Source: an uncultured Flavobacteriaceae bacterium (lineage in GTDB: Bacteria > Bacteroidota > Bacteroidia > Flavobacteriales > Flavobacteriaceae). From it: DNA of 64,000 nucleotides. Under the pieces are notes generated by a model. It saw only the letters and a list, made by a program, of their open reading frames with translations, had not been told where the DNA came from and did no database searches. Location of the stretch: positions 124,001 through 188,000 of the forward strand of contig CANLVG010000004.1 in NCBI GenBank assembly GCA_947494565.1, in the 5' to 3' direction. Position numbers and translations under genes: made by a program. This document shows, piece by piece, positions 1-64,000 of this stretch; position 1 is the first letter of the stretch, and every line of letters starts with the position of its first letter.

Positions 1-123
1 AGTGAAGTTCCTAGCATCCCGAGCACCATAATAGTCAGTAATGATCTCTTGGCGGGATAATTGTTTATCGCCACAAGCCATTAACGTACAGAAGAGACTG
101 GCTAAAAGAAATAGGTGTTTCAT
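1..123 (-). CDS. partial lipoprotein, N-terminal 41 residues
   Basis: An ATG at 123 opens a reading frame that stays open to the window edge, so only the N-terminus is visible. It begins with a basic, then hydrophobic signal sequence and a lipobox (LMAC, Cys at residue 17), followed by GDK. This is a typical Bacteroidota lipoprotein export signal. The visible mature part (about 25 residues) matches no family I recognise. It is probably the next gene downstream of the 164-676 gene on the same strand, with 40 nt between them. Confidence 0.7.
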   Translation of the reverse strand, partial: MKHLFLLASLFCTLMACGDKQLSRQEIITDYYGARDARNFT

Positions 124-163
124 TGGTTTATTTGTTCTTTTTTGAAACTAGGTTCATGGTAAA

Positions 164-676
164 TTAGTCATCATAAATCGAACCAAGCGGCTTAAGGTAT
201 TTATCAAAACCAATTTCCTTGCAGAAAGCGTGTATGCTTTTCCTTGCTATTGGGCTGAAACCCTTTGCCGGATAGGAGTAGTCTTCATTGACTTTGATGT
301 ATTTTTTTGAGATGGCGGGGATTTCCAGCGATGATATCAAATAATTACAATCTAGACAAACGCTGATGGCAGCTAGAATTTCATCTTTAGCATAATAAAC
401 TACAGCAAAATGTGGGTCAAAGCAAGAGGCAGTAGTTGTTCCATAGCTTTGGTCAGAAGTAAATAGTTCTTCCAGGTTATCAACTTGAGATCGATTTAGT
501 TCAATGGTATTCGCTATTTTTTCTTTTGCATTTTCCAAACAAACGTCGATTTTAAGCCCTCCCTCACCTTGATATTCGTATGCTAAAACTTTATCATAGT
601 GTAATAGGGAAAATGGATTGTTCTGTCCTACTAAAATAAGAGGCAAGAACAGTATAATAATACGTAGACTTTTCAT
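164..676 (-). CDS. hypothetical secreted protein
   Basis: A 170-residue protein with a short signal peptide (about residues 1-17, ending near LVGQ), so it is probably exported. The mature part has four cysteines, including a CLDC pair, and no motif I can tie to a known family. It sits on the same strand as the partial lipoprotein and the DUF695-like gene, 36 nt downstream of the latter, so the three may be co-transcribed. The ATG at 676 is the only start that keeps the signal peptide. Function unknown. Confidence 0.6.
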   Translation of the reverse strand: MKSLRIIILFLPLILVGQNNPFSLLHYDKVLAYEYQGEGGLKIDVCLENAKEKIANTIELNRSQVDNLEELFTSDQSYGTTTASCFDPHFAVVYYAKDEILAAISVCLDCNYLISSLEIPAISKKYIKVNEDYSYPAKGFSPIARKSIHAFCKEIGFDKYLKPLGSIYDD

Positions 677-712
677 GTAACACTATTCATGGGACTTTGC
701 TCCTCCCAATTC

Positions 713-1531
713 CTATTTTTCCACTGACGTTTCCCAACCATCATATGTTCCATGATTGATTTTCGCAATTTTTCGTAAGCTAGTGGTTATGGGATAGATT
801 GAATTTATATCCACCTTGTCGTTTCTCCAAATCCGCAGCTCAAAGGGGAGTTCACTTTTTTTATTCGTTCCTGAGAATTCAATGGTAAAATCTAGCTGCG
901 CCACCTCGGCCTCACATTTCTTCAAGTCGGTTTCGGTCTTAAAATATAACCAGTGATCTACTCTTCTCTTTTTTATCAATTTATCGCCTGCTTCCTCGAG
1001 GTTGGCCACTACGGACTGGTCGCCCATATAGTTTTTGATGTCTTCATTCGGATAAAGAAAATCGGTGTAGTAGCTCCAGAGACTATCCGCCTTTAGATGA
1101 ATATAATACTCGTAATCAGGATAGTTTTCAGTGTAAAATTCCTCCAGTTTTTCCTTTATTCCTGTAGGGTCTGTTAGGTAGTAATACTGCAACCTTTCCT
1201 TCTTGTGCGTAAAAGAACCCACGAGTAGGACCTTGGTTTGCCGGCCGATTAATTCCGTAAGCTCATCTTCAACTTTGTGAAGTAGTGTAAAGGTCTTTTT
1301 TTCCGGAAAACCATCTTCCCTTGAGGTTTCATAGGTAAGTCCTGTTACCAAAACATGTTCAAAATCGGAAACAGGCGAATCATCTATGAGATCCATTCGA
1401 ATCGTTGTGGAGCCTGGAGTACCATTTTCATATGATGCGATATAAGAATCCCATTGCTCATTCGCGGTCTGGCCATATACCATTGAAACGGTATAGAAAA
1501 CCAAAGTGATGAGGGCTATTTTGTTTTTCAT
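713..1531 (-). CDS. secreted DUF695 / RraB-like two-domain protein
   Basis: A 272-residue protein with an N-terminal signal peptide (about residues 1-20, ending YGQ). Residues about 22-150 resemble DUF695, with the conserved run WDSYIASYENG near the start. Residues about 155-270 resemble the RraB-like domain that often follows it; the terminal pattern KVDHW/RVDHWLYFKTE and the closing YDGWETSV are typical. RraB proper is a cytoplasmic inhibitor of RNase E in Proteobacteria. This exported Bacteroidota protein cannot be assumed to share that role. The family assignment rests on remembered sequence patterns. Confidence 0.6.
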   Translation of the reverse strand: MKNKIALITLVFYTVSMVYGQTANEQWDSYIASYENGTPGSTTIRMDLIDDSPVSDFEHVLVTGLTYETSREDGFPEKKTFTLLHKVEDELTELIGRQTKVLLVGSFTHKKERLQYYYLTDPTGIKEKLEEFYTENYPDYEYYIHLKADSLWSYYTDFLYPNEDIKNYMGDQSVVANLEEAGDKLIKKRRVDHWLYFKTETDLKKCEAEVAQLDFTIEFSGTNKKSELPFELRIWRNDKVDINSIYPITTSLRKIAKINHGTYDGWETSVEK

Positions 1532-1773
1532 GTTCTGTTCTTACATTAATTCCTATACCAATTCATTCAAAGATATGCCCAAATCCGATAATTTAGGTTT
1601 TTCTATTGAATTCCGTGCTTGAGGAATCGATGAACGACCTCTTTTTCCGGTTAAGGGTTTTTGGGGTCGAATACCGTTATCGGCGCTTTTTTACACTTTA
1701 TCCGAACTTGGGTCGGTTAACGACTATTTTGTCTGGTTGGGCGAACGAAACCCCGATAAAATAGGGTCTGCGA

Positions 1774-1791
1774 GTTTTATATATATAAAAC
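1774..1791. promoter_or_regulatory. perfect 18-bp AT-rich palindrome before a small secreted gene
   Basis: The sequence GTTTTATATATATAAAAC is perfectly self-complementary and ends 9 nt before the ATG of the 1800-2039 gene. It could be an operator or a leader hairpin, or a chance product of AT-richness. The remaining intergenic DNA (1532-1773) shows no convincing promoter or gene. Confidence 0.3.
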
Positions 1792-1799
1792 AAACAGTC

Positions 1800-2039
1800 A
1801 TGAAAACTATCGCAACTTTAATCTTTGTTCTTTTTATCGGAGTAACCGCTCAAGCGCAAACCGCTACTGAAGAGGTTACGATAGCGACCATTGAAATGAC
1901 TGTAGTAGATGCCACCGAAAACAACGAGACTACTTTAGAGACCGCTCAGGAAGTTGCTCGCTTGTACATGTACAGCAACGCTCGTGTAAAGAAAGCCTTG
2001 TCTTTTACTACCAAGAGAAATAAGGCTAAAATGGCATAA
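1800..2039 (+). CDS. small secreted protein of unknown function
   Basis: The ATG at 1800 gives 79 residues beginning with a clean signal peptide (basic start, hydrophobic core, cleavage near AQAQ at 17-20). A GTG at 1737 in the same frame would add 21 residues before the signal peptide and is rejected. The mature peptide is about 60 residues, acidic in the first half (TEEV...ENNETTLE) and strongly basic at the end (ARVKKALSFTTKRNKAKMA). Similar short secreted proteins with a basic SFTTKRNKA-like tail occur in flavobacteria, but I know no function. Confidence 0.65.
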   Translation: MKTIATLIFVLFIGVTAQAQTATEEVTIATIEMTVVDATENNETTLETAQEVARLYMYSNARVKKALSFTTKRNKAKMA

Positions 2040-2089
2040 TCATTCTGAGTTCATTGATACCAGTATCTACCTATCTCTCCTCATACCCC

Positions 2090-2803
2090 TTAATTCGACA
2101 TCGGAACTTCCATCAGCAAAAGTCTGGTCTGTGGCTGAATCTCAAAATCAACATTTTCCGTATGCTCGATGCCTAATCCGTCCCGTCGACCCAATGTGAT
2201 ATCACCAATAGTACATTTTCCTTCCAGTACGAAAACATAAAGTCCGTTTGACATATCCTTCAGTCGGTGGGTCAGTGCCCTATCGGTATCGAAATCACCT
2301 AGGTGAAACCAGGCATTCTGATGTATCCATACCCCTGCATCATCGGCATTCGGCGATAGTATTTGATGAAACCGGTTGTGCATATCGGCGGCCTTCAATG
2401 TAATCTGGTCATATCTGGGCTCGACATTGACCTTGTTGGGAATCACCCAAATCTGCAAAAACTTGACCTTACTGTCCGCATTCTTGTTCTTTTCACTGTG
2501 CTGCACTCCGGTACCGGCGCTCATGACTTGAATGTCTCCTGATTTGATGACGGCCTTGTTGCCCATGCTGTCTTGATGTGCCAAATCACCTTCCAGGGGA
2601 ATCGAGATGATTTCCATATTACTATGGCCGTGCATACCAAACCCCATTCCGGCCGAAACTTCGTCATCGTTCAAGACCCGTAATACTCCAAAATTTTCCC
2701 TTTCCGGGTTGTAATAATTGGCAAAACTGAAGGAATGGTAACTGTTAAGCCATCCGTGGTTGGCATGGCCTCTGGTTTCTGCTTTATGAAGTGTTGCTTT
2801 CAT
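2090..2803 (-). CDS. pirin family protein (YhhW-like)
   Basis: A cupin-fold pirin of 237 residues when started at the ATG at 2803, the usual length for bacterial YhhW-type pirins. A start at 2842 would add 13 residues that pirins lack, and an A-rich stretch precedes 2803. The four metal ligands of pirin are present: His58 and His60 (MHGHSN), His102 and Glu104 (VQHSEK). Family members bind Fe(II) or another divalent metal; some have quercetin 2,3-dioxygenase activity, but the physiological substrate is usually unknown. The gene ends 50 nt past the convergent 1800-2039 gene. The upstream amidohydrolase stop is 47 nt away on the same strand, so co-transcription is possible. Confidence 0.88.
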   Translation of the reverse strand: MKATLHKAETRGHANHGWLNSYHSFSFANYYNPERENFGVLRVLNDDEVSAGMGFGMHGHSNMEIISIPLEGDLAHQDSMGNKAVIKSGDIQVMSAGTGVQHSEKNKNADSKVKFLQIWVIPNKVNVEPRYDQITLKAADMHNRFHQILSPNADDAGVWIHQNAWFHLGDFDTDRALTHRLKDMSNGLYVFVLEGKCTIGDITLGRRDGLGIEHTENVDFEIQPQTRLLLMEVPMSN

Positions 2804-2850
2804 GTTTTTTGTGAATTTTATAGTTGTAGTAGGTTGCTTCACGAGGCTTC

Positions 2851-4422
2851 CTAATTTAGACTATTAGTCGATTTTTTATGCAATACCTTTCCATTGAGCG
2901 CTCCTGTAAATTTTCCGTCCGATACCGCTAATTTTCCATTTATGATACTGAATATCAGTCCTTTGGAGAATTGAAAGGCATCCGTATAATCGGCTTGGTC
3001 TTGAAAGGTTTCCGGGTTGAATATGATTAGATCGGCATAATATCCAGGAAGTAATTTGCCTCTTTTTTCGATTCCCAATAACTCAGCGGTTTTTGAGGTA
3101 CTCCCATTGATGAAGGTCGCCAAATCGATAATGCTGTCTTTTCTAACGTAGGTGTCGTATTTGCGTGGAAACGAACCATATTTTCTTGGATGTCCGGTAT
3201 TACCATCGGAGCCCGTCACTACCCAAGGTTGTTGCATGAAATTATGGATGTCTTCAGGGTTCATATTGAATGATGCCACGCGTACATAACTTTTCTTCAG
3301 GAGTTCAAATACCGTTTCCTCTGGGGAGCGGCCCATAATTTTTGAGATCTCCAAGAGGGTTTTGCCAACATATAAGGAGTCCTCCGTTTTTACGATCAAT
3401 AGTTTTTCAGGTCCCCCACGCCGAAAAATATTCTTTTTAGTTTCCTCAAGAATCGATGCCCTGACCATTTTATCATCATATCGGATAAAGAGGGAATCCT
3501 TACCCCCGCTTTCCGCCCAACGCGGAACGACCGCTGCTTTCAATCCTGTGGCGGAGGCGTCATAAGGGTATTGGTTGGCAGTGACCTGTATACCCTCTTT
3601 GCGGGCACTTTCTATGAGTTGTATGATGGAATCGCTTTGGTGCCACACATCGACCCCTAAACATTTGATATGTGAAATGTGGATGGGAAGTTTGGCCTGC
3701 CTGCCGATTTCAATGGCCTCGGTTATGGCAGCGATCAGGCCGACTGTATACGAACTTTCATCGCGCAAATGGGTATCGTACATACCATTGTGCTCGGCAA
3801 CGGTTTTGGCCAAAGCGATAACCTCTTCCGTAGTGGCATAACTTCCAGGGGAATAAAAAAGCCCTGTAGACATTCCAAAGGCCCCGGCCTCCATTTCCTT
3901 ATGGATCAAGGCTTGCATCTTCAAAATTTCATCTTTGGAGGCTTCACGATTACTGGTGCCCATAACCTGTTTGCGCAGGGTTCCGTGACCGACTAGCATT
4001 AGGGCATTGGTGCCGATTCCGTGCGCTTCATACTGTTGTCTGTATTCCGATGAGGGAAAAAAACTATCCCCGTCATTGCCAACGACTACGGTGGTAACCC
4101 CCTGTAACAAAAAGGGTAGGTTATGGGAAAGATCGGGGTCTTTTAATTCCCTATCCGCATGGGTATGAGGGTCAATGAAGCCCGGGGCAACGATAAGGTC
4201 TTTGGCATCGATTGTTTTTTTAGCCTTGAACAAGTCCACATCCTTGGTGCCTACAAAAACAATAGTATCGTTTTTTATGGCAATACTGGTGCTTTTCGGT
4301 ATGGTGTCCGAACCATCGTACACCAATCCGTTTACAATTAGTAGATCCGCCTCAATGACCTTTTCGGTGCATGAGAGTAGACCAAGCAAAAGTAACGCAC
4401 TAAAAAATTTCAAGGTATTCAT
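2851..4422 (-). CDS. D-aminoacylase-type amidohydrolase lipoprotein
   Basis: A 523-residue amidohydrolase-superfamily enzyme with a lipobox (LLSC, Cys18), so it is anchored in an envelope membrane. Residues about 25-80 form the small beta-sandwich, followed by the TIM-barrel metal site: H86-x-H88 in the PHTHAD motif, a THLR histidine, the HISHIK histidine, and the catalytic Asp in VTGSDGNTGH. This order fits N-acyl-D-amino-acid deacylases, which free D-amino acids from N-acyl derivatives. In classical D-aminoacylases the GNCG cysteine bridges the metals; here it reads GNDG (Asp117). The substrate is therefore uncertain. The neighbouring SusC/SusD pair and carboxypeptidase remnant suggest peptide or acyl-amino-acid catabolism. 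Confidence 0.82.
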   Translation of the reverse strand: MNTLKFFSALLLLGLLSCTEKVIEADLLIVNGLVYDGSDTIPKSTSIAIKNDTIVFVGTKDVDLFKAKKTIDAKDLIVAPGFIDPHTHADRELKDPDLSHNLPFLLQGVTTVVVGNDGDSFFPSSEYRQQYEAHGIGTNALMLVGHGTLRKQVMGTSNREASKDEILKMQALIHKEMEAGAFGMSTGLFYSPGSYATTEEVIALAKTVAEHNGMYDTHLRDESSYTVGLIAAITEAIEIGRQAKLPIHISHIKCLGVDVWHQSDSIIQLIESARKEGIQVTANQYPYDASATGLKAAVVPRWAESGGKDSLFIRYDDKMVRASILEETKKNIFRRGGPEKLLIVKTEDSLYVGKTLLEISKIMGRSPEETVFELLKKSYVRVASFNMNPEDIHNFMQQPWVVTGSDGNTGHPRKYGSFPRKYDTYVRKDSIIDLATFINGSTSKTAELLGIEKRGKLLPGYYADLIIFNPETFQDQADYTDAFQFSKGLIFSIINGKLAVSDGKFTGALNGKVLHKKSTNSLN

Positions 4423-4432
4423 ATATTATTAG

Positions 4433-4714
4433 TACTATAGCCCAAAACGCTGATGCGGGCTTTATCTGTTTGAGGCAATGGAGCAAGCGGTCATATCGCC
4501 GATTGTCTGGTGCACTATCAAATATATGGATTCTTCAAGACCGAAGCGAAAAGGGGCGCCTTCCATGAGCGTCGGATGAGTGGGCCGAAAGTTGGTAGGG
4601 CACTGACAGCAACGGAGGTCCTCTACGCATATGCCAATGGTTTCAAAAAAGTAAGGCTGATTGACTACGATATCAAACAGCCTTACGCATTAACTCAACT
4701 AAAATTATCGTTTC
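4433..4714. other. 282-nt intergenic region without a supported gene
   Basis: It lies between the amidohydrolase start and the SusD stop. A plus-strand frame (4510-4740) could encode 76 residues but has no recognisable domain, no ribosome-binding context, and overlaps the end of susD. A weak 5-bp stem (AGCCC/GGGCT) lies near 4440-4465 and might help terminate the SusC/SusD transcript. I see no promoter consensus. It could be a decayed gene, but I could not identify a parent. Confidence 0.35.
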
Positions 4715-6160
4715 CTATTGGTTCACCGGAGTCGGCGTAAAAAGGTCAGGTATGGGATCCGGCAAATTACTATTGTTATTGATTTCATCTTGTGCATATA
4801 GAAAGCGTTGAGGGTTGACGGTGGTGGTGCTATTATTCAGAGGAAATGGCACCAATACATCGGTTTCCGACCGCAATCGTCTCACGTCGTTAAAAGGTAT
4901 ATATGTACTAAAACCGGTAACGTACCGCTCCTCGATGATTTCTCGAAGTACCGCCCTATCCGTGGCGATAGCATCCGAGTTTTCCATGCCGCCGGTTTCG
5001 AAATCCGCCAAAACATAGGCCTCGTAGAGAAGGGTGTCATCGGTGTTCATCAAGTTGAATGCCTCCCCCGAGTTTAAATAGGCCCGTAACTCGTTCAACT
5101 TATCGACAGCTCCTTGAATATCATTGTTCGCCCGTATCAGACACTCGGCCCATATGAGCAGATTCTCTTCGTAACTCACTAATTTCATGGGAATCGCCTG
5201 CCCATCAATACCGTTAAAAAGATCCTCGACAATACCACTTTCCTGAGCGCCATCACCACTGATAAAAGAATAGGCCCTACGAGCGGTTTCATCAGTTTTT
5301 GCATTGTTCCGGCTATTGGCGTTTTCAGGATCGATCAGATCTCTGTAAAATGTACCGTCACCTGTCATATCGCCTGCCCTACTACTATTGACAAAGTTGA
5401 ACAGGATATTGCTGTTGCCGGGTACATCGCCTACAGGATTGTAAGCCATGGTACCTGCACTACTATTGATACCGTTAGCCACATTGGCCAATGCCAGGTC
5501 ATACTGTTTTGTTTGCAGGTAATACCGTGCTTTCAAGGTATAGGCAGCGGCTATCCAATTCGTAGCATTGCCGCCAAAATAATTGTCTTGACTGTTGACG
5601 ATACTAGTGGTGGCCCCACTTTGCAGTTTAGGTATGGCATTGTCCAACAAGGTCTGCAGGGCAGCATATACATCGGCCTGCCCATCTAAGGTAGGGTCTT
5701 CCGAATCTATTCCGGGATTTTCGGGGGTGGCCATGGAATAAGGAATATCTCCAAAGAGGGATGCTGCGGTACCCACTGCTAACGCCTCGTTGACATCGAT
5801 AATCCCCTGTAAAACGCCGACATCGGGCGAAATTCTTCGGATTTCGGCATTCTGTACCAAAATCCCATTGTACAGATGCCCCCAGATCGCATCGGAATCA
5901 CCCGGGGTATAATCGTAATTGTAAAGGGTTTGCTGAACCAATTGCAAGCCTATCAGTCCTCCGGTATAGTACATACTCGTTCGGGCCAGTTGCCCCTGTT
6001 GTATTTGAGCATTTGCCAACAAGGTTCCCGCTAGTAACAAATCCCCTGACGGAACTTCCACCAATTCATTCGGGTTATCGTTGACGTCCAAATAATCATC
6101 GCATCCGGTGGTAGCCATTAGGAAAATCAATGATACCAGTGTCTTATATATAGATTTCAT
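4715..6160 (-). CDS. SusD/RagB-family outer-membrane lipoprotein (SusD-like 2 type)
   Basis: A 481-residue surface lipoprotein, partner of the adjacent SusC porin, that captures a ligand over the channel. The signal peptide ends at a lipobox (TTGC, Cys20) and is followed by DDYLDVNDNPN, the hallmark N-terminal run of the SusD_like-2 group. TPR-like helical stretches follow. This subgroup is often linked to peptide rather than glycan loci. The start at 6160 lies 14 nt after the susC stop, so the two genes form one transcript. No glycoside hydrolase or polysaccharide lyase is nearby, which also argues against a glycan target. Confidence 0.9.
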   Translation of the reverse strand: MKSIYKTLVSLIFLMATTGCDDYLDVNDNPNELVEVPSGDLLLAGTLLANAQIQQGQLARTSMYYTGGLIGLQLVQQTLYNYDYTPGDSDAIWGHLYNGILVQNAEIRRISPDVGVLQGIIDVNEALAVGTAASLFGDIPYSMATPENPGIDSEDPTLDGQADVYAALQTLLDNAIPKLQSGATTSIVNSQDNYFGGNATNWIAAAYTLKARYYLQTKQYDLALANVANGINSSAGTMAYNPVGDVPGNSNILFNFVNSSRAGDMTGDGTFYRDLIDPENANSRNNAKTDETARRAYSFISGDGAQESGIVEDLFNGIDGQAIPMKLVSYEENLLIWAECLIRANNDIQGAVDKLNELRAYLNSGEAFNLMNTDDTLLYEAYVLADFETGGMENSDAIATDRAVLREIIEERYVTGFSTYIPFNDVRRLRSETDVLVPFPLNNSTTTVNPQRFLYAQDEINNNSNLPDPIPDLFTPTPVNQ

Positions 6161-6173
6161 AATTTACTACGTA

Positions 6174-9100
6174 TTAAAAGTTAAAATTGACTCCAAAAGC
6201 ATAGGTTCTTGTTCCAGGATTGGAGAAGTAATCCAATCCTCGCGCCCTACCCACACCAAACTGGTTAACGTCAGGGTCGATTCCGACGACATCCGTCCAT
6301 ATGATCAGGTTGCGCCCTGAGACGGTGAATTCCATCGAAGTTAAACCCGTGGCATCTTGAAACCCCTTGGAGTTCAACTTGTATGATAATGAGAGTTCTC
6401 GAAGTCGTGTCCAGCTGCCATCTTCTACGGCAAACTCATTGAGTTTCCCATCACCAAAACCGTAAAGCGAGGTGTAATACGATTCATCCAACAAGACGTT
6501 GCCGCCACCAAAATTTCCGATATTACCTCGTACGACCGAACCGGCAGGGATGGTAGCCCCATCAAAATTCACCAAGTCTTCCGTCAATGTAATGGTATTG
6601 CCGACATCGGCATGCGTTCCGAAGAATGACAATATAAATCGGGTACGTTGTGCCAAATCATTCCCTTGGCTGGTATCGAAGGAAGTAGCCAACGAAAGGT
6701 TTTTATACGATAAATTGAATTGCAGGCCGCCTCTCCAATCTGGATTGGGATCACCGACAATAAGGTTTCCACCAGTGTCTACTTGTGGGAAGCCATTCGA
6801 ATCTAAAATCAAACTACCGTCATCATTTCTCAAGGCACCTTGGGTATACAGTACGCCCAACGGTTCTCCATCAATGGCAACGGATTGAATTGAGGTTCCT
6901 TCTGAGAATTCCTGAATAAACTCCCCGTTGCCTTCAACACCCCTTACCACGTTTTTGTTGGTGCTATAGTTCATTGCAATTGAACCTTTCCAATCTTCCT
7001 TTCTTAGAAAATCATAGCGCAGTTCCACTTCAAGCCCGTCGTTTTCAATAGTGGCGCCGTTGGCATAGATTTCATCAAAACCAAGGGAGGGAACCAAGGC
7101 AAGGTCGAGTAAGACATCTTCGGTCTTATTGGTGTAGTAGGTGGTGGAGAGGCCTAGTCTGTTGCGCATAAACCGTAAATCGAGACCTACTTCATATTCC
7201 GTTTTGATTTCAGGTCGTAGTGCCGGATTTCCTAAGCGCTCATCGAACTGGAAACCGCCACCAAAGTTTTCAAGGGCTATTTCATCAGAGAAAGAGGAGA
7301 ACGTTCCTACCTCAAAGACCGTCTGCTCTCGATGCGCTATGGGTACATTGGCCACCTGTCCGTACGCCAACCGCAGTTTTCCGAAAGATAGGGGTCCGGT
7401 ATTCTCAAAGGCTTTGCTAAACGTCCAACCCAATTCCGCGCTAGGGTAGAAGAACCCGTTGTCGGTAACTGGTAGCACCGAATGCTTCTCATAGGCCCCA
7501 CCTAGTTGTAGGATCAATTGATCGGCATAGTCGAAATTGGCCGTACCGTAGAAACGGATGTTTCTTCTGCTGGTCCGTGTGGTTTCTGAACCGATGTTCT
7601 CCCTAGCGGATAGTTCAGCTGCATCCAAGGGTCTTCTAAAATTGGCAATGAAATTATCGGCCTCGGTGAATGTTCTTTTTCGTCTTCTATCATTGAGACC
7701 GAAACCTACGACGATATTGGTATTCAACTTTTCGGTCAATGCATAGTTGAAGTTGGTGATAAAATCGCCATTGTACTCTTCGTTATTGATCGTCTCGTCA
7801 TTCAAAAGACCGAACCTTCTTGCAGCCCCTGCGGTGTAATAGGGGAAGAAATAGACTCGGGTATCCACGTAAAAGTCAACACCACCCCTGACGAGCGAAC
7901 TGATATTATTGTTCCATTTATATGAGACTTCGCCCGTACCGATGAGACGATTTACCTTGGCTGTACTGATCTGCTCGTTGATCGTCCAAAGGGGATTGTT
8001 GTAAATGACGTTGTCGCTATTGGCTAAATACCTGCGATAGCCTCGATGCCTGTTGGGGGTAATGGAACCCGAACTGCTATGGTAATTACCGATATAATCC
8101 GATTGATCAAAATCGGGTGGCGTACGCAAAAGTCCCAGATATAAACCAGCGGTATTCGAACCTTGCTGGGTTCTATTGGAACCCGTATGCACATAATTGG
8201 CTTTAAAATTAGTTCTCCATTTATCCGACAGGTTTTGGGTCATATTGATCGTGAAATTGGTCTTTTTGTAGAAGCTACTCTTAATGACCCCCTTTTGATT
8301 GAGGTGCCCTGCGCTCATATAATAGGTGCCTTTTTCATTTCCGCTACTCACTGCAATTTTGTTATCGTAGGTTATGCCTGTTCCAAAAACCTGGTCAAAG
8401 TTTCTATCGGTATAGACTTCCCTTGAATTTTTTTCGAGTATGGGATAAATAACGTTGTCCGAGACCAAAGATTCAAAAAACTCACCTGAGGTGTCTACCA
8501 CATCGTCACCGCCGGATCGATCTGCGATGATATCACCCCAAGAGCGTTGTGCGGTGGGATTGAAACTACCACCATTACCTTGACCAAACCTTGTTTGCAG
8601 TGGATGTTCGTATGAGATTTGATCGATGGAAACACCGGAAGAGTAGCTCACATTGAATTTGCCGGCCTTCCCTTTTTTTGTGGTGATCACGATGACCCCG
8701 TTCAAGGCCCTTGACCCATATAAAGCACCTGCTGAAGCTCCTTTAAAGACCTGAAACGATTCAATGTCTTCTGGATTGATATCATTTAACCTTGATTGCT
8801 GTGATACCCCGGCCGATTGATCGCTGTCACCGGAACCCGCTATGTTGTCGTTGTTCAACGGAATACCGTCGACAATGATCAAGGGTTGACTTGATCCACT
8901 TAATGAACTGGTTCCCCTAATCTGAATGTTGGAACCTGCCCCGGGATCACCTGAAGTCGCGTTGATCGATACCCCAGCGGCTTTACCGGCGATACCATCG
9001 ATAATCTTGTTTTCCACAGGTTGTACCAATTTATCGGAATCGATTTTTGAATAGGTCGATGCCATTTTATCACGTTGTTCCACAAAGCCCAAGGCGGTAA

Positions 9101-9410
9101 CCACCACTTCATCAAGCGCCTGCGAATCTTCTTGTAAGACGATGTTGATTGTGCTGTTGCCGTCGGCAACTGTCCGCTCTTCTGATTTATATCCGATAAA
9201 CGAAACGACCAATACATCTCCTGTAGCTGCGTCAATGATATAGTTTCCGTCAAAATCAGTAGTTACACCGTTCGTAGTTCCTTTGATGACAATTGAGGCG
9301 CCGGGTAGCGGCCCCGTATCATCACTCACATTACCCGTAATCGTAGTTTGTGCGTACATTGTGGCCACGCCAAACCATACGGCCATCAAAAACAAAGTAG
9401 TTTTTTTCAT
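6174..9410 (-). CDS. SusC/RagA-family TonB-linked outer-membrane transporter
   Basis: A 1078-residue TonB-dependent receptor. It has a signal peptide (cleavage near MYAQ, residue 21), a CarboxypepD_reg-like domain (about 22-100, with GTTNGVTTDFDGNY), a TonB-box-like DEVVVTALG, a plug domain (about 115-250, with the SusC signature region FQVFKGASAGALYGSRA), then a long beta-barrel ending in FNF. There is no STN domain, so direct FecA-like signalling to an anti-sigma factor is not indicated. It pairs with the SusD-like gene immediately downstream. By analogy with RagAB and from the neighbouring peptidase remnant and deacylase, the cargo may be oligopeptides; this is inference. Confidence 0.92.
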   Translation of the reverse strand: MKKTTLFLMAVWFGVATMYAQTTITGNVSDDTGPLPGASIVIKGTTNGVTTDFDGNYIIDAATGDVLVVSFIGYKSEERTVADGNSTINIVLQEDSQALDEVVVTALGFVEQRDKMASTYSKIDSDKLVQPVENKIIDGIAGKAAGVSINATSGDPGAGSNIQIRGTSSLSGSSQPLIIVDGIPLNNDNIAGSGDSDQSAGVSQQSRLNDINPEDIESFQVFKGASAGALYGSRALNGVIVITTKKGKAGKFNVSYSSGVSIDQISYEHPLQTRFGQGNGGSFNPTAQRSWGDIIADRSGGDDVVDTSGEFFESLVSDNVIYPILEKNSREVYTDRNFDQVFGTGITYDNKIAVSSGNEKGTYYMSAGHLNQKGVIKSSFYKKTNFTINMTQNLSDKWRTNFKANYVHTGSNRTQQGSNTAGLYLGLLRTPPDFDQSDYIGNYHSSSGSITPNRHRGYRRYLANSDNVIYNNPLWTINEQISTAKVNRLIGTGEVSYKWNNNISSLVRGGVDFYVDTRVYFFPYYTAGAARRFGLLNDETINNEEYNGDFITNFNYALTEKLNTNIVVGFGLNDRRRKRTFTEADNFIANFRRPLDAAELSARENIGSETTRTSRRNIRFYGTANFDYADQLILQLGGAYEKHSVLPVTDNGFFYPSAELGWTFSKAFENTGPLSFGKLRLAYGQVANVPIAHREQTVFEVGTFSSFSDEIALENFGGGFQFDERLGNPALRPEIKTEYEVGLDLRFMRNRLGLSTTYYTNKTEDVLLDLALVPSLGFDEIYANGATIENDGLEVELRYDFLRKEDWKGSIAMNYSTNKNVVRGVEGNGEFIQEFSEGTSIQSVAIDGEPLGVLYTQGALRNDDGSLILDSNGFPQVDTGGNLIVGDPNPDWRGGLQFNLSYKNLSLATSFDTSQGNDLAQRTRFILSFFGTHADVGNTITLTEDLVNFDGATIPAGSVVRGNIGNFGGGNVLLDESYYTSLYGFGDGKLNEFAVEDGSWTRLRELSLSYKLNSKGFQDATGLTSMEFTVSGRNLIIWTDVVGIDPDVNQFGVGRARGLDYFSNPGTRTYAFGVNFNF

Positions 9411-9437
9411 AAAGTTCGATTTTTAGTTAGATTGATT

Positions 9438-9839
9438 TCATACGATTTTCATTAACTGAGTAGCAGACGCAGCCCCTATTAACGCTATAGTAACCTTCGT
9501 GGTTTCATCCCCAATTTCATAGGTGATTCCCTCGGAATTTTGACCATAGAGAAACCAGCCTTTTGATACGGGCTTTGTACTATTACTTGATTTTTCGTTT
9601 ACACGATACCCCGGAATATGCTGTTCCAAGGCCGAAAACCACTCGTCTATAAAGTTGGGTAAAGGAGTCTTCTGTCTTTCCTCATTGGTATAAAAAACGT
9701 CATACCAAGTGGAATGAAAGTCAAGCCCTATCAGAATTTCCCTTTTTCTTGGGTGCTCTGCCTTGGGTCCACTTACATTTTATGGTGCTATTGTGGGCCA
9801 ACTGTAGTCGGTATTGTATGTATACTACAAGTCCATCCC
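9438..9839 (-). pseudogene. 3' remnant of an M14 zinc carboxypeptidase
   Basis: Reading leftward from 9779 to the TAA at 9438 gives 113 uninterrupted codons resembling the C-terminal part of the M14 peptidase catalytic domain: LIGLDFHSTWYDVFYTN (carrying the third zinc-ligand His), PNFIDEWFSAL, then KGWFLYG and GITYEIGDET with the expected acidic residue of the active site. Further upstream the same frame continues with GMDL and DYSWPTIAP but is broken by TAG (9827-9825) and TAA (9782-9780). The first zinc-binding segment (HxxE) is missing. With no start and two stops it cannot make a working enzyme. It ends 28 nt before susC, so an intact ancestor probably belonged to the same locus. Confidence 0.65.
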
Positions 9840-10082
9840 TCGAGGAAAGAAAATAGTCTAATCTATAGGATAGCTTTGGCAATGTAGTTATTGGTAATTT
9901 GCGTTAACGCCTATTTTGGCCCGAAAGGGTAGTCAGGCCATCAGCAAATAACCATTGTTTTTAGGAATAAGCAACGGTGGGCTGAGGTGTAGAACAGTGT
10001 CCATCCCAGCGTTACAGAGATAGCGTAGAAACCAGAATAAGAGGTTGCTAACGGGGGTTGCGGATGAAAATGAGGACGAAGC
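9840..10082. other. non-coding stretch upstream of the carboxypeptidase remnant
   Basis: These 243 nt lie between the pseudogene and the DUF6503 gene. All frames are short and I recognise no protein, promoter, hairpin or RNA. It is probably further decayed sequence of the same lost gene or of rearranged DNA, but nothing in it proves that. Confidence 0.3.
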
Positions 10083-10790
10083 CTAGTTCAGAACGTCGGT
10101 GCCCAGGTATTTGTCGTCTTTATTGTAATACCAGGCCCGGGTCTTCGGCATTTTGATTCCTGCTATTTCTTGCTCTCCTGTGAGAAGAATATATTCCCCA
10201 TCATTTTTAGATTCATCATGATAGAATTGATAGACCTCCATGGCATAGGTGTTCGGGTCGAAATAGAAATACCAAACATCTTCACCGACTTCCTTTTCGT
10301 AGGTAGCCTTGAGTACGAGATAGGTCTTGCCCTTAAACGTTCGCTTTTCGGTTTTCGGGGCTACTAGAGTTCCCGGATCTTTTAATTTCATCGGTAACCC
10401 GTAGAGATAGGTATAATAATCTTTGTACATCGTCGCCCGGTCGCAAGTCAGGCGATGTTTCTTTTTGTCGTCTTCTGAAATGTCCGTACTGCCGTTGAGT
10501 GCCAATTCACAATTGTCTTTGTCAACGGTTTGGCTCAAGGTTACCCCGTCCTTGGTTGCGACGACTTGAAAGTACTCTTTGGGTAGGTTCATCGTAATAG
10601 CACTCACTCTGTCTTTCCCATCAGGGGTGCTCATCGTAATTTGCATTTTTCCTTTAAAGCCAGGCCACGCCCCGTTTGGGTCATGGTATTGAATGGCTTT
10701 GTTCAGTAATTCACCACCGGATAACTCTTGAGCGGTCACTGAAAAAAAGGAGAAGGTCAAAATGAAGAGAAAGAGTTTTGCGAACATCAT
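10083..10790 (-). CDS. secreted DUF6503-like protein
   Basis: The ATG at 10790 (or the adjacent ATG at 10787) gives about 235 residues with a good signal peptide (ending near VTAQ). A start at 10832 would lie inside the upstream gene and precede the signal peptide. The mature protein begins SGGELLNKAIQYHDPNG and has the repeated beta-strand pattern of LolA/LolB-like folds, matching the DUF6503 family as I remember it. The family has no established function; a lipid- or lipoprotein-binding role is only suggested by fold. The start is 10 nt after the stop of the phosphate transporter gene, so the two are surely co-transcribed. Confidence 0.65.
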   Translation of the reverse strand: MMFAKLFLFILTFSFFSVTAQELSGGELLNKAIQYHDPNGAWPGFKGKMQITMSTPDGKDRVSAITMNLPKEYFQVVATKDGVTLSQTVDKDNCELALNGSTDISEDDKKKHRLTCDRATMYKDYYTYLYGLPMKLKDPGTLVAPKTEKRTFKGKTYLVLKATYEKEVGEDVWYFYFDPNTYAMEVYQFYHDESKNDGEYILLTGEQEIAGIKMPKTRAWYYNKDDKYLGTDVLN

Positions 10791-10800
10791 GGGATAGTTG

Positions 10801-13077
10801 TTATAGGGTAGGCACATTCGTATGTTGGTCATAAATCTCCAACAGATTCATAGTTGCTTTGAGCAAGTCTTTGGTCTCCAATAACAGACTAAAGTACAAA
10901 GCCGTGTTTTTCGGGCTCGATTCATCCGCCCTGGTGCGCTCGATTTGTTTGTTTATTTTTTGATCCAGAGTAGTCATCAACACCTCTTTGTTCATGATGA
11001 TCTGGGTCAACTGATCATACGCTTTGGTATCAAAAATAGTCTTGATTTCCGAAAAGAGTTCGTCAATGAAAATATCCGTTTCCTTCAAGTCCTTAATTTG
11101 ATTAAAGCGTAATTTTTTGTGATTGTTATGTACATGTTTGTAGCTCGCTTTCGAGATATACTCAAGCGATTGGGTCATGTCTTGTAGATAGCTCAAAGCG
11201 GTGATATAAAAATTACTGGCACCAACGCTCGATTCATCTAGGTTTTTGATGAAGTAAAAGATATTTCCGCGCAGGTCTTCCACCTCGCTGTCCAGTTTGG
11301 TAATCCCCTTTTTACTCTTTTTCAAACGGTCGATATCGTGTTTTGAAAGGCCATCGATCGCTTGTGTATAAATTTTATTCGCTCGCTCTATGGCCATTGA
11401 CATGTTCGAAGAACTCTCCTCGATCAATCCGATAATCGAATGACTTTCCGATTTTTGAAGTCGTTCCTCAAGCTTTGTCTCCTTCATTTTTTTGTTGTGC
11501 GAAAGGTAATTTCTACCGATCAATAAAAAGGCGATGACCAAAAGTACCGCTACGGCCCAAATACCACCGAGATGTATGACATAGGCAATGAAAGCGGCAG
11601 CCGTAAAGGCACTGATGGCGGTAAAGAACCACCCGCCTATAACGTTGAGCACTCCCGCGACCCGATACACTGCGCTTTCAGGCCCCCAGGCACGATCGGC
11701 CAAAGAAGTACCCATAGCGACCATAAAGGTGACATAGGTGGTTGAAAGGGGAAGTTTCATTGAAGTTGCGATTGAAATGAGTACACTGGCGACCATAAGG
11801 TTGACGGCTGCCCTGACCAAATCAAAGGCGGGCAAATCTTGAACCCTGCTTTTTGGAATATAGACATAGGGTTTTTCAAATCGGGAATCTATTTTTTGAA
11901 CGAGTGCTTTGGGAAGGATCCCTCCGAGATTTTCGGAAGCCTGAATAGAGAATTTCACAATTTGTCGTGATAGAAAATTAGGCTGAAAACGTTCATCGCC
12001 CTCATCTTGGCGCGATAGGTCGACACTGGTCTTCACCACATTTTTCGCTTTGGAGGAAAACCAAAGGGTAATGACCATGATCACTCCCGATGCCAATAAT
12101 AAATAGGTAGGTGTTCGCACCGCTTGTGAAAGGCTTTCCATGGTAAATTCTGCTGCAGTAGTACCGGAAGCACTCCAAGAATTGAACGATTCAAGGGCCG
12201 CTAGGGGAACCCCGATAAAATTCACCAAATCATTGCCCGCAAAGGCCATGGCCAGGGCAAACGTGCCGAGAACAATGATGAAGGTATAGATGTTGATTTT
12301 TAGAAAATTACTGGCCAACCATGAGAAAAAAGACCAAATAATGAAATTGCCAAAAAGAAAAACTTCCGGATGTTGACCTATATAATCCAGTATTGCAGGA
12401 CTAAAAATCGAAGCGCTCTTAAGGCCTTTGACGATAATGAAATAGATAATTGAGGTAGTGGCGAATCCACCAAAGAGCGCACCCACCCATTTCGGTATTT
12501 CGGCAAATTTGAACGAAATCAACATCCGCGATATGAACTGTACCAAGGCACCAATAGTGAAAGCCACAACTACGGAAAGCAAAATGCCCAGAATGATTTG
12601 GGTTGCCTTTTCGGTATTGATATAGCCATCGAGCTCAGCGAAACCTCCTCCTGTGGCTGCAATCTTGACCAGGGAAATGGCCACGGCTGCGCCCAGCAGT
12701 TCGAATACGATCGATACTGTGGTCGAGGTTGGCATTCCCAGGGTATTGAAAAAGTCGAGTAGGAGAATATCGGTAATCATTACCGCCATAAAGATGATCA
12801 TGATTTCGGCGAAAACGAATTCAGACGGATTGAATATGCCCTTCCGGGCGACTTCCATCATTCCACTGGATGACATGGCCCCAAAGGCGATACCCACACT
12901 TGCAACGATCATGATGGTTTTAAATGAAATTGCTTTCGATCCGATCGCCGAGTTCAAAAAGTTGACCGCATCGTTGCTGACGCCCACTACCAAGTCGGTT
13001 ATGGCGAGCACAGCAAGTGCAATAATCATAAATAGATAAATGTTCTCTTCCACGTAAGAATGCAGATGGTTGGCCAT
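10801..13077 (-). CDS. PiT-family inorganic phosphate transporter fused to a PhoU-like domain
   Basis: A 758-residue inner-membrane protein. The N-terminal 540 residues or so carry two PHO4 half-domains: VVGVSNDAVNFLNSAIG (about 31-48) and LPLSTTYVTFMVAMGTSLAD (about 435-455) are versions of the PiT signature. Residues about 545-755 are soluble, helical and charged, like the DUF47/PhoU-like proteins that often accompany PiT genes as separate proteins. PiT carriers import phosphate, often as a metal complex, driven by the proton gradient. ATG 13077 is preferred over TTG 13080. The promoter region contains repeats in 11-bp steps like Pho boxes (13121-13138 and 13285-13335). A DUF6503 gene follows in the same operon. 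Confidence 0.88.
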   Translation of the reverse strand: MANHLHSYVEENIYLFMIIALAVLAITDLVVGVSNDAVNFLNSAIGSKAISFKTIMIVASVGIAFGAMSSSGMMEVARKGIFNPSEFVFAEIMIIFMAVMITDILLLDFFNTLGMPTSTTVSIVFELLGAAVAISLVKIAATGGGFAELDGYINTEKATQIILGILLSVVVAFTIGALVQFISRMLISFKFAEIPKWVGALFGGFATTSIIYFIIVKGLKSASIFSPAILDYIGQHPEVFLFGNFIIWSFFSWLASNFLKINIYTFIIVLGTFALAMAFAGNDLVNFIGVPLAALESFNSWSASGTTAAEFTMESLSQAVRTPTYLLLASGVIMVITLWFSSKAKNVVKTSVDLSRQDEGDERFQPNFLSRQIVKFSIQASENLGGILPKALVQKIDSRFEKPYVYIPKSRVQDLPAFDLVRAAVNLMVASVLISIATSMKLPLSTTYVTFMVAMGTSLADRAWGPESAVYRVAGVLNVIGGWFFTAISAFTAAAFIAYVIHLGGIWAVAVLLVIAFLLIGRNYLSHNKKMKETKLEERLQKSESHSIIGLIEESSSNMSMAIERANKIYTQAIDGLSKHDIDRLKKSKKGITKLDSEVEDLRGNIFYFIKNLDESSVGASNFYITALSYLQDMTQSLEYISKASYKHVHNNHKKLRFNQIKDLKETDIFIDELFSEIKTIFDTKAYDQLTQIIMNKEVLMTTLDQKINKQIERTRADESSPKNTALYFSLLLETKDLLKATMNLLEIYDQHTNVPTL

Positions 13078-13120
13078 CAATTAGGTCAATCACAAAAGTG
13101 CTACTATAATTCAGTTTGTA

Positions 13121-13138
13121 GGTTAATTTAATGTTATG
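13121..13138 (-). promoter_or_regulatory. candidate Pho-box-like direct repeat before the phosphate transporter gene
   Basis: Read on the minus strand, the site holds ATAACAT and TTAACCT placed exactly 11 bp apart, 44 nt upstream of the transporter ATG. About 20 nt downstream is CACTTTTG (13100-13093), a near match to the flavobacterial -7 element. The repeat would thus sit where a -33 element is expected, as in activator-dependent PhoB promoters. Chance is possible for a single pair in AT-rich DNA; the support comes from the similar sites at 13285-13335, 14224-14285 and 19644-19680. Confidence 0.45.
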
Positions 13139-13284
13139 AAATGGTTTAGGGCTATGGCGAATGAGATTTGGGTCTAAAGGATACTTATACGTCGAGTTTT
13201 TACGTTCAAAGTCTTGAAAACCCTATATAAATTGAAAAAAAAATAGAGGGTCGAAATACTAAAGCGGTTTCTTTTTCGTTATCA

Positions 13285-13335
13285 ATGTAAATTTAATGTT
13301 AAGCAAAAGTTGTTTAAACGTAAAATTTATGTAAC
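13285..13335 (-). promoter_or_regulatory. array of five repeats in 11-bp steps
   Basis: On the plus strand, five 7-bp elements are spaced by exactly 4 bp: ATGTAAA (13285), ATGTTAA (13296), AAGTTGT (13307), ACGTAAA (13318) and ATGTAAC (13329). Read on the minus strand they become TTACAT/TTAACAT-like elements with the spacing of PhoB or cyanobacterial SphR boxes. The orientation points toward the phosphate transporter, 200 nt away, while the array physically covers the -33 to -7 region of the MORN-protein promoter. It may therefore activate one side, repress the other, or both. Confidence 0.5.
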
Positions 13336-13339
13336 TTTG
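13310..13339 (+). promoter_or_regulatory. flavobacterial-type promoter of the MORN-protein gene
   Basis: TTG at 13310-13312 and TAACTTTG at 13332-13339 are separated by 19 nt, an exact match to the Bacteroidota TTG-N17-23-TAnnTTTG consensus. The ATG follows 18 nt after the -7 element. The array described at 13285-13335 overlaps it. Confidence 0.7.
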
Positions 13340-13357
13340 TGATATAATATTCGTACT

Positions 13358-13714
13358 ATGAAAAATACAATCTTGACACTCGCTATACTATGTTGCACCG
13401 CAATTTCCTTTGCACAGCAACAGCCTGAACTGAAGTTGAACGAGGAAACAAACCTTATAGAGGCTACCTATTTTCACGAGAATGGGAAAATAAGCCAACA
13501 GGGGACCTTCAATTTGGAGAAGCAGCTTCACGGCAATTGGATCAGCTATGATGAGCAGGGCGAGAAGATATCAAAAGGTTCTTATGTGAACGGACTAAAA
13601 ACCGGGAAATGGGTGTTTTGGTCTAAAGGAGATAAGAAAGACGTAATTTATGACAATAATGCGATTGCTAGTGTGAATGGTATTCAGAAAGAGTCACCAG
13701 TGGTAAAAAATTAG
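13358..13714 (+). CDS. secreted MORN-repeat (YwqK-like) protein
   Basis: A 118-residue protein with a signal peptide (cleavage near SFAQ, residue 19) and at least two MORN-like repeats: EATYFHENGKISQQGTF and ISKGSYVNGLKTGKWVFW. Such short proteins are often labelled YwqK-family antitoxins, but no toxin gene is adjacent, and the exported form argues for an envelope role. It has its own strong promoter (13310-13339) and ends in a rho-independent terminator (13731-13768), so it is a single-gene transcript. Its promoter shares DNA with a repeat array that resembles Pho boxes. Confidence 0.7.
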   Translation: MKNTILTLAILCCTAISFAQQQPELKLNEETNLIEATYFHENGKISQQGTFNLEKQLHGNWISYDEQGEKISKGSYVNGLKTGKWVFWSKGDKKDVIYDNNAIASVNGIQKESPVVKN

Positions 13715-13730
13715 CAGAAGTTTCCCCCCA

Positions 13731-13768
13731 AAAAAAGCATCCCGAAAAAACCGGGATGCTTTTTTTTG
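13731..13768. terminator. bidirectional rho-independent terminator
   Basis: A perfect 9-bp stem (AGCATCCCG / CGGGATGCT, 13736-13744 and 13752-13760) with a 7-nt loop is flanked by an A-run on the left and a run of eight or more T on the right. It can stop both the plus-strand MORN gene and the minus-strand gene ending at 13800. Confidence 0.85.
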
Positions 13769-13799
13769 TAAACTATTTCAACTATAACCTCGTCTTGAG

Positions 13800-14198
13800 T
13801 TATTCTTTTTGAAGTCCTGCGCCGTTGGAAACGGTTTCCTCTTTTCTTACTAATGATTCTAAGCCAGCGACACCTTCCAAGCTGATTTGTTTGGCGCCCA
13901 TACCCAAACTTACCTGTGTAATTTCATCTGCTTTCACTGCGATAGGCATTTCAATGGTTTCATATCCCGCGTAGGTTACGACCAAGGTGTATTCGCCACT
14001 CTCCAAAGCGCCAAATTCAAAATTGCCATGAAAATTGGTCTCAGTTTTAGCATCTACTCCTTTCAATTGCACATGGGCAAATAACAAAGGTTCGTTATGC
14101 ATTTCTTGGTCCAAAATAGTACCTCTAAGACCCCCTTGGTTTTGAGCGAATCCGATGGTGGTCATCATCAAAAGGAATATGGCAAGACAATTTTTCAT
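13800..14198 (-). CDS. small secreted CarboxypepD_reg-like protein
   Basis: The ATG at 14198 gives 132 residues with a signal peptide (ending near GFAQ); upstream in-frame codons cross a terminator and are rejected. Residues about 22-110 form one CarboxypepD_reg-like beta-sandwich (LRGTILDQEMHNEPLLFAHV ... ESGEYTLVVTYAGYETIEMP). This resembles the N-terminal extension of the receptor at 16703-19546, which reads KLSDKEMNNDPLPFAN and LEPGTYTVVFSFLGYETVEVP at the same places. It has no plug or barrel, so it looks like a stand-alone copy of that extension. Its upstream region holds six repeats in 11-bp steps. It follows the receptor-lipoprotein pair on the same strand but after a terminator, so it has its own promoter. 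Confidence 0.7.
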   Translation of the reverse strand: MKNCLAIFLLMMTTIGFAQNQGGLRGTILDQEMHNEPLLFAHVQLKGVDAKTETNFHGNFEFGALESGEYTLVVTYAGYETIEMPIAVKADEITQVSLGMGAKQISLEGVAGLESLVRKEETVSNGAGLQKE

Positions 14199-14223
14199 TT
14201 GCGTGATTCTATTTGCTGCAAAT

Positions 14224-14285
14224 AACGTTGTCGAATGTAAAGTTAAGGTTAGGTATAGATTAAAATTGGGTAAGAAAAAGGTTAA
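14224..14285 (-). promoter_or_regulatory. array of six repeats in 11-bp steps (candidate Pho boxes)
   Basis: On the minus strand, in gene direction, the elements are TTAACCT, CTTACCC, TTAATCT, CTAACCT, TTTACAT and CAACGTT, each separated by exactly 4 bp, ending 26 nt before the ATG at 14198. The core CTTAACCT-like sequence and the 11-bp period match the known layout of cyanobacterial SphR and proteobacterial PhoB boxes. I infer binding of a PhoB-family response regulator; no such gene lies in this window. Confidence 0.55.
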
Positions 14286-14322
14286 GTTGTAAACAAATGA
14301 AAACAGATTTCCTTGGGGTATC

Positions 14323-14354
14323 AAAAGAAAACCCCGCTCTTCAGCAGGGTTTTC
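14323..14354 (-). terminator. rho-independent terminator of the receptor-lipoprotein operon
   Basis: In the leftward direction the RNA forms a 10-bp stem (AAAACCCTGC with GCGGGGTTTT, one T-G pair) around a 6-nt loop, followed by TTTTCTTTT. It lies 59 nt after the lipoprotein stop at 14413. Confidence 0.75.
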
Positions 14355-14412
14355 AGTGGTATTTAATTGAGGCTTAGTTTCCTGTAGCCCAATCAAACAT
14401 AGTACTATAGGC

Positions 14413-16647
14413 CTAGAAACCAGTTGCCCATCCAGACGCCCAAGTGGGTTGCGCAGCACCATTGCCAGCGCCGGTATTATCACCTACAGTGATGAATGAC
14501 ATATTTGCGCCTGTATAGTTTGTTTGTGCAAAACCTGTAGCTGGAGCATTAAACTGCATTGGATTGATTGATAGGGCGTTTGCTTCAATACGAACACCAG
14601 CTTCTACATCGGTATCTTTTACATTGACGCCTAAGTCGACACCGCTGGTATAGAAATTGGTTATAGTGAAGTTACCACCACCTTCTTTAAAGAATATTGC
14701 CCCTTCAGTAACCGGACCAACGACTGTAATATTGCTTAGAGTAGTTGTGGTTACTGGGGTAGCATCTCCGTCGTCTCCGTTATTGGAACCTTCGATACCA
14801 GCTTTTGCACCATTTGCAATATACCAGCTGTCACCGTTTCCGGCCCAACCGTCAGCGAAGTCGATAGAATCATCACCGCTTCCGATAGAAACCAAGAAGT
14901 TTCCATCAACAGTTCCTCCGAAGAACTCAATGCCATCATCTCCTCCATTTAAAGACTGAACATAGTCGAAAGTGGTTCCTGAACCAACTCCGAATAATGA
15001 TACACCATTGAACTCCTTATCATTTGAGAAGGTTGCACCAGTGTACTCTACCCTTAAATAAGTAATCGAACCAGAATCATCGGCAGCATTGGTTCCACCA
15101 TAAGTCAGGTCACCAACTTCGGTTGTTACATCCGTTCCTTTGTTTGTTGGCGCATCACCAGCGATAACCAGACCGCCCCACGCTCCTGGAGTGGTATCTT
15201 CCGAGGTCATTACAACTGGATCGGAAGCCGTACCATTGATGAAAATTTGTGCGCCTCTTTCAACTCCTATAAATGCAGCGGTTCCCCCTGATGCTTTAAT
15301 TGTTGTTCCTGCAGGGATAGTTAAGGAACCACCTTCCTTAACTACAAAACCACTTGTTAGAAAGTATTCGGTTGACGCATTTAGGGTGACATCGCTTGTT
15401 ACTACACCGGCCAAGTTTTCGCTGGTGGCAGCGGTACTATTGTCAAGACCTGTAGTCCAACCAGCTGCCCAGTCCGGAGATGCTGCCCCGTTACCAGCTC
15501 CAGTAGCAATACCTTCGGTGTAGAAATCAGTATTAGCTCCTGCATAATTGGTAGCTGCAAACCCTTCCGCGGTATCTGCGAATTGAATGTTAGTGATTAC
15601 TAAAGCATCAGAATCAATTCTTAAATTGGCCTCTGAATCGGTATCTTTCACATTAATTCCTAAATCAATACCAGAAGTGTAGAAGTTATCTACAGTGAAA
15701 TTACCACCACCTTCTTTAAAGAACAATGCACCCTCACTCACTGGACCAACAACAGTAATATTACTCAAAGTAGTTGTGGTCGTAGGTACCGCATCACCAT
15801 CATCACCATTATTGGAGCCTTCGATACCAGCTTTGGCGCCACCTGCTATATACCAGTTAGAACCGTTACCGGCCCAACCGTCGGCGAAGTCGATTGAATC
15901 ATCCCCGCTTCCAATAGACACCAAGTTGTTTCCGTCAACAGTACCACCAAAAAACTCGATTCCATCATCTCCTCCGTTGAACGATTGAACATATTCAAAA
16001 GTGGTTCCTGAACCAACTCCGAATAAGGATACACCGTTGAACTCTTTATCATTTGAGAAGGTTGCACCAGTATATTCAACACGTAGATAGCGGATAGACC
16101 CAGAATCATCAGCAGCATTTGCTCCACCATAAGTTAAGTCACCCACTTCAGTGGTGACATCCGTACCTTTATTGGTCGGGGCATCACCAGCAATTACCAA
16201 ACCACCCCAAGCACCAGGTGTAGTGTCCGCAGAAGTCATGATTACAGGAGCGGCTGCTGTACCTTGAATGTCTATTTGAGCACCCCTTTCTACGCCAATA
16301 AATGCAGCCGTACCTCCAGAGGCAGTTATCGTAGTTCCTGCGGGAATGGTCAATTTAGCTCCAGCCTTAACAACATATGCGCCCGTCAAAGTGTACGTAT
16401 TTGCGGCATCTAATGAGGTGTCTTCGGTTACATCACCTGCAAGATCTACTTCCATTCCTGTTGGGTCTGGATCAGGGTCTGGACAAGCAGTACATGAACC
16501 ACCACAGTCAACGCCTGTTTCATCACCATTTTGAATACCATCCGTACAGGTGGGATCATTTGTCGGGGCGTTATCGTCATTGCTACAGGAGGCTATGAAA
16601 GCCAAGGTAGCTAGACCTAACATGAGAGAGAAAATCGTTTTTTTCAT
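14413..16647 (-). CDS. surface lipoprotein with two tandem beta-helix-like modules
   Basis: A 744-residue lipoprotein (lipobox IASC, Cys21). A Cys-rich linker follows (CTDGIQNGDETGVDCGG, then CTAC, about 34-55), of a type seen on Bacteroidota surface lipoproteins, then a DPDPDP spacer. Residues about 66-401 and 409-744 are two copies of one module rich in Gly, Asp and Thr; its strings such as IPAGTTI.ASGGTAAF, GAWGGLVIAG, DDGIEFFGGTVDGN and SIGSGDDSIDFADGWAGNG suggest a right-handed parallel beta-helix. No catalytic motif is evident. It is 55 nt downstream of the TonB-dependent receptor gene and shares its operon, so it may be the receptor's surface binding partner, in the way SusD serves SusC. 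Function unknown. Confidence 0.7.
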   Translation of the reverse strand: MKKTIFSLMLGLATLAFIASCSNDDNAPTNDPTCTDGIQNGDETGVDCGGSCTACPDPDPDPTGMEVDLAGDVTEDTSLDAANTYTLTGAYVVKAGAKLTIPAGTTITASGGTAAFIGVERGAQIDIQGTAAAPVIMTSADTTPGAWGGLVIAGDAPTNKGTDVTTEVGDLTYGGANAADDSGSIRYLRVEYTGATFSNDKEFNGVSLFGVGSGTTFEYVQSFNGGDDGIEFFGGTVDGNNLVSIGSGDDSIDFADGWAGNGSNWYIAGGAKAGIEGSNNGDDGDAVPTTTTTLSNITVVGPVSEGALFFKEGGGNFTVDNFYTSGIDLGINVKDTDSEANLRIDSDALVITNIQFADTAEGFAATNYAGANTDFYTEGIATGAGNGAASPDWAAGWTTGLDNSTAATSENLAGVVTSDVTLNASTEYFLTSGFVVKEGGSLTIPAGTTIKASGGTAAFIGVERGAQIFINGTASDPVVMTSEDTTPGAWGGLVIAGDAPTNKGTDVTTEVGDLTYGGTNAADDSGSITYLRVEYTGATFSNDKEFNGVSLFGVGSGTTFDYVQSLNGGDDGIEFFGGTVDGNFLVSIGSGDDSIDFADGWAGNGDSWYIANGAKAGIEGSNNGDDGDATPVTTTTLSNITVVGPVTEGAIFFKEGGGNFTITNFYTSGVDLGVNVKDTDVEAGVRIEANALSINPMQFNAPATGFAQTNYTGANMSFITVGDNTGAGNGAAQPTWASGWATGF
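14416..15423 (-). repeat. second copy of a ~1-kb intragenic tandem duplication
   Basis: Encodes residues about 409-744. The copies differ mainly at third codon positions and in the segments near the ends of each module, so the duplication is not brand-new but the protein is held similar. Confidence 0.85.
15445..16452 (-). repeat. first copy of a ~1-kb intragenic tandem duplication
   Basis: Encodes residues about 66-401 of the lipoprotein. It is collinear with the second copy at a period of 343 codons (1029 nt); long blocks of protein such as DAPTNKGTDVTTEVGDLTYG are identical in both. Confidence 0.85.
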
Positions 16648-16702
16648 TGTTTCTTGTTTTTAATAGGGTTAAAAAAGTGTTCTAATTTTTCAATTACTAG
16701 CA

Positions 16703-19546
16703 TTAAAATTTATAAGAAAGGGAAAGGGAGAAATCGACACCCCTTTTGTATGACAGCACCGTGAGAGGACCGTCTTCCAAAAATCCTGGTATTGCAGGAT
16801 TGTCCAAATCCAAGTTCCCTTCGGCATTTTCGTTTACTCTTTCAACTAGTGGGTTTAACAAGTTTCTTAGGTTTAATCCGAGACCAAAGTGTTTTCCCAA
16901 TTGTACTTTGGAGATCAAATCAAGTGTTACATAGCCTTGATCTACGAGGTGCCCACGTCCTGTACTACCAAGGGCAAACAAGCGGCTTGAAAAATAATTG
17001 GCCGCTAGTGTTGAGGTAAATTCCTTGTCCTCTCCAAATTCCTTAAAGTAACTGATGTCACCATTTACGATTACATCCGACGCTCCTTGCAAAGGTGCCT
17101 CTGTGTTCGTGAATGCCGCGGATAGACCTGTTTCCGAGGATACCTTTTCAGAATCCAATTCTTGATTTGTATTCAGGTACGAGAAATTTCCGCCTATGGT
17201 CAACCTTTCTTTCAAAAGAGATTCACCAACTTCCTTTTCATTTTCCAATAAGTTTAGCCGTACCTCCAATTCAGCACCAAAAGCTGTGGCGGAATCCCCG
17301 GTATTTGCATAGCTCAAATCATTGGCCGCTGAAACCACCAAGAAGGTATTGATCGGGTTTTCAATGAACTTGCCAAAGACTCCAAGAGAGACGATCTCAC
17401 TGGCCGAAGGGAACAACTCCCAACGTAAATCGAAATTATAGTTAATGGAATTTTCAAGTTCCGGATTACCAAAAGAATCCTGGTTGATTTCTTCTTGGAA
17501 TAAAAACGGTGCCCGCTCTTTGAACTGTGGCAAGGTATACGTTCTACTAGCCGCGAATCTCAAGTTTTGTTTTTCGTTCAGTTCGTATTTTAAAGCTAGG
17601 GATGGCAAGAATTCAAAAATGTCCAATTCATTGCTATCTTCTCCCTGAATCACCGTATTCCAGTTGATTGACTGATTGATTTGCTCCCCCCTAGCGCCTA
17701 AAAGCATGGTAAATTTTGGAGAAAATCTATAATCTAAACTTATGAATCCGGCATTGATTTGTTGATCTCCACCAAAGGTTTGGGGGTCAAGTGCTCCGGG
17801 AAAAGAAGAAGGACCTCTGAACGTTCGTATTTGATACAATCCTGAACTGAGCGGATTTTGTTGAAAATACGCATCGATATTTCTGATATCGACTTCAGGC
17901 TGATCGTTGATATTCAAGAATTGATAATTAAACTGAACGGCCTCAAAATCTACGTTCTTAAAGCGTCCGTTATATCCAATGGTCAGTTTGCCATCAAACT
18001 CTTCTTCTTCGTTCTTCTTGAACTTATAAGTGGTTGAGATATTCGCCGAAATTTCTTCCTCTTCCAAATCTTGAAAGAACCTGTGGTTTTCAGATGCGGC
18101 GGAGACCAATCTGAATGATTTAGGGCCTTCAGGATTGTTATTGTTGAGAGGAAGTACGGTATTTTGCCTTCTGTCCGGTACAACATTAAGAACGTAATTA
18201 TACCCTGCACCCCAGTTGACCTCGATTTTATCCGTTAGATCATGTTCACCAAGTAACTGATGTATCGTTAGTGTGGTTCGGTCAAAAGTAGCTCTTTGAA
18301 TGAAGCCACCTCCTTCAGGTGCATCATCTTCTCGGTCGAGAATTCCGAAAAACTCTTCTTGCTTTTGTTCGGAATTGTTCAGTAACAGAAAGTTATATTT
18401 AAAGGCGTGTGCCTCACCTAATCGAAGACCTACATTTCCCATGAGGGTCGTGGACGTTTGATAGCTGAACTTCTCATAGTCAAAATCAGAGTTTGCCAGA
18501 CCGTTGCCGACATTTGGAGCTCCTCTATTTACACCCTGCCTATAGGAATTGGTATTGCCAAAGGAACCGACCGCGAAGAAGTTTAGCCTCGTCTTTTCCC
18601 CTAAAGTGTACGAATCACCACCTTTTAATGAAAAACTTGAATTCAAAGGGGTGCCGGCTGTTTGTCTATCCCAGCTCGTGGTGAACGTGTCAGAAAAAGG
18701 GTTGTTGGCGATGGACTGATCATAAAATCCTGAAAAATTCGGTCCGTCGGTGGTATAAAACTGATCTACCCCGAGTGCTTCCGAATTAGCCCCCGATTGA
18801 AGTCCTAATTCAAGAAAACCTGAGCCCGTGTAGTCTCGGGAAACTATATTGATATTGGCACCCCCAAAATCACCATAATTTGCAGCATTGTACGTTTTAT
18901 CAATACCAATGGATTGGATAATGCTGGTTCCGAAAATACCGAGATCGATATTCTTTTTTGAAGTGTTGTTAGAAGGTAGCGGTAGGCCATTCAGCGTGGT
19001 GATATTAAATCGATCACCCAAACCTCTCACATAAACGTTACCCGAACCTTCTTCTTTCGAAATACCCGTTACTTTACTGACCGCCGTTGCCGCATCGCTA
19101 GCACCTTTTCGGGCAAGTTCTTGTGCTCCAATAGAAGTTTCTAAAGTAATGGCTTTCTTCTGGTCTAACAAAAGCGCCGTCTCCGAATCTTTTCGTGCCA
19201 CGGTGGTGACCACTACTTCTTCTAAAGCAACACCTCCGGCTGCCATCGCCATATTGATGGTCGAAACCTTTCCGGCCTCAACGGTCACGTCGGGCACTTC
19301 TACGGTTTCATACCCTAAGAAACTAAATACTACTGTATAGGTACCGGGTTCCAAATCGGCAATTTCATAAAGACCATCAAAGTCCGAAGTGGTTCCAGTG
19401 GTGGTCCCTTTGATTAAGATGTTGGCAAAAGGCAAAGGATCGTTGTTCATCTCTTTGTCCGACAGTTTTCCGGCTACGCTGCCGGTGTCTTGTGCAGAAA
19501 CCTGCACTACTGCTGCAAGTAGCAGCATGGTTAGAATTCTTTTCAT
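16703..19546 (-). CDS. TonB-dependent receptor with N-terminal CarboxypepD_reg-like domain (not SusC type)
   Basis: The ATG at 19546 gives 947 residues with a signal peptide (ending near VSAQ); the longer frame to 19630 adds 28 residues before it and is rejected. Residues about 20-105 are a CarboxypepD_reg-like domain, followed by LEEVVVTTVARKD (TonB-box-like), a plug domain with VYVRGLGDRFNITTLNGLPL, and a beta-barrel ending in SYKF. It lacks SusC signatures and a SusD partner; the repeat lipoprotein directly downstream may take that role. The promoter region (19644-19680) carries TTAACAT/TTAATAT in an 11-bp step, so phosphate control is plausible. The substrate is unknown; an organophosphate or other phosphorus compound is a hypothesis. 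Confidence 0.85.
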   Translation of the reverse strand: MKRILTMLLLAAVVQVSAQDTGSVAGKLSDKEMNNDPLPFANILIKGTTTGTTSDFDGLYEIADLEPGTYTVVFSFLGYETVEVPDVTVEAGKVSTINMAMAAGGVALEEVVVTTVARKDSETALLLDQKKAITLETSIGAQELARKGASDAATAVSKVTGISKEEGSGNVYVRGLGDRFNITTLNGLPLPSNNTSKKNIDLGIFGTSIIQSIGIDKTYNAANYGDFGGANINIVSRDYTGSGFLELGLQSGANSEALGVDQFYTTDGPNFSGFYDQSIANNPFSDTFTTSWDRQTAGTPLNSSFSLKGGDSYTLGEKTRLNFFAVGSFGNTNSYRQGVNRGAPNVGNGLANSDFDYEKFSYQTSTTLMGNVGLRLGEAHAFKYNFLLLNNSEQKQEEFFGILDREDDAPEGGGFIQRATFDRTTLTIHQLLGEHDLTDKIEVNWGAGYNYVLNVVPDRRQNTVLPLNNNNPEGPKSFRLVSAASENHRFFQDLEEEEISANISTTYKFKKNEEEEFDGKLTIGYNGRFKNVDFEAVQFNYQFLNINDQPEVDIRNIDAYFQQNPLSSGLYQIRTFRGPSSFPGALDPQTFGGDQQINAGFISLDYRFSPKFTMLLGARGEQINQSINWNTVIQGEDSNELDIFEFLPSLALKYELNEKQNLRFAASRTYTLPQFKERAPFLFQEEINQDSFGNPELENSINYNFDLRWELFPSASEIVSLGVFGKFIENPINTFLVVSAANDLSYANTGDSATAFGAELEVRLNLLENEKEVGESLLKERLTIGGNFSYLNTNQELDSEKVSSETGLSAAFTNTEAPLQGASDVIVNGDISYFKEFGEDKEFTSTLAANYFSSRLFALGSTGRGHLVDQGYVTLDLISKVQLGKHFGLGLNLRNLLNPLVERVNENAEGNLDLDNPAIPGFLEDGPLTVLSYKRGVDFSLSLSYKF

Positions 19547-19643
19547 TTTTAGTTTACTATGTTTGATTTTAAATACCGCTGCAAAAGAACCATGCAGGTG
19601 TAAAAGTCGAGTTATCCGTATGTTAAACATGTATTGTAAAAGT

Positions 19644-19680
19644 GTTAGCTAAACGTTACTATATTAAGCGAATGTTAAGC
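19644..19680 (-). promoter_or_regulatory. candidate Pho-box-like repeats before the receptor gene
   Basis: On the minus strand CTTAACAT and CTTAATAT start exactly 11 bp apart, then GTAAC and CTAAC form a second pair 11 bp apart, offset by 8 bp. The site ends about 98 nt before the receptor ATG. A weak -7-like TTCTTTTG lies between. It resembles the sites at 13121-13138 and 14224-14285. Confidence 0.45.
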
Positions 19681-19751
19681 GATTCTTTGTAGCCCTACAG
19701 GCTACGGCTGCTTTGAAAAATCAGTATCTTGCGCGTTATTAATCCACGAAC

Positions 19752-21095
19752 ATGAACTGGGAACAACTTCTCTCCTTAAAGCGCTTTGGCGATACCCATA
19801 AAAGACTCCGAAAAGAACAGGATGAAACCCGATTGGGGTTTGAAGTCGATTATGATCGGATTATTTTTTCGTCGGCGTTTCGCAGCTTGCAAGACAAGAC
19901 CCAGGTGATTCCCTTGTCAAAGACCGATTTTGTACATACCCGCTTGACCCATAGTTTGGAGGTGTCGGTAGTGGGCCGAAGTCTGGGCCGAATTGCCGGG
20001 AAAAAATTGCTGGAAAAGCACCCCCATTTACAGGAAGTGCACGGGTATCGCTTTAATGACTTCGGGGCGATTGTAGCTGCAGCGGCCTTGGCGCACGATA
20101 TCGGCAACCCTCCTTTTGGTCATAGTGGTGAAAAGGCCATTGGAGAGTATTTTGCCACAGGGAACGGTCAACAGTACCAATCGCTTCTTACCGAAAAAGA
20201 GTGGCAAGATATCATCGATTTCGAGGGCAATGCCAATGGGTTCAAATTGCTGACCGAATCACGTGAAGGAGTGGAAGGTGGATTGCGATTGAGCTATGCG
20301 ACCTTAGGGGCATTTATGAAATACCCCAAAGAATCACTGCCCAAAAAACCAACAAAGCACATCGCCGATAAAAAATTCGGTTTTTTTCAGTCAGACAAGG
20401 ATAGTTTTATCGGTGTAGCTGAAGAATTGGGTCTCATCCAGACCAGAACGGGGGCGGATAGCAGCTTTTCAAGACACCCCTTGACCTATTTGGTCGAAGC
20501 GGCCGATGATATTTGTTATACCATTATCGATTTTGAAGATGGCATCAACCTCGGATTAATTTCGGAAGACTATGCCCTCGAATACCTGATTAAATTGGTC
20601 AAGGACTCCATCAATACCAAAAAGTATAATTCGCTGCGGTTTCAACAAGATCGCTTGAGCTACCTGCGCGCGCTAGCCATCAATACGCTGATTACCGATG
20701 CCATCTCTGTATTTGTTGCACATGAAGAGGCTATTTTAGACGGAACGTTCAACGTCTCCCTTTTGGATAAAAGCAAGTACACCGCTCAAATTTCGGATAT
20801 TATCTCGTTGAGTGTAGACCAAATTTATCAATCGCAAGAGGTCATCGAAAAGGAAATCGCAGGCTACAAAATCATTTCCGATATTCTGGATGTCTATATT
20901 ACTGCCCTGATCCGAATCAAAAATGGGGAAGGGTCCAATTATGATGCGCTGATGTTGTATACACTTCCCGAGTTTTATCAAAATACAACGGGTTCTGTCT
21001 ACCAAATTCTATTGAATACTTGCTGCTATGTCGCTAGTCTATCCGATAGTGCGGCCGTTCACATGCACAACAAGATCATGGGAAAACAACTTTGA
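19752..21095 (+). CDS. dgt: dGTP triphosphohydrolase
   Basis: A 447-residue HD-domain enzyme that splits dNTPs, classically dGTP, into the nucleoside and tripolyphosphate, influencing dNTP pools and DNA fidelity. The start matches the family (SLKRFGDTHKRL, then EVDYDRIIFSSAFRSLQDKTQV). The metal-binding HD site is intact: His67 in TRLTHSLEV, His115-Asp116 in ALAHDIGNPPFGHSG, and the later Asp in EAADDICYTIIDFEDG. The length is close to that of Bacteroidota Dgt proteins. It stands alone, divergent from the TonB-dependent receptor, and converges on the DUF3078 gene. True substrate preference among dNTPs cannot be told from sequence. Confidence 0.92.
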   Translation: MNWEQLLSLKRFGDTHKRLRKEQDETRLGFEVDYDRIIFSSAFRSLQDKTQVIPLSKTDFVHTRLTHSLEVSVVGRSLGRIAGKKLLEKHPHLQEVHGYRFNDFGAIVAAAALAHDIGNPPFGHSGEKAIGEYFATGNGQQYQSLLTEKEWQDIIDFEGNANGFKLLTESREGVEGGLRLSYATLGAFMKYPKESLPKKPTKHIADKKFGFFQSDKDSFIGVAEELGLIQTRTGADSSFSRHPLTYLVEAADDICYTIIDFEDGINLGLISEDYALEYLIKLVKDSINTKKYNSLRFQQDRLSYLRALAINTLITDAISVFVAHEEAILDGTFNVSLLDKSKYTAQISDIISLSVDQIYQSQEVIEKEIAGYKIISDILDVYITALIRIKNGEGSNYDALMLYTLPEFYQNTTGSVYQILLNTCCYVASLSDSAAVHMHNKIMGKQL

Positions 21096-21162
21096 TCACA
21101 GGAATCGTTTTGTGCGTTGCGTTATGAGATTGGTCTGGGGATCTTAAAGCATAAAGACGTCT

Positions 21163-22266
21163 CTAAAAATCATAGGCAATGCCCACTCCTAAAAGTTGCT
21201 TGAATTGTATGCGTGGTTCTCCGGGATCGGTAACAACACCGTTTTCATTTTTTTGTTCATCAAAGAGGATATCATCATCATAAATGATATGAGTGCCGAT
21301 GGAAGCGTTGATATATTTGTTGACTTTTAGGTCGAAATTCAGCTCCCAATCCACATCGACGTTTCCGAAACTGGATAGGTAATCGGTGTATAAGCTTAGG
21401 CGGTGTCGCATGTTCGTATTTTTGGCCACCTCGGTTTCCCAATTGTTCGTAATCAAAAAACCGAATTCCAAAAAGATATTTTCGCCCTCTTGAATGATAG
21501 TACCATCCGCATCTAAAACGGCTTTTTGAACCCCGAAAGCGCCCTTATCGGCCAGATCTTGGTCCAGTACAAAAGTAGATTTCTGGGTAATGGGAGAAAT
21601 ATATAGGTTGAATTTCTGGTTTTTCGAAATATACGAGGCCCCAGCTCCCAAAAACGAATATCCTGGTGCCATAAAGCGCGAAATGGGTGTCGTGCGATCC
21701 GGATATTTGAATCCGTTGGAGAATTGGGTATTGAAACTGGCCTTAGCGGAATAGTACCAGTTGCTGATGGTGTCACGGCGATAACCAAAGGTAGAGGTCA
21801 AACGAATGGCATCATCGGTCTTTCGTATTTTTCGTCCTTCCTGGGCGTTGATACCATAGCGAAACTGTAGTTCATTATCCCATTGAATATATCTGAATTT
21901 GTAATTCCGGGCGAAGCGAGCGGTTCCAAGGGCCGACACCGCATTGTTACCCCCCGCATTCCAATTGACAAAGGCGACTTCGCTTAGATTGATTCCTATC
22001 TTGTTGATACGTTCCCAAAACGAGGGTATCCTGAATTTTTTCAGGTTCTGGGTCAGTGGCTTGGTCTGTTTGAACGAGATAAACGGACTCGTCAAATTGA
22101 CGCCCCGTCTAATGTTTTTGACCTTGAACTGTTCTTTTCGAATGACCACGGTATCGATGACCGTGGTATCGACCGCTTGGCCGGGTGGTATAGTGTCTTG
22201 TGCATTCATCCATTGTAGCGGGATGAGTAGAAATAAAAGGAGTTTTAGAAAAACGTTATACTGCAT
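21163..22266 (-). CDS. DUF3078 outer-membrane protein
   Basis: A 367-residue exported protein: a signal peptide (ending near MNAQ), then a stretch of alternating hydrophobic strands characteristic of a small outer-membrane beta-barrel, ending in Phe (VGIAYDF). The central part (WERINKIGINLSEVAFVNWN with AGGNNAVSALG) is the DUF3078 signature as I know it. The family has no assigned function. The start codon lies inside the end of dxs: the ATG at 22266 overlaps the last codons of dxs, which stops at 22256, so translation is probably coupled. The pairing recurs in flavobacteria as far as I recall. Confidence 0.8.
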   Translation of the reverse strand: MQYNVFLKLLLFLLIPLQWMNAQDTIPPGQAVDTTVIDTVVIRKEQFKVKNIRRGVNLTSPFISFKQTKPLTQNLKKFRIPSFWERINKIGINLSEVAFVNWNAGGNNAVSALGTARFARNYKFRYIQWDNELQFRYGINAQEGRKIRKTDDAIRLTSTFGYRRDTISNWYYSAKASFNTQFSNGFKYPDRTTPISRFMAPGYSFLGAGASYISKNQKFNLYISPITQKSTFVLDQDLADKGAFGVQKAVLDADGTIIQEGENIFLEFGFLITNNWETEVAKNTNMRHRLSLYTDYLSSFGNVDVDWELNFDLKVNKYINASIGTHIIYDDDILFDEQKNENGVVTDPGEPRIQFKQLLGVGIAYDF

Positions 22267-24028
22267 TGATAAGGGTACTTAAGTTTTCTTTTAAAGACGA
22301 GGTACTTATTTTGGCTAGATCATAGAGTTCTTCAGGAGTGCCGTGTTCGATGAAGGTATCGGCGATGCCCATTATTTTGATTATCGGGCGATGGTCGGTT
22401 TTGTTCGCATATTCCAGAATGGCACTTCCAAATCCGCCTGCTTCACAGCCATCTTCCAACGTAAGAATAGCAGGGTAGGTTTCAAAGATTCGGTCAAGCA
22501 TCTTCGTGTCCAAAGGCTTGACGAAACGCATATCGTAATGACCGATTTCCGCAGGGTTGTCCCATTCCTCTAATACGTCTGTCGCTCGATTGCCAATATG
22601 TCCTAGAGACAACACAGCGACTTTCGAGCCTTTTCGCAATTCCCTACCACTGCCGATAACGATTTGCTCAAACGGGGTTTTCCATTCCTGAAGTACGCCA
22701 TACCCACGGGGATACCGAATGGCAATGGGGTGTTCAAGGCCCAACTGCGCTGTATACATGATATTTCGCAACTCGCTTTCGTTTAGGGGAGCAAAGATGA
22801 TGATGTTGGGAATACATCGTAAATAGGCAATATCGTACACTCCGTGATGCGTTGCCCCATCTTGCCCGACGAGTCCGGCACGATCCAAACAAAAGACCAC
22901 CGGAAGGTTTTGTAGGGCCACATCATGAATGACCTGATCATAGGCGCGTTGTAAAAAGGTAGAATAAATGGTACAAAAGGGAATCAATTCGGCCGTGGCC
23001 ATTCCCGCCGCCATAGTAACGGCATGTTGCTCGGCGATACCGACATCAAAGGCCCGATCCGGAATTTCCTCCATCATAAATTTCAACGAACTCCCTGTTG
23101 GCATTGCTGGGGTAATGCCTACGATTTTGTCGTTTTCTTTGGCCAACTCTACTAAAGTATGACCAAAGACATCTTGATATTTAGGCGGTTGTTTTGCGCT
23201 GGATTTCGCATAGATTTCCCCGGTTTTTTTATCAAATTTACCAGGAGCGTGATAGGTGACTTGATTCTCTTCCGCTTGTCGCAATCCCTTTCCCTTAGTG
23301 GTACTGATGTGCAGTAATCGAGGTCCCGAAACGGATTTCAGTCGTTCAAGTTCTACTACTAGGGTGTCGAGATCGTGCCCGTCAATGGGCCCGGAATAGT
23401 TCAGGTTCAGGCATTCGAAAATATTTTCTTCCTTAGCGGTTCCTTTTTTGACGTTGGTCAGGTATTTTTTTAACGCACCCACGCTTGGGTCGATGCCTAT
23501 TGCATTGTCATTGAGCACGATCAACACATTGGTATCGGTCACGCCCAAGTGGTTTAGTCCCTCGAAGGCCATACCGCTGGCGATGGAAGCATCACCGATG
23601 ACCGCAATATGTTGTTTGTGGTGTTCTTCTTTGAGTTTAGCGGCAATAGCCATACCCAGAATGGCTGAAATGGAGGTAGAACTATGTCCCGTTCCAAAGG
23701 CGTCATAAGCACTTTCGCTCATTTTGGGAAAACCGCTGATTCCGCCTAGTCTTCGGTTGGATCCGAAAATATCTTTGCGCCCGGTCAAAATCTTGTGCCC
23801 GTAGGCTTGATGGCCCACATCCCATATCAATTGGTCGTTCGGGGTATCAAAAACGTAGTGTAAAGCAATGGTTAGTTCGACAACGCCCAAACTGGCTCCG
23901 AGATGTCCTTCTTTGGTCGCAACGATGTCAATAATGAATTCGCGTAGTTCTTGGGCAAGTTGCGGCAACTCACTTTTTTTAAGCCGGCGAAGGTCGCTGG
24001 GAGCATCGATGTGTTCTAATAAAGCCAT
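22256..24028 (-). CDS. dxs: 1-deoxy-D-xylulose-5-phosphate synthase
   Basis: The first enzyme of the MEP isoprenoid pathway: it condenses pyruvate and glyceraldehyde 3-phosphate using thiamine diphosphate. ATG 24028 gives 590 residues, slightly shorter than the E. coli enzyme (620) but usual for this phylum. A TTG at 24040 lies in a -7-like element and is unlikely. Visible signatures: the DVGHQAYGHKILTGR segment, the ThDP/Mg motif GDASIASGMAFEGLNHLG ... NDN, and the transketolase-like DRAGLVGQDGATHHGVYD. Products feed quinones and carotenoids; the polyprenyl synthase and crtY elsewhere in the window use the same pathway. It is followed, with overlap, by the DUF3078 gene. Confidence 0.96.
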   Translation of the reverse strand: MALLEHIDAPSDLRRLKKSELPQLAQELREFIIDIVATKEGHLGASLGVVELTIALHYVFDTPNDQLIWDVGHQAYGHKILTGRKDIFGSNRRLGGISGFPKMSESAYDAFGTGHSSTSISAILGMAIAAKLKEEHHKQHIAVIGDASIASGMAFEGLNHLGVTDTNVLIVLNDNAIGIDPSVGALKKYLTNVKKGTAKEENIFECLNLNYSGPIDGHDLDTLVVELERLKSVSGPRLLHISTTKGKGLRQAEENQVTYHAPGKFDKKTGEIYAKSSAKQPPKYQDVFGHTLVELAKENDKIVGITPAMPTGSSLKFMMEEIPDRAFDVGIAEQHAVTMAAGMATAELIPFCTIYSTFLQRAYDQVIHDVALQNLPVVFCLDRAGLVGQDGATHHGVYDIAYLRCIPNIIIFAPLNESELRNIMYTAQLGLEHPIAIRYPRGYGVLQEWKTPFEQIVIGSGRELRKGSKVAVLSLGHIGNRATDVLEEWDNPAEIGHYDMRFVKPLDTKMLDRIFETYPAILTLEDGCEAGGFGSAILEYANKTDHRPIIKIMGIADTFIEHGTPEELYDLAKISTSSLKENLSTLINAV

Positions 24029-24037
24029 TGCAAGCGA

Positions 24038-24045
24038 CAAATGTA
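24038..24045 (-). promoter_or_regulatory. -7 element of the dxs promoter
   Basis: TACATTTG on the minus strand matches TAnnTTTG exactly and ends 9 nt before the dxs ATG at 24028. No clear TTG lies at the expected -33 distance. The leader would be very short. Confidence 0.4.
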
Positions 24046-24069
24046 AGGTAAATTCGTTTTTTGAGCGCC

Positions 24070-24098
24070 TTGCCAGTACTGTTAAAGTCGTATTTTTG
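24070..24098 (+). promoter_or_regulatory. promoter of tadA, very close to the start codon
   Basis: TTG (24070-24072), an 18-nt spacer, then TATTTTTG (24091-24098) match the flavobacterial consensus. The ATG of tadA begins only 6 nt after the -7 element, so the mRNA may be leaderless or start at a later ATG. Confidence 0.6.
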
Positions 24099-24103
24099 AT
24101 GTG

Positions 24104-24553
24104 ATGGTTTTACCCTACGATGATACTTATTTTATGAAAAAGGCCCTGCAGGAAGCGGAGGCGGCCTTTGAAAAAGGGGAGGTGCCCATAGGGGCGATTG
24201 TGGTTGTGGAAAATCGAATTATCGCCCGAAGCCATAATCTGACCGAACAATTGAACGATGTGACCGCCCATGCCGAAATGCAGGCAATTACAGCAGCAGC
24301 CAATTTTCTAGGGGGTAAATACCTGAAAGGCTGTACCTTATATGTTACTTTGGAGCCTTGTCAAATGTGCGCGGGCGCGTTGTACTGGAGCCAAATATCG
24401 AAAATTGTATATGCGACGGAAGACCCGCAACGAGGTTGTGGAGCGATGGGTACCAAACTACATCCGAAGACAGTCGTGGTAGGCGGAGTGTTGGAACAGG
24501 AGGCTTCCGATCTCCTCAAACGCTTTTTTATCCAAAAGCGTAATCTCAATTAA
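24104..24553 (+). CDS. tadA: tRNA-specific adenosine deaminase
   Basis: A 149-residue zinc deaminase that converts A34 to inosine in tRNA(Arg) ACG, letting one tRNA read CGU, CGC and CGA. The catalytic signature is complete: His56-Ala-Glu58 (the proton-shuttling Glu) and Pro85-Cys86-x-x-Cys89, with the expected spacing. The N-terminal DDTYFMKKALQEAEAAF is family-typical. ATG 24104 is chosen over GTG 24101. A second in-frame ATG at 24134 would remove conserved DDTYF, so is less likely. It is divergent from dxs, and its stop overlaps the 3' end of the convergent small gene at 24550. Confidence 0.93.
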   Translation: MVLPYDDTYFMKKALQEAEAAFEKGEVPIGAIVVVENRIIARSHNLTEQLNDVTAHAEMQAITAAANFLGGKYLKGCTLYVTLEPCQMCAGALYWSQISKIVYATEDPQRGCGAMGTKLHPKTVVVGGVLEQEASDLLKRFFIQKRNLN

Positions 24554-24801
24554 GAATCTTTCGGTTTTCTAGGTTCTTTACCTTGCATTTTGCGAACACT
24601 TTCATCGGTGAGCATATAATCCTTGAATTTTTTGCCCTTGCTTTCGGTCAGTAGAAACAGTGGCATGGCAAGCAGAAACAAGCCCAAAGTGCCCGATCCA
24701 ATACATTTATGGGCCAACGCTTCTTGGGAATCATCAAGGTTAAATCCATAGATAATCAAACCGGCCGAGGCAATAACGATAAGTATGATGAGGTAACGCA
24801 T
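24550..24801 (-). CDS. small membrane protein of unknown function
   Basis: Encodes 83 residues with two predicted membrane helices (about 2-19 and 38-53) joined by a short loop, then a basic C-terminal tail (KGKKFKDYMLTDESVRKMQGKEPRKPKDS). It overlaps the convergent tadA stop by 4 nt, a tight packing that suggests a real gene. No family recognised. Confidence 0.6.
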   Translation of the reverse strand: MRYLIILIVIASAGLIIYGFNLDDSQEALAHKCIGSGTLGLFLLAMPLFLLTESKGKKFKDYMLTDESVRKMQGKEPRKPKDS

Positions 24802-24851
24802 GGTATAAAAAAGAGCAATTCAAACTAAGTGTGCCCTGGGGCAACATCTTT

Positions 24852-26636
24852 CTACTGTGTAAAATTAATCAATTCGCGCCGATAGGCGGTCAATAGTTTC
24901 GATTTGGACACAAAGCCCAAATACTTTCCATCTTTTACTACCGGAAGATTCCACGCGTTGCTATCTTGAAATTTTTTCATTACCGTTCGCATATTGTCTT
25001 TTTCGTAAAAAATAATCTCCGGTGGATTGTTCATAAAGGTCGATACGATAGTGGTTCTGTAAAGATTGGTTTCAAACATGAATTCACGAATATCGTCTAA
25101 GAGAACGATACCGACCAAGACCTCATTTTCATCCACTACCGGAAATAGGTTTCGGGTGGAATGGGCCACGGCCTCGTGTAGCATATCGCCTAAGAACATA
25201 TCGGGACGTACGGTCTTGAAGTTCTGCTCAACGACATCATCCAGTTGCATAACGGTCAATACGTTTTCGTCTTTATCGTGGGTGAGTAAGGCACCTTGGG
25301 CAGCTAATTCGCGGGTATAGATGTTATGATTGATGGCATTTTTGGTAATCAGGTATGAGATGGCCGAAGTAATCATTAAAGGCACAAATAGCTCGTAACC
25401 TCCAGTAATCTCGGCAATTAAGAAAATAGCGGTCAAGGGCGCATGGAGCACTCCGGCGATCAATCCGGCCATTCCGATCAATGTGAAATTACTTTCGGAA
25501 ACAGCAAAACCTACCCCGAGGTTATTCACGACCTTGGCTACCACATTGCCTAAGGCGCTTCCCATAACCATGGTGGGAATGAATATCCCTCCGGCACCAC
25601 CGGCAGCAAAGGTCGTGGTCATGGCGACAGCCTTAAAAATGGTCAAACCGAATAGTAGTGCGATGACCACCCAAATGTTCGACGTATACGCATCAAAAGG
25701 GGTAGTGCCTATAGCTTGCAAGTGCTTGCCGTCAAGTAGATTGTTGATGAAACCAAACCCTTCACCGTACAGGGGTGGAATGAAATAGAGCATAATCCCA
25801 ATAGCGAGTCCGCCTACCAATAACCGGTATTTCGGACTCTTCAGGGGTTCGAAGAGTTTTAAGATGGCGAAATACATCTTGGTGAAATAGATAGAGGCAA
25901 TAGCAGTACCCACCCCCAATAAAATATAGAATAGGGTGTCTTTCACCTGAAAACTATCCGTAAGCGAAAAATCAAATAGCACTTCATTTCCCAAAAAAAA
26001 GTAGGAGGTAAGTACTCCGGAAATTGAGGCGAGTAACAGCGGCATGACCGATAACATGGTGAAATCGATACTAAACACTTCCACGGCGAAAATAATGGCT
26101 GCGATAGGCGATTGAAAAATAGAAGCCACCGCCCCGGCGGAGGCACACGCAATGAGGAGTGAACGAGTCTTGGAGTTCAGATGTAGGGCCGTGGCCAAAT
26201 TCGAACTTATAGCGGAACCTGAAGCAACAGCCGGACCTAGTAACCCAACAGAACCACCAAAACCAACGGTCAAAGGAGCGGTAATTAAGGGAGTATAGAT
26301 TTTTTTTAGGGGTATGATTCCTTTCTTCTTCGAAAGGGAAAATAGAATGGAGGATACAGCGTGCTCAAGTTTCTCTTTGTGCACGAATTTGACATATAAA
26401 AAAACCAGGGTAAGTCCGATAATCGGCAGTATGAAATAGAGTTGATTACTTGAAAATACAATACCGCTCTCTAAGGAAGACTCAATAAAAAACGTCAGGT
26501 TTTTTAATACTACGGATGCCAGACCGGCCAAAAGACCTACGGCCACAGCCAGAATATGGGTGAAGGTCTTGTTGGAGATATGCTTATACCGCCATTTTAG
26601 AAAACGCGTGAACAGTTTTTGGAAAGGGTTGGCCAT
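24852..26636 (-). CDS. CLC-family chloride channel/transporter with two CBS domains
   Basis: A 594-residue inner-membrane protein. Residues about 25-430 form the CLC helical core; residues about 455-590 hold two CBS domains, which usually sense adenine nucleotides. Anion-pore motifs are recognisable: GFGGSVGLLGP (125-135), the AAGGAGGIFIPTMVMGSALG segment, and the C-terminal LIAEITGGYELFVPLM. In classical CLC exchangers the second motif is GREGP, whose Glu gates the pore and couples protons. Here that position is Leu133 (GLLGP). That predicts ungated or uncoupled anion movement, although some Bacteroidota CLCs also deviate at this motif. The gene stands alone. Confidence 0.87.
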   Translation of the reverse strand: MANPFQKLFTRFLKWRYKHISNKTFTHILAVAVGLLAGLASVVLKNLTFFIESSLESGIVFSSNQLYFILPIIGLTLVFLYVKFVHKEKLEHAVSSILFSLSKKKGIIPLKKIYTPLITAPLTVGFGGSVGLLGPAVASGSAISSNLATALHLNSKTRSLLIACASAGAVASIFQSPIAAIIFAVEVFSIDFTMLSVMPLLLASISGVLTSYFFLGNEVLFDFSLTDSFQVKDTLFYILLGVGTAIASIYFTKMYFAILKLFEPLKSPKYRLLVGGLAIGIMLYFIPPLYGEGFGFINNLLDGKHLQAIGTTPFDAYTSNIWVVIALLFGLTIFKAVAMTTTFAAGGAGGIFIPTMVMGSALGNVVAKVVNNLGVGFAVSESNFTLIGMAGLIAGVLHAPLTAIFLIAEITGGYELFVPLMITSAISYLITKNAINHNIYTRELAAQGALLTHDKDENVLTVMQLDDVVEQNFKTVRPDMFLGDMLHEAVAHSTRNLFPVVDENEVLVGIVLLDDIREFMFETNLYRTTIVSTFMNNPPEIIFYEKDNMRTVMKKFQDSNAWNLPVVKDGKYLGFVSKSKLLTAYRRELINFTQ

Positions 26637-26844
26637 ATGCGCTTTTGCTTCTCTAAAAATACAAAATTCAGACGGGTAAGCAGGATTGCGTCTGGTACGA
26701 CTGATAGTCCCTTAGTTAATAATACCCGGATTTGACAGAATATGGAGTATATAAATCCCTTCTTTCCCTGAAACATGGCGTTGAAGTCGGTAGTTACTCT
26801 CACTACATCAACCATTGGTTCGTTCTAGACACCCCGAACCCCGG

Positions 26845-28599
26845 TCACTTAGCAACATCAAGCTTTAAAGACAACTCCTTCAATTGTTCTGAATCAACGA
26901 ACGCCGGAGCATCGATCATCACATCGCGACCACTATTGTTTTTCGGGAAGGCAATAAAATCACGAATGGTTTCTTGTCCTCCGAGAATGGCCACAAGACG
27001 ATCTAGACCGAAGGCGATTCCTCCGTGTGGGGGAGCACCATATTGAAAGGCATCCATTAAAAAGCCAAATTGCGCCTTGGCTTCTTCGGGAGTGAAACCA
27101 AGGTGTTTGAACATGATGCTTTGTGTTTCCTTATCATGGATACGGATCGACCCACCACCAATTTCGTTGCCGTTGAGTACTAGGTCATAGGCATTGGCCC
27201 GCACGGCCCCTGGGTCTGAATCCAGGAGTTCGAGTTGTCCAGGTTTTGGTGAGGTAAAGGGGTGGTGCATGGCGTGGTAATGACCGGTTTCCTCGTCAAG
27301 TTCCAAAAGTGGAAAATCGACGATCCACAAGGGCGCGAATTCGTCCGGGTTTCTCAATCCGAGGCGTTCCGCCAATTCCATACGTAAGGCGCTCAGCTGT
27401 GCCCTTACTTTATTTGTTTCACCCGATAGTACGCAGATGAGATCTCCGGCCTTAGCTCCGGTAGCTTCTGCCCATTTGGCCAAATCTTCTTGATCGTAAA
27501 ATTTGTCCACCGATGATTTGTAGCTTCCATCTTCATTGCATCTACAATACACCATTCCCAAGGCACCAACTTGAGGTCGTTTAACCCAGTCGGTCAGTTT
27601 GTCGATTTCTTTTCGAGTGTACATATTGCCTCCCGGAACGGCAATACCGACTACCAATTCGGCCGTATTGAAAACATTGAATTCCTTATGCTGCGCTACG
27701 GTGTTCAGCTCACCGAATTCCATTCCGAAACGAATATCCGGTTTATCATTCCCATAACGTTTCATCGCTTCATCATAGGTCATTCTTGGGAAGGAGTCGA
27801 TGGTAACACCCTTGATTTCTTGAAGTAAATGCTTGGTCAGGTCTTCAAAAGCATCAAGAATATCTTCCTGATTTACGAAGGCCATTTCACAATCGATCTG
27901 CGTGAATTCCGGTTGCCTATCCGCTCGTAAATCCTCATCCCTAAAACATTTTACGATTTGAAAGTACTTATCCAGACCACCGACCATAAGCAATTGCTTA
28001 AAGGTTTGTGGTGATTGGGGGAGGGCGTAAAATTGTCCTGGGTTCATACGGCTGGGCACGACAAAATCACGTGCTCCTTCCGGAGTGGATTTTATCAGAT
28101 ATGGGGTCTCCACTTCAACGAAACCTTGATTCGAAAGATGCTTGCGGACTTCCATGGCGACTTTACTTCGAAAAATCAAGCTGTCTTTTACGGGGTTTCT
28201 TCGAATATCGAGATAGCGGTATTTCATACGAATATCCTCTCCGCCATCCGTCTCGTTCTCAATGGTGAAAGGTGGGGTCTTTGATTCGTTCAAAATAGTG
28301 ACTTCTTCCACTAAAACCTCAATGGTGCCGGTAGGCAGATTCGGGTTTTTCGAAGCACGTTCGATGACCTCTCCCATGGCCTGAACGACAAATTCACGGC
28401 CTAGGCCTCTCGCTTGTTCCAGTAATTCCGTGGAGGTACGATCTTCATCGAAAACCAGTTGTGTGATACCGTAGCGGTCACGTAAATCGACCCAGGCCAC
28501 AAAACCTTTGTCCCTTGTTTTATGAACCCAGCCCGAAAGGGTTACTTTTTGGCCGATATGGGATTCTCGTAATTCGCCGCAGGTATGACTCCGATACAT
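26845..28599 (-). CDS. aspS: aspartyl-tRNA synthetase
   Basis: A class II synthetase of 584 residues, bacterial type. The N-terminal OB-fold begins [15 protein letters not shown] and contains [20 protein letters not shown]. Class II motif 2 appears as [18 protein letters not shown] and motif 3 as [14 protein letters not shown]. The GAD insertion domain typical of bacterial AspRS lies around residues 290-410. It charges tRNA(Asp) with aspartate; the sequence alone does not decide whether it is discriminating or also charges tRNA(Asn). It is monocistronic, with no same-strand neighbour closer than the RND gene, which ends in a terminator at 28657-28690. Confidence 0.97.
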
Positions 28600-28656
28600 T
28601 TCATTTTATTTTAAGCTGCAAATTTAAGAAGTATTCGGGAGTAAGTGGTAGGAAAA

Positions 28657-28690
28657 AAAGAATCCGCTTGATAAAGCGGATTCTTTCGTC
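28657..28690 (-). terminator. rho-independent terminator of the RND efflux operon
   Basis: A perfect 10-bp stem (GAATCCGCTT / AAGCGGATTC, 28660-28669 and 28674-28683) with loop GATA. In leftward transcription it is followed by a T-rich run, just after the pump gene's stop at 28693. Confidence 0.85.
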
Positions 28691-28692
28691 TT

Positions 28693-31600
28693 TTAATCTG
28701 AAGTGCCAGTCTTGGGAAGCACATCGAATTCTTCATTTTCGATCAACGGCTCCGTCTCGGGATTTGTTTCCGGTTTCTGCCAACTTCGCACCTTTGTTTT
28801 GATACGGTACGTAATATTGAACAATACCGGTACGATGATGAGGGTCAAAAAAGTCGCCACGATCAATCCGAAGATGACGGTCCATGCAAGTGGACCCCAG
28901 AAAACGACATTATCACCGCCAAAATAAATTTTTGGATCAAAACTCGCAAAGAGCGAAAAGAAATCGATGTTCAGACCGATAGCCAATGGAATCAGCCCTA
29001 GAACCGTAGTTATGGCCGTCAATATTACGGGGCGCAACCTTGCCTTACCGGCTTTTGTAATTTCTACGGTGACGTCTTCCATAGTCAGTAGATCCTTGTC
29101 TTCAAGGTCTAACTTCACCTTTTTACGATCGATTAGAATTTGGGTATAGTCCAATAGCACAACGCCGTTATTCACTACGATTCCGGCCAGCGAAATAATA
29201 CCCATCATGGTCATCATAATTACGAATGACCAGCCTGTTATCATTAGGCCACCGAAGACCCCTATGAAACTCAAGAAAATGGCGATCATAATGATGAGGG
29301 GCTTTGAAATGCCACCAAACTGGAAAATCAAAATAAGCATGATCAGGGCAAGTCCTCCAAAAAAGGCACCGACCAAGAAATTCATTTGCTTGTTCTGTTC
29401 TTCGATTTCCCCAGTATAATCCACCTTGATATTGCTCGGAATACCGGTATAGTTTTCCATCTCTTTGCGTACTTGGTCTACCACCTGTGCGGGATTCCCT
29501 CCTGCAGTGAGCCCTGAGTATACGGTGACCACTCGGTTGCCATCCCTATGCTTTATGGAACTGAAACCTGATGAATTCCGTTGAGAGGCGACGGCCGATA
29601 CCGGAATTTCCTTGATCTGACCTGACGCTTGGTCCCTGAAAATGATATTCTGATTAAAGAGGGCATTTTTATCAAAGCGTATGTCTTCTTTAAAACGGAC
29701 ATTGATATCGTAATCTTCACCGTCTTGCTTGAAAACACCGGCTTTTTCACCAAATAACGAGCGACGAAGTTGATTGCCGACTTGGCCTACGGCGACACCG
29801 AGTTCCCCAGCTTTTTGCCGATCGACCACGACCTGCATGGAAGGCTTGCTCTTATTGACATTGATTTTCAGTTCTTCGATAAACGGAATGTTCTTGCTAT
29901 TAAGGTATACGCGAATATCTTCGGCAGTGCTGATCAACTCATCGTAATCTTTGCCCTGTAACTCAATATTTACGGGGTATCCTGCTGGTGGACCTTCATT
30001 GAGCTTTTCTACGGAAATCGACACGCCCGGGTAAATGCCCACTAGATCCTCTTGGATGGCCCCGCGCAATTCTTCCGTATCAAGACCGTTGCGGTACTTG
30101 AACTCGCGCATTGAGATAGTCACCTTGCCACGATGGGGCATTTCAGAGTTGGATCCTCCATCGGTTTGTGGATTTCCTGCCCCTTCACCTACTTGGGAAA
30201 CGGCCGATTCTACCAAGTAATTATAATCGCCGTCCCGCTTGTATTTTTCGCGTGCAACCACATTGTAGACCCGTTCTTCAATGGCCTTGGTAATGGTATT
30301 GGTCTTTTCAATGGATGTCCCTTCCGGGTATTCAATATAGACGTATACTTCGTTTGGACTATTTTCCGGGAAAAACTCGATTTTCGTCCTTCCGGAACCT
30401 ATCGACATCCCAAAAAGCATAAAGGTTACGACCAATAGCAGTACGGTCAATCCAAAATACCAGTATACGTTACCTCCACGTAAGGCATGTTTGATCCGTC
30501 GCTCGTACCAGTTTTCAAAACGTGGCATGACTTTGTTCTGAAAAGCGTTCGCCCATCCCTTAATGCCGTATTTATAGGCCCAGAACATAAGTGCCGTAAA
30601 GATCATGACGGTACCCAGTCCTCTAATAGGTCCTCCAACGAGCAAAATAAGAAGTCCGATACCCCCTAAGATGGCGGATGTACGAATAAGACCTTTGAGG
30701 CTGATTTCCTTGTCACCGATTTCCATGTATTGCGAAACCAGCATTGAATTCATAAACAAGGCAACGAACAATGATGAGCCGAGTACCACGGACAGCGTAA
30801 CGGGAAAATAGATCATGAACTGACCGAAGAGTCCCGGCCAAAGTCCTAAGGGTACGAAAGCGGCCACGGTCGTTACGGTCGAGATAATTATCGGATAGGC
30901 GATTTCACCAATTCCTTTTTTCGCGGCCTCGATACGCGGCATGCCCTCACTCATCAAGCGATAGACGTTCTCTACCACCACGATACCGTTATCCACCAAC
31001 ATACCTAGCCCCATAATCATACCGAAAAGTACCATGGTATTCAGTGTGAAGCTGAGACCATCGACGACTACGCCAAGCGTGTTGAGTACGAAGAAGGAGA
31101 TAAACATTGACATTGGAATAGCAAACCCCACAAAAAGGGCATTGCGGAAACCTAGGAAGAACATCAATACCGTGACCACTAGAATGATACCGAAAATGAT
31201 ACTGTTCACGAGGTCATCTACCTGGTTTAGCGTTCTGTCAGACGAATCATTGGCAATCGAAATATTCAAATCGGCGGGATAGTATTCTGCTTGTGCCTTC
31301 TTCACCAGTTCGCGTATTTGTCTGGTAGCGGCAATGGTATTGGTACCCGAACGTTTCTTAATGTCGAGCATGACTACACTTTCCCCGAATTCGCGCGCAT
31401 ACGTAGTTTTGTCCTCTTCGTCAAAAGTTACCGTAGCGATATCCTTGAGGTAAACCGCTCCGTCTTCTGATTTGACCACAAATTCATTGAGCTCTTGGGG
31501 ATTTTGAATTTCACCAAGAACACGAATGGTCCGCCGTTGCTCGGCCGTTTTTATATTTCCCGCGGACATGGTCATATTGCCATTTCCGATCGCCGAGATG

Positions 31601-32253
31601 ACATCTTGAAAACTTACCTTGGCCGCCATCATCTTATAGACGTCTACAGCAACTTCAACTTCCCTTTCCTGTGCCCCCCGAATATCGACTTCCTTGACTT
31701 GGGGAAGATTCTCGATTTCGTCCTCCAGATACTCCGCGTACTCCTTTAATCTTTCGACCGGATAATCTCCCGTGAAATTCACATTCATGATGGGGAACGA
31801 TTCCGCAAGGTTCAAATCGAAAATATTCGGTTCTACCTTCGCCCCATTAAAGGTAGGCCAGTCTTCACTTGCTTTTTCGCTATCGACCTCGTCCTTTACC
31901 TTTTGCTTGGCCTGTTCGACGGTAATATCCTCATCGAATTCCACGGTAATGATCGAATAGTCTTCTTGTGAAGTAGAACTCGTCTCAACAACGTTGCTCA
32001 CATTTTTCAAACGATCTTCCAAAGGATCCGTGATCAACCGTTCGATATCCTCGGCGGTATTACCGGGATAAGGAGTACTTACATAGACCTTTGTCTCCAC
32101 AATTTCAGGATAATCTTCCCGTGGCATCGCCTGGTACGCCTGGTACCCTACCCATAAAAGGATGGCGATCATGACAAATATCACCGAGGGGTTGTCGATA
32201 GCCCACGACGACAGCCCAAATTCCTTATTTACGTTTTTCTTTTGCTTACTCAT
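28693..32253 (-). CDS. RND multidrug efflux pump, HAE1/AcrB-like inner-membrane permease
   Basis: A 1186-residue RND permease, longer than AcrB (about 1050) mainly through extra residues in the middle and tail. It has the N-terminal membrane helix (PSVIFVMIAILLWVGYQAYQ), the porter-domain pattern with PYPGNTAEDIERLITDPLED, and helix 4 with GLGMLVDNGIVVVENVYRLM, including the Asp/Asn of the proton relay. It exports hydrophobic or amphiphilic compounds from the periplasm using the proton gradient. The gene overlaps the adaptor gene by 8 nt. With the TolC-family and TetR genes upstream it forms a complete operon. Substrates unknown. Confidence 0.93.
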   Translation of the reverse strand: MSKQKKNVNKEFGLSSWAIDNPSVIFVMIAILLWVGYQAYQAMPREDYPEIVETKVYVSTPYPGNTAEDIERLITDPLEDRLKNVSNVVETSSTSQEDYSIITVEFDEDITVEQAKQKVKDEVDSEKASEDWPTFNGAKVEPNIFDLNLAESFPIMNVNFTGDYPVERLKEYAEYLEDEIENLPQVKEVDIRGAQEREVEVAVDVYKMMAAKVSFQDVISAIGNGNMTMSAGNIKTAEQRRTIRVLGEIQNPQELNEFVVKSEDGAVYLKDIATVTFDEEDKTTYAREFGESVVMLDIKKRSGTNTIAATRQIRELVKKAQAEYYPADLNISIANDSSDRTLNQVDDLVNSIIFGIILVVTVLMFFLGFRNALFVGFAIPMSMFISFFVLNTLGVVVDGLSFTLNTMVLFGMIMGLGMLVDNGIVVVENVYRLMSEGMPRIEAAKKGIGEIAYPIIISTVTTVAAFVPLGLWPGLFGQFMIYFPVTLSVVLGSSLFVALFMNSMLVSQYMEIGDKEISLKGLIRTSAILGGIGLLILLVGGPIRGLGTVMIFTALMFWAYKYGIKGWANAFQNKVMPRFENWYERRIKHALRGGNVYWYFGLTVLLLVVTFMLFGMSIGSGRTKIEFFPENSPNEVYVYIEYPEGTSIEKTNTITKAIEERVYNVVAREKYKRDGDYNYLVESAVSQVGEGAGNPQTDGGSNSEMPHRGKVTISMREFKYRNGLDTEELRGAIQEDLVGIYPGVSISVEKLNEGPPAGYPVNIELQGKDYDELISTAEDIRVYLNSKNIPFIEELKINVNKSKPSMQVVVDRQKAGELGVAVGQVGNQLRRSLFGEKAGVFKQDGEDYDINVRFKEDIRFDKNALFNQNIIFRDQASGQIKEIPVSAVASQRNSSGFSSIKHRDGNRVVTVYSGLTAGGNPAQVVDQVRKEMENYTGIPSNIKVDYTGEIEEQNKQMNFLVGAFFGGLALIMLILIFQFGGISKPLIIMIAIFLSFIGVFGGLMITGWSFVIMMTMMGIISLAGIVVNNGVVLLDYTQILIDRKKVKLDLEDKDLLTMEDVTVEITKAGKARLRPVILTAITTVLGLIPLAIGLNIDFFSLFASFDPKIYFGGDNVVFWGPLAWTVIFGLIVATFLTLIIVPVLFNITYRIKTKVRSWQKPETNPETEPLIENEEFDVLPKTGTSD

Positions 32254-33427
32254 CGGTACTGCTATTTAAAATCTGAATGTTTTGGCCTTCCTTAACCGTT
32301 CTGGCGCCTTCTTTGATCAAAAGGTCGCCCTCTGTAATTCCGGAGAGCACTTCGACCATGCTTCCTTGGGTTTTTCCGGTTTGAATGATTCGCCTTTTTG
32401 CCACCGCCTTATCACCATTGGGTTCCACTGCGACATAGACGTATTGGGCACCCTCTGCATTTTCAGAAATAATACCCTGAGGTACCAATATGGCCCCATC
32501 ATTACTATAGTCATTTAAGCTCACTCGCGCAGAAAGGTTCGGTTTGATGTTGCCTTTTTCGTTCGGAACCGGTATTTCAACACTGAAAGCACGATTGCTT
32601 GGATTGATAAAATTCCCGGTCTGTCTGATCTTCGAGGTGATGGTATCCCCTAGAATCGGGAAGAATACTTTCGCTTCTTTTCCCTCCTCAATTCGCCCGA
32701 GATAGTTTTCGGGTACATCGACCTTGATATACATGTCGGATAGGTTCACGATTCGAAATACTTCAGAACCAGGACCTGGTGAGACCACTGTACCCTGATC
32801 TTTGATGACGTTATCGATGATACCACTGAAAGGCGCCCGTATGGTCGATTTCCCTAGTTGGCTCTGTGCTTGTTGTACGGCATTTTCCGTCGCCTCATAA
32901 TTTGATTTGGCCTGTAAGAACTGAATCTCCGAACCGATTTGTTGTTCCCAGAGTCTTTTCTGACGCTCATAGGTGGTTTTTGCCAATGCGGCTTGGGTTT
33001 TCAATTGGGAAACTTGACTGGCCATTCCTCCGTCATCTATGGTGGCTAAAAGTTGTCCCTTTCGAACACGTTGCCCTTCCTTGACAGTGACGCGTTGAAG
33101 CGTACCTGACATTTCAGGATAGATCAATACGTTTTGTTTTGTTTCAACATCTCCCTGAAGCTCTAGGAAATGATCGAACTTTTCCCCTTTCGCCATTAGT
33201 GTGGTCACCAATGGAAGTCGCTCCTCCCCTGATTTTTCGGCAATTACGGAATCCAATAGCTGTAGCTCTCTTTCCATTTCGCGTTGTTTCTCTGAAATCT
33301 CGGTTTTTTTTGCACGCAGTGTTTCTAAATCACCTTGCGCTATCAAATCACTTACCGATGACTCCGCACCTCCACCACAAGAGGCTAGAACGACTGCTAG
33401 GGTAAACACGTAGATAAGTTTTTTCAT
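32246..33427 (-). CDS. RND efflux periplasmic adaptor (membrane fusion) lipoprotein
   Basis: A 393-residue adaptor that joins the RND pump to the outer-membrane channel. It carries a lipobox (LASC, Cys17). An early coiled coil (about 38-65) precedes the usual hairpin; the lipoyl halves are visible as VKEGQRVRKGQLLATIDDG and STIRAPFSGIIDNVIKDQGT, flanking a helical hairpin at about 135-190, then beta-barrel and membrane-proximal domains. It overlaps the pump gene by 8 nt and lies 31 nt after the TolC-family gene. Confidence 0.92.
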   Translation of the reverse strand: MKKLIYVFTLAVVLASCGGGAESSVSDLIAQGDLETLRAKKTEISEKQREMERELQLLDSVIAEKSGEERLPLVTTLMAKGEKFDHFLELQGDVETKQNVLIYPEMSGTLQRVTVKEGQRVRKGQLLATIDDGGMASQVSQLKTQAALAKTTYERQKRLWEQQIGSEIQFLQAKSNYEATENAVQQAQSQLGKSTIRAPFSGIIDNVIKDQGTVVSPGPGSEVFRIVNLSDMYIKVDVPENYLGRIEEGKEAKVFFPILGDTITSKIRQTGNFINPSNRAFSVEIPVPNEKGNIKPNLSARVSLNDYSNDGAILVPQGIISENAEGAQYVYVAVEPNGDKAVAKRRIIQTGKTQGSMVEVLSGITEGDLLIKEGARTVKEGQNIQILNSSTDE

Positions 33428-33458
33428 AATTAAAAGTATTTTGGATTGATGTTCGTTT

Positions 33459-34808
33459 TTACGATTTAGTGTTGATAATGGTTTCCAGTTCGGTTTTCTT
33501 ATTGATTACCTCGACCATGCTTTGCAAATAATTTTGTTGCGCATCGTAGAGCTGCGTTTGCGCTTGTCGCAATTCAAAACTACTGGCCAGACCTTCATTG
33601 TATTTGATTTCGTTTTTATTCTCTATTCGCTCGGCAAGGTTGAGGTTTTCCTTTGCGGTTTCATATTGCTCGATTGCCAAAATATAATTGCTTTTAGAGC
33701 TTTCAAGTTGCAAGCGAATTTGCTCCTCGGCCTCGGTCAATTGCGTTTTTGCCTTTTCCAAAGCGATTTTTGCCCTAGCCGTTCCAGCACTTCGTTTTCC
33801 TGAACTAAAAATAGGAATGTTCAGGTCGAAGCCCAAAACGGACGATTCGAACCATGGTTGACCATTGTCCAAGAAGTCGAAACCATCGCCAAAGGAATTT
33901 GCGCCATAGTTGACAAATGCATTCAACGTAGGCAATGCTCGGCTTTTCGCCAACTTCCATTCGTAGTACCGCTGCTCGTTCAAATTAGTGGCCAGTTTGA
34001 AATCCACATTGTTTTCAATATTGAATTCGGATTCCAAAAGGGCAGGGTCTATTTGCTTTTGTGTCAAAACATCCAGGTCCTCTTCTAATTTTGTCGGTGC
34101 ATCGATGGCGATACCCATAACCAGATTCAACATTTGCAGTGTGATATTCTCTAAACGAACGGCATTTTTTAACTGATTGTCAACCGACGACAGGGTAATC
34201 TGAAGTTGTTCTACGCTCTCTTCATCACCTAAGCCGTTCTCATAGATCTTGGTAGTTTCAAAAAGGTTTTTTTCAAGGTTGGCCTTGTTTTTTTCAAAGA
34301 TGGAAACACTCTCTTGGGCCAGTAGTACATTGCCATAGGCCTCGGTAACCGCTTTTTGAACTTCCAGATCGGTTTTCTCCCGGTTGTTCTGGCTATAGCT
34401 CAAGAAGGCTTTTGTAGCTTGTACACCAACAATATAAGACCCATCAAAGATCTGCTGTCTCAGTGTGGCCGTAGCCGTTGCTTGCTGTGGTTGCCCAAAG
34501 ACGACGGTTTGAAAGTCCCCGGGTTCGCCTCCGAAAAATTCTGCCGGAATTTGGGCCACAGGTTGAATCAATTGGTTCTGATATCCAATGGCGCCGGTAA
34601 CTTGGGGCAGTCCGGTTGCAATCGTCTCCCACTTCTGTTTTTTTGCATCTATCAAGTCACGATCCGCATTGATGGAACTGTAATTGTTCTTCAAGGCAAA
34701 CTCGATGGCTTCCTGCAATGTGAAACTATAGGTATCGGTTACTTCTTCTTGTGCTGTTATAACGCTTAGGGTCACTAAAGCAATAAAGGTTAAAAAGTGG
34801 TTGCGCAT
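33459..34808 (-). CDS. TolC-family outer-membrane efflux protein
   Basis: A 449-residue outer-membrane factor with a signal peptide (ending near ITAQ), then two structurally repeated halves rich in long amphipathic helices, as in TolC. Typical runs are LQEAIEFALKNNYSSINADRD near the start and LTEAEEQIRLQLESSKSNYILA in the second half. It forms the trimeric exit duct for the adaptor and pump encoded downstream. Its ATG is 1 nt after the TetR-gene stop, so the two are translationally linked. Confidence 0.9.
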   Translation of the reverse strand: MRNHFLTFIALVTLSVITAQEEVTDTYSFTLQEAIEFALKNNYSSINADRDLIDAKKQKWETIATGLPQVTGAIGYQNQLIQPVAQIPAEFFGGEPGDFQTVVFGQPQQATATATLRQQIFDGSYIVGVQATKAFLSYSQNNREKTDLEVQKAVTEAYGNVLLAQESVSIFEKNKANLEKNLFETTKIYENGLGDEESVEQLQITLSSVDNQLKNAVRLENITLQMLNLVMGIAIDAPTKLEEDLDVLTQKQIDPALLESEFNIENNVDFKLATNLNEQRYYEWKLAKSRALPTLNAFVNYGANSFGDGFDFLDNGQPWFESSVLGFDLNIPIFSSGKRSAGTARAKIALEKAKTQLTEAEEQIRLQLESSKSNYILAIEQYETAKENLNLAERIENKNEIKYNEGLASSFELRQAQTQLYDAQQNYLQSMVEVINKKTELETIINTKS

Positions 34809-34809
34809 G

Positions 34810-35415
34810 CTATTCTTGATTTGAATTGATGATCGTATTTAAAATTTTTCTTCCTTTTGGCGTCACTATACCTCTTAGATGGTATTCCAAGTAATCGTCC
34901 ATCAAGGCGGATATGGGAAATTGTTCCAAAGGAAAAAGCTGTTGGTCCTTTATGCTATGAATCCCTGAAAAATATATCCGTGATACGAACTCGACGTTTA
35001 AATTCTCGCGATAAATGCCCAGTTCGATACCTTTTTCGATATTCCGGATGACACATTCTTGCATTACCTCAAAATGCTTGTTCCGAAGAGCATTATGCAC
35101 CTTGGGGTAATACTTCTGTAATTGATATTGGGGTGATGATTTTTCGTTTTTCAAGTTGATCATGATGAACTTCTTGATTTCATAAAGTTCTTCAATGGGA
35201 TTCTTTTGTAGGTCACAAATGTGGTCGATGCCATTTGATATAATATCGAACACGTACATCGAGCTGTCTTCTACCAACTGCGTCTTGTTCTCATAGTGCG
35301 CATAGATGGTCTTTTTTGAAATGCCCATTTGGTTGGCAATATCATCCATGGTGACACTCTTGAAACCGTAGTTCAAGAACATATCCGTCGCCTTTTCAAG
35401 AATCTTTTCTTTCAT
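34810..35415 (-). CDS. TetR/AcrR-family transcriptional regulator
   Basis: A 201-residue regulator with an N-terminal TetR helix-turn-helix (KATDMFLNYGFKSVTMDDIA then GISKKTIYAHYENKTQL, about 7-45) and a variable helical ligand domain. It is the first gene of the efflux operon, so it most likely represses its own operon and is released by a pump substrate. A perfect inverted repeat at 35439-35466, next to the -7 element, is the probable operator. The inducing ligand cannot be told from the sequence. Confidence 0.9.
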   Translation of the reverse strand: MKEKILEKATDMFLNYGFKSVTMDDIANQMGISKKTIYAHYENKTQLVEDSSMYVFDIISNGIDHICDLQKNPIEELYEIKKFIMINLKNEKSSPQYQLQKYYPKVHNALRNKHFEVMQECVIRNIEKGIELGIYRENLNVEFVSRIYFSGIHSIKDQQLFPLEQFPISALMDDYLEYHLRGIVTPKGRKILNTIINSNQE

Positions 35416-35425
35416 AATCGGGCGA

Positions 35426-35466
35426 CAAATATAGTTCAGGAAACTTTAAAAACATTTAAAGTTTCC
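35426..35466 (-). promoter_or_regulatory. efflux-operon promoter and probable TetR operator
   Basis: GGAAACTTTAAA (35439-35450) and its exact reverse complement TTTAAAGTTTCC (35455-35466) flank a 4-bp centre AACA. Just downstream in gene direction is TATATTTG (35433-35426), an exact -7 element, 10 nt before the TetR ATG. A repressor bound to the repeat would cover the -33 and spacer region. Confidence 0.75.
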
Positions 35467-35504
35467 AAAGTTTTACATTTATTTAACATACGTTGTGATA
35501 CATA

Positions 35505-35912
35505 TCATTGTTCGTTGTTCTGTTGGCGTTCTACATAGTCTTCAAAGGCTTTCTCACCCTCTTCCTTCCAAAAGTCATCGTAGAATTCCCATTTTGAAAA
35601 ATCACTTTGACATGAATCTTTTTTCCACTCCTTGAACGAGCGACGCGATTTTTTTGAAGGTTTTTTGTGGCCTTTGCCTTCAAAATTGCCGAACAATAAC
35701 TTGGCCATGACCAGAATACCGACAGCTTTCCAATAGCCCAGACTCGGGAGTCCGAATACGTCCGGCATCAACCAATTCCACAATAGCATAAATCCATATC
35801 CGAATAGCAAAATGAAGATCGCCGCGGCAATGACCATAAAAATTACCTTGAAGAACCCTTTAAAGAAGGTTTCCACTTTGGTTTTGACTTGATGTTCTAC
35901 ATATTTTTCCAT
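35505..35912 (-). CDS. small membrane protein co-transcribed with a sigma factor
   Basis: Encodes 135 residues: a short cytoplasmic-type N-terminus, a strong hydrophobic helix (about 22-47), a second weaker helical segment (about 58-76), then a very basic stretch (KGHKKPSKKSRRSFKEWKK) and an acidic tail. It starts 10 nt after the sigma-factor stop, so the pair is an operon. The position is where an anti-sigma factor might be, but I see no zinc-binding or ASD-like anti-sigma motif. Function unknown. Confidence 0.6.
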   Translation of the reverse strand: MEKYVEHQVKTKVETFFKGFFKVIFMVIAAAIFILLFGYGFMLLWNWLMPDVFGLPSLGYWKAVGILVMAKLLFGNFEGKGHKKPSKKSRRSFKEWKKDSCQSDFSKWEFYDDFWKEEGEKAFEDYVERQQNNEQ

Positions 35913-35922
35913 ATCGTTTTTT

Positions 35923-36462
35923 TTAGTTCGTAAATTCTTTTTTTGTCTTTAATTCTTTATACAAAATCGCGATGGCACGATGACGCCGCGACATTAAGGT
36001 ACCTGCGGGAATTCCGGTTTCTACCGAAAGTTCCTTATAGGTGAATCCTTCAAAATCAATAGCCCTTATGATGTTCTTGTAGTCGGGCTTCAAGTTCCTA
36101 AGAGCCTGCTTTAATGCTTTTTTGGCCGATTCAGAATAGCTGTTGTCGGAAGGACCGTATAGGAGTTCGGTAAATTCCATTAGCCGGTTTTCGATCTCGC
36201 CTTCAGCACTGATTTCCCTTTTTTTGGAGCGCATCAAGTCGATGACCTTATTGCGGATGGAGTTGTAGACAAATCCGGCAATATTATCGATAGGTGAAAG
36301 GTTATCGGGTCTTGATAATATTTTAAGGGCAACATCTTGAATAATATCCTCCGCATCACGATCTGCAGTATCGTCTATGCGCGATTGCGTATATACCTTC
36401 AAGGACTGATACTCCTTTTTGAAAAAGGCTTTGAGGTTATTGTGATTTTGGTTGTCGGACAT
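35923..36462 (-). CDS. ECF-like RNA polymerase sigma factor
   Basis: A 179-residue sigma-70 family factor. Region 2 spans about 15-90 (AEDIIQDVALKILSR and FVYNSIRNKVIDLMRSKKRE), and region 4 about 120-170, with the helix-turn-helix FEGFTYKELSVETGIPAGTLMSRRHRA. There is no region 1 or 3, as in ECF factors. It would direct RNA polymerase to a small set of promoters, probably with control by the adjacent membrane protein or by an unlinked factor. It is divergent from the polyprenyl synthase gene. Confidence 0.87.
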   Translation of the reverse strand: MSDNQNHNNLKAFFKKEYQSLKVYTQSRIDDTADRDAEDIIQDVALKILSRPDNLSPIDNIAGFVYNSIRNKVIDLMRSKKREISAEGEIENRLMEFTELLYGPSDNSYSESAKKALKQALRNLKPDYKNIIRAIDFEGFTYKELSVETGIPAGTLMSRRHRAIAILYKELKTKKEFTN

Positions 36463-36619
36463 TTTTCAAGGTCACTTTGGACGTATCTTCACCTATAGAG
36501 ACGAAGTTTTTCAAAGCTATTGCATTTTCGCTACGCTTTTTTTGATTTTGTAGTTGTGCCATGCGATAGAGGTGTGTTCATTTCGTAATTTGGATGTATT
36601 TTTGAAGAAAATCAGCTGC

Positions 36620-37594
36620 ATGCATGCCATCGAGTATTACCGAAATGAATTCATTTCATATCTAGAATCGAAAACAACCACCAAAGAACCCGTTAATCTT
36701 TATGAACCGATAACCTATATCCTGAATTTAGGGGGTAAACGGCTGCGTCCTGTGCTGGTGCTGATGGCAACGGAGGTTTTCGGTACCGATTACCGCAAGG
36801 CCATGGATGCCGCTCTTGCCATAGAGGTATTTCATAATTTTTCATTGGTCCATGATGATATCATGGACGATGCGCCATTACGTCGGGGAAGGGAGACTGT
36901 GCATGAGAAGTGGGATGTGAATACAGGTATTTTATCGGGAGATGCGATGTTGATTACGGCCTATCAGTTATTCGAGAATTATGCGGGCCCAACATTCCGC
37001 GATTTGGCGCAGCTTTTCAGTAAAACGGCCATAGCCGTGTGCGAAGGCCAACAGTATGATGTGGATTTTGAAACCCGGGACGATGTTACGGTCGAGGAGT
37101 ATCTCAAAATGATTGAATATAAGACCGCGGTCTTAGTAGGTGCCGCTTTGAAAATGGGCGCTATCGTCGCGGATGCTTCACCACAAGAGCGTGTTGGTAT
37201 TTATGACTTTGGAAGAAATCTTGGGATTGCCTTTCAACTACAAGATGACTATTTGGATGCATTCGGAAACCCCAAAACTTTTGGGAAGCAAGTGGGCGGT
37301 GACATTATAGAGAACAAGAAGACCTACCTCTATTTAAAGGGGGTAGCACTAGGAAGCGAGCTTGAACGAAAGGCTATTCTTGACCTGTACTCCATTCAGC
37401 CCAAAAACCCGGAGGCCAAGGTCGCTTCTATAAAGGAAATCTTTTTATCAAGTGGAGCAGCGGAGCAAACCAAACTTGCCATTGCGAACTATACCGAAAG
37501 TGCTTTCAAAACCTTGAGCGAACTTGATATCAGCCCCGAGAAAAAGGCTCTTTTACATGAATTCGGCGCGAATTTAATGAAACGGAAAGACTAG
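36620..37594 (+). CDS. trans-polyprenyl diphosphate synthase
   Basis: ATG 36620 gives 324 residues, the usual length; the upstream in-frame start adds 22 unconserved residues. It condenses isopentenyl diphosphate with allylic diphosphates. Both Asp-rich magnesium motifs are present: HDDIMDDAPLRRG (Asp79-Asp84) and QLQDDYLDAFG, together with GGKRLRP near the N-terminus. The product could be geranylgeranyl diphosphate for carotenoids or a longer chain for menaquinone; I do not assign chain length. The stop is only 2 nt from the stop of the convergent CRTAC1-type gene. Confidence 0.9.
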   Translation: MHAIEYYRNEFISYLESKTTTKEPVNLYEPITYILNLGGKRLRPVLVLMATEVFGTDYRKAMDAALAIEVFHNFSLVHDDIMDDAPLRRGRETVHEKWDVNTGILSGDAMLITAYQLFENYAGPTFRDLAQLFSKTAIAVCEGQQYDVDFETRDDVTVEEYLKMIEYKTAVLVGAALKMGAIVADASPQERVGIYDFGRNLGIAFQLQDDYLDAFGNPKTFGKQVGGDIIENKKTYLYLKGVALGSELERKAILDLYSIQPKNPEAKVASIKEIFLSSGAAEQTKLAIANYTESAFKTLSELDISPEKKALLHEFGANLMKRKD

Positions 37595-37596
37595 GG

Positions 37597-39285
37597 TCAG
37601 GAGGATTTCCGTTTCGATTTTCTTCTAAAAAAAACACCTCCTAAAAGTAGGGCCACGGCCAACGCCCCAATAGTAACTCCGAAAGGATAGTTTGTTGGTC
37701 TCTCCGATTCGGTAATGGTCAGCAGCGTATTGATCGGCTGGTCTGTCAAGAGTTGTAGGTGTCCCCCGGGCCATATCACCTTTAAAGAATCAATAGTGCT
37801 CGCTTGCCCGAGTCCGAAATGGGCAATAATGGAATTCTGCGAGAGATGACTCGACCCTCCACCATCGATTTCGCGTATCATTCGAATACCGTTTGCAACG
37901 ACTTCAACTCGAGCTCCAATTCCGTTTTTATCCGAATCAATACCATTTAAGGCCACCTTTGACCAGTTTCCGCTTACGGCGTCATTGCGCAGCAATCGGG
38001 TGTGGGATGCGGTCGGATAGTTCTGTACCGCTTTTTGATTGACGACCAGAATATCTAGGTCACCGTCATTTTCCATATCGAAAACTGCCGATCCGCGTCC
38101 AATACCGTAATCATTTGTACCAGACTCCCTGCCCTTTTCAATAAATCTAAAATCCTTGTTTTCAAAATAAAAATTCCCCATGGGAGTGCAATTGGGATTC
38201 AAATCGCCGTTTGCCACGTAAAGGTCCAAATCACCATCGTGATCGAAGTCGGCAAAGTTAGCGCCCCAGCTTATGGCAAAACTATAGGCGCCAAGTTCTT
38301 TGGCCTGATCGACAAAGGGTGCCCCGTCTCCTTGATTGACCATGAAGAGGTTGAATTTGATGTTGGTCACGTAGTAATCCAGCAGTCCGTCATTGTTGTA
38401 ATCGCCTACCGCTGATCCCATGGCGTTTTCTTTCAGGTCCATCCCTGTTTGTTCGCTAACATCATCAAAACGGGCGCTCGGATATTGATTTTTATAAAGA
38501 AAATTGGGCACGGCCTTGTAACCGAAATCCTGATTGACGAGAAGGTCTTGGTTCCCGTCATTATCAAAGTCGGTGAATACGGCCCCGAACCCGAAACCCT
38601 GATGGTTTATGCCATAGTCTTCGGATACGTTTTCGAATTTTTTGCCCTCTCGGTTTAGTAGAAGATACGGCTTCGCGGTCTGGTTGGCGCTCACAATAGT
38701 GGCATCTTTTAGCACGCCTAGGGTGCCTTCGAAGTTTTGGAAATAATTCCCCACAAAGAGATCAGGAAACCCGTCGGCATTGAAGTCCCCAAAACTGCCT
38801 CCCGTACTAAACGAATTGAAGTCATCCAATCCGAATTCAGTAGTGACATCTTCAAAGGTGCTATTGCCTTTGTTCAGAAAGAGTAGATTTTTTGCTCTTG
38901 GAATAACATTGGTGCCATCAGTGGTATTGATCGTGGTGATAAACAGATCTCTAAATCCATCACGGTTCACATCGGCACTCACTGCCCCTTGTGTGACAAA
39001 ACCTTGGCTTGATTCGAGTCCTGAGCGGTCATAAATATCCGTAAAGGTACCATCGCCATTGTTGAGGTAGAGCACATCCGTTGCGGTGCCACTAGTAATA
39101 AAAAGATCTTCGTAACCGTCATTGTTTAGGTCAAATACGGTCACTCCTCCTCCAAAAGTGCCTTCATAAACTTCAAAACGATGGTCGATACCCGCTGATT
39201 CGGTAATATCGGTAAACGACTTTTGCCCGCACACGGTGAAGGTCACGTAAAGAAAAAACAACGTGATTAAGACCGTTTGTTTCAT
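37597..39285 (-). CDS. CRTAC1/ASPIC-UnbV protein with VCBS/FG-GAP repeats and C-terminal anchor
   Basis: The ATG at 39285 gives 562 residues; it overlaps the upstream stop as ATGA, so translation is coupled. After a signal peptide (ending near VCGQ), seven or more calcium-binding FG-GAP/VCBS repeats follow (for example DLNNDGYEDLFI, DVNRDGFRDLFI, DFDHDGDLDLYV), a beta-propeller signature. Residues about 410-510 form the ASPIC/UnbV domain, then a single membrane helix (about 530-550) and a basic tail, suggesting membrane anchoring or C-terminal sorting. Proteins of this type are thought to bind ligands or partners; no enzymatic role is visible. It is last in the SusC-SusD operon. Confidence 0.85.
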   Translation of the reverse strand: MKQTVLITLFFLYVTFTVCGQKSFTDITESAGIDHRFEVYEGTFGGGVTVFDLNNDGYEDLFITSGTATDVLYLNNGDGTFTDIYDRSGLESSQGFVTQGAVSADVNRDGFRDLFITTINTTDGTNVIPRAKNLLFLNKGNSTFEDVTTEFGLDDFNSFSTGGSFGDFNADGFPDLFVGNYFQNFEGTLGVLKDATIVSANQTAKPYLLLNREGKKFENVSEDYGINHQGFGFGAVFTDFDNDGNQDLLVNQDFGYKAVPNFLYKNQYPSARFDDVSEQTGMDLKENAMGSAVGDYNNDGLLDYYVTNIKFNLFMVNQGDGAPFVDQAKELGAYSFAISWGANFADFDHDGDLDLYVANGDLNPNCTPMGNFYFENKDFRFIEKGRESGTNDYGIGRGSAVFDMENDGDLDILVVNQKAVQNYPTASHTRLLRNDAVSGNWSKVALNGIDSDKNGIGARVEVVANGIRMIREIDGGGSSHLSQNSIIAHFGLGQASTIDSLKVIWPGGHLQLLTDQPINTLLTITESERPTNYPFGVTIGALAVALLLGGVFFRRKSKRKSS

Positions 39286-40622
39286 TGGTTTACTTTCCAT
39301 TGAAGGTTCAATACGTTCTGGGCTACTTTTTTCCCTTTTTCCAATCCCACTTCATTATCGTGGGGAATATGAATACCTCCATAAAATCTGGAATCAGCCG
39401 TTTCTTGGGCAGCTTCCCAGAAGGAGTTGAATTCCCTGTTGACAAAATCGGTATCACGGACTTCGTCACGTTCGCGCCCTTCATGTGCTCGGTCGATAAA
39501 ATGAAAAGGTGTTCCAAAGGTATCTTCTAGCACCACGGCAGCCGTCGCTGCTTGAATCGCGTGACCCGACGGGAAGGCTGGAAAAGGTGGGTCGGGCCAG
39601 AATGACTCCCATTCTTGATCGATGTATTTCGGTACAAAGGTATTGGCCCGTTCGGTAAAGAAATGATACTTCCATTCCCAACATTTGATAAAGGCATCGG
39701 CTACTGCAATACCGACTTTGGCATAGGTCTCGACGCAGGTTATCATGGGGGGATTTTTTTGCGCAATGGCCAAGGAGGTGATATAGTAGGAGTGACCCGG
39801 AGGGGTGAACGTTACATCGGGGTCGTCTCCCCACCATATCGCTGCCTCTTTTTCCTCTTGGGTCAGTATCAGATCTTTTTGGTACACTTGATTGAATTGC
39901 TCGTAATAAGGAGAGCCTGGCAAGGTATCGTATGGGATCATTTCCGGTAGTGGAAGGTCCCTATTGCCCTGTACAAAAGTTCTGTTTTCGCCCCAGTGAG
40001 GGTGCAGCGGGTGGTGGCTGAACGATTGGGCGAACAAAGGGGGTTTCCAAGACCCCGGCCGCTCGGGATGTTGCATTTCCTTATCGAAATTTCGGAGATA
40101 CCCTCGATGTCCACCATCGGTTTTTGACCATTCAAAAATGGCATCGGCTACCGCTCGACCAAAGGCCACTGAACGTTCGGCGATGGAAATATCTTCAAGC
40201 TTTTCCGAAAAACTTTGATAGATTGCCGTTTCAAGGGAATCCACTTTTTTCTTATTCTCGTCCGAGGTCTGTACGTAGATCGTTTGTATAATGGAGGCTT
40301 GGGCGGCATTGAGGCAAAGTACCCAATCATAGGTCGCTTCCTTATCGGGTTGTGGAAGTTGTTCAAGTCCGTTCAACTGACCGAGCATGGAATTATGGCC
40401 GGGATATCCGTGGACGATGGACTCATAACCGGTCAAGCCAATATAAGCAAAACCCCGCGAGGCGAAAGTGGGGGAGTTCGCGGGGGTGTATTGGGTGATA
40501 TGGGTCGCCATTTTGGCCCATTCGAGGGCTACCTCTTGTTCGGAATAGTCATGTTGCTCGGAACAGCCAAAACCAAGGCAAGCAAGTAAATATAAAACGG
40601 CATATGGGCGTGTTGTTTTCAT
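39282..40622 (-). CDS. vanadium-dependent haloperoxidase / PAP2-type lipoprotein
   Basis: A 446-residue lipoprotein (lipobox GFGC, Cys20) started at ATG 40622, which overlaps the previous stop as ATGA. The full vanadate/phosphate-binding signature is present: Lys318 with Arg325 (first motif), Pro351-Ser-Gly-His354, and Ser411-Arg412-x5-His418-x3-Asp422. Vanadium haloperoxidases and class A acid phosphatases share this site, so either halide oxidation with peroxide or phosphate-ester hydrolysis is possible. The first motif lacks the usual Arg-Pro pair (Pro is at 331). Being in an operon with SusC/SusD suggests it acts on the imported substrate. Confidence 0.83.
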   Translation of the reverse strand: MKTTRPYAVLYLLACLGFGCSEQHDYSEQEVALEWAKMATHITQYTPANSPTFASRGFAYIGLTGYESIVHGYPGHNSMLGQLNGLEQLPQPDKEATYDWVLCLNAAQASIIQTIYVQTSDENKKKVDSLETAIYQSFSEKLEDISIAERSVAFGRAVADAIFEWSKTDGGHRGYLRNFDKEMQHPERPGSWKPPLFAQSFSHHPLHPHWGENRTFVQGNRDLPLPEMIPYDTLPGSPYYEQFNQVYQKDLILTQEEKEAAIWWGDDPDVTFTPPGHSYYITSLAIAQKNPPMITCVETYAKVGIAVADAFIKCWEWKYHFFTERANTFVPKYIDQEWESFWPDPPFPAFPSGHAIQAATAAVVLEDTFGTPFHFIDRAHEGRERDEVRDTDFVNREFNSFWEAAQETADSRFYGGIHIPHDNEVGLEKGKKVAQNVLNLQWKVNQ

Positions 40623-43600
40623 TTTTCCTTCTGCATTGAAATCCTGAAGGTTTTCAGTGGTTTTCCATAGATTGCTAAAAACAAGATGTCGTCGATCCAT
40701 TGTGCGCTACGCACATTACCCCTGATATCAAGGCCCGAGGCCTTTTGGTCAAGATACTTAAATTTTCCTTTTCCATCCCCCAGTAAGAGCGTGCCGTAAT
40801 TGGCGTCGAATTTTCCGAGGCGCAATTTAAAATAGTCATTGTTGCCCAATAGAAGCAAGTCTAGGTTTCCATCTTGATCGATATCGGAAACTGAAATGGC
40901 ATATACCGGGGCATACTGGGCTTGTTTGGGGAGTTCGGCCGTTTTGTACGTGCCATCATCCTGGCTTAGCCATAGGGTAGTTTCCATGTGGTCGGCTTTT
41001 AATTTTTGAGAATCTTTCAATTCATCGTCGCCAAAGATATCGGCCAAGGTCGCATTGGCATAACTACTATAGCTGGTGTATTTTGAACGCTTGCTTGCCA
41101 GTTGTCCTAAGAGCTCATCGCGTGTGAGGTAGGGGTAGCTTTTACCTTGGATATAATAACTGAAAATAGGGTCTATTGAACCATTTTGATCAAAATCGTT
41201 GTAATCAAGTGTCGCGGGCTCACCCGAACTGACCTTAAATTGGGTGTTGGTGCCCATATTACCTGCGATGATATCGGGTCTTCCATCATGATTCAGGTCT
41301 GCCGTTGCCAGGGTATTCCACCAGCCGAATAATGGACGCTCAAAATAGTAATCTGTTTTGTCCGTCAAAATACTATCCGAATTGATAAAAATGGAAACCG
41401 GGGTCCACTCCCCGGCGATAAGCAGATCTTTACGCTGATTACCATCAAAATCCATCCATTTGGCATCCGTTACCATGCCAAAATCAAGTAATTCGGGTGC
41501 TATGGTAGAGGTTGCGTCCTTAAAATTTCCTTTTCCGTCGTTTAATAGGATATAACTTTTAGGGGTTGCAGGGTAGCTACCGGGAATGACCCGCCCGCCC
41601 ACAAAAATATCGATATGGCCATCATTGTCAATGTCGTTTTCAGCAATGGCACCTGTACTTTGTCTTAAATCAGGTAAAGCCCCGGCAGACTTCACGAAAC
41701 CTCCTTTTCCGTCACCGAGATATAATCGGTCTTTTAGGCGAATGTCATCTGCGGTGAAGTTATGATAACCCCCACTAGCGATATAAAGGTCTTGATTTCC
41801 GTCACCGTCGGCATCAAAAATCCGAAGGTCCGTGTCATGACGCTCCTTATCTTTTTCAAAATCCGGGACGCCTGATGTAAGGAAGCGCTGGTTTCCGCCC
41901 TGTAGGAATAGTTGTGCTGATTGCCCTTGTGTGCCCCCGATTACGATATCCTCCAAACCGTCTTTATTGACATCCCCCTTGGCCATTGCGGGACCTGAAT
42001 GTGAAGGTTGTGCGATAAGAAGCGACTGTCTCTTAAAATCATTGACCGAAGCTGCCTTATTTACGAAAGATATGGGGCTTGATATTTCGGTTAGAAGCGG
42101 GACCGATTTCTCTTTCTTAGGAAGTGTATTTTCTGCAGCGGCCTCTTCCAAAACCAAGATTTGATTCGAGGGGATTTCTTTTATCACTTGCCGGAGACCT
42201 GAATTCCACCGGATTAAAAGCGAATCGATCTGCTTCGTATCCCCTAAGCCAAAGTGCAAAAGCGAAGAGACCGTAGAAAGATAGCCCCGCGCGGGAGACT
42301 GTTCTAGGTGTTGTTGTTTGTCCTTATAAAAAATCGAGACTTTCGCACCAATCCCATTCGTATTTCCGTTATTACCCTGGAGTTTTACGGCAAGGTAGTT
42401 ACGGCCCTTTTTTTGCGTTTCATTTCTATAGACAAATGCGGGTGTATTGATGTTATTGACTACGATATCCAAGTCTCCATCATTGTCTAGATCGGCATAG
42501 GCGGCTCCGCTACTGTTGGCAGGTTGGTCCATTCCAAAAGCATCCGTGACATTCGTGAAATCGATGCCATTAGTATTCGAGAATATATAGTTGGTCAGAT
42601 TCGATGAAGGCATTTGTTCTATGATATTGAGAACATCGGTACGCTGTAACCGTCCTTTCGATTGCACATAATTCTCCATGTAGTTGATGAAATCGAGATT
42701 GGTATAATCACGGAAATAACCATTGGTTACGAATAGGTCTTTGTCGCCGTCATTGTCATAGTCCGCAAATAGCGGTGCCCAGCTCCAATCGGTGTTGGAG
42801 ATGCCACTCAATTGCCCCACCTCGCTAAAAGTGCCATTGCCATTGTTCAGTTGTAGCATGTTCCGCATGTACTGATAATGGAACCCACTGCGAAGATTGA
42901 GGTCAAATTTCTCGTAATTATCAGGGGCCAGAAGTAGTTTTTGGCGTTTGTTATCCTCTGGGAGCATATCTAGCGTAAAGATATCCGTAAGGCCGTCATT
43001 GTTGATGTCGGCAATATCGTTGCCCATTGAAAAATGACTGATATGGCCCAGTTGCTCCTTGAGACCGTTGGTAAAGGTGCCATCTTTGTTGTTGAGGTAG
43101 AGGTAATCGGGAATGGTGTAGTCGTTGGAGACATAAAAGTCTACCCAATCGTCGCCATTGATGTCGCCTATACCTATACCGAGACCATAGGTCAGGGCCG
43201 ATCCGCTGATTCCTGATTTGACAGTGACGTCTTTAAAAACCCCTTTATCTTGTTCAAAAAGCCGAATTCCTTGCAATTGATCGTCTTTTTTCAAGAATTC
43301 GGCGGTGCTTGTTTCGTTTAAAACGGGTGCTGATTTCGGGTTATGGTTGAGTAAAATAAGGTCAAGATCGTCATCGCGATCATAGTCGAAAAAGTAGGCC
43401 TGATTGCTAAATGCAGGACTGTTCAGCCCGTAAGCGGCCGCTTGTTCCTTAAAGATAGGGACATTGTTCGCATCCACACCTTGATTGATAAACAGTTGGT
43501 TTTGTCTTTTTTGCGGGGGTAAGGCTCCCGAGTAGCATAAATACAGATCCAGTTTACCATCACCATTGACGTCAGCAGCTGTAATTCCGGTTTTCCAAGG

Positions 43601-43963
43601 ACCTGGTCTACCTGAAACCTTGGCTTTTGCCGTGACATCTTCAAACGTCAAGTTGCCAGTGTTGAGATAGAATTTGTTTTCACCCATATTGGAGGTGAAA
43701 TAGAGGTCGATAAGTCCATCGTCGTTAAAATCGCCCGCTGCAACACCGCCACCGTTATAGAGGTATTCATACATGAGTACGTTGGCGTTTAGACTTTCGG
43801 TGAGTTTGTTTTGAAAGTGGATATTGGTTTTTTCCGGAGGTAGTAACGAAAAGAGGGCGTCTGGTGTTTCGGTCTTTTCAGGCGCGTTTTGGGTTGCGTT
43901 TTCTTTACAGCCGATACTCGCGAAAAGGAGTAAGATACCAATCAGTAAATACGGCTTCTGCAT
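40619..43963 (-). CDS. large VCBS/FG-GAP repeat lipoprotein with ASPIC/UnbV domain
   Basis: An 1114-residue lipoprotein (lipobox SIGC, Cys19). It holds many VCBS/FG-GAP repeats in two blocks (about 60-510 and 640-1100): typical strings are DFNDDGLIDLYF, DVNGDGKLDLYL, DYDNDGDKDLFV, DADGDGNQDLYI. Between them is an ASPIC/UnbV-like domain (about 530-620, with GIGAKVSI and ARGYLSTVSSLLHFGLG). Such tandem beta-propellers bind calcium and often bind carbohydrate or protein. It lies between susD and the haloperoxidase gene; a hairpin at 43980-44009 separates it from susD, probably lowering its expression relative to SusC/SusD. Confidence 0.85.
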   Translation of the reverse strand: MQKPYLLIGILLLFASIGCKENATQNAPEKTETPDALFSLLPPEKTNIHFQNKLTESLNANVLMYEYLYNGGGVAAGDFNDDGLIDLYFTSNMGENKFYLNTGNLTFEDVTAKAKVSGRPGPWKTGITAADVNGDGKLDLYLCYSGALPPQKRQNQLFINQGVDANNVPIFKEQAAAYGLNSPAFSNQAYFFDYDRDDDLDLILLNHNPKSAPVLNETSTAEFLKKDDQLQGIRLFEQDKGVFKDVTVKSGISGSALTYGLGIGIGDINGDDWVDFYVSNDYTIPDYLYLNNKDGTFTNGLKEQLGHISHFSMGNDIADINNDGLTDIFTLDMLPEDNKRQKLLLAPDNYEKFDLNLRSGFHYQYMRNMLQLNNGNGTFSEVGQLSGISNTDWSWAPLFADYDNDGDKDLFVTNGYFRDYTNLDFINYMENYVQSKGRLQRTDVLNIIEQMPSSNLTNYIFSNTNGIDFTNVTDAFGMDQPANSSGAAYADLDNDGDLDIVVNNINTPAFVYRNETQKKGRNYLAVKLQGNNGNTNGIGAKVSIFYKDKQQHLEQSPARGYLSTVSSLLHFGLGDTKQIDSLLIRWNSGLRQVIKEIPSNQILVLEEAAAENTLPKKEKSVPLLTEISSPISFVNKAASVNDFKRQSLLIAQPSHSGPAMAKGDVNKDGLEDIVIGGTQGQSAQLFLQGGNQRFLTSGVPDFEKDKERHDTDLRIFDADGDGNQDLYIASGGYHNFTADDIRLKDRLYLGDGKGGFVKSAGALPDLRQSTGAIAENDIDNDGHIDIFVGGRVIPGSYPATPKSYILLNDGKGNFKDATSTIAPELLDFGMVTDAKWMDFDGNQRKDLLIAGEWTPVSIFINSDSILTDKTDYYFERPLFGWWNTLATADLNHDGRPDIIAGNMGTNTQFKVSSGEPATLDYNDFDQNGSIDPIFSYYIQGKSYPYLTRDELLGQLASKRSKYTSYSSYANATLADIFGDDELKDSQKLKADHMETTLWLSQDDGTYKTAELPKQAQYAPVYAISVSDIDQDGNLDLLLLGNNDYFKLRLGKFDANYGTLLLGDGKGKFKYLDQKASGLDIRGNVRSAQWIDDILFLAIYGKPLKTFRISMQKEK

Positions 43964-43979
43964 AGTCTTGTAAAAATAG

Positions 43980-44009
43980 AAAAATCTATCCCAAACGAGA
44001 TAGATTTTT
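43980..44009 (-). terminator. hairpin between susD and the VCBS lipoprotein gene
   Basis: A perfect 11-bp stem (AAAAATCTATC / GATAGATTTTT) with an 8-nt loop, followed leftward by CTATTTTTAC. It resembles a leaky rho-independent terminator that would give more SusC/SusD than downstream product. Confidence 0.75.
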
Positions 44010-44036
44010 CCATGATCTCCATCATTAAATTAGGAG

Positions 44037-45914
44037 CTAGTATCCTGGATTCTGGACCAGCAAACTATTCCTATTTATTTCATCTCTACTAATGGGGAAG
44101 AAATACATTTTATCATCCCATTGCCTAGTTTCGGTTTCCGTATTATCAATCGATAGATAGGTGTAATCATATTTGTCCTTATCATGCACGTAGGGCACGT
44201 TTGGAGAAGCGCCAGCTTTCAAAGTGGCCGTTGTATTCATGACCTTGATGCCACGGCCTAAGGTTGTTGGGGCAATCATCCAACGTCGTGCATCGTGATA
44301 GCGATGCTCTTCATAAGCAAGTTCGACCCGTCTTTCGTTGCGATATCTATCCATTAAGGCATCACCTGAATCCGTAACGGCGGGAAGACCTACTCGAAAA
44401 CGGATTTTATTCAACCAACTAATGGCCTCACCCTCATCACCCGTTTCGATGGATGCTTCAATATAGTTGAGTGCCATTTCGGTGTAGCGAATAAAGGGCC
44501 AAGGAATTACTTGGGCGCTTGATTGATTGTCAACTACCCCTGGGTCTGGATCAATGAACTTGCGAACGTAATACCCCGTTCTACTTCCATTCCAGTCTTC
44601 TATGGAAGACTTTCTAGTATCCACACCGTTTACAATTCCGCCTGAACCATCATCATAGAACCCGGTTTGTATTTGATCTACAGGGTCGATTCCGGCCACA
44701 TCTGAAGGACGTGGCTTCCAAGGAGCGCCATCATACAATACGGTAGCATATAGTCTTGGATCGCGATCCGCATAGGGGTCTGCCGCATGAGCAGGATTAT
44801 TCCAATCGAATGTGGAGCCATCCATCATTTCATAGTCATCGACTAGAAGTTGAATAGGCGTATTTCCTGCCCAATTGTGATAGCCGTTGGGACCATTGTT
44901 GATTCCTTGGTGAATCCCACCAAGAGGCCAATTGCTTTCCCTTGTAAATAGGGGGCTATGCGTGCGCTCAAATAAAAGTTCAGCTCTTGCGGCAGCATCA
45001 CCGACGGAACTTCCGCCACCCAGCGCAATGGACATATAGTTCATTTTACCTTCTTCGGCCGAAACTGGGGCCGAGAGATCAAGTTTATATCCCGTGGTTG
45101 CATCCAAGACCGCTTTTGCCGCAGCCTTCGCCGCGTTCCATCGTGCCATTCGATCCCCAGAAGCATAAGCGACTAAGTCGAGATTGGAGTAGCTTCCCAA
45201 CACCGATGAATTCGCACTCGCAGTAGGTCCATCACGCAAGTCACTTGCGGCTTCAATTAGAACCCGAGCTTTTAAGGCCATTGCACTTAACTTATTCGCA
45301 CGACCTGGGGTTTCAGGCTTGCCATCCAATAATGAAGTAGCCATTTCCAAATCAGCAAGCATAAAATCAACGTTTTCCGCATACGTACCCCGAGCTATGG
45401 TGTAATCTTCGTCTAACTCATAAGGACGATCGATGATAGGAACCCCTCCGTAGAAACGCACGAGCTGGCTATGGTAATAGGCGCGTAAAAAATGCGATTC
45501 ACCAAGGAGACGATCTTTCAAATCTTGGTTGTCGAACGTTGATTCAGGGAGTTGTTGAATTGCGATATTTGCCTGCCGTATCGCTAAGAACAGTTCATCC
45601 CATTGTGGAGTCACCCTTGTATTTCCAATACTGGTCTCATTCAGCGTGCCCTCGGTAATGACATTGATTCCTCTTCCCGAGTGGGTGAACATGGCTTCGT
45701 CAGTAATGGACGCCATTGACTCCTCCTCAAAACCGCCATACCCTAAATAGGAATATACGTTGAAAACAAAGGCCTCGGAGAGTGCTCCATCAGACCAAGT
45801 AGCATCGGCAGAAACCTTATCTAAGGGCTGCGTGTCTAAAAAATCTTTGTTACACGACATCAGCCCTATAAAGAGCACTGCCGTGCAAAGTGTTAATAAT
45901 CTTCTTTTTTTCAT
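44037..45914 (-). CDS. SusD/RagB-family outer-membrane lipoprotein
   Basis: A 625-residue classical SusD-like binding lipoprotein (lipobox LMSC, Cys21, then NKDFLDTQPLD). The N-terminal TPR-like helices and the C-terminal region with RYTEMALNYIEA, NKIRFRVGLPAV and RNERRVELAYEEHRYHDARRW are typical. It begins 10 nt after the susC stop and works with SusC as a lidded import complex. The ligand is unknown; no glycan-degrading enzyme lies in the operon. Confidence 0.93.
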   Translation of the reverse strand: MKKRRLLTLCTAVLFIGLMSCNKDFLDTQPLDKVSADATWSDGALSEAFVFNVYSYLGYGGFEEESMASITDEAMFTHSGRGINVITEGTLNETSIGNTRVTPQWDELFLAIRQANIAIQQLPESTFDNQDLKDRLLGESHFLRAYYHSQLVRFYGGVPIIDRPYELDEDYTIARGTYAENVDFMLADLEMATSLLDGKPETPGRANKLSAMALKARVLIEAASDLRDGPTASANSSVLGSYSNLDLVAYASGDRMARWNAAKAAAKAVLDATTGYKLDLSAPVSAEEGKMNYMSIALGGGSSVGDAAARAELLFERTHSPLFTRESNWPLGGIHQGINNGPNGYHNWAGNTPIQLLVDDYEMMDGSTFDWNNPAHAADPYADRDPRLYATVLYDGAPWKPRPSDVAGIDPVDQIQTGFYDDGSGGIVNGVDTRKSSIEDWNGSRTGYYVRKFIDPDPGVVDNQSSAQVIPWPFIRYTEMALNYIEASIETGDEGEAISWLNKIRFRVGLPAVTDSGDALMDRYRNERRVELAYEEHRYHDARRWMIAPTTLGRGIKVMNTTATLKAGASPNVPYVHDKDKYDYTYLSIDNTETETRQWDDKMYFFPISRDEINRNSLLVQNPGY

Positions 45915-45924
45915 AACTGATTTA

Positions 45925-48900
45925 TTAAAATGTTAAACTAAATCCTGTATTGATGATTCGGGGTTGCGGGTAGTACGTACCGGCTGAATTCGTTGCCTCT
46001 GGATCGAAAATCCCAAACTTATCAAAAGTAAACAAATTTGATGCACTTACATAAACCTTTAGTTTTGAAAGCCCGAAAGGTGCGATTAAATTACTCTTGA
46101 AATTATATGCAAACTGCACGTTTTTTACCCTTAAGTAGTCTCGATTGAAGAGGTAGTAGGTGTTATTACCATACTCTCCAGGGTTTGTATAATAGGTATT
46201 GTTTCGACTAGCCAGCCTAGGATGCTCACTACTTGGATTTTCTATACTCCAGCGATTATCGTGGCTGTATTTTAGATAATTTCCAATATCTCCTGATTCC
46301 GTCCTAATAAATATGGAAGAGCCGGTCGCTCCTTGCAGAAGCAAATTGAAATCGAAATTCTTATACGATGCATTAAAGGTTGCACCATAGTTGAATTTTG
46401 GAGTGGAATTCTCTTCTAATCGTACACGGTCATCTCCATTAATAACACCGTCACCGTTCACATCTTTAAACTTCATGTCACCGGGTTTCAAATCTGGGGT
46501 AACTTCACTATAGTCCAAAGTATTACTGGCAATATCAGCCTGATCTAAGAAAGCGCCATCAGATTCATAGACTAAAAAGGCACCAATTGGTTTGCCTTCT
46601 TGCAATTGGTATTCGGGCGCGCCAGGAATCTCATCTAAAAAGATAACCTCGTTTTTGGCGTAACCGCCATTAACCCCCACATCCCATTTGAATCCATCTT
46701 CATTACCACCATAGTAGTTCAAAGAGAATTCAAAACCAGTGTTTTGAACCTCTCCTGCATTAACCGGAGGAAGTAAATTTGCAATCCCTGAGGACCCTGG
46801 TGTGGAACCTGTCTTTTGAATCAAAATTTGATCTCGCTTATTCAGGAAATATTCTAGAGTAAAACTCAAGTTTCCATCGAATATAATTCCATCAAGTCCA
46901 ACGTTTAAGTTATTCGCCCGCTCCCAAGTAAAGCTTGGGTTTGCCAATACGGTTTCCTGTAAGGTGGTCACTACCTGCCCATCGATGGGGAATTCATCAA
47001 ATCCATAGGTCGAAAGAAAAGCAAATTCTTGAAGGTTATTATTAAAGAAGACTTGATCATTCCCCATTTGACCGTACGATGCCCGTAATTTTAGGAAGTC
47101 GATTCCTTTGACGTTAAACCAATCCTCATTGGTGACATTCCAACCAGCCAATACCCCTGGAAAGAACCCAAAACGGTCCGCCCCTGGAAAAATATAGGAG
47201 CCATCATACCTCCAAATAAATTCGGCCAGATACTTTTCCTTATAATCATACTGTACCCGACCGTAGTACCCTAAACGGGTACGATTATATGCACTGCCAT
47301 TCACGGTCTGAGTGGCACCTCCTGCGAACAGTTGATCTACTGCATCGGAAATGAATTCTCTTCTAAATGCGGAAATAAATTGCCCCTGAAAAACTTCTTT
47401 GGTGACCCCAGCCAAAGCATTAAGTGTATGATCGCCAAAAGTCCGCTCATAGCTTAATAAGGCCGTCAGGTTAGTATTTAGTATATTACTTGAGGACTCT
47501 GTCAGGCGTGCATCGGTAAAATTCGAACGAATCGCCCCATTTGTTATAGGATTCCCTGTCGCTATATATTCATCGCGATCCAAAAAGAACAGTTCCCATG
47601 GGGTTTCCCATCTTTTCTGACGTAGTTGACTTTGGTCGACACCAGCCAATAGCGTCAATTTCAGACCCTCGATCCAAGGATTGGTAATGTCTACCGAACC
47701 GGTAAATTGCAAATAATCGGTCGGTTGCCGATCGTAACCTGTAGCATTGGTGGTTACTACTACCGGTTGTTGTCCATTTTCAATATCTGGTCCGGGTTGT
47801 CCATTGGGCCATATCGCGGCCTCTTGCGGCTTACCTCTTAATAACATTCTAAAAATGGCCCCCGCTCCTTCGGTCGGGAACTGACGATCTTCTTTGCGAT
47901 ACGCCATCCCCAATTTGGTGCTGATGTGCTCGGTGAGCTGTACATCGGTATTGATTCTAAAATTGTATTGTTGGTATCGGTTCGCCGAATTTTTATAGTA
48001 GGCATCTTGATCGGAATATCCGATAGAGGAAAAATATTTGATTTTTTCGCTCCCGCCACTAATCCCGATGTTATGTCTTGCTTGGGTGGTCCATTCTCTA
48101 AACGTAGCATCGAACCAATCCGTGTTCGGGTATAGCCAAGGGTCGGCATTGGTGGCATGGCCATTTACAGTCTCGGGAGAAAAGTTTGCGGTAACCGTTT
48201 CGGTAGTACCTGGTATGGTGTAACTACCTGAAGTTTGAAAGGCAGTCAATGCTGCCCCCCACTGATCTACCGGGATATTACTATTGAAAATCGCATCTTC
48301 GTTTCGGATGTTCAAATACTCGACCGAGTTTGCCAAATCAGGTATTACGGTCGGTTGGCTCAAGCCAAAGTCCGCATCATAGGTAATGGTTGGCTTGCCC
48401 ACCTTACCTTGCTTTGTAGTAACGATGATGGCACCATTGGCCGCACGCGCTCCATAGATAGCCGCCGAGGCATCTTTTAAGACCGAAATATTGGCGATAT
48501 CAGCAGGATTCAGTCGCGCAACACCACCATCCCTGTCTGGGATACCATCAATAACTACAAGCGGAGAATTATTTCCTAAGGTATTCTGACCACGTATACT
48601 TATGGTAGCTTGGTCATTACCCGGTTCCCCACTGGTCTGTATAATCAAAACACCCGGCAGACGACCGGCTAGGGAGTTGGAAACGCTAATTGCGGGCGAT
48701 TGCTCCAAGACCGCACCCTGCACGGCGGTAACCGCACCCGTTACAGTGGCTTTTTTCTGGGTGCCATAACCCACGACGACGACCTCATCTAGACTGGCCA
48801 CATCTTCGTCCAAGGCGGCATTCAGTGTGGTCTGTCCATTTAAGGGAATCGTAACCGATTTAAACCCGATATAGCTAAAGCGTAAGCTGGTATTACCATC

Positions 48901-49140
48901 GGAAACCGTTATGGAATAATTACCATCAAAATCACTTTGAGCCCCATTAGTGCCATCATTGGCATCTAGAACGGTAACTCCTGGAAGGGCTAAACCATCC
49001 ACCGAAGATGTAATATTTCCGGTAACGATAACGTCCTGGGCTAAAAGTGTAAAAGAAAATAAACTGAAAAGAAACAAAATCAATGTCAGGGAGGTCCGTT
49101 TTCGCGTACCTATCCCCATTAATTTAGGCTGGTTCAACAT
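45925..49140 (-). CDS. SusC/RagA-family TonB-linked outer-membrane transporter
   Basis: The ATG at 49140 gives 1071 residues; a start at 49197 adds 19 unneeded residues, and 49119 is also possible. After a signal peptide (ending near LLAQ), a CarboxypepD_reg-like domain (with DANDGTNGAQSDFDGNYSI), DEVVVVGYGTQKKATVTGAV (the classical SusC TonB-box and plug start), the plug (ISVLKDASAAIYGARAANGA) and barrel follow. No STN domain is present. It heads the operon with susD, a VCBS lipoprotein, the haloperoxidase/PAP2 gene and a CRTAC1-type gene. No linked regulator of the HTCS, SusR or anti-sigma type is visible. Confidence 0.93.
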   Translation of the reverse strand: MLNQPKLMGIGTRKRTSLTLILFLFSLFSFTLLAQDVIVTGNITSSVDGLALPGVTVLDANDGTNGAQSDFDGNYSITVSDGNTSLRFSYIGFKSVTIPLNGQTTLNAALDEDVASLDEVVVVGYGTQKKATVTGAVTAVQGAVLEQSPAISVSNSLAGRLPGVLIIQTSGEPGNDQATISIRGQNTLGNNSPLVVIDGIPDRDGGVARLNPADIANISVLKDASAAIYGARAANGAIIVTTKQGKVGKPTITYDADFGLSQPTVIPDLANSVEYLNIRNEDAIFNSNIPVDQWGAALTAFQTSGSYTIPGTTETVTANFSPETVNGHATNADPWLYPNTDWFDATFREWTTQARHNIGISGGSEKIKYFSSIGYSDQDAYYKNSANRYQQYNFRINTDVQLTEHISTKLGMAYRKEDRQFPTEGAGAIFRMLLRGKPQEAAIWPNGQPGPDIENGQQPVVVTTNATGYDRQPTDYLQFTGSVDITNPWIEGLKLTLLAGVDQSQLRQKRWETPWELFFLDRDEYIATGNPITNGAIRSNFTDARLTESSSNILNTNLTALLSYERTFGDHTLNALAGVTKEVFQGQFISAFRREFISDAVDQLFAGGATQTVNGSAYNRTRLGYYGRVQYDYKEKYLAEFIWRYDGSYIFPGADRFGFFPGVLAGWNVTNEDWFNVKGIDFLKLRASYGQMGNDQVFFNNNLQEFAFLSTYGFDEFPIDGQVVTTLQETVLANPSFTWERANNLNVGLDGIIFDGNLSFTLEYFLNKRDQILIQKTGSTPGSSGIANLLPPVNAGEVQNTGFEFSLNYYGGNEDGFKWDVGVNGGYAKNEVIFLDEIPGAPEYQLQEGKPIGAFLVYESDGAFLDQADIASNTLDYSEVTPDLKPGDMKFKDVNGDGVINGDDRVRLEENSTPKFNYGATFNASYKNFDFNLLLQGATGSSIFIRTESGDIGNYLKYSHDNRWSIENPSSEHPRLASRNNTYYTNPGEYGNNTYYLFNRDYLRVKNVQFAYNFKSNLIAPFGLSKLKVYVSASNLFTFDKFGIFDPEATNSAGTYYPQPRIINTGFSLTF

Positions 49141-49247
49141 AGTGCTCGTGTTATTTAGGTTGTTAGAATGTATTAAAATACACACTAAATTTATCATAAA
49201 GGCAAATTTTCACCAAAAAAAATCACGATATTCAACAATTCAAGTTC

Positions 49248-49330
49248 AAAAAATGACATATTCATTTTTTAATCAGGCCGCTACTTCAGCATAAAAAGTC
49301 ATTGTAAAGTTCGTTTGTCAATATGACTTT
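49248..49330. promoter_or_regulatory. inverted repeats upstream of the SusC-haloperoxidase operon
   Basis: Two inverted repeats lie in the 320-nt region between susC and the divergent lipoprotein gene: AAAAAATGA/TCATTTTTT (49248-49256, 49262-49270; 5-nt centre) and AAAGTCAT/ATGACTTT (49295-49302, 49323-49330). Both share a TCAT/ATGA core. They may bind a regulator; I found no clear TTG/TAnnTTTG promoter. The rest of 49141-49460 shows nothing I recognise. Confidence 0.35.
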
Positions 49331-49460
49331 ACCGGTTTAGGACGCAACCTTACCCCGGTTCAAACATCCTGTAACTGTAAGTCCATCATAATCGTAGCGC
49401 GCAGGTCTGCAGATGCACTGAACCAAAGTTTCGAATACGGCGTAAAACCCATTTTATGAT

Positions 49461-50024
49461 ATGAAAAAGACACTTCTCTTTTCGTTGCTCATTTCTTTGG
49501 CGCTCTCCTGTTCTAAAAAGGATGAAGATGTGGCGGCCTTGGCGACGCCAGTGCCACCCAAGATGTCGGTTTTTGATGTTAATAATGATGCTGTCGATGA
49601 TTTTGCCATTGTATATTCTCACGGTATTTGGGATGGATTCGAGACCAGCGGTGACTTTTTCAGTGGCAAGGTTGAACCCCTAGGTGAGAATACCATTTTG
49701 CGAGAGTATGAGGAAAATGTGTCTTCAACCCTGCTTTTTGCCCATACGGGCGACTCGATTCTTCGACAGACGGACGATACACTTAGTTGGACCGATCAGG
49801 GTTGGTTTATCAGCTTGTTTCAAGGAGGTGACGGTGTTTGGCCGAAAGAATGGAGAATCGAAAGTCCGAAAACGTCGGCCCCTTATTACATCGGTATGCA
49901 AATTCAAGAGGAGGATATCTTTTTACTGGGTTGGCTGAAACTGGAGATAGACACCACTACCGGTGAAGTCAAGATATTGGATAGCGCATTTACCACAGAA
50001 GATAGTATCCTCATTGACAGATAA
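49461..50024 (+). CDS. hypothetical lipoprotein
   Basis: A 187-residue lipoprotein: basic start, hydrophobic core, and lipobox ALSC (Cys17) then SKKDED. The mature part begins with a calcium-loop-like run (FDVNNDAVDDFAIVY) like a single VCBS motif, then beta-rich sequence with no other recognisable domain. It stands alone between the divergent susC operon and the convergent crtY gene. Function unknown. Confidence 0.65.
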   Translation: MKKTLLFSLLISLALSCSKKDEDVAALATPVPPKMSVFDVNNDAVDDFAIVYSHGIWDGFETSGDFFSGKVEPLGENTILREYEENVSSTLLFAHTGDSILRQTDDTLSWTDQGWFISLFQGGDGVWPKEWRIESPKTSAPYYIGMQIQEEDIFLLGWLKLEIDTTTGEVKILDSAFTTEDSILIDR

Positions 50025-50057
50025 GCGTTTTTTTGACCATACCCTCTTGCAATTGGT

Positions 50058-51200
50058 TCAAAACAACCTTTTCAAAAGTGCTTTGGTGAAGGGTATTTTC
50101 GGGCATCCCCAGATGTAGTTGAGCTCTTCCCAGAACGAAGTGCTTTCGTCCAAGAACTTGAAGATCAGCTGAGGGCGTCTGTTCTTGAACAAGGTTTCAA
50201 ATACATGATGGCCGATACTGTTATCTTGATGTAGCACATCTAACAATAACAAATCATAGTATCGAAATCGATTTTTGAAGTTTAGTTCGTGCAACGGTTG
50301 TCCGGTTTTGATATGATCGATCAATACCGGAACCTTTTTTGAAGTACTTGCAAAAGTGTAGCCTGTGCTTGGTTTGGCCCAACCTCCGGCCGTTCCGATG
50401 AAACGAACGTTTTTTGAATGGTGTTCCCGAAAGTCATAACAGGTCATTGGAATACTTCCCATTTCCGTTTCTACGATTTCGTATTCAGAGCAGCCCAACT
50501 CTTTTTCCAGATAGGTGCTAATCGCTTTTTCATATGCCGGTTTTGGCAGTAAATGCTCAGAAAACAACGTGTATTCGATCAGGGCCTCATTTTCTGAGGT
50601 AGGCAAGACATACATAAAACGGGTATTCCCTTTTTGGGGAACCGAAAAGTCCATGTACGTGGCTTGATTCGGATCGAAAATCGGTTTTCGCGTTTTTACG
50701 AACCATCCCAAAAAATGTTGTTGCAACACGGGATAGTTGTCTTGATGTGTGGCCATATCATAGCTGAAAATACTGTTAAAGACCTTTTCAGCTGTCAGTT
50801 TTTCATTGGAAGTGGTAACGGTCACCCCTGTTCCGTTATCTTTTACATCCGTGACTTCGGCCTGTTTGAAAACAACATTTGGGTACGATTCCATTCGCTG
50901 AAATAGCGCTTGGTAAAAATCGATTCCGCGAATCATCTTGTAGGTATACGGTTCAATAGCGAAACGCTTCGAAAAGCGTCTCCCCCCAAAATAGATATGA
51001 TTCCATTTTTTATGGACCAAGGCCTCGTACTTCCCTTTGTCTTTTTCCCAAAAACACCAGGTACGATCATTGGTTTGCTTACTGTCTTTATCAACAAGTA
51101 AGATCGATTTGTCCTTGAAAAAATCATCCGAAGTCATGGCATCAGCGAGCATTAGACCAGCCGCGCCAGCACCGATGATGATGTAATCAAAATGGGTCAT
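50058..51200 (-). CDS. crtY: lycopene beta-cyclase
   Basis: A 380-residue flavoprotein that cyclises lycopene ends to give beta-carotene, the precursor of zeaxanthin in yellow flavobacteria. It starts with a dinucleotide-binding motif (YIIIGAGAAGLMLADAM), has the cyclase-type NDRTWCFWEKDKG (about 44-56), and GWAKPSTGYTFASTSK (about 273-288), the conserved C-terminal motif of CrtY/CrtL-type cyclases. Other crt genes are not adjacent, so the gene lies apart from any carotenoid cluster. The polyprenyl synthase at 36620-37594 might supply precursor. Confidence 0.9.
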   Translation of the reverse strand: MTHFDYIIIGAGAAGLMLADAMTSDDFFKDKSILLVDKDSKQTNDRTWCFWEKDKGKYEALVHKKWNHIYFGGRRFSKRFAIEPYTYKMIRGIDFYQALFQRMESYPNVVFKQAEVTDVKDNGTGVTVTTSNEKLTAEKVFNSIFSYDMATHQDNYPVLQQHFLGWFVKTRKPIFDPNQATYMDFSVPQKGNTRFMYVLPTSENEALIEYTLFSEHLLPKPAYEKAISTYLEKELGCSEYEIVETEMGSIPMTCYDFREHHSKNVRFIGTAGGWAKPSTGYTFASTSKKVPVLIDHIKTGQPLHELNFKNRFRYYDLLLLDVLHQDNSIGHHVFETLFKNRRPQLIFKFLDESTSFWEELNYIWGCPKIPFTKALLKRLF

Positions 51201-51257
51201 TTCTCAAAAGTACGAAATTAGACCTCAAGGGTTTTCAGGACATAGCGTAATCTCAAA

Positions 51258-53549
51258 CTAGTTTAACCGATACCGCAGTCCGAAGAAACCGCGAATCCCT
51301 TGATTGGGTCCGTAAACATAAGAGGGGTCAAAGGTCAATGCATTAGGGTTATCCACTGTCGGCACTACGTTTCCTCTATTGTCAAAGACCACATTTCGGT
51401 CAAAGGGGTCGTCGGAACGCGCAATGATAAACGGATTTCCACGATTTGGAGTCCAGTCCAACAAGTTTTTAATACCGCCGTAGAATTCAAAATTTTCCAA
51501 GCCCTTATAGGTGAATTGTATATTTTGAATGCTCCAAACCGGTGAATACGGACTTCGGGGATCATTCTCTCCAAGAGTGGGCAATCGCATAGGGCCGTAA
51601 AGATTTCCAGTATAGTCCACACTCAGTTTAAGATTTCTAAAATTGTATCCGAAATTCCAAGTACCCGTATAACTCTCGGTCAGAATCTGACGACTTGATA
51701 TTCCGTTTTCGGTCTGGCGAACATCTTGAAACGTGGCTCCGACCAAGAATTTGAACCCGGATGGGAAGACGATATCGATATTGGCACTCACCCCTTGAGA
51801 AACTGATGTGCCATCGAGATTATCATAGATGATTTGATTGGGATTTGTATCGTAATCCGGAAGAATGGCATTACTGAAGTTGGTGTAAAAAACCGAAGCA
51901 TCGATATTGGCGAAAGTACCATTGTCACCATAGATTTTCTTGAGATAGTTGAGGTTGAGATTGAACGAGCGTTCAGGTTCCAAGGTCTCCGCTATGATGA
52001 CATCGCGTGCACCGGTGAGGGCCGCATGTTCTTCGGTAAATAGGTTTACTACACGAAAGCCCGTGCCTGCGTTCAAACGCAAGATATCACTATCGGAGAT
52101 TTTGAAGCGATAGGCCGTTCTGGGTGTAAAGATGTTTCCATGACGACTGTCATAATCGTAGCGCATGCCCAATAAAAGGGAGTGTTTTTTCGCCAAGGCG
52201 ATTTCGTCCTGTACAAATAAACTGGGGATGGTAACTTCATCTGCCAATTCCGTCGCGGCCGTATTGTCATCATAGAAATTGTAACGCAAGGCACTACCTA
52301 GCAATAGGTCATGATTACCGGCTTTTTTGTCCCAGGTAAGTTGGGTGAAGCCAATTCGCTGATCGGCGATATAGGCTATATCTCCATAGACCGAGTTCTG
52401 TGCGTGATCGTTGTACGAAAAGGATAGAACTAACTTTTCCTTGACGGGCAATTGATATTTGCCCAAAACTTCCCAACGACGGGTATAAATACTTTCGCCA
52501 TAGATTTCGTCTCCTCCGCGAAATTCAGGAGTCCATTGTAGCTCTCCGCCCCATCTGTCTTCATAAAAGAAACGTCCGGCCAGGGAAAAAATACGATTGT
52601 CTTTCCTTTGGAAATTCCATTTTTGAAAAACGGATATCCGGTCTTGAAGCGTCAGATCCGTAAAATTATCGCTGTTGTTGTCTATAACCTCATCAAAATT
52701 GAAGTAGTTGATTCCCAGTAAGAGGTCGGTTTTTTTTGAAATATCGATTTTGGCCCCTATATCAAGATTGTATTCACCCCAACCGGTCAGAAAGGCATCC
52801 GCAGCAAAATCCGGAGCTTCCAACGTATTTTTGGTGATGATGTTGATCAATCCCCCCACGGCCTCGCTACCATAAAGACTTGAGGCAGGACCTTTTACGA
52901 TTTCAATTTGTTCGATCAATGAATTGGGTATGCCAGACAAGCCATATACGGTACCCAATCCGCTGACAATGGGCATGCCGTCAATTAAGACCAAAGTATA
53001 CGGACCCTCTAGTCCATTGATATGTATGTCTCCCGTATTGCAAACATTGCAGTTGATCTGTGGTCGAACTCCGTTTACGTTCTGAAGCGCCTCAAAAATG
53101 CTTGCGGTGGGATTTTTTTTCAGAAAAGTGGGACTATAGACTTCTACGGGAACCGGACTCTCTGAACGGCTAACCGCTTTTAAGGTTCCCGTGACTACCG
53201 TTTCTTCCAGTTGTTCAGAGGAAGGAGTCAGACGAATGGGAATCTCTAGCTGCGCATTGGCTTTTATCGAAATGGTTTTTGAAAAGTCACGATACCCGAG
53301 CATGGTGACCTTGAGCTTGTACCTTCCAGGTGGGATGTTGCTTATGAGATAGGTGCCGTCTTCTTGGGAAGAGGTGCCAAGGGTAGTTGCGTCCAAATAG
53401 ACATTCGTAAAAGCCACGGGCCCGGACACATCGGATACCGTTCCCTTAAGCTCGGCGTTTTGGGCATTGACCGAAAAAAAGGCAAAAAAGCCCACGATGG
53501 TACCTAGGCGACCAATTTTCTTTAGAATCGAATTTTCTTTTTTTGGCAC
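51258..53549 (-). CDS. TonB-dependent receptor of a metal-acquisition locus
   Basis: A TonB-dependent receptor of about 763 residues. It has a signal peptide (to about residue 30), a CarboxypepD_reg-like domain (32-110), a TonB-box-like EETVVTGT, and a plug containing Cys167-x-x-Cys170 (QINCNVCNTGD) and GPYTLVLIDGMPIVSGLG, then a barrel ending in RYRLN. I chose GTG 53549; the longer TTG start at 53570 would lie inside the -7 element of its own promoter (TAGCTTTG, 53575-53568). It is divergent from a DtxR-family gene and a ZIP gene, which suggests metal or metal-chelate import under DtxR-type control. Confidence 0.82.
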   Translation of the reverse strand: MPKKENSILKKIGRLGTIVGFFAFFSVNAQNAELKGTVSDVSGPVAFTNVYLDATTLGTSSQEDGTYLISNIPPGRYKLKVTMLGYRDFSKTISIKANAQLEIPIRLTPSSEQLEETVVTGTLKAVSRSESPVPVEVYSPTFLKKNPTASIFEALQNVNGVRPQINCNVCNTGDIHINGLEGPYTLVLIDGMPIVSGLGTVYGLSGIPNSLIEQIEIVKGPASSLYGSEAVGGLINIITKNTLEAPDFAADAFLTGWGEYNLDIGAKIDISKKTDLLLGINYFNFDEVIDNNSDNFTDLTLQDRISVFQKWNFQRKDNRIFSLAGRFFYEDRWGGELQWTPEFRGGDEIYGESIYTRRWEVLGKYQLPVKEKLVLSFSYNDHAQNSVYGDIAYIADQRIGFTQLTWDKKAGNHDLLLGSALRYNFYDDNTAATELADEVTIPSLFVQDEIALAKKHSLLLGMRYDYDSRHGNIFTPRTAYRFKISDSDILRLNAGTGFRVVNLFTEEHAALTGARDVIIAETLEPERSFNLNLNYLKKIYGDNGTFANIDASVFYTNFSNAILPDYDTNPNQIIYDNLDGTSVSQGVSANIDIVFPSGFKFLVGATFQDVRQTENGISSRQILTESYTGTWNFGYNFRNLKLSVDYTGNLYGPMRLPTLGENDPRSPYSPVWSIQNIQFTYKGLENFEFYGGIKNLLDWTPNRGNPFIIARSDDPFDRNVVFDNRGNVVPTVDNPNALTFDPSYVYGPNQGIRGFFGLRYRLN

Positions 53550-53561
53550 TAGAAAATAAAT

Positions 53562-53613
53562 TTTAGACAAAGCTAAATATTTGTTTTTACATATAAAAAT
53601 GTATTTTTGTCTA
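53562..53613. promoter_or_regulatory. shared operator candidate in the receptor/dtxR divergent promoter
   Basis: The octamer TTTGTCTA occurs once on each strand (53571-53564 minus, 53606-53613 plus). In both cases its TTTG is the end of the -7 element of the promoter reading that way (TAGCTTTG for the receptor, TATTTTTG for dtxR). TTTAG and CTAAA also form a 16-bp inverted repeat at 53562-53577. The symmetric placement suggests co-regulation of both genes, most simply by the DtxR protein. Confidence 0.5.
53581..53609 (+). promoter_or_regulatory. promoter of the DtxR-family gene
   Basis: TTG (53581-53583), an 18-nt spacer and TATTTTTG (53602-53609) match the flavobacterial consensus; the ATG is 16 nt downstream. 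Confidence 0.65.
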
Positions 53614-53625
53614 TATTAAAAATTT

Positions 53626-54282
53626 ATGACACTTTCCGAAGAAGATTATATCAAGGCGATTTACCACTTGGGTAAAGGTGAGAATACCACCGTATCCACT
53701 AATGCCATTGCCGAAAAGATGGAAACCAAACCTTCCTCGGTGACCGATATGGTTAAAAAGTTATCGGAGAAGGGCGTTGCCAATTACAAACCGTACAAAG
53801 GGGTAAGTCTAACGGAATACGGACAAAAAATCGCGCTTTCCCTAGTACGAAAGCACCGCCTTTGGGAAGTTTTTTTAGTGGAAAAACTGGATTTCTCTTG
53901 GGACGAAGTGCATGAGGTTGCCGAGCAACTCGAGCACGTAAAAAGTGAGAAGTTGGTCGACCAATTGGATAAGCACCTTGGATTTCCCCAAGTGGATCCA
54001 CATGGGGACCCTATTCCCTCTAAAAAAGGGGAGTTCAAAAAAGCGATTAAAAAACTATTGAACGAGGTGCCGATCGGAACAAGTGGAATTTGTGTAGGGG
54101 TAAAGGATTCTTCTCCGCCCTTTCTAAAATTTCTCGATAAGAACAAAATTGCCTTGGGCGATACCATTTTGGTTTTGGACAAGGAGGAATTCGACGGCTC
54201 ACTGGATATTCAGATCAAGGAAAAGACCATCCATATTTCCAATCAAATAGCCACCAACCTGTTTTTAAAAATAACGGAATAG
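53626..54282 (+). CDS. DtxR/MntR-family metal-dependent transcriptional regulator
   Basis: A 218-residue regulator: winged helix (about 1-65, with TNAIAEKMETKPSSVTDMVKKL as recognition region), dimerisation and metal-binding domain (about 66-140, with RKHRLWEVFLVEKL and HEVAEQLEHVKSE, both carrying likely ligand His and Glu), and a C-terminal FeoA/SH3-like domain (about 145-215). Family members bind DNA when loaded with Fe(II) or Mn(II) and repress uptake genes. It is divergent from the receptor and 2 nt upstream of the ZIP gene. Whether iron, manganese or zinc is sensed is not decided by sequence here. Confidence 0.9.
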   Translation: MTLSEEDYIKAIYHLGKGENTTVSTNAIAEKMETKPSSVTDMVKKLSEKGVANYKPYKGVSLTEYGQKIALSLVRKHRLWEVFLVEKLDFSWDEVHEVAEQLEHVKSEKLVDQLDKHLGFPQVDPHGDPIPSKKGEFKKAIKKLLNEVPIGTSGICVGVKDSSPPFLKFLDKNKIALGDTILVLDKEEFDGSLDIQIKEKTIHISNQIATNLFLKITE

Positions 54283-54284
54283 CC

Positions 54285-55106
54285 ATGCAAGAAGTCATTG
54301 ATTATTTTGAATCTATCAATCCTATTTTAGCTGCATTTTATGCTACCATGTTTACCTGGGGCCTAACCGCTGCCGGTGCGGCACTGGTATTCTTTTTTAA
54401 AAATCCGAATCGCGCCGTAATGGATGCCATGTTAGGTTTTACAGGAGGTGTCATGGTAGCTGCCAGTTTTTGGAGCCTTCTCGCTCCGGGTATCGAAATG
54501 AGTCCTGGTGAAGGTTTCGTAAAAGTGATACCCGCGGCCATAGGTTTTTTATTAGGGGCTTTTTTCCTTTTCGGATTGGACAAAGTCTTACCACATTTGC
54601 ATATCAACTTCAAGGAAGCGGATGCCGAGGGAATCAAAACGCCCTGGCATCGTACGACGCTACTGACCTTGGCGATTACCTTGCACAACATTCCGGAAGG
54701 TTTGGCGGTAGGGGTCCTCTTCGGAGGTGTAGCCGCTGGTTTTGACGGTGCGACCATTGGAGGGGCCGTCGCCCTCGCCTTAGGCATAGGATTGCAAAAT
54801 TTTCCCGAAGGTTTCGCTGTCGCAATGCCCTTGCGCAGACAAGGACTAACACGAAGGCGCAGTTTTATGTACGGACAGGCTTCTGCAATCGTGGAACCTA
54901 TTGCAGCGGTAATCGGTGCATGGGCGGTATTGACCTTTCAGCCAATTTTGCCCTATGCTCTTGCGTTTGCGGCAGGGGCCATGATTTTCGTAGTCGTGGA
55001 AGAAGTGATTCCGGAAACGCAACAAGACAAACACTCCGATGTGGCCGTTCTGGGTTTTATCGGGGGATTCATTGTTATGATGACCCTAGATGTGGGCCTA
55101 GGTTAA
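54285..55106 (+). CDS. ZIP-family metal transporter
   Basis: A 273-residue inner-membrane transporter with about eight helices. The metal-site motifs are clear: TLHNIPEGLAVGVLFGG (about 130-147) and GLQNFPEGFAVAMPLRRQG (about 165-185), the HN.PEG and QN.PEG pairs that coordinate the metal in ZIPs. It moves Zn, Fe or Mn into the cytoplasm. It is 2 nt downstream of the DtxR-family gene, so the two are one transcript. The operon fits an uptake system: outer-membrane receptor, inner-membrane ZIP, and regulator. Confidence 0.92.
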   Translation: MQEVIDYFESINPILAAFYATMFTWGLTAAGAALVFFFKNPNRAVMDAMLGFTGGVMVAASFWSLLAPGIEMSPGEGFVKVIPAAIGFLLGAFFLFGLDKVLPHLHINFKEADAEGIKTPWHRTTLLTLAITLHNIPEGLAVGVLFGGVAAGFDGATIGGAVALALGIGLQNFPEGFAVAMPLRRQGLTRRRSFMYGQASAIVEPIAAVIGAWAVLTFQPILPYALAFAAGAMIFVVVEEVIPETQQDKHSDVAVLGFIGGFIVMMTLDVGLG

Positions 55107-55195
55107 GGTAGATTGAATATATCGGCCAACTTTTAAAAGGCAAGTTCGATGCGCACGGTTTTACCCCTGTGGTCAAAAAAATCAATTTTTTGCTT

Positions 55196-56881
55196 ATGAT
55201 CAGAATACTTTTTCTAATGACCTTTCTGTTTCTTGTTCTTAGCACTAGAGGGCAATCAAGCAAAGCGGACATTATCATTTACGGAGGCACCTCTGCAGGC
55301 ATCGCGGGAGCGATTCAAAGTAGCAGAATGGGGAAATCAGTTATTCTTATTGAACCTTCAAATCGAATCGGTGGGTTGACCACGGGTGGTCTTGGGCAAA
55401 CCGACATTGGTAATAAACAGGTGATAGGCGGTATTTCCCGTGAATTTTATGAGCATATCAAGGCCTATTACGACAACCCTGAAAATTGGAAATGGCAAGA
55501 AAAAGAAGATTATAAAGACGGCGGACAGACCCGGTCAGCAGAAAAGGAAAATGCGATGTGGACCTTTGAACCTTCGGCAGCACTGGCCGCATACGAAAGT
55601 ATGATTTCCAAAGAACGTATTACCCTGATATACAATCAACGTCTAGATCGAAAAAACGGGGTACTCCAAAAGGAGGGCAGAATTCAATCGATCACAATGG
55701 AAAGCGGAGCTATTTTTAGCGGAGATGTATTTATTGATGCTACCTACGAGGGAGATCTGATGGCCGGAGCGGGAGTCACTTATACCATAGGTCGGGAAAG
55801 TAACAGTCAATACGGGGAAACACTGAACGGGGTGCAGACCAGTTTCATCAATACCACGATATCGGGGAAGGTCTCGCGTAACGCCTATTATCACAATTTT
55901 GTAGCCCAGGTAGATCCATTTGTAAAGAAAGGGGACCCCGAAAGTGGGTTGTTGCCCTATGTAAATCAAAAGCCCGGAGTTGAAGGGGAGAGAGATACAA
56001 AAATACAAGCCTATTGTTTTCGAATGTGCCTAACGGACGTTCCTGAAAATCGAATTCCCTTTAAAAAGCCAAAAGAGTATAGAGAACGGGATTATGAGCT
56101 TTTATTTCGGAATTATGAAGCTAGAACAGGAGACATACAAGATATGTATAGTTATGGAAGCTCACTTTTGCCCTGGATCAATTCCGCAATGCCCAATCGA
56201 AAAACCGATACGAACAATAAATTCGGTTTTTCCACTGATTTCATCGGTGCCAATTATGCCTATCCAGAAGCATCGTACGCAGAGCGTCAACAAATTGTTG
56301 AGGCCCATAGAACCTATCAGCAAGGTCTAATGTGGACCTTGGCCAATCATCCTCGTATTCCAGTTGAGGTAAGAACGGAAGCTTCAAAATGGGGAACAAC
56401 AAAAGATGAATTCGACAGAGAAGATGGTTGGCAACAACAATTATACATTCGTGAAGCAAGGCGTATGATAAGCGATTATGTAATGACCCAGCATAATTGT
56501 GAAGGTTTACGTGTGCCAAAGGATCCCATAGGTTTAGGTGCCTACGGCATGGATTCCCACAATGTGCAACGCTATGTCGATGCCAATGGTTTCGTGAAAA
56601 ACGAGGGTAATGTAGAGGCGCATGGTTTCAAACCGTACCCTATAAGTTATGCTTCCATAGTGCCGAAAAAAGAAGAGTGCGAAAACTTGATTGTCCCCGT
56701 TTGCTTAAGTGCTACCCATATCGCGTTTGGTTCAATTCGAATGGAACCGGTGTTTATGGTGTTAGGTCAATCTGCCGCCACTGCCGCAGCGCTGGCAATT
56801 GATAGTCATCTATCAGTTCAGGAGATATCTTTCGAAACGCTTCAAAAAAAGTTGTTACAAGACGGGCAACGCATCAGGTAA
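55196..56881 (+). CDS. exported FAD-dependent oxidoreductase
   Basis: The ATG at 55196 gives 561 residues with a signal peptide (ending near TRGQ, about residue 20); a GTG at 55169 would add 9 residues. The FAD-binding Rossmann segment is [21 protein letters not shown] with an acidic residue at the end of the second strand ([18 protein letters not shown]). The rest fits the FAD_oxidored family (PF12831): [22 protein letters not shown] and the late [24 protein letters not shown]. Such proteins are common near carbohydrate-use loci in Bacteroidota, but their substrates are unknown. It is followed by the convergent metal-efflux operon. Confidence 0.82.
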
Positions 56882-56967
56882 GCTGTTTTTTACCGGCCTT
56901 TTCCGCATCAGCTCTTTTTTACAATAGTAGTGGTTCGCGACGATATAACTCGTGTTTCAGGGCCAAG

Positions 56968-58098
56968 TTACTCTCCAAAAACATCAAAGGCACCTTTGGT
57001 CAAAAACCGATCCGAGGTGGAAAATGAGTCTGCATTTTTGATTTCGGTATACCCCTCGAAGACCTTTCCTGGCTGGATCTCAATCGTTTCAAAATTATAG
57101 GTGTTCGCTTTTTGATCGAGTTTTCGGAGAATATAAAATTTGTCATCCTGTTCGACAATAGCAGCTGATGCTACTGCTTTTGCCGTAGTATTTTCGGTGA
57201 TGATTTCCGCGTCGACGAACATGCCGGTCAAGAAGTTGTTTGCCCCCTCTTTCTTTAAATGTGCATGAACCTTAATGGTACGGTTTTCATCGATAGACGT
57301 ACCGATTAAATATACTTCGGCTTGGAAGATTTTCTTAGAAGCCTCGGGAATGCGAAAACGGATCGGCTGTCCTTTTTTGATGTTCATGATGTCTTTTTCA
57401 AATACCGACAGTTCCAAATGAATATGATCGTTATCGATGATTTCCAAAATTGGTGAGGCAGGTGAAACATAACTGCCCTTGCTGATATTGACTTGGGTAA
57501 TACTTCCGCCGATCGGGGCAAAAATAGAGGCGACACTGCTGATGTTACCTTTTTCTACTTCAGCACTGGAAATGTTCAGCATTTGTAATTGTTTTTTCAG
57601 CCCTTTGTACTTCGCGTAAGCGCTTTTGTACTCACTTTCGGCTCTTAATAAGCTCTTTTGGGAGGTTATCTTTTCATCCATTAGCGTCTGTTGACGGTCG
57701 TATTCCGACTTGAGGTAGGCCAGTTGTTGTTTGACTTCCATATATTCTTGCTGCAGGGTGATGAATTCTGGATTTTCAACGGTAACCAAAAGCTGTCCTT
57801 TTTTAACAACATCCCCGATTAATAGGGGCGTTCTTTTGATATATCCGCCCAAGGTCGCGTTTACAACGGCCCTATTTTCAGGGGGCACATCGATCATGCC
57901 ATTGACAGCTATGGTAACGGGAAACGATTTTTCCTCTAGGCTTCCCAGGGTCATACCACTGTTTGTAAACTGTGCTTCGGAAAGGGTAATGCTTCCTTCT
58001 GTATATTCTGTTTCCGTTGTCGTTTCTGCGGATTTTTTTTCTCCACAGCTATAGCAGACAATTAGTAAGACGAGTAGTGCAATGATTCTTTTTTTCAT
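56968..58098 (-). CDS. CusB/CzcB-like RND periplasmic adaptor lipoprotein
   Basis: A 376-residue adaptor for a heavy-metal RND pump. It has a lipobox-like YSCG (Cys18) and lipoyl halves: IGDVVKKGQLLVTVENPEF and ASIFAPIGGSITQVNISKGSYV, joined by a helical hairpin (about 115-175) and followed by barrel domains. It is last in the operon, 30 nt after the fused pump-channel gene. It would bridge that pump to the outer membrane. Confidence 0.9.
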   Translation of the reverse strand: MKKRIIALLVLLIVCYSCGEKKSAETTTETEYTEGSITLSEAQFTNSGMTLGSLEEKSFPVTIAVNGMIDVPPENRAVVNATLGGYIKRTPLLIGDVVKKGQLLVTVENPEFITLQQEYMEVKQQLAYLKSEYDRQQTLMDEKITSQKSLLRAESEYKSAYAKYKGLKKQLQMLNISSAEVEKGNISSVASIFAPIGGSITQVNISKGSYVSPASPILEIIDNDHIHLELSVFEKDIMNIKKGQPIRFRIPEASKKIFQAEVYLIGTSIDENRTIKVHAHLKKEGANNFLTGMFVDAEIITENTTAKAVASAAIVEQDDKFYILRKLDQKANTYNFETIEIQPGKVFEGYTEIKNADSFSTSDRFLTKGAFDVFGE

Positions 58099-58128
58099 TT
58101 TTCTTATTTTGACTTGGCTTCTCTTGTT

Positions 58129-61100
58129 TTAATTCAAACTGATATAATTCAACTGAATTACCGTCTGATTGTATTGATTTAATTGTTCAAGACGGTCGAG
58201 TTGAATTTCGTAGGCATTTTCAATGCTTTGTATGTATTGGAAAAAATCGATTTCCCCATTTCTGAAACTAAGTTCCGCGGTTTTCAGAATTTCTTGGGAT
58301 AAAAGATGGCCCTCGGTCTCGTAATAGTCCAGCGCTTTGGCATATTTGTCATACTGGGATTGCAATTCCGTATATCTTGAATTCAAGCGTATTTCAAATG
58401 CTTTCGACTGTTCAACCGCAATTTTTTCGGTGATTTTGGAAGCCTTGATACGGGCAGCATTACCGGAAAAAAGCAACGGAATTTTGAGTCCGGCCTGGTA
58501 ACCGATAAGCGTTCCATTAACGGAGCTATTGGTGCCTTGAAAATAGTTCAAACTGATGTCGGGAAGCAATCGTTGTGTTTCTTGCTTGCGCTGGGCGTTG
58601 GCCAGCTTTATGGTGTTTTTGGAAAACTCCATTTCCGCCGTATCATTGAGGTCGATGACATTCAAAGGGATTTTTGCTAGAGCCGCCTCTTTGACTGTTA
58701 CGTGCTGGGGAAGCTGAATTTCAGCTAATAAAAGGTTGTATGCAATACCCACATCGGTCTGCGCTTGTTCCAATGCTATCTGTAGTTGACGTTGCTTTGA
58801 GGAGGCAGTGATTTTCTCCAGATAATTGGTCTCTCCCAACTCAAAACGACGCTTGGCCATATAAGCGAAGTTTTGGTACAGACTATCCAAGCGGAAATAG
58901 ATGCGTTCTTTTTCCTTGGCATATTGGTATTGGTAGTAGGCCGCGGTCACTTTTCGTTTTAAGCTTTTTTCTTGTACGCCATAACTGCTTGTGCTAAGCG
59001 CAAGATTGGCTTTGCTCGTTTTTCGCTTTGCGAAGTAAACCGTAGGAAATAAAAAATCTTGCTGTGCTCCGAGGACATTGAGTGGCAGATTCGAGCGTGT
59101 CAGGTTGTTCTCGTCATAGCTGTAATACAACTCGGTTTTGTCAAAATCGAAAGCGGTACCCATCAAGGCATCCGATTTTTCGATGTTGAGTTTCGATGCT
59201 TTTAGATCCGTATTGTTTTCAATGGCCAAATTGATAAGTTCGTTCAGGTCTTTCGGATTTTCCTGCGCGTTTCCCGCTGTTGAAAACATGAGTACAAAAA
59301 GCAGAACTATCGCACTGACGTTTTTAGTTAAAGACGGGTTCAAACTCTTATTTTTTCTTTTTTCAAATAAAGAATACAATACCGGAAGCACTACTAAGGT
59401 CAATAGGGTAGCTGTGATGAGTCCGCCAATGACTACCGTGGCCAAGGGGCGTTGTACTTCAGCTCCGGCACTTGTTGAAATTGCCATTGGCAAAAAGCCC
59501 AAAGCTGCTGCCGAGGCTGTTAAAATCACCGCCCGCAAGCGATCTTTGGTGCCTTGTTTGATCAATGCTTCCATGGTATCAAAATGTTGTTTTTTAAGTT
59601 CCTTGAAATGTTCGATAAGTACAATGCCGTTCAAGACCGCTATCCCGAAAAGGGCAATAAAACCAACCCCTGCCGAGATGCTGAAGGGCATGCCGCGAAT
59701 CCAGAGTAGTAAAACACCTCCGACCGCAGCTAGTGGAATTGCCGAGAAAATCAATACCGCTTCCCCAGCCGATTGAAACGCAAAGAAGAGCAATACGAAA
59801 ATGAGCAAGAGGGCAATCGGAACGGCAACAAGCAATCGTGATTTTGCACTTTGCAGGTTCTCAAACTGCCCGCCATAGGTGATGTTGTATCCCACGGGTA
59901 GTTTGATATGTTGACCGATCAATTCCCGAACATCATCTACTACCGACTGCATATCTCGGTCACGAACATTGACGCCTACAACGATTCTTCTGCGCGTATC
60001 GTCACGAGAGATTTTGGCCGCCCCTTTTTGGTACCGAATTTCTGCCAATTCGCTTAGCGGAATTTTTCCTCCAATAGGAAGATCTACATACAGGTTTTTG
60101 AGATGATCGATGTCCGTTCGATTTTCAGCATCCAATCTGACGACCATATCAAAACGTTTTTCACCTTCAAAAACGCTGCCAACGGTTCGTCCAACGAAAC
60201 CCATCGAAATCATATCGTTCAGTTCTCGAATATTGAGTCCATAGCGGGCAATTTTGGAACGATCATAGGTGACGTTCATTTGGGGGAGTCCCACTATTTT
60301 TTCCACTGAGATATCCGCTGCGCCTTCCACATTTTCGATGAGGTCTTTGATTTCATTTCCTTTTTTGCTCAAGACCTCAAGGTCTTCCCCGAAAATCTTG
60401 ATGGCAACGTCTGAACGAACACCGGAGATGAGCTCGTTGAAACGCATTTCAATGGGCTGGGTGAATTCTACCTCCATATTCGGAATGATTTCTAAAGCTT
60501 GCTTGAACTTCTTGGCGAGTTCATCTTTGCTAGTTGCGGAAACCCATTCACTTTTCGGTTTCAGTATGATGATGACATCACTTTCTTCCATTGACATGGG
60601 GTCTGTGGGAACTTCAGCAGCACCTATGCGCGTAACTACCTGTTTCACCTCTGGAAAGGTGTTCAAGAGTATTTTTTCGATTTGTGTGGTGATTTCTACA
60701 GTTTTACTCAGTGATGTTCCTGTTTTCAAAACAGGTTGAATAACAAAATCCCCTTCATCCAAAGTAGGGATGAATTCGCCGCCCATCCTTAAAAATAGCA
60801 CTGTGGTACCCAACAAAAGAAGAACGGCCAGACCTAGTACCTGCTTTTTGCTTTTCAGGGCCCAATCGATTATCGGTTCGTAGCGTTGATTGAACCACCG
60901 CATTAGACGAATGGAACTATTCTTGTCCGATAATTTTATCGGTTTCAAGAATACCGATGCAATGACGGGTACATAGGTAAAGCAGAGAACCATTGCTCCG
61001 ATGAGCGCAAAACTAAAAGTCAATGCCATCGGTCTGAACATTTTACCTTCAATACCGCTAAGTGCTAGAATGGGAATAAAAACAATCAGGATAATCAGCT

Positions 61101-62469
61101 GTCCAAAAATGGCCGAATTCATCATTTTGGAGGAACTTTGCTCGGTTATTTCGTCTTTTTTGGCTTGGAGTGCAGCGGGATTCAGTGAGGATAGCTCTGA
61201 ACTTTTGGACATCATTTGAAACGCTATGAATTCAACGATGATTACCGCGCCATCGATGATGATTCCGAAGTCGATGGCCCCTAAGCTCATGAGGTTGGCG
61301 TCTACACCAAAAATATACATGAGCGATAGGGCGAACAGTAAGCAGAGCGGTATGACCGAGGCGACAACCAGCCCAGACCTTAAGTTGCCCAATAGCAACA
61401 CCACTACGAAAATAACAATTAGAAAACCCAGAATCAGATTTTCGAAAACCGTAAGTGTTGTTTTTGCGATAAGCTCACTTCGATCTAAAAACGGATTGAT
61501 GTAAACTCCTTCCGGCAACGATTTCGAGATGATGGCCACACGTTCGTTTACGGCATCGATTACCTGTTTAGAGTTGGCGCCTTTTAGCATCATCACTTGC
61601 CCTAACACCTTTTCACCTTCCCCGTTTCCGGTAATCGCACCGAAACGGGTAGCACTTCCGAAACCGACCTGCGCCACATCTTTTATATAGACGGGAATGC
61701 CTTTTTTTAGTGTCACCACAATGTTTCGGATATCCTCCAGGTTTTTGACCAAACCTTCGCCACGAATAAAATAGGCTTGGTTCACTTTTTCGATATATCC
61801 ACCGCCGGCCACACTGTTGTTCAGTTCCAATGCAGTGAATACGTCCTGAGCCGAAATACCCATAGCATTGAGTTTCTCGGTCGTGATCGCTATTTCATAT
61901 TGTTTGAGAAATCCGCCCCAAGTATTCACTTCTACAACACCGGGAATACCCGAAAGTTGGCGTTTGACGATCCAGTCTTGAATGGTTCGTAGGTCAGTGG
62001 CGTCGTAACGGTCTTTATATTCCGGTTTTACATCGAGAATGTACTGGTAGATTTCGCCCAAGCCGGTGGTAATCGGTCCCATTTCAGGTGTGCCGAATCC
62101 TTCAGGTATTTTTTCTGCTGCGGATTTGATTTTTTCCGCCAGCAACTGTCTAGGCAAGTAGGTGCCCAAGTCATCCTCAAAGACTACGGTAACCACGGAA
62201 AGTCCGAATTTCGAAACCGAGCGAATTTCTTTTACGCCCGGTAAGTTGGCCATCTCTAGTTCAACGGGATAGGTGATGAACTGCTCCATATCCTGTGTGG
62301 AAAGGTTTCTTGAGGTAGTGAGTACCTGCACTTGATTATTGGTCACGTCGGGCACGGCTCCTATGGGAATCTGTGTCAACGAGTAGCTACCGAAACCAAT
62401 GATAAATGCGGTAAACAGGAATACGACGAACTTATTACGTATACTGAAATTGATGATGTATGAAAGCAT
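58129..62469 (-). CDS. heavy-metal RND pump (CusA/CzcA type) fused to a TolC-like channel
   Basis: The ATG at 62469 gives 1446 residues; the longer frame adds 17 unconserved residues. Residues 1 to about 1035 are a heavy-metal RND permease. The proton-relay motif in helix 4 is complete (Asp400, Asp406, Glu413 in AIDFGIIIDGAVIIVEF), as in CzcA. Residues from about 1040 to the end form a TolC/CzcC-like outer-membrane factor, introduced by a signal-peptide-like helix (SAIVLLFVLMFSTAGNAQ). The fused form would join pump and exit duct in one translation product, perhaps split by signal peptidase. The metal (Cu/Ag or Zn/Co/Cd) is not decided by what I can see. The adaptor gene follows. Confidence 0.9.
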   Translation of the reverse strand: MLSYIINFSIRNKFVVFLFTAFIIGFGSYSLTQIPIGAVPDVTNNQVQVLTTSRNLSTQDMEQFITYPVELEMANLPGVKEIRSVSKFGLSVVTVVFEDDLGTYLPRQLLAEKIKSAAEKIPEGFGTPEMGPITTGLGEIYQYILDVKPEYKDRYDATDLRTIQDWIVKRQLSGIPGVVEVNTWGGFLKQYEIAITTEKLNAMGISAQDVFTALELNNSVAGGGYIEKVNQAYFIRGEGLVKNLEDIRNIVVTLKKGIPVYIKDVAQVGFGSATRFGAITGNGEGEKVLGQVMMLKGANSKQVIDAVNERVAIISKSLPEGVYINPFLDRSELIAKTTLTVFENLILGFLIVIFVVVLLLGNLRSGLVVASVIPLCLLFALSLMYIFGVDANLMSLGAIDFGIIIDGAVIIVEFIAFQMMSKSSELSSLNPAALQAKKDEITEQSSSKMMNSAIFGQLIILIVFIPILALSGIEGKMFRPMALTFSFALIGAMVLCFTYVPVIASVFLKPIKLSDKNSSIRLMRWFNQRYEPIIDWALKSKKQVLGLAVLLLLGTTVLFLRMGGEFIPTLDEGDFVIQPVLKTGTSLSKTVEITTQIEKILLNTFPEVKQVVTRIGAAEVPTDPMSMEESDVIIILKPKSEWVSATSKDELAKKFKQALEIIPNMEVEFTQPIEMRFNELISGVRSDVAIKIFGEDLEVLSKKGNEIKDLIENVEGAADISVEKIVGLPQMNVTYDRSKIARYGLNIRELNDMISMGFVGRTVGSVFEGEKRFDMVVRLDAENRTDIDHLKNLYVDLPIGGKIPLSELAEIRYQKGAAKISRDDTRRRIVVGVNVRDRDMQSVVDDVRELIGQHIKLPVGYNITYGGQFENLQSAKSRLLVAVPIALLLIFVLLFFAFQSAGEAVLIFSAIPLAAVGGVLLLWIRGMPFSISAGVGFIALFGIAVLNGIVLIEHFKELKKQHFDTMEALIKQGTKDRLRAVILTASAAALGFLPMAISTSAGAEVQRPLATVVIGGLITATLLTLVVLPVLYSLFEKRKNKSLNPSLTKNVSAIVLLFVLMFSTAGNAQENPKDLNELINLAIENNTDLKASKLNIEKSDALMGTAFDFDKTELYYSYDENNLTRSNLPLNVLGAQQDFLFPTVYFAKRKTSKANLALSTSSYGVQEKSLKRKVTAAYYQYQYAKEKERIYFRLDSLYQNFAYMAKRRFELGETNYLEKITASSKQRQLQIALEQAQTDVGIAYNLLLAEIQLPQHVTVKEAALAKIPLNVIDLNDTAEMEFSKNTIKLANAQRKQETQRLLPDISLNYFQGTNSSVNGTLIGYQAGLKIPLLFSGNAARIKASKITEKIAVEQSKAFEIRLNSRYTELQSQYDKYAKALDYYETEGHLLSQEILKTAELSFRNGEIDFFQYIQSIENAYEIQLDRLEQLNQYNQTVIQLNYISLN

Positions 62470-62540
62470 AATCCATATAAATTGATTGTATAAACCACAG
62501 TGCCTTAGGGCATGTGGCATTCAAAATTTAAAAAGTGGAA

Positions 62541-62939
62541 TTATGCTTGCCGGGGCGGCTGAAGAAGACCTTCCTGTACGAGAGAGCGGTAGGAGGCCTG
62601 ATAAAAGAAATTTGGATTGGGATCCACTGAAAAGTCCACTCCCAAGTTATTATCCGGGGTTTGGTAGAGTACATGGGCATACAATGTCAGGGTTTGACAT
62701 TGATGTTGAAAGGGCAGTCGCTCGTGCTCTTCTTTTTCCTCTTGATGTTTTTTACTATGTTCCGCTTTCAATTCGCCATAATGCTTTGAGATAAAAACAA
62801 AGAAATTATCCCCGTACTCCTCAGCATGAAATTGCGCGTGTTCGATAAGCTCATCCAATTCTACAAGATCATCGAAATGAACATTGAGGCTCTGGATCAA
62901 AATGAGCATAGAAATCGCTATGGACGTGATTTTAAGCAT
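62541..62939 (-). CDS. His-rich secreted protein of the metal-efflux operon
   Basis: A 132-residue protein with an N-terminal hydrophobic signal (about 1-20), then His/Glu-rich sequence (HAQFHAEEYGDNFF, KHYGELKAEHSKKHQEEK, HERLPFQHQCQ), with 10 or so histidines and one cysteine. A closing RSLVQEGLLQPPRQA is recalled from other small proteins linked to copper or other metal pumps. It lies between SCO and the pump gene, so it may bind metal in the periplasm. This is inferred from composition and context. Confidence 0.6.
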   Translation of the reverse strand: MLKITSIAISMLILIQSLNVHFDDLVELDELIEHAQFHAEEYGDNFFVFISKHYGELKAEHSKKHQEEKEEHERLPFQHQCQTLTLYAHVLYQTPDNNLGVDFSVDPNPNFFYQASYRSLVQEGLLQPPRQA

Positions 62940-63015
62940 AGTATCTTATCCCTAAAGATAAGAAATTTGACCACTATTGGGGTTTCTTTTGCACCAGAAT
63001 GTATTTCTTGGCGGC

Positions 63016-63711
63016 TTACCCCTCGCTTTTCAAGGTTTTGACGTCAGTAACCAATTGGGCAATGGATGCGCGATTCAACCCATTGTAGATACCGCGAATA
63101 TGTTTGTTCTTATCAATGAGCAAGAAGTTTTCCGTATGCAGAAAGTCATCGATATCCTTCGGGATACCTAAATCGTTTTCGACGAAATAATGGTTTCTTC
63201 CCAGGGTATAAATTTCCATTTTATCCCCAGTGACCAAATGCCATTTTTCATTGAGAATACCATTTTTCTCCGCATACTTTTTAAGCACCGGTATCGAATC
63301 AAGGGTCGGGGTCACCGAATGCGATAGCAATAATATATCGGGATCTTCCTTGAAGACCTCTTGTAGTTTTAGCATATTTCCGGTCATTTTAAGGCAAATG
63401 CCGGGGCAACTGGTAAAAAAGAAATCGGCAATGTATATTTTGTCATCAAAGGTTTTGTGGGAAACGGTATCGCCCAATTGATTGACCAACCTAAACTCTG
63501 GAATTGTATGAAACCCTTTCTCTTCTTCGCTATTTGGGGTCAACCAATGGGGCGTGAACGTCTCATCGGAATAGTAGGGCAGATACTCCACCCTACTCGT
63601 TTCCAATACTTCGGTGCGTTCTTTCTTTATTTCGTGTTTGCAACTTGTAAAAAGTGCGCCAAGAAACAGTACGAGCAGTACGCTTTTAGTTACTTCTGAC
63701 AACAATCTCAT
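63016..63711 (-). CDS. SCO1/SenC/PrrC-family copper-binding lipoprotein
   Basis: A 231-residue thioredoxin-fold lipoprotein (lipobox FTSC, Cys24). The copper-binding CxxxC is Cys102-Pro-Gly-Ile-Cys106 in FTSCPGICLKMTGNML, and the distal ligand is His192 (DDFLHTENFLLID). SCO proteins carry copper to cytochrome oxidase CuA or act as periplasmic thiol reductases. The operon with a heavy-metal pump, and a His-rich protein, favours copper handling. Its ATG lies inside the end of the upstream YwqK-like gene (26-nt overlap). Confidence 0.9.
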   Translation of the reverse strand: MRLLSEVTKSVLLVLFLGALFTSCKHEIKKERTEVLETSRVEYLPYYSDETFTPHWLTPNSEEEKGFHTIPEFRLVNQLGDTVSHKTFDDKIYIADFFFTSCPGICLKMTGNMLKLQEVFKEDPDILLLSHSVTPTLDSIPVLKKYAEKNGILNEKWHLVTGDKMEIYTLGRNHYFVENDLGIPKDIDDFLHTENFLLIDKNKHIRGIYNGLNRASIAQLVTDVKTLKSEG

Positions 63712-64000
63712 CTTCTAATCGATAACATGAATTCGCGCGTCGCATTCCGAAAATACGTCCGTTTTTGGCCTCGTAATTAACGTACAACGTACCATTCTCT
63801 AGCCATGCTTTTTGCAATCCTTCCTCCCTGTCATTGGTCAATTGGCGTTCTTTGGCAAGTTGACCGGTAGCATACCACTTCTTTTCGACCCCATTCTTTT
63901 TTCCGTTCAAGTAGTGTACTTCATGACCGAGTTGTCCATTTTCCCACCAGCTCTTATAACTTCCCGTCAAACGGTTTTGTTTGTAGTGTGATTCCACGCG
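63686..64000 (-). CDS. YwqK/MORN-repeat protein, N-terminus cut by window end
   Basis: The frame is open to the window edge, so the true start is outside; at least 104 residues are visible. Three MORN-like repeats are seen (SYKSWWENGQLGHEVHYLNG, VEKKWYATGQLAKERQL, LQKAWLENGTLYVNYEAKNG) followed by RIFGMRRANSCYRLEDE. It is often found beside SCO genes in flavobacteria as far as I recall. It overlaps the SCO start by 26 nt and is first of the visible operon genes. No toxin partner is seen. Confidence 0.65.
   Translation of the reverse strand, partial: RVESHYKQNRLTGSYKSWWENGQLGHEVHYLNGKKNGVEKKWYATGQLAKERQLTNDREEGLQKAWLENGTLYVNYEAKNGRIFGMRRANSCYRLEDEIVVRSN

Follow-up and report, generated by a model that had tools for sequence, protein, structure and literature searches.

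Arrays of 11-bp direct repeats in fixed promoter register are candidate sites for a PhoB-type regulator in Flavobacteriaceae

Members of the Flavobacteriaceae play a major part in phosphorus recycling, both in soil and in the sea. The PhoP box of Bacillus subtilis and the SphR box of cyanobacteria consist of TTAACA-like repeats at about 11 bp, and the pho box of Escherichia coli sits where the -35 element would be. Riemerella anatipestifer belongs to the same order as the organism studied here. In E. coli, the pho box is made of two 11-nt direct repeats (7 conserved positions followed by 4 less conserved ones), on which the effector domain of PhoB is bound head to tail (PMC4415409). The PhoP of R. 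anatipestifer is raised by phosphate starvation, and the most conserved bases of its DAP-seq motif are TTTAACA; its authors likened this motif to that of ArcA and stressed aerotolerance, membrane targets and pathogenicity (PMC9603813). In Bacteroides fragilis, PhoB (BF1576) is needed for pst expression and binds the pstC promoter in EMSA; the phosphate/sulphate permease gene BF3715 is PhoB-dependent, while the porin O gene BF2289 goes down, not up, in low phosphate (PMC3547664). Finally, phosphate depletion of Flavobacterium johnsoniae induces Fjoh_0545 (+8.02 log2) and Fjoh_0546 (+9.91 log2), which adjoin PhoB Fjoh_0544 (+3.06), as well as the phytase-linked TonB-dependent receptor (TBDR) gene Fjoh_1368 (+9.2), but not the porin gene Fjoh_0542 (-1.3, n.s., Table 1 of that paper); the response is to phosphate, not to Fe or N depletion (PMC8115612). 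Because the words promoter and motif are absent from the main text of that paper, we assume that it describes no box. Phosphate-induced genes of the Flavobacteriaceae are known from RNA-seq, and no binding site was found in the literature searched; among the open-licence PMC papers covered, we recognised none that defines a Pho box in Bacteroidota.

Here, we analyse a 64,000-nt stretch (the window) of the genome of an uncultured Flavobacteriaceae bacterium, in which a sequence-only reading had suggested a Pho regulon served by a distinct box of PhoB geometry. Elements spaced by 11 bp are indeed present at all four sites that it named, with corrected units, strands and registers. The proposal is strongly supported at a TBDR gene, a CarboxypepD_reg-like (CPD) gene and a Pit transporter gene because of cross-genus conservation, helical phase, phoB adjacency and the F. 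johnsoniae induction; there is no support for pairs being specific, for a MORN gene being an ordinary member or for the involvement of pst. What carries meaning is not a pair of 7-mers but a run of as many as six half-sites of 11 bp, and these arrays are very probably binding sites of the PhoB-type response regulator of this family.

The first array, of six units in one register of 11-bp steps (19598..19659, minus strand), precedes the TBDR gene (16706..19546, minus strand; CarboxypepD_reg-like N-terminal domain, Plug and barrel). Its units are GTAACGT, CTAACAC, ACAATAC (the third, degenerate), TTAACAT, ATAACTC and TTTACAC; 12 nt separate the last one from the TTTG of the -7 element TTTTGC (19581..19586, minus strand), with the ATG (19546) some 35 nt further on. 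If the gene began instead at the longer start at 19630, its coding sequence would run into the array. Two distal units, TTAACAT-N4-TTAATAT (19661..19678, minus strand), stand out of register, with 8 bp instead of 11; pairs spaced by 19 bp are also seen in 10 of the 28 ortholog TBDR promoters. Directly downstream of the TBDR gene, and probably in the same operon, lies the gene for a 744-aa exported lipoprotein (14416..16647, minus strand) that has no Pfam hit and would be, by position only, the counterpart of Fjoh_0546 (FII). The second array (14235..14285, minus strand) comprises TTAACCT, CTTACCC, TTAATCT, CTAACCT and TTTACAT, followed after the same 12 nt by the -7 element TTTGC (14218..14222, minus strand), and precedes the gene for a 132-aa exported protein that is a stand-alone CarboxypepD_reg-like domain (13803..14198, minus strand). 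The unit counts of 2, 5, 6 and 2+2 read earlier for Pit, MORN, CPD and TBDR therefore need revision: CPD has five units, since the claimed sixth, CAACGTT, does not fit; TBDR, read as 2+2 at 19644-19680, has six in register plus two out of it; and the Pit and MORN counts stand with the qualification of a degenerate third unit and a poor middle one, respectively.

The register is conserved well beyond this genome. In 28 ortholog TBDR promoters, all from outside this genome and 27 from other genera (L081 and the window's own promoter were excluded), T[AT]AC pairs are spaced by 11 in 27 and by 33 in 25; a spacing of 11 is found in 5 of 28 on the antisense strand and in a mean of 1.6 (maximum 7) after shuffling. 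Distances from T[AT]AC to TTTG in these promoters peak at 18, 29, 40, 51, 62 and 73. This test is the unfitted counterpart of our consensus display of the ortholog TBDR promoters, in which the TTTG anchor was picked for each sequence as the best fit to the units and is hence fitted (rows L053, L067, L080 and L081 left out), and which gives the half-site NTAACAT-N4. A first, unseeded motif search recovered the -7 motif (CTTTGC) alone and not the boxes. Features of a Pho box are found here: tandem direct repeats of 7+4 = 11 bp in at least two units; a fixed promoter position, with distances in steps of 11 and the MORN array inverted; and siting upstream of genes for phosphate acquisition, namely those of the TBDR, Pit and, in relatives, an OprP-type porin.

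Array models point to the same genes. With a model built from the TBDR promoters of other genera, the TBDR and CPD promoters of the window rank first and second, far ahead of the rest of 295 kb of this genome, scoring 66.0 and 32.3 against a best of -2.7 in the reversed control. All 24 matches of at least 7 to the six-unit model in 497 kb precede TBDR (20), CPD (2) or porin-like (2) genes, with a best reversed control of -3.5, although most TBDR rows had been in the training set; L053, L064, L065, L067 and L081 were left out of it, and L054 also from the genus-free model. Across the phylum, the array was matched in 25 of the 30 genomes surveyed from the same family as the window vs 9 of 266 others. 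Of the 25 family sites that were retrieved, 19 lie ahead of the TBDR found in the window, and relatives of this receptor (E<=1e-60) occur in 124 of the 149 genomes of the family. Among the top-scoring matches listed, a partial array also precedes porin genes in two close relatives. The porins were confirmed by Pfam (L176, L193) or named by sequence likeness (L175, L186, L192); a 450-aa gene in L217 that looked porin-like had no Pfam hit. At L205, a chosen locus at a contig end, the half model reached 21.4 against 17.5 for the control, among the top-scoring matches listed.

At the Pit-type (PHO4) phosphate transporter gene (10804..13077, minus strand), the array (13109..13137, minus strand) consists of two good units, ATAACAT and TTAACCT (13131-13137 and 13120-13126), and the degenerate ACTGAAT (13109-13115), ahead of TTTTG at 13097-13093 on the minus strand. 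In 7/7 Pit promoters the pair begins 40 nt ahead of TTTG, and in 1/7 at 51 nt, with none elsewhere among the offsets scanned (20 to 59). The C-terminal part of the transporter, about 240 aa long, is conserved and belongs to no known family; a PhoU domain was considered and dropped, as the region had no Pfam hit, a solved-structure profile search gave no PhoU, and the AlphaFold model of the region had a pLDDT of 47. The fourth array (13285..13335, minus strand), of five units, lies on the strand opposite to the gene for a 118-aa exported protein with Pfam MORN_2 repeats (13358..13711, plus strand) and overlaps that gene's own TAnnTTTG (13332-13339) and a TTG at 13310. An inverted 11-bp pair lies upstream in 9/9 MORN loci, 38-39 nt from TTTG in seven of them. 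Since the array is conserved but inverted relative to the gene, the earlier view of MORN as an ordinary regulon member is not supported. The array models pick out neither the Pit nor the MORN site of the window.

One could suppose that the TBDR promoter is the sole true target, the CPD array being a relic copied with the 5' end of the TBDR gene and the sites at Pit and MORN either weak or without function. Pit has just two units, and over 121 aa the CPD protein shares 36% identity with the N-terminus of the TBDR, so that the CPD gene probably arose by partial duplication of the TBDR gene, promoter included. The retention of the array in the CPD promoters of three genomes, the 7/7 register at Pit and the 9/9 inverted pairs at MORN make this explanation improbable.

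A different question is whether such runs arise by chance in AT-rich intergenic DNA, and here the length of the repeat matters. The pair YTWACMTN4YTWACMT, with at most one mismatch, occurs 104 times genome-wide vs 239 for the reversed control pattern, so that a pair alone is no evidence; the caution that a single pair could be chance was sound, and the claim that pairs are specific to the phosphate neighbourhood was not. Three of the nine exact pair matches in the genome fall in the window, two within the arrays and one, TTTACATTTATTTAACAT (35472-35489), some 57 bp before tetR begins, where such repeats had been said to be missing; it scores equal to the best pair of the arrays. The other six lie near genes without a phosphate role visible from their translations. 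The three-unit motif shows no genome-wide excess over its reversed control either, and a further search pattern, of which the CPD array is an exact match, gave 14 matches in this genome at 3 mismatches vs 16 in the control. Sites inspected elsewhere in this genome (20 stretches at chosen pair matches and 15 at chosen later matches) lie mostly in coding sequence, in terminators or before genes without a visible phosphate role. An array kept in register with the -7 element, by contrast, goes far beyond what chance would produce, and with spacing, strand and register conserved across genera, chance is an extremely remote explanation. The data for TBDR, CPD and Pit contradict it, whereas the tetR pair and the two distal TBDR units may be chance runs.

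Which regulator might bind the arrays? This genome encodes a PhoB-type response regulator (G000:C2:132447-133130) adjoining the kinase PhoR, and the TBDR and lipoprotein genes of the window lie away from it. In 11 of 21 TBDR neighbourhoods outside this genome that were searched for PhoB, the only regulator looked for there, PhoB adjoins the TBDR; these proteins are 73-88% identical to the PhoB of this genome, and the recognition-helix region is identical in four aligned genomes. Fjoh_0545 and Fjoh_0546 are taken as counterparts of the window's pair by family and position, the induction data being those of F. johnsoniae only. Another OmpR/PhoB-family regulator, answering to a signal such as redox or envelope stress, could occupy the arrays instead: direct repeats about 11 bp apart are common in the OmpR family, as with WalR, and this genome has three further full-length members. 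The ArcA-like motif of R. anatipestifer PhoP, with its aerotolerance and membrane targets, also fits such a regulator (PMC9603813). We consider it unlikely, given the PhoB adjacency, the response of the F. johnsoniae genes to phosphate and not to Fe or N (PMC8115612), and the presence of phosphate transporter and phosphate-selective porin genes among those with arrays.

Several observations count against the PhoB-box reading. Most phytase-linked TBDR promoters have no array, although Fjoh_1368 is strongly induced: in a sample of 20 of 45 Flavobacterium phytase genomes, 11-bp pairs were found in 4 of 21 TBDR-size upstreams (one probably not of a TBDR), and three of 20 loci had a partial array that exceeded the control (15.6) immediately ahead of the TBDR (L251, 27.6; L241, 19.0; L259, 18.3; one more site lies elsewhere in L251), with none in the other 17. 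Fjoh_0542 is uninduced, yet the porin promoters of two close relatives have the partial array; the models miss Pit and MORN; three rival regulators exist; and the PhoX-like gene of this genome lacks an array. PhoX was also discarded as a marker: none of G050, G001, F. denitrificans and F. johnsoniae CI04 gave a match. The earlier expectation of pst genes is not supported: this genome (99.99% complete) has no match to PF12849 (PstS) or PF01895 (PhoU), searches that were each positive in 13 of 14 control genomes.

From the arrays, their register, their conservation and the phoB adjacency in relatives, we infer a mechanism for binding, dimer number, direction of regulation and phosphate as the signal in this organism. 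When phosphate is scarce, PhoR would phosphorylate PhoB, whose dimers would bind in head-to-tail order with each 11-bp unit taken up by a single monomer; about three dimers would then line up on one helix face of a full array. This stack would end 12 nt before TTTG(C), where a -33 element would be, and could recruit RNA polymerase, inducing the TBDR and lipoprotein and the stand-alone CarboxypepD-like protein; Pit would be induced via two half-sites and, in relatives, the OprP-type porin too. On the MORN promoter, where the array is reversed, PhoB would probably repress, or act from the reversed site. It is tempting, though we hold it tentatively and with some doubt, to generalise this across the Flavobacteriaceae to a PhoB switch lacking Pst and PhoU, with hexameric arrays that each carry a phased stack of about three dimers, a box confined to the small core of TBDR-lipoprotein, porin and Pit, activation from forward arrays, repression by inverted ones over a housekeeping promoter (MORN), and most other phosphate-induced genes reached indirectly. 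An alignable box with a fixed promoter register would allow candidate direct PhoB targets to be read from family genomes, would offer a handle on TonB receptors without a known substrate, and would open to direct tests how phosphate is sensed where neither PstS nor PhoU is detectable.

Compared with known systems, the arrays resemble the E. coli pho box in their 11-nt direct repeats of 7+4, and differ from it in consensus (NTAACAT here, CTGTCAT in E. coli), in having up to six units, in the Bacteroidota -7 TTTG and in a genome where PstS and PhoU were not found. The B. subtilis and cyanobacterial boxes have similar TTAACA-like repeats, and belong to other phyla and another promoter type. The R. 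anatipestifer PhoP motif shares TTTAACA and is described, in the text available to us, without a repeat array, a -7 register or a phosphate box (PMC9603813). B. fragilis has pstSCAB-phoU, unlike this genome, and the box sequence is not given in the portion of that paper drawn on here (PMC3547664). A further parallel is the PhoBR operon of F. johnsoniae (Fjoh_0541-0549), where PhoR-PhoB stand beside a TonB-dependent transporter and an exported lipoprotein, strongly phosphate-induced (PMC8115612); that operon unites phoB with the transporter and lipoprotein genes, whereas the pair in the window, behind its six-unit array, lies apart from phoB.

The window (G000:C4:124001-188000) encodes a Pit-type phosphate transporter (Pit), a MORN-repeat protein, a stand-alone CarboxypepD_reg-like protein (CPD), a 744-aa exported lipoprotein and a TonB-dependent receptor (TBDR), and upstream of four of these genes lie units of the form NTAACAT, spaced at exactly 11 bp. 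A sequence-only reading, which had taken four such sites as a Pho regulon with its own box, placed them correctly to 1-2 bp. It underestimated the TBDR array, which has six units in register (19598-19659) and two more out of register. Of the other arrays, that of CPD comprises five good units, and that of MORN lies on the strand opposite to its gene. Judged by geometry and position in this genome and its relatives, the array works like a candidate Pho box. In translation, the lipoprotein (14413-16647) shows two long, very similar halves, an internal duplication. The C-terminal region of Pit (about 240 aa, 10804-11520) is kept in seven genomes with a mean column identity of 64%; it matched no Pfam family, is all-helical by low-confidence prediction, and its identity as PhoU was not supported.

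The anatomy of the array emerges from the TBDR upstreams of the family sample (149 genomes from 148 genera; 124 with a match, 30 loci fetched). A step of 11, compared with 9, 10, 12 or 13, gave the best-scoring pair in 26 of the 30, two of them antisense. In a set of 28 upstreams, 27 from other genera (the own one and locus L081 were dropped), T[AT]AC pairs occur at 11 bp in 27 and at 33 bp in 25; antisense pairs at spacing 11 occur in five, and dinucleotide shuffles give a mean of 1.6 sequences (maximum 7). Distances from T[AT]AC to TTTG peak at 18, 29, 40, 51, 62 and 73 nt, and an unseeded motif search recovered the -7 element CTTTGC. The array therefore consists of six half-sites, the third weak, then 12 nt, then TTTG(C). 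Bacteroidota promoters have a -33 element, TTG, and a -7 element, TAnnTTTG, and the array occupies the place of the former.

The array in register is selective. Twenty-four promoters, none from the own genus, served to train a six-unit model, which was scanned over 295 kb of the own genome (the window and fetched stretches). The TBDR (66.0) and CPD (32.3) promoters of the window ranked first and second, the next site scoring 2.1 and the reversed control -2.7. The Pit and MORN sites were not picked out in these 295 kb, and both rest on register tests. Across 497 kb of phoB/TBDR neighbourhoods (control best -3.5), all 24 matches scoring at least 7 precede TBDRs (20, most of the TBDRs scanned being in the training set), CPDs (2) or porin-like genes (2). 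With a model of the proximal half, the matches above the control maximum of 18.2 add sites before three further porin-like genes, a lipoprotein gene and a Pit gene, and one site with no gene. Three units plus TTTGC match the own genome only at TBDR and CPD with up to two mismatches, and at control level with three.

Unit pairs, by contrast, do not suffice: with at most one mismatch, YTWACMTN4YTWACMT gave 104 matches in the own genome and its reversed control 239. Under the refuting condition that the sequence-only reading set for its matrix, hits in random AT-rich DNA as often as at phosphate genes, one built from pairs would fail. Nine matches are exact; the window has three, including one at tetR, where the sequence-only reading had seen none, and the other six neighbour genes without a visible phosphate role. 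The tetR pair (TTTACATTTATTTAACAT, 35472-35489), upstream of the gene and read toward it, resembles the inverted MORN arrangement. An exact inverted pair, ATGTAAATTTTATGTAA (L033:6256-6273, or G000:C4:93255-93272), precedes a gene that resembles the ribonucleotide reductase small subunit, and in the sampled genome G142 (L182) ribonucleotide reductase-like genes adjoin an array-bearing TBDR, both named by eye. The first scoring of the window is no proof by itself, since its matrix was derived from the very units at issue.

Among 296 genomes of the phylum, three units plus TTTGC with at most one mismatch turn up in 25 of the 30 that belong to the window's family and in 9 of the remaining 266, versus 2 and 5 for the reversed control; Fisher's p of 5e-24 overstates independence, because 17 of the 30 share one genus, and by genus the counts are 8/12 in the family and 9/128 outside it. 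The 25 retrieved family loci precede a TBDR (19), a CPD-like gene (2), a lipoprotein resembling the TBDR-adjacent one (1) or a 450-aa protein without assigned identity (1); one has no gene before the contig end, and one, before a purB-like gene, is probably a chance match. Outside the family, two matches precede a type I phosphodiesterase-like gene (L209:429-1481) and a HAD-hydrolase gene (L235:1596-2276); with nine genomes against five for the control, these could be chance.

The shorter sites keep register. In all seven Pit promoters of the fetched neighbourhoods, a TAAC pair starts exactly 40 nt before TTTG (offset 51 once, no other between 20 and 59), and the pair is array positions 4 and 5, position 6 being lost. 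An inverted 11-bp pair, mostly ATGTTAATTTAATGTTA, lies upstream in 9/9 MORN loci, its second core starting 38-39 nt before a TTTG in seven (36 nt in L171, 30 or 63 nt in L183). The window array lies across the TAnnTTTG and TTG elements of MORN itself, which suggests repression of MORN; a reversed activator site would also fit, as the distance to TTTG is kept.

Some observations count against the reading as a Pho box, and the array marks a core of the phosphate response, not all of it. The porin gene Fjoh_0542 is not induced on phosphate depletion (PMC8115612), although in F. johnsoniae CI04 and F. denitrificans the porin promoters have a partial array. The PhoX-like gene of the own genome lacks the array, and so do most phytase-linked TBDR promoters of Flavobacterium, although Fjoh_1368 is induced by 9.2 log2 units (PMC8115612): an 11-bp pair is present in 4/21 upstreams, and in 3/20 loci a partial array scoring above control immediately precedes the TBDR. 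Many of these promoters (L243-L258) conserve ATAACAC-N4-TTAAT, perhaps a degenerate array. The CPD protein is 36% identical to the TBDR N-terminus over 121 aa, and its array was probably copied along with the 5' end of the TBDR gene; it therefore does not count as independent support, whereas the sites of Pit, porin and MORN do.

The putative regulator is PhoB, whose region VWGNEVVVGGRTIDVHIRKLREKIG is identical among the four genomes aligned. In the own genome, PstS (PF12849) and PhoU (PF01895) were not found; PMC8115612 gives pstS in 26/102 Flavobacteriaceae genomes. The own phoB (G000:C2:132447-133130) shares 88% identity with its counterpart in the close relative G001, and upstream of the own gene a remnant, TTAACCT-N4-TTAATCC ... 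GTAACGT-N4-ATAACAT (L169:10192-10229), stands where G001 has its TBDR promoter. Given this remnant, phoB may be autoregulated, and the TBDR-lipoprotein pair appears to adjoin either phoB or, in the own genome, a dGTPase gene, and seems to have changed place between these loci. In Riemerella anatipestifer, PhoP is raised by phosphate starvation and binds a motif whose most conserved bases are TTTAACA (PMC9603813). Outside the own genome, 11 of 21 TBDR neighbourhoods encode a PhoB that has 73-88% identity to the protein of the own genome, and in F. johnsoniae the PhoB gene is likewise found together with the TBDT, with log2 changes on phosphate depletion of +3.06 for Fjoh_0544 (PhoB), +8.02 for Fjoh_0545 (TBDT) and +9.91 for Fjoh_0546 (lipoprotein) (PMC8115612).
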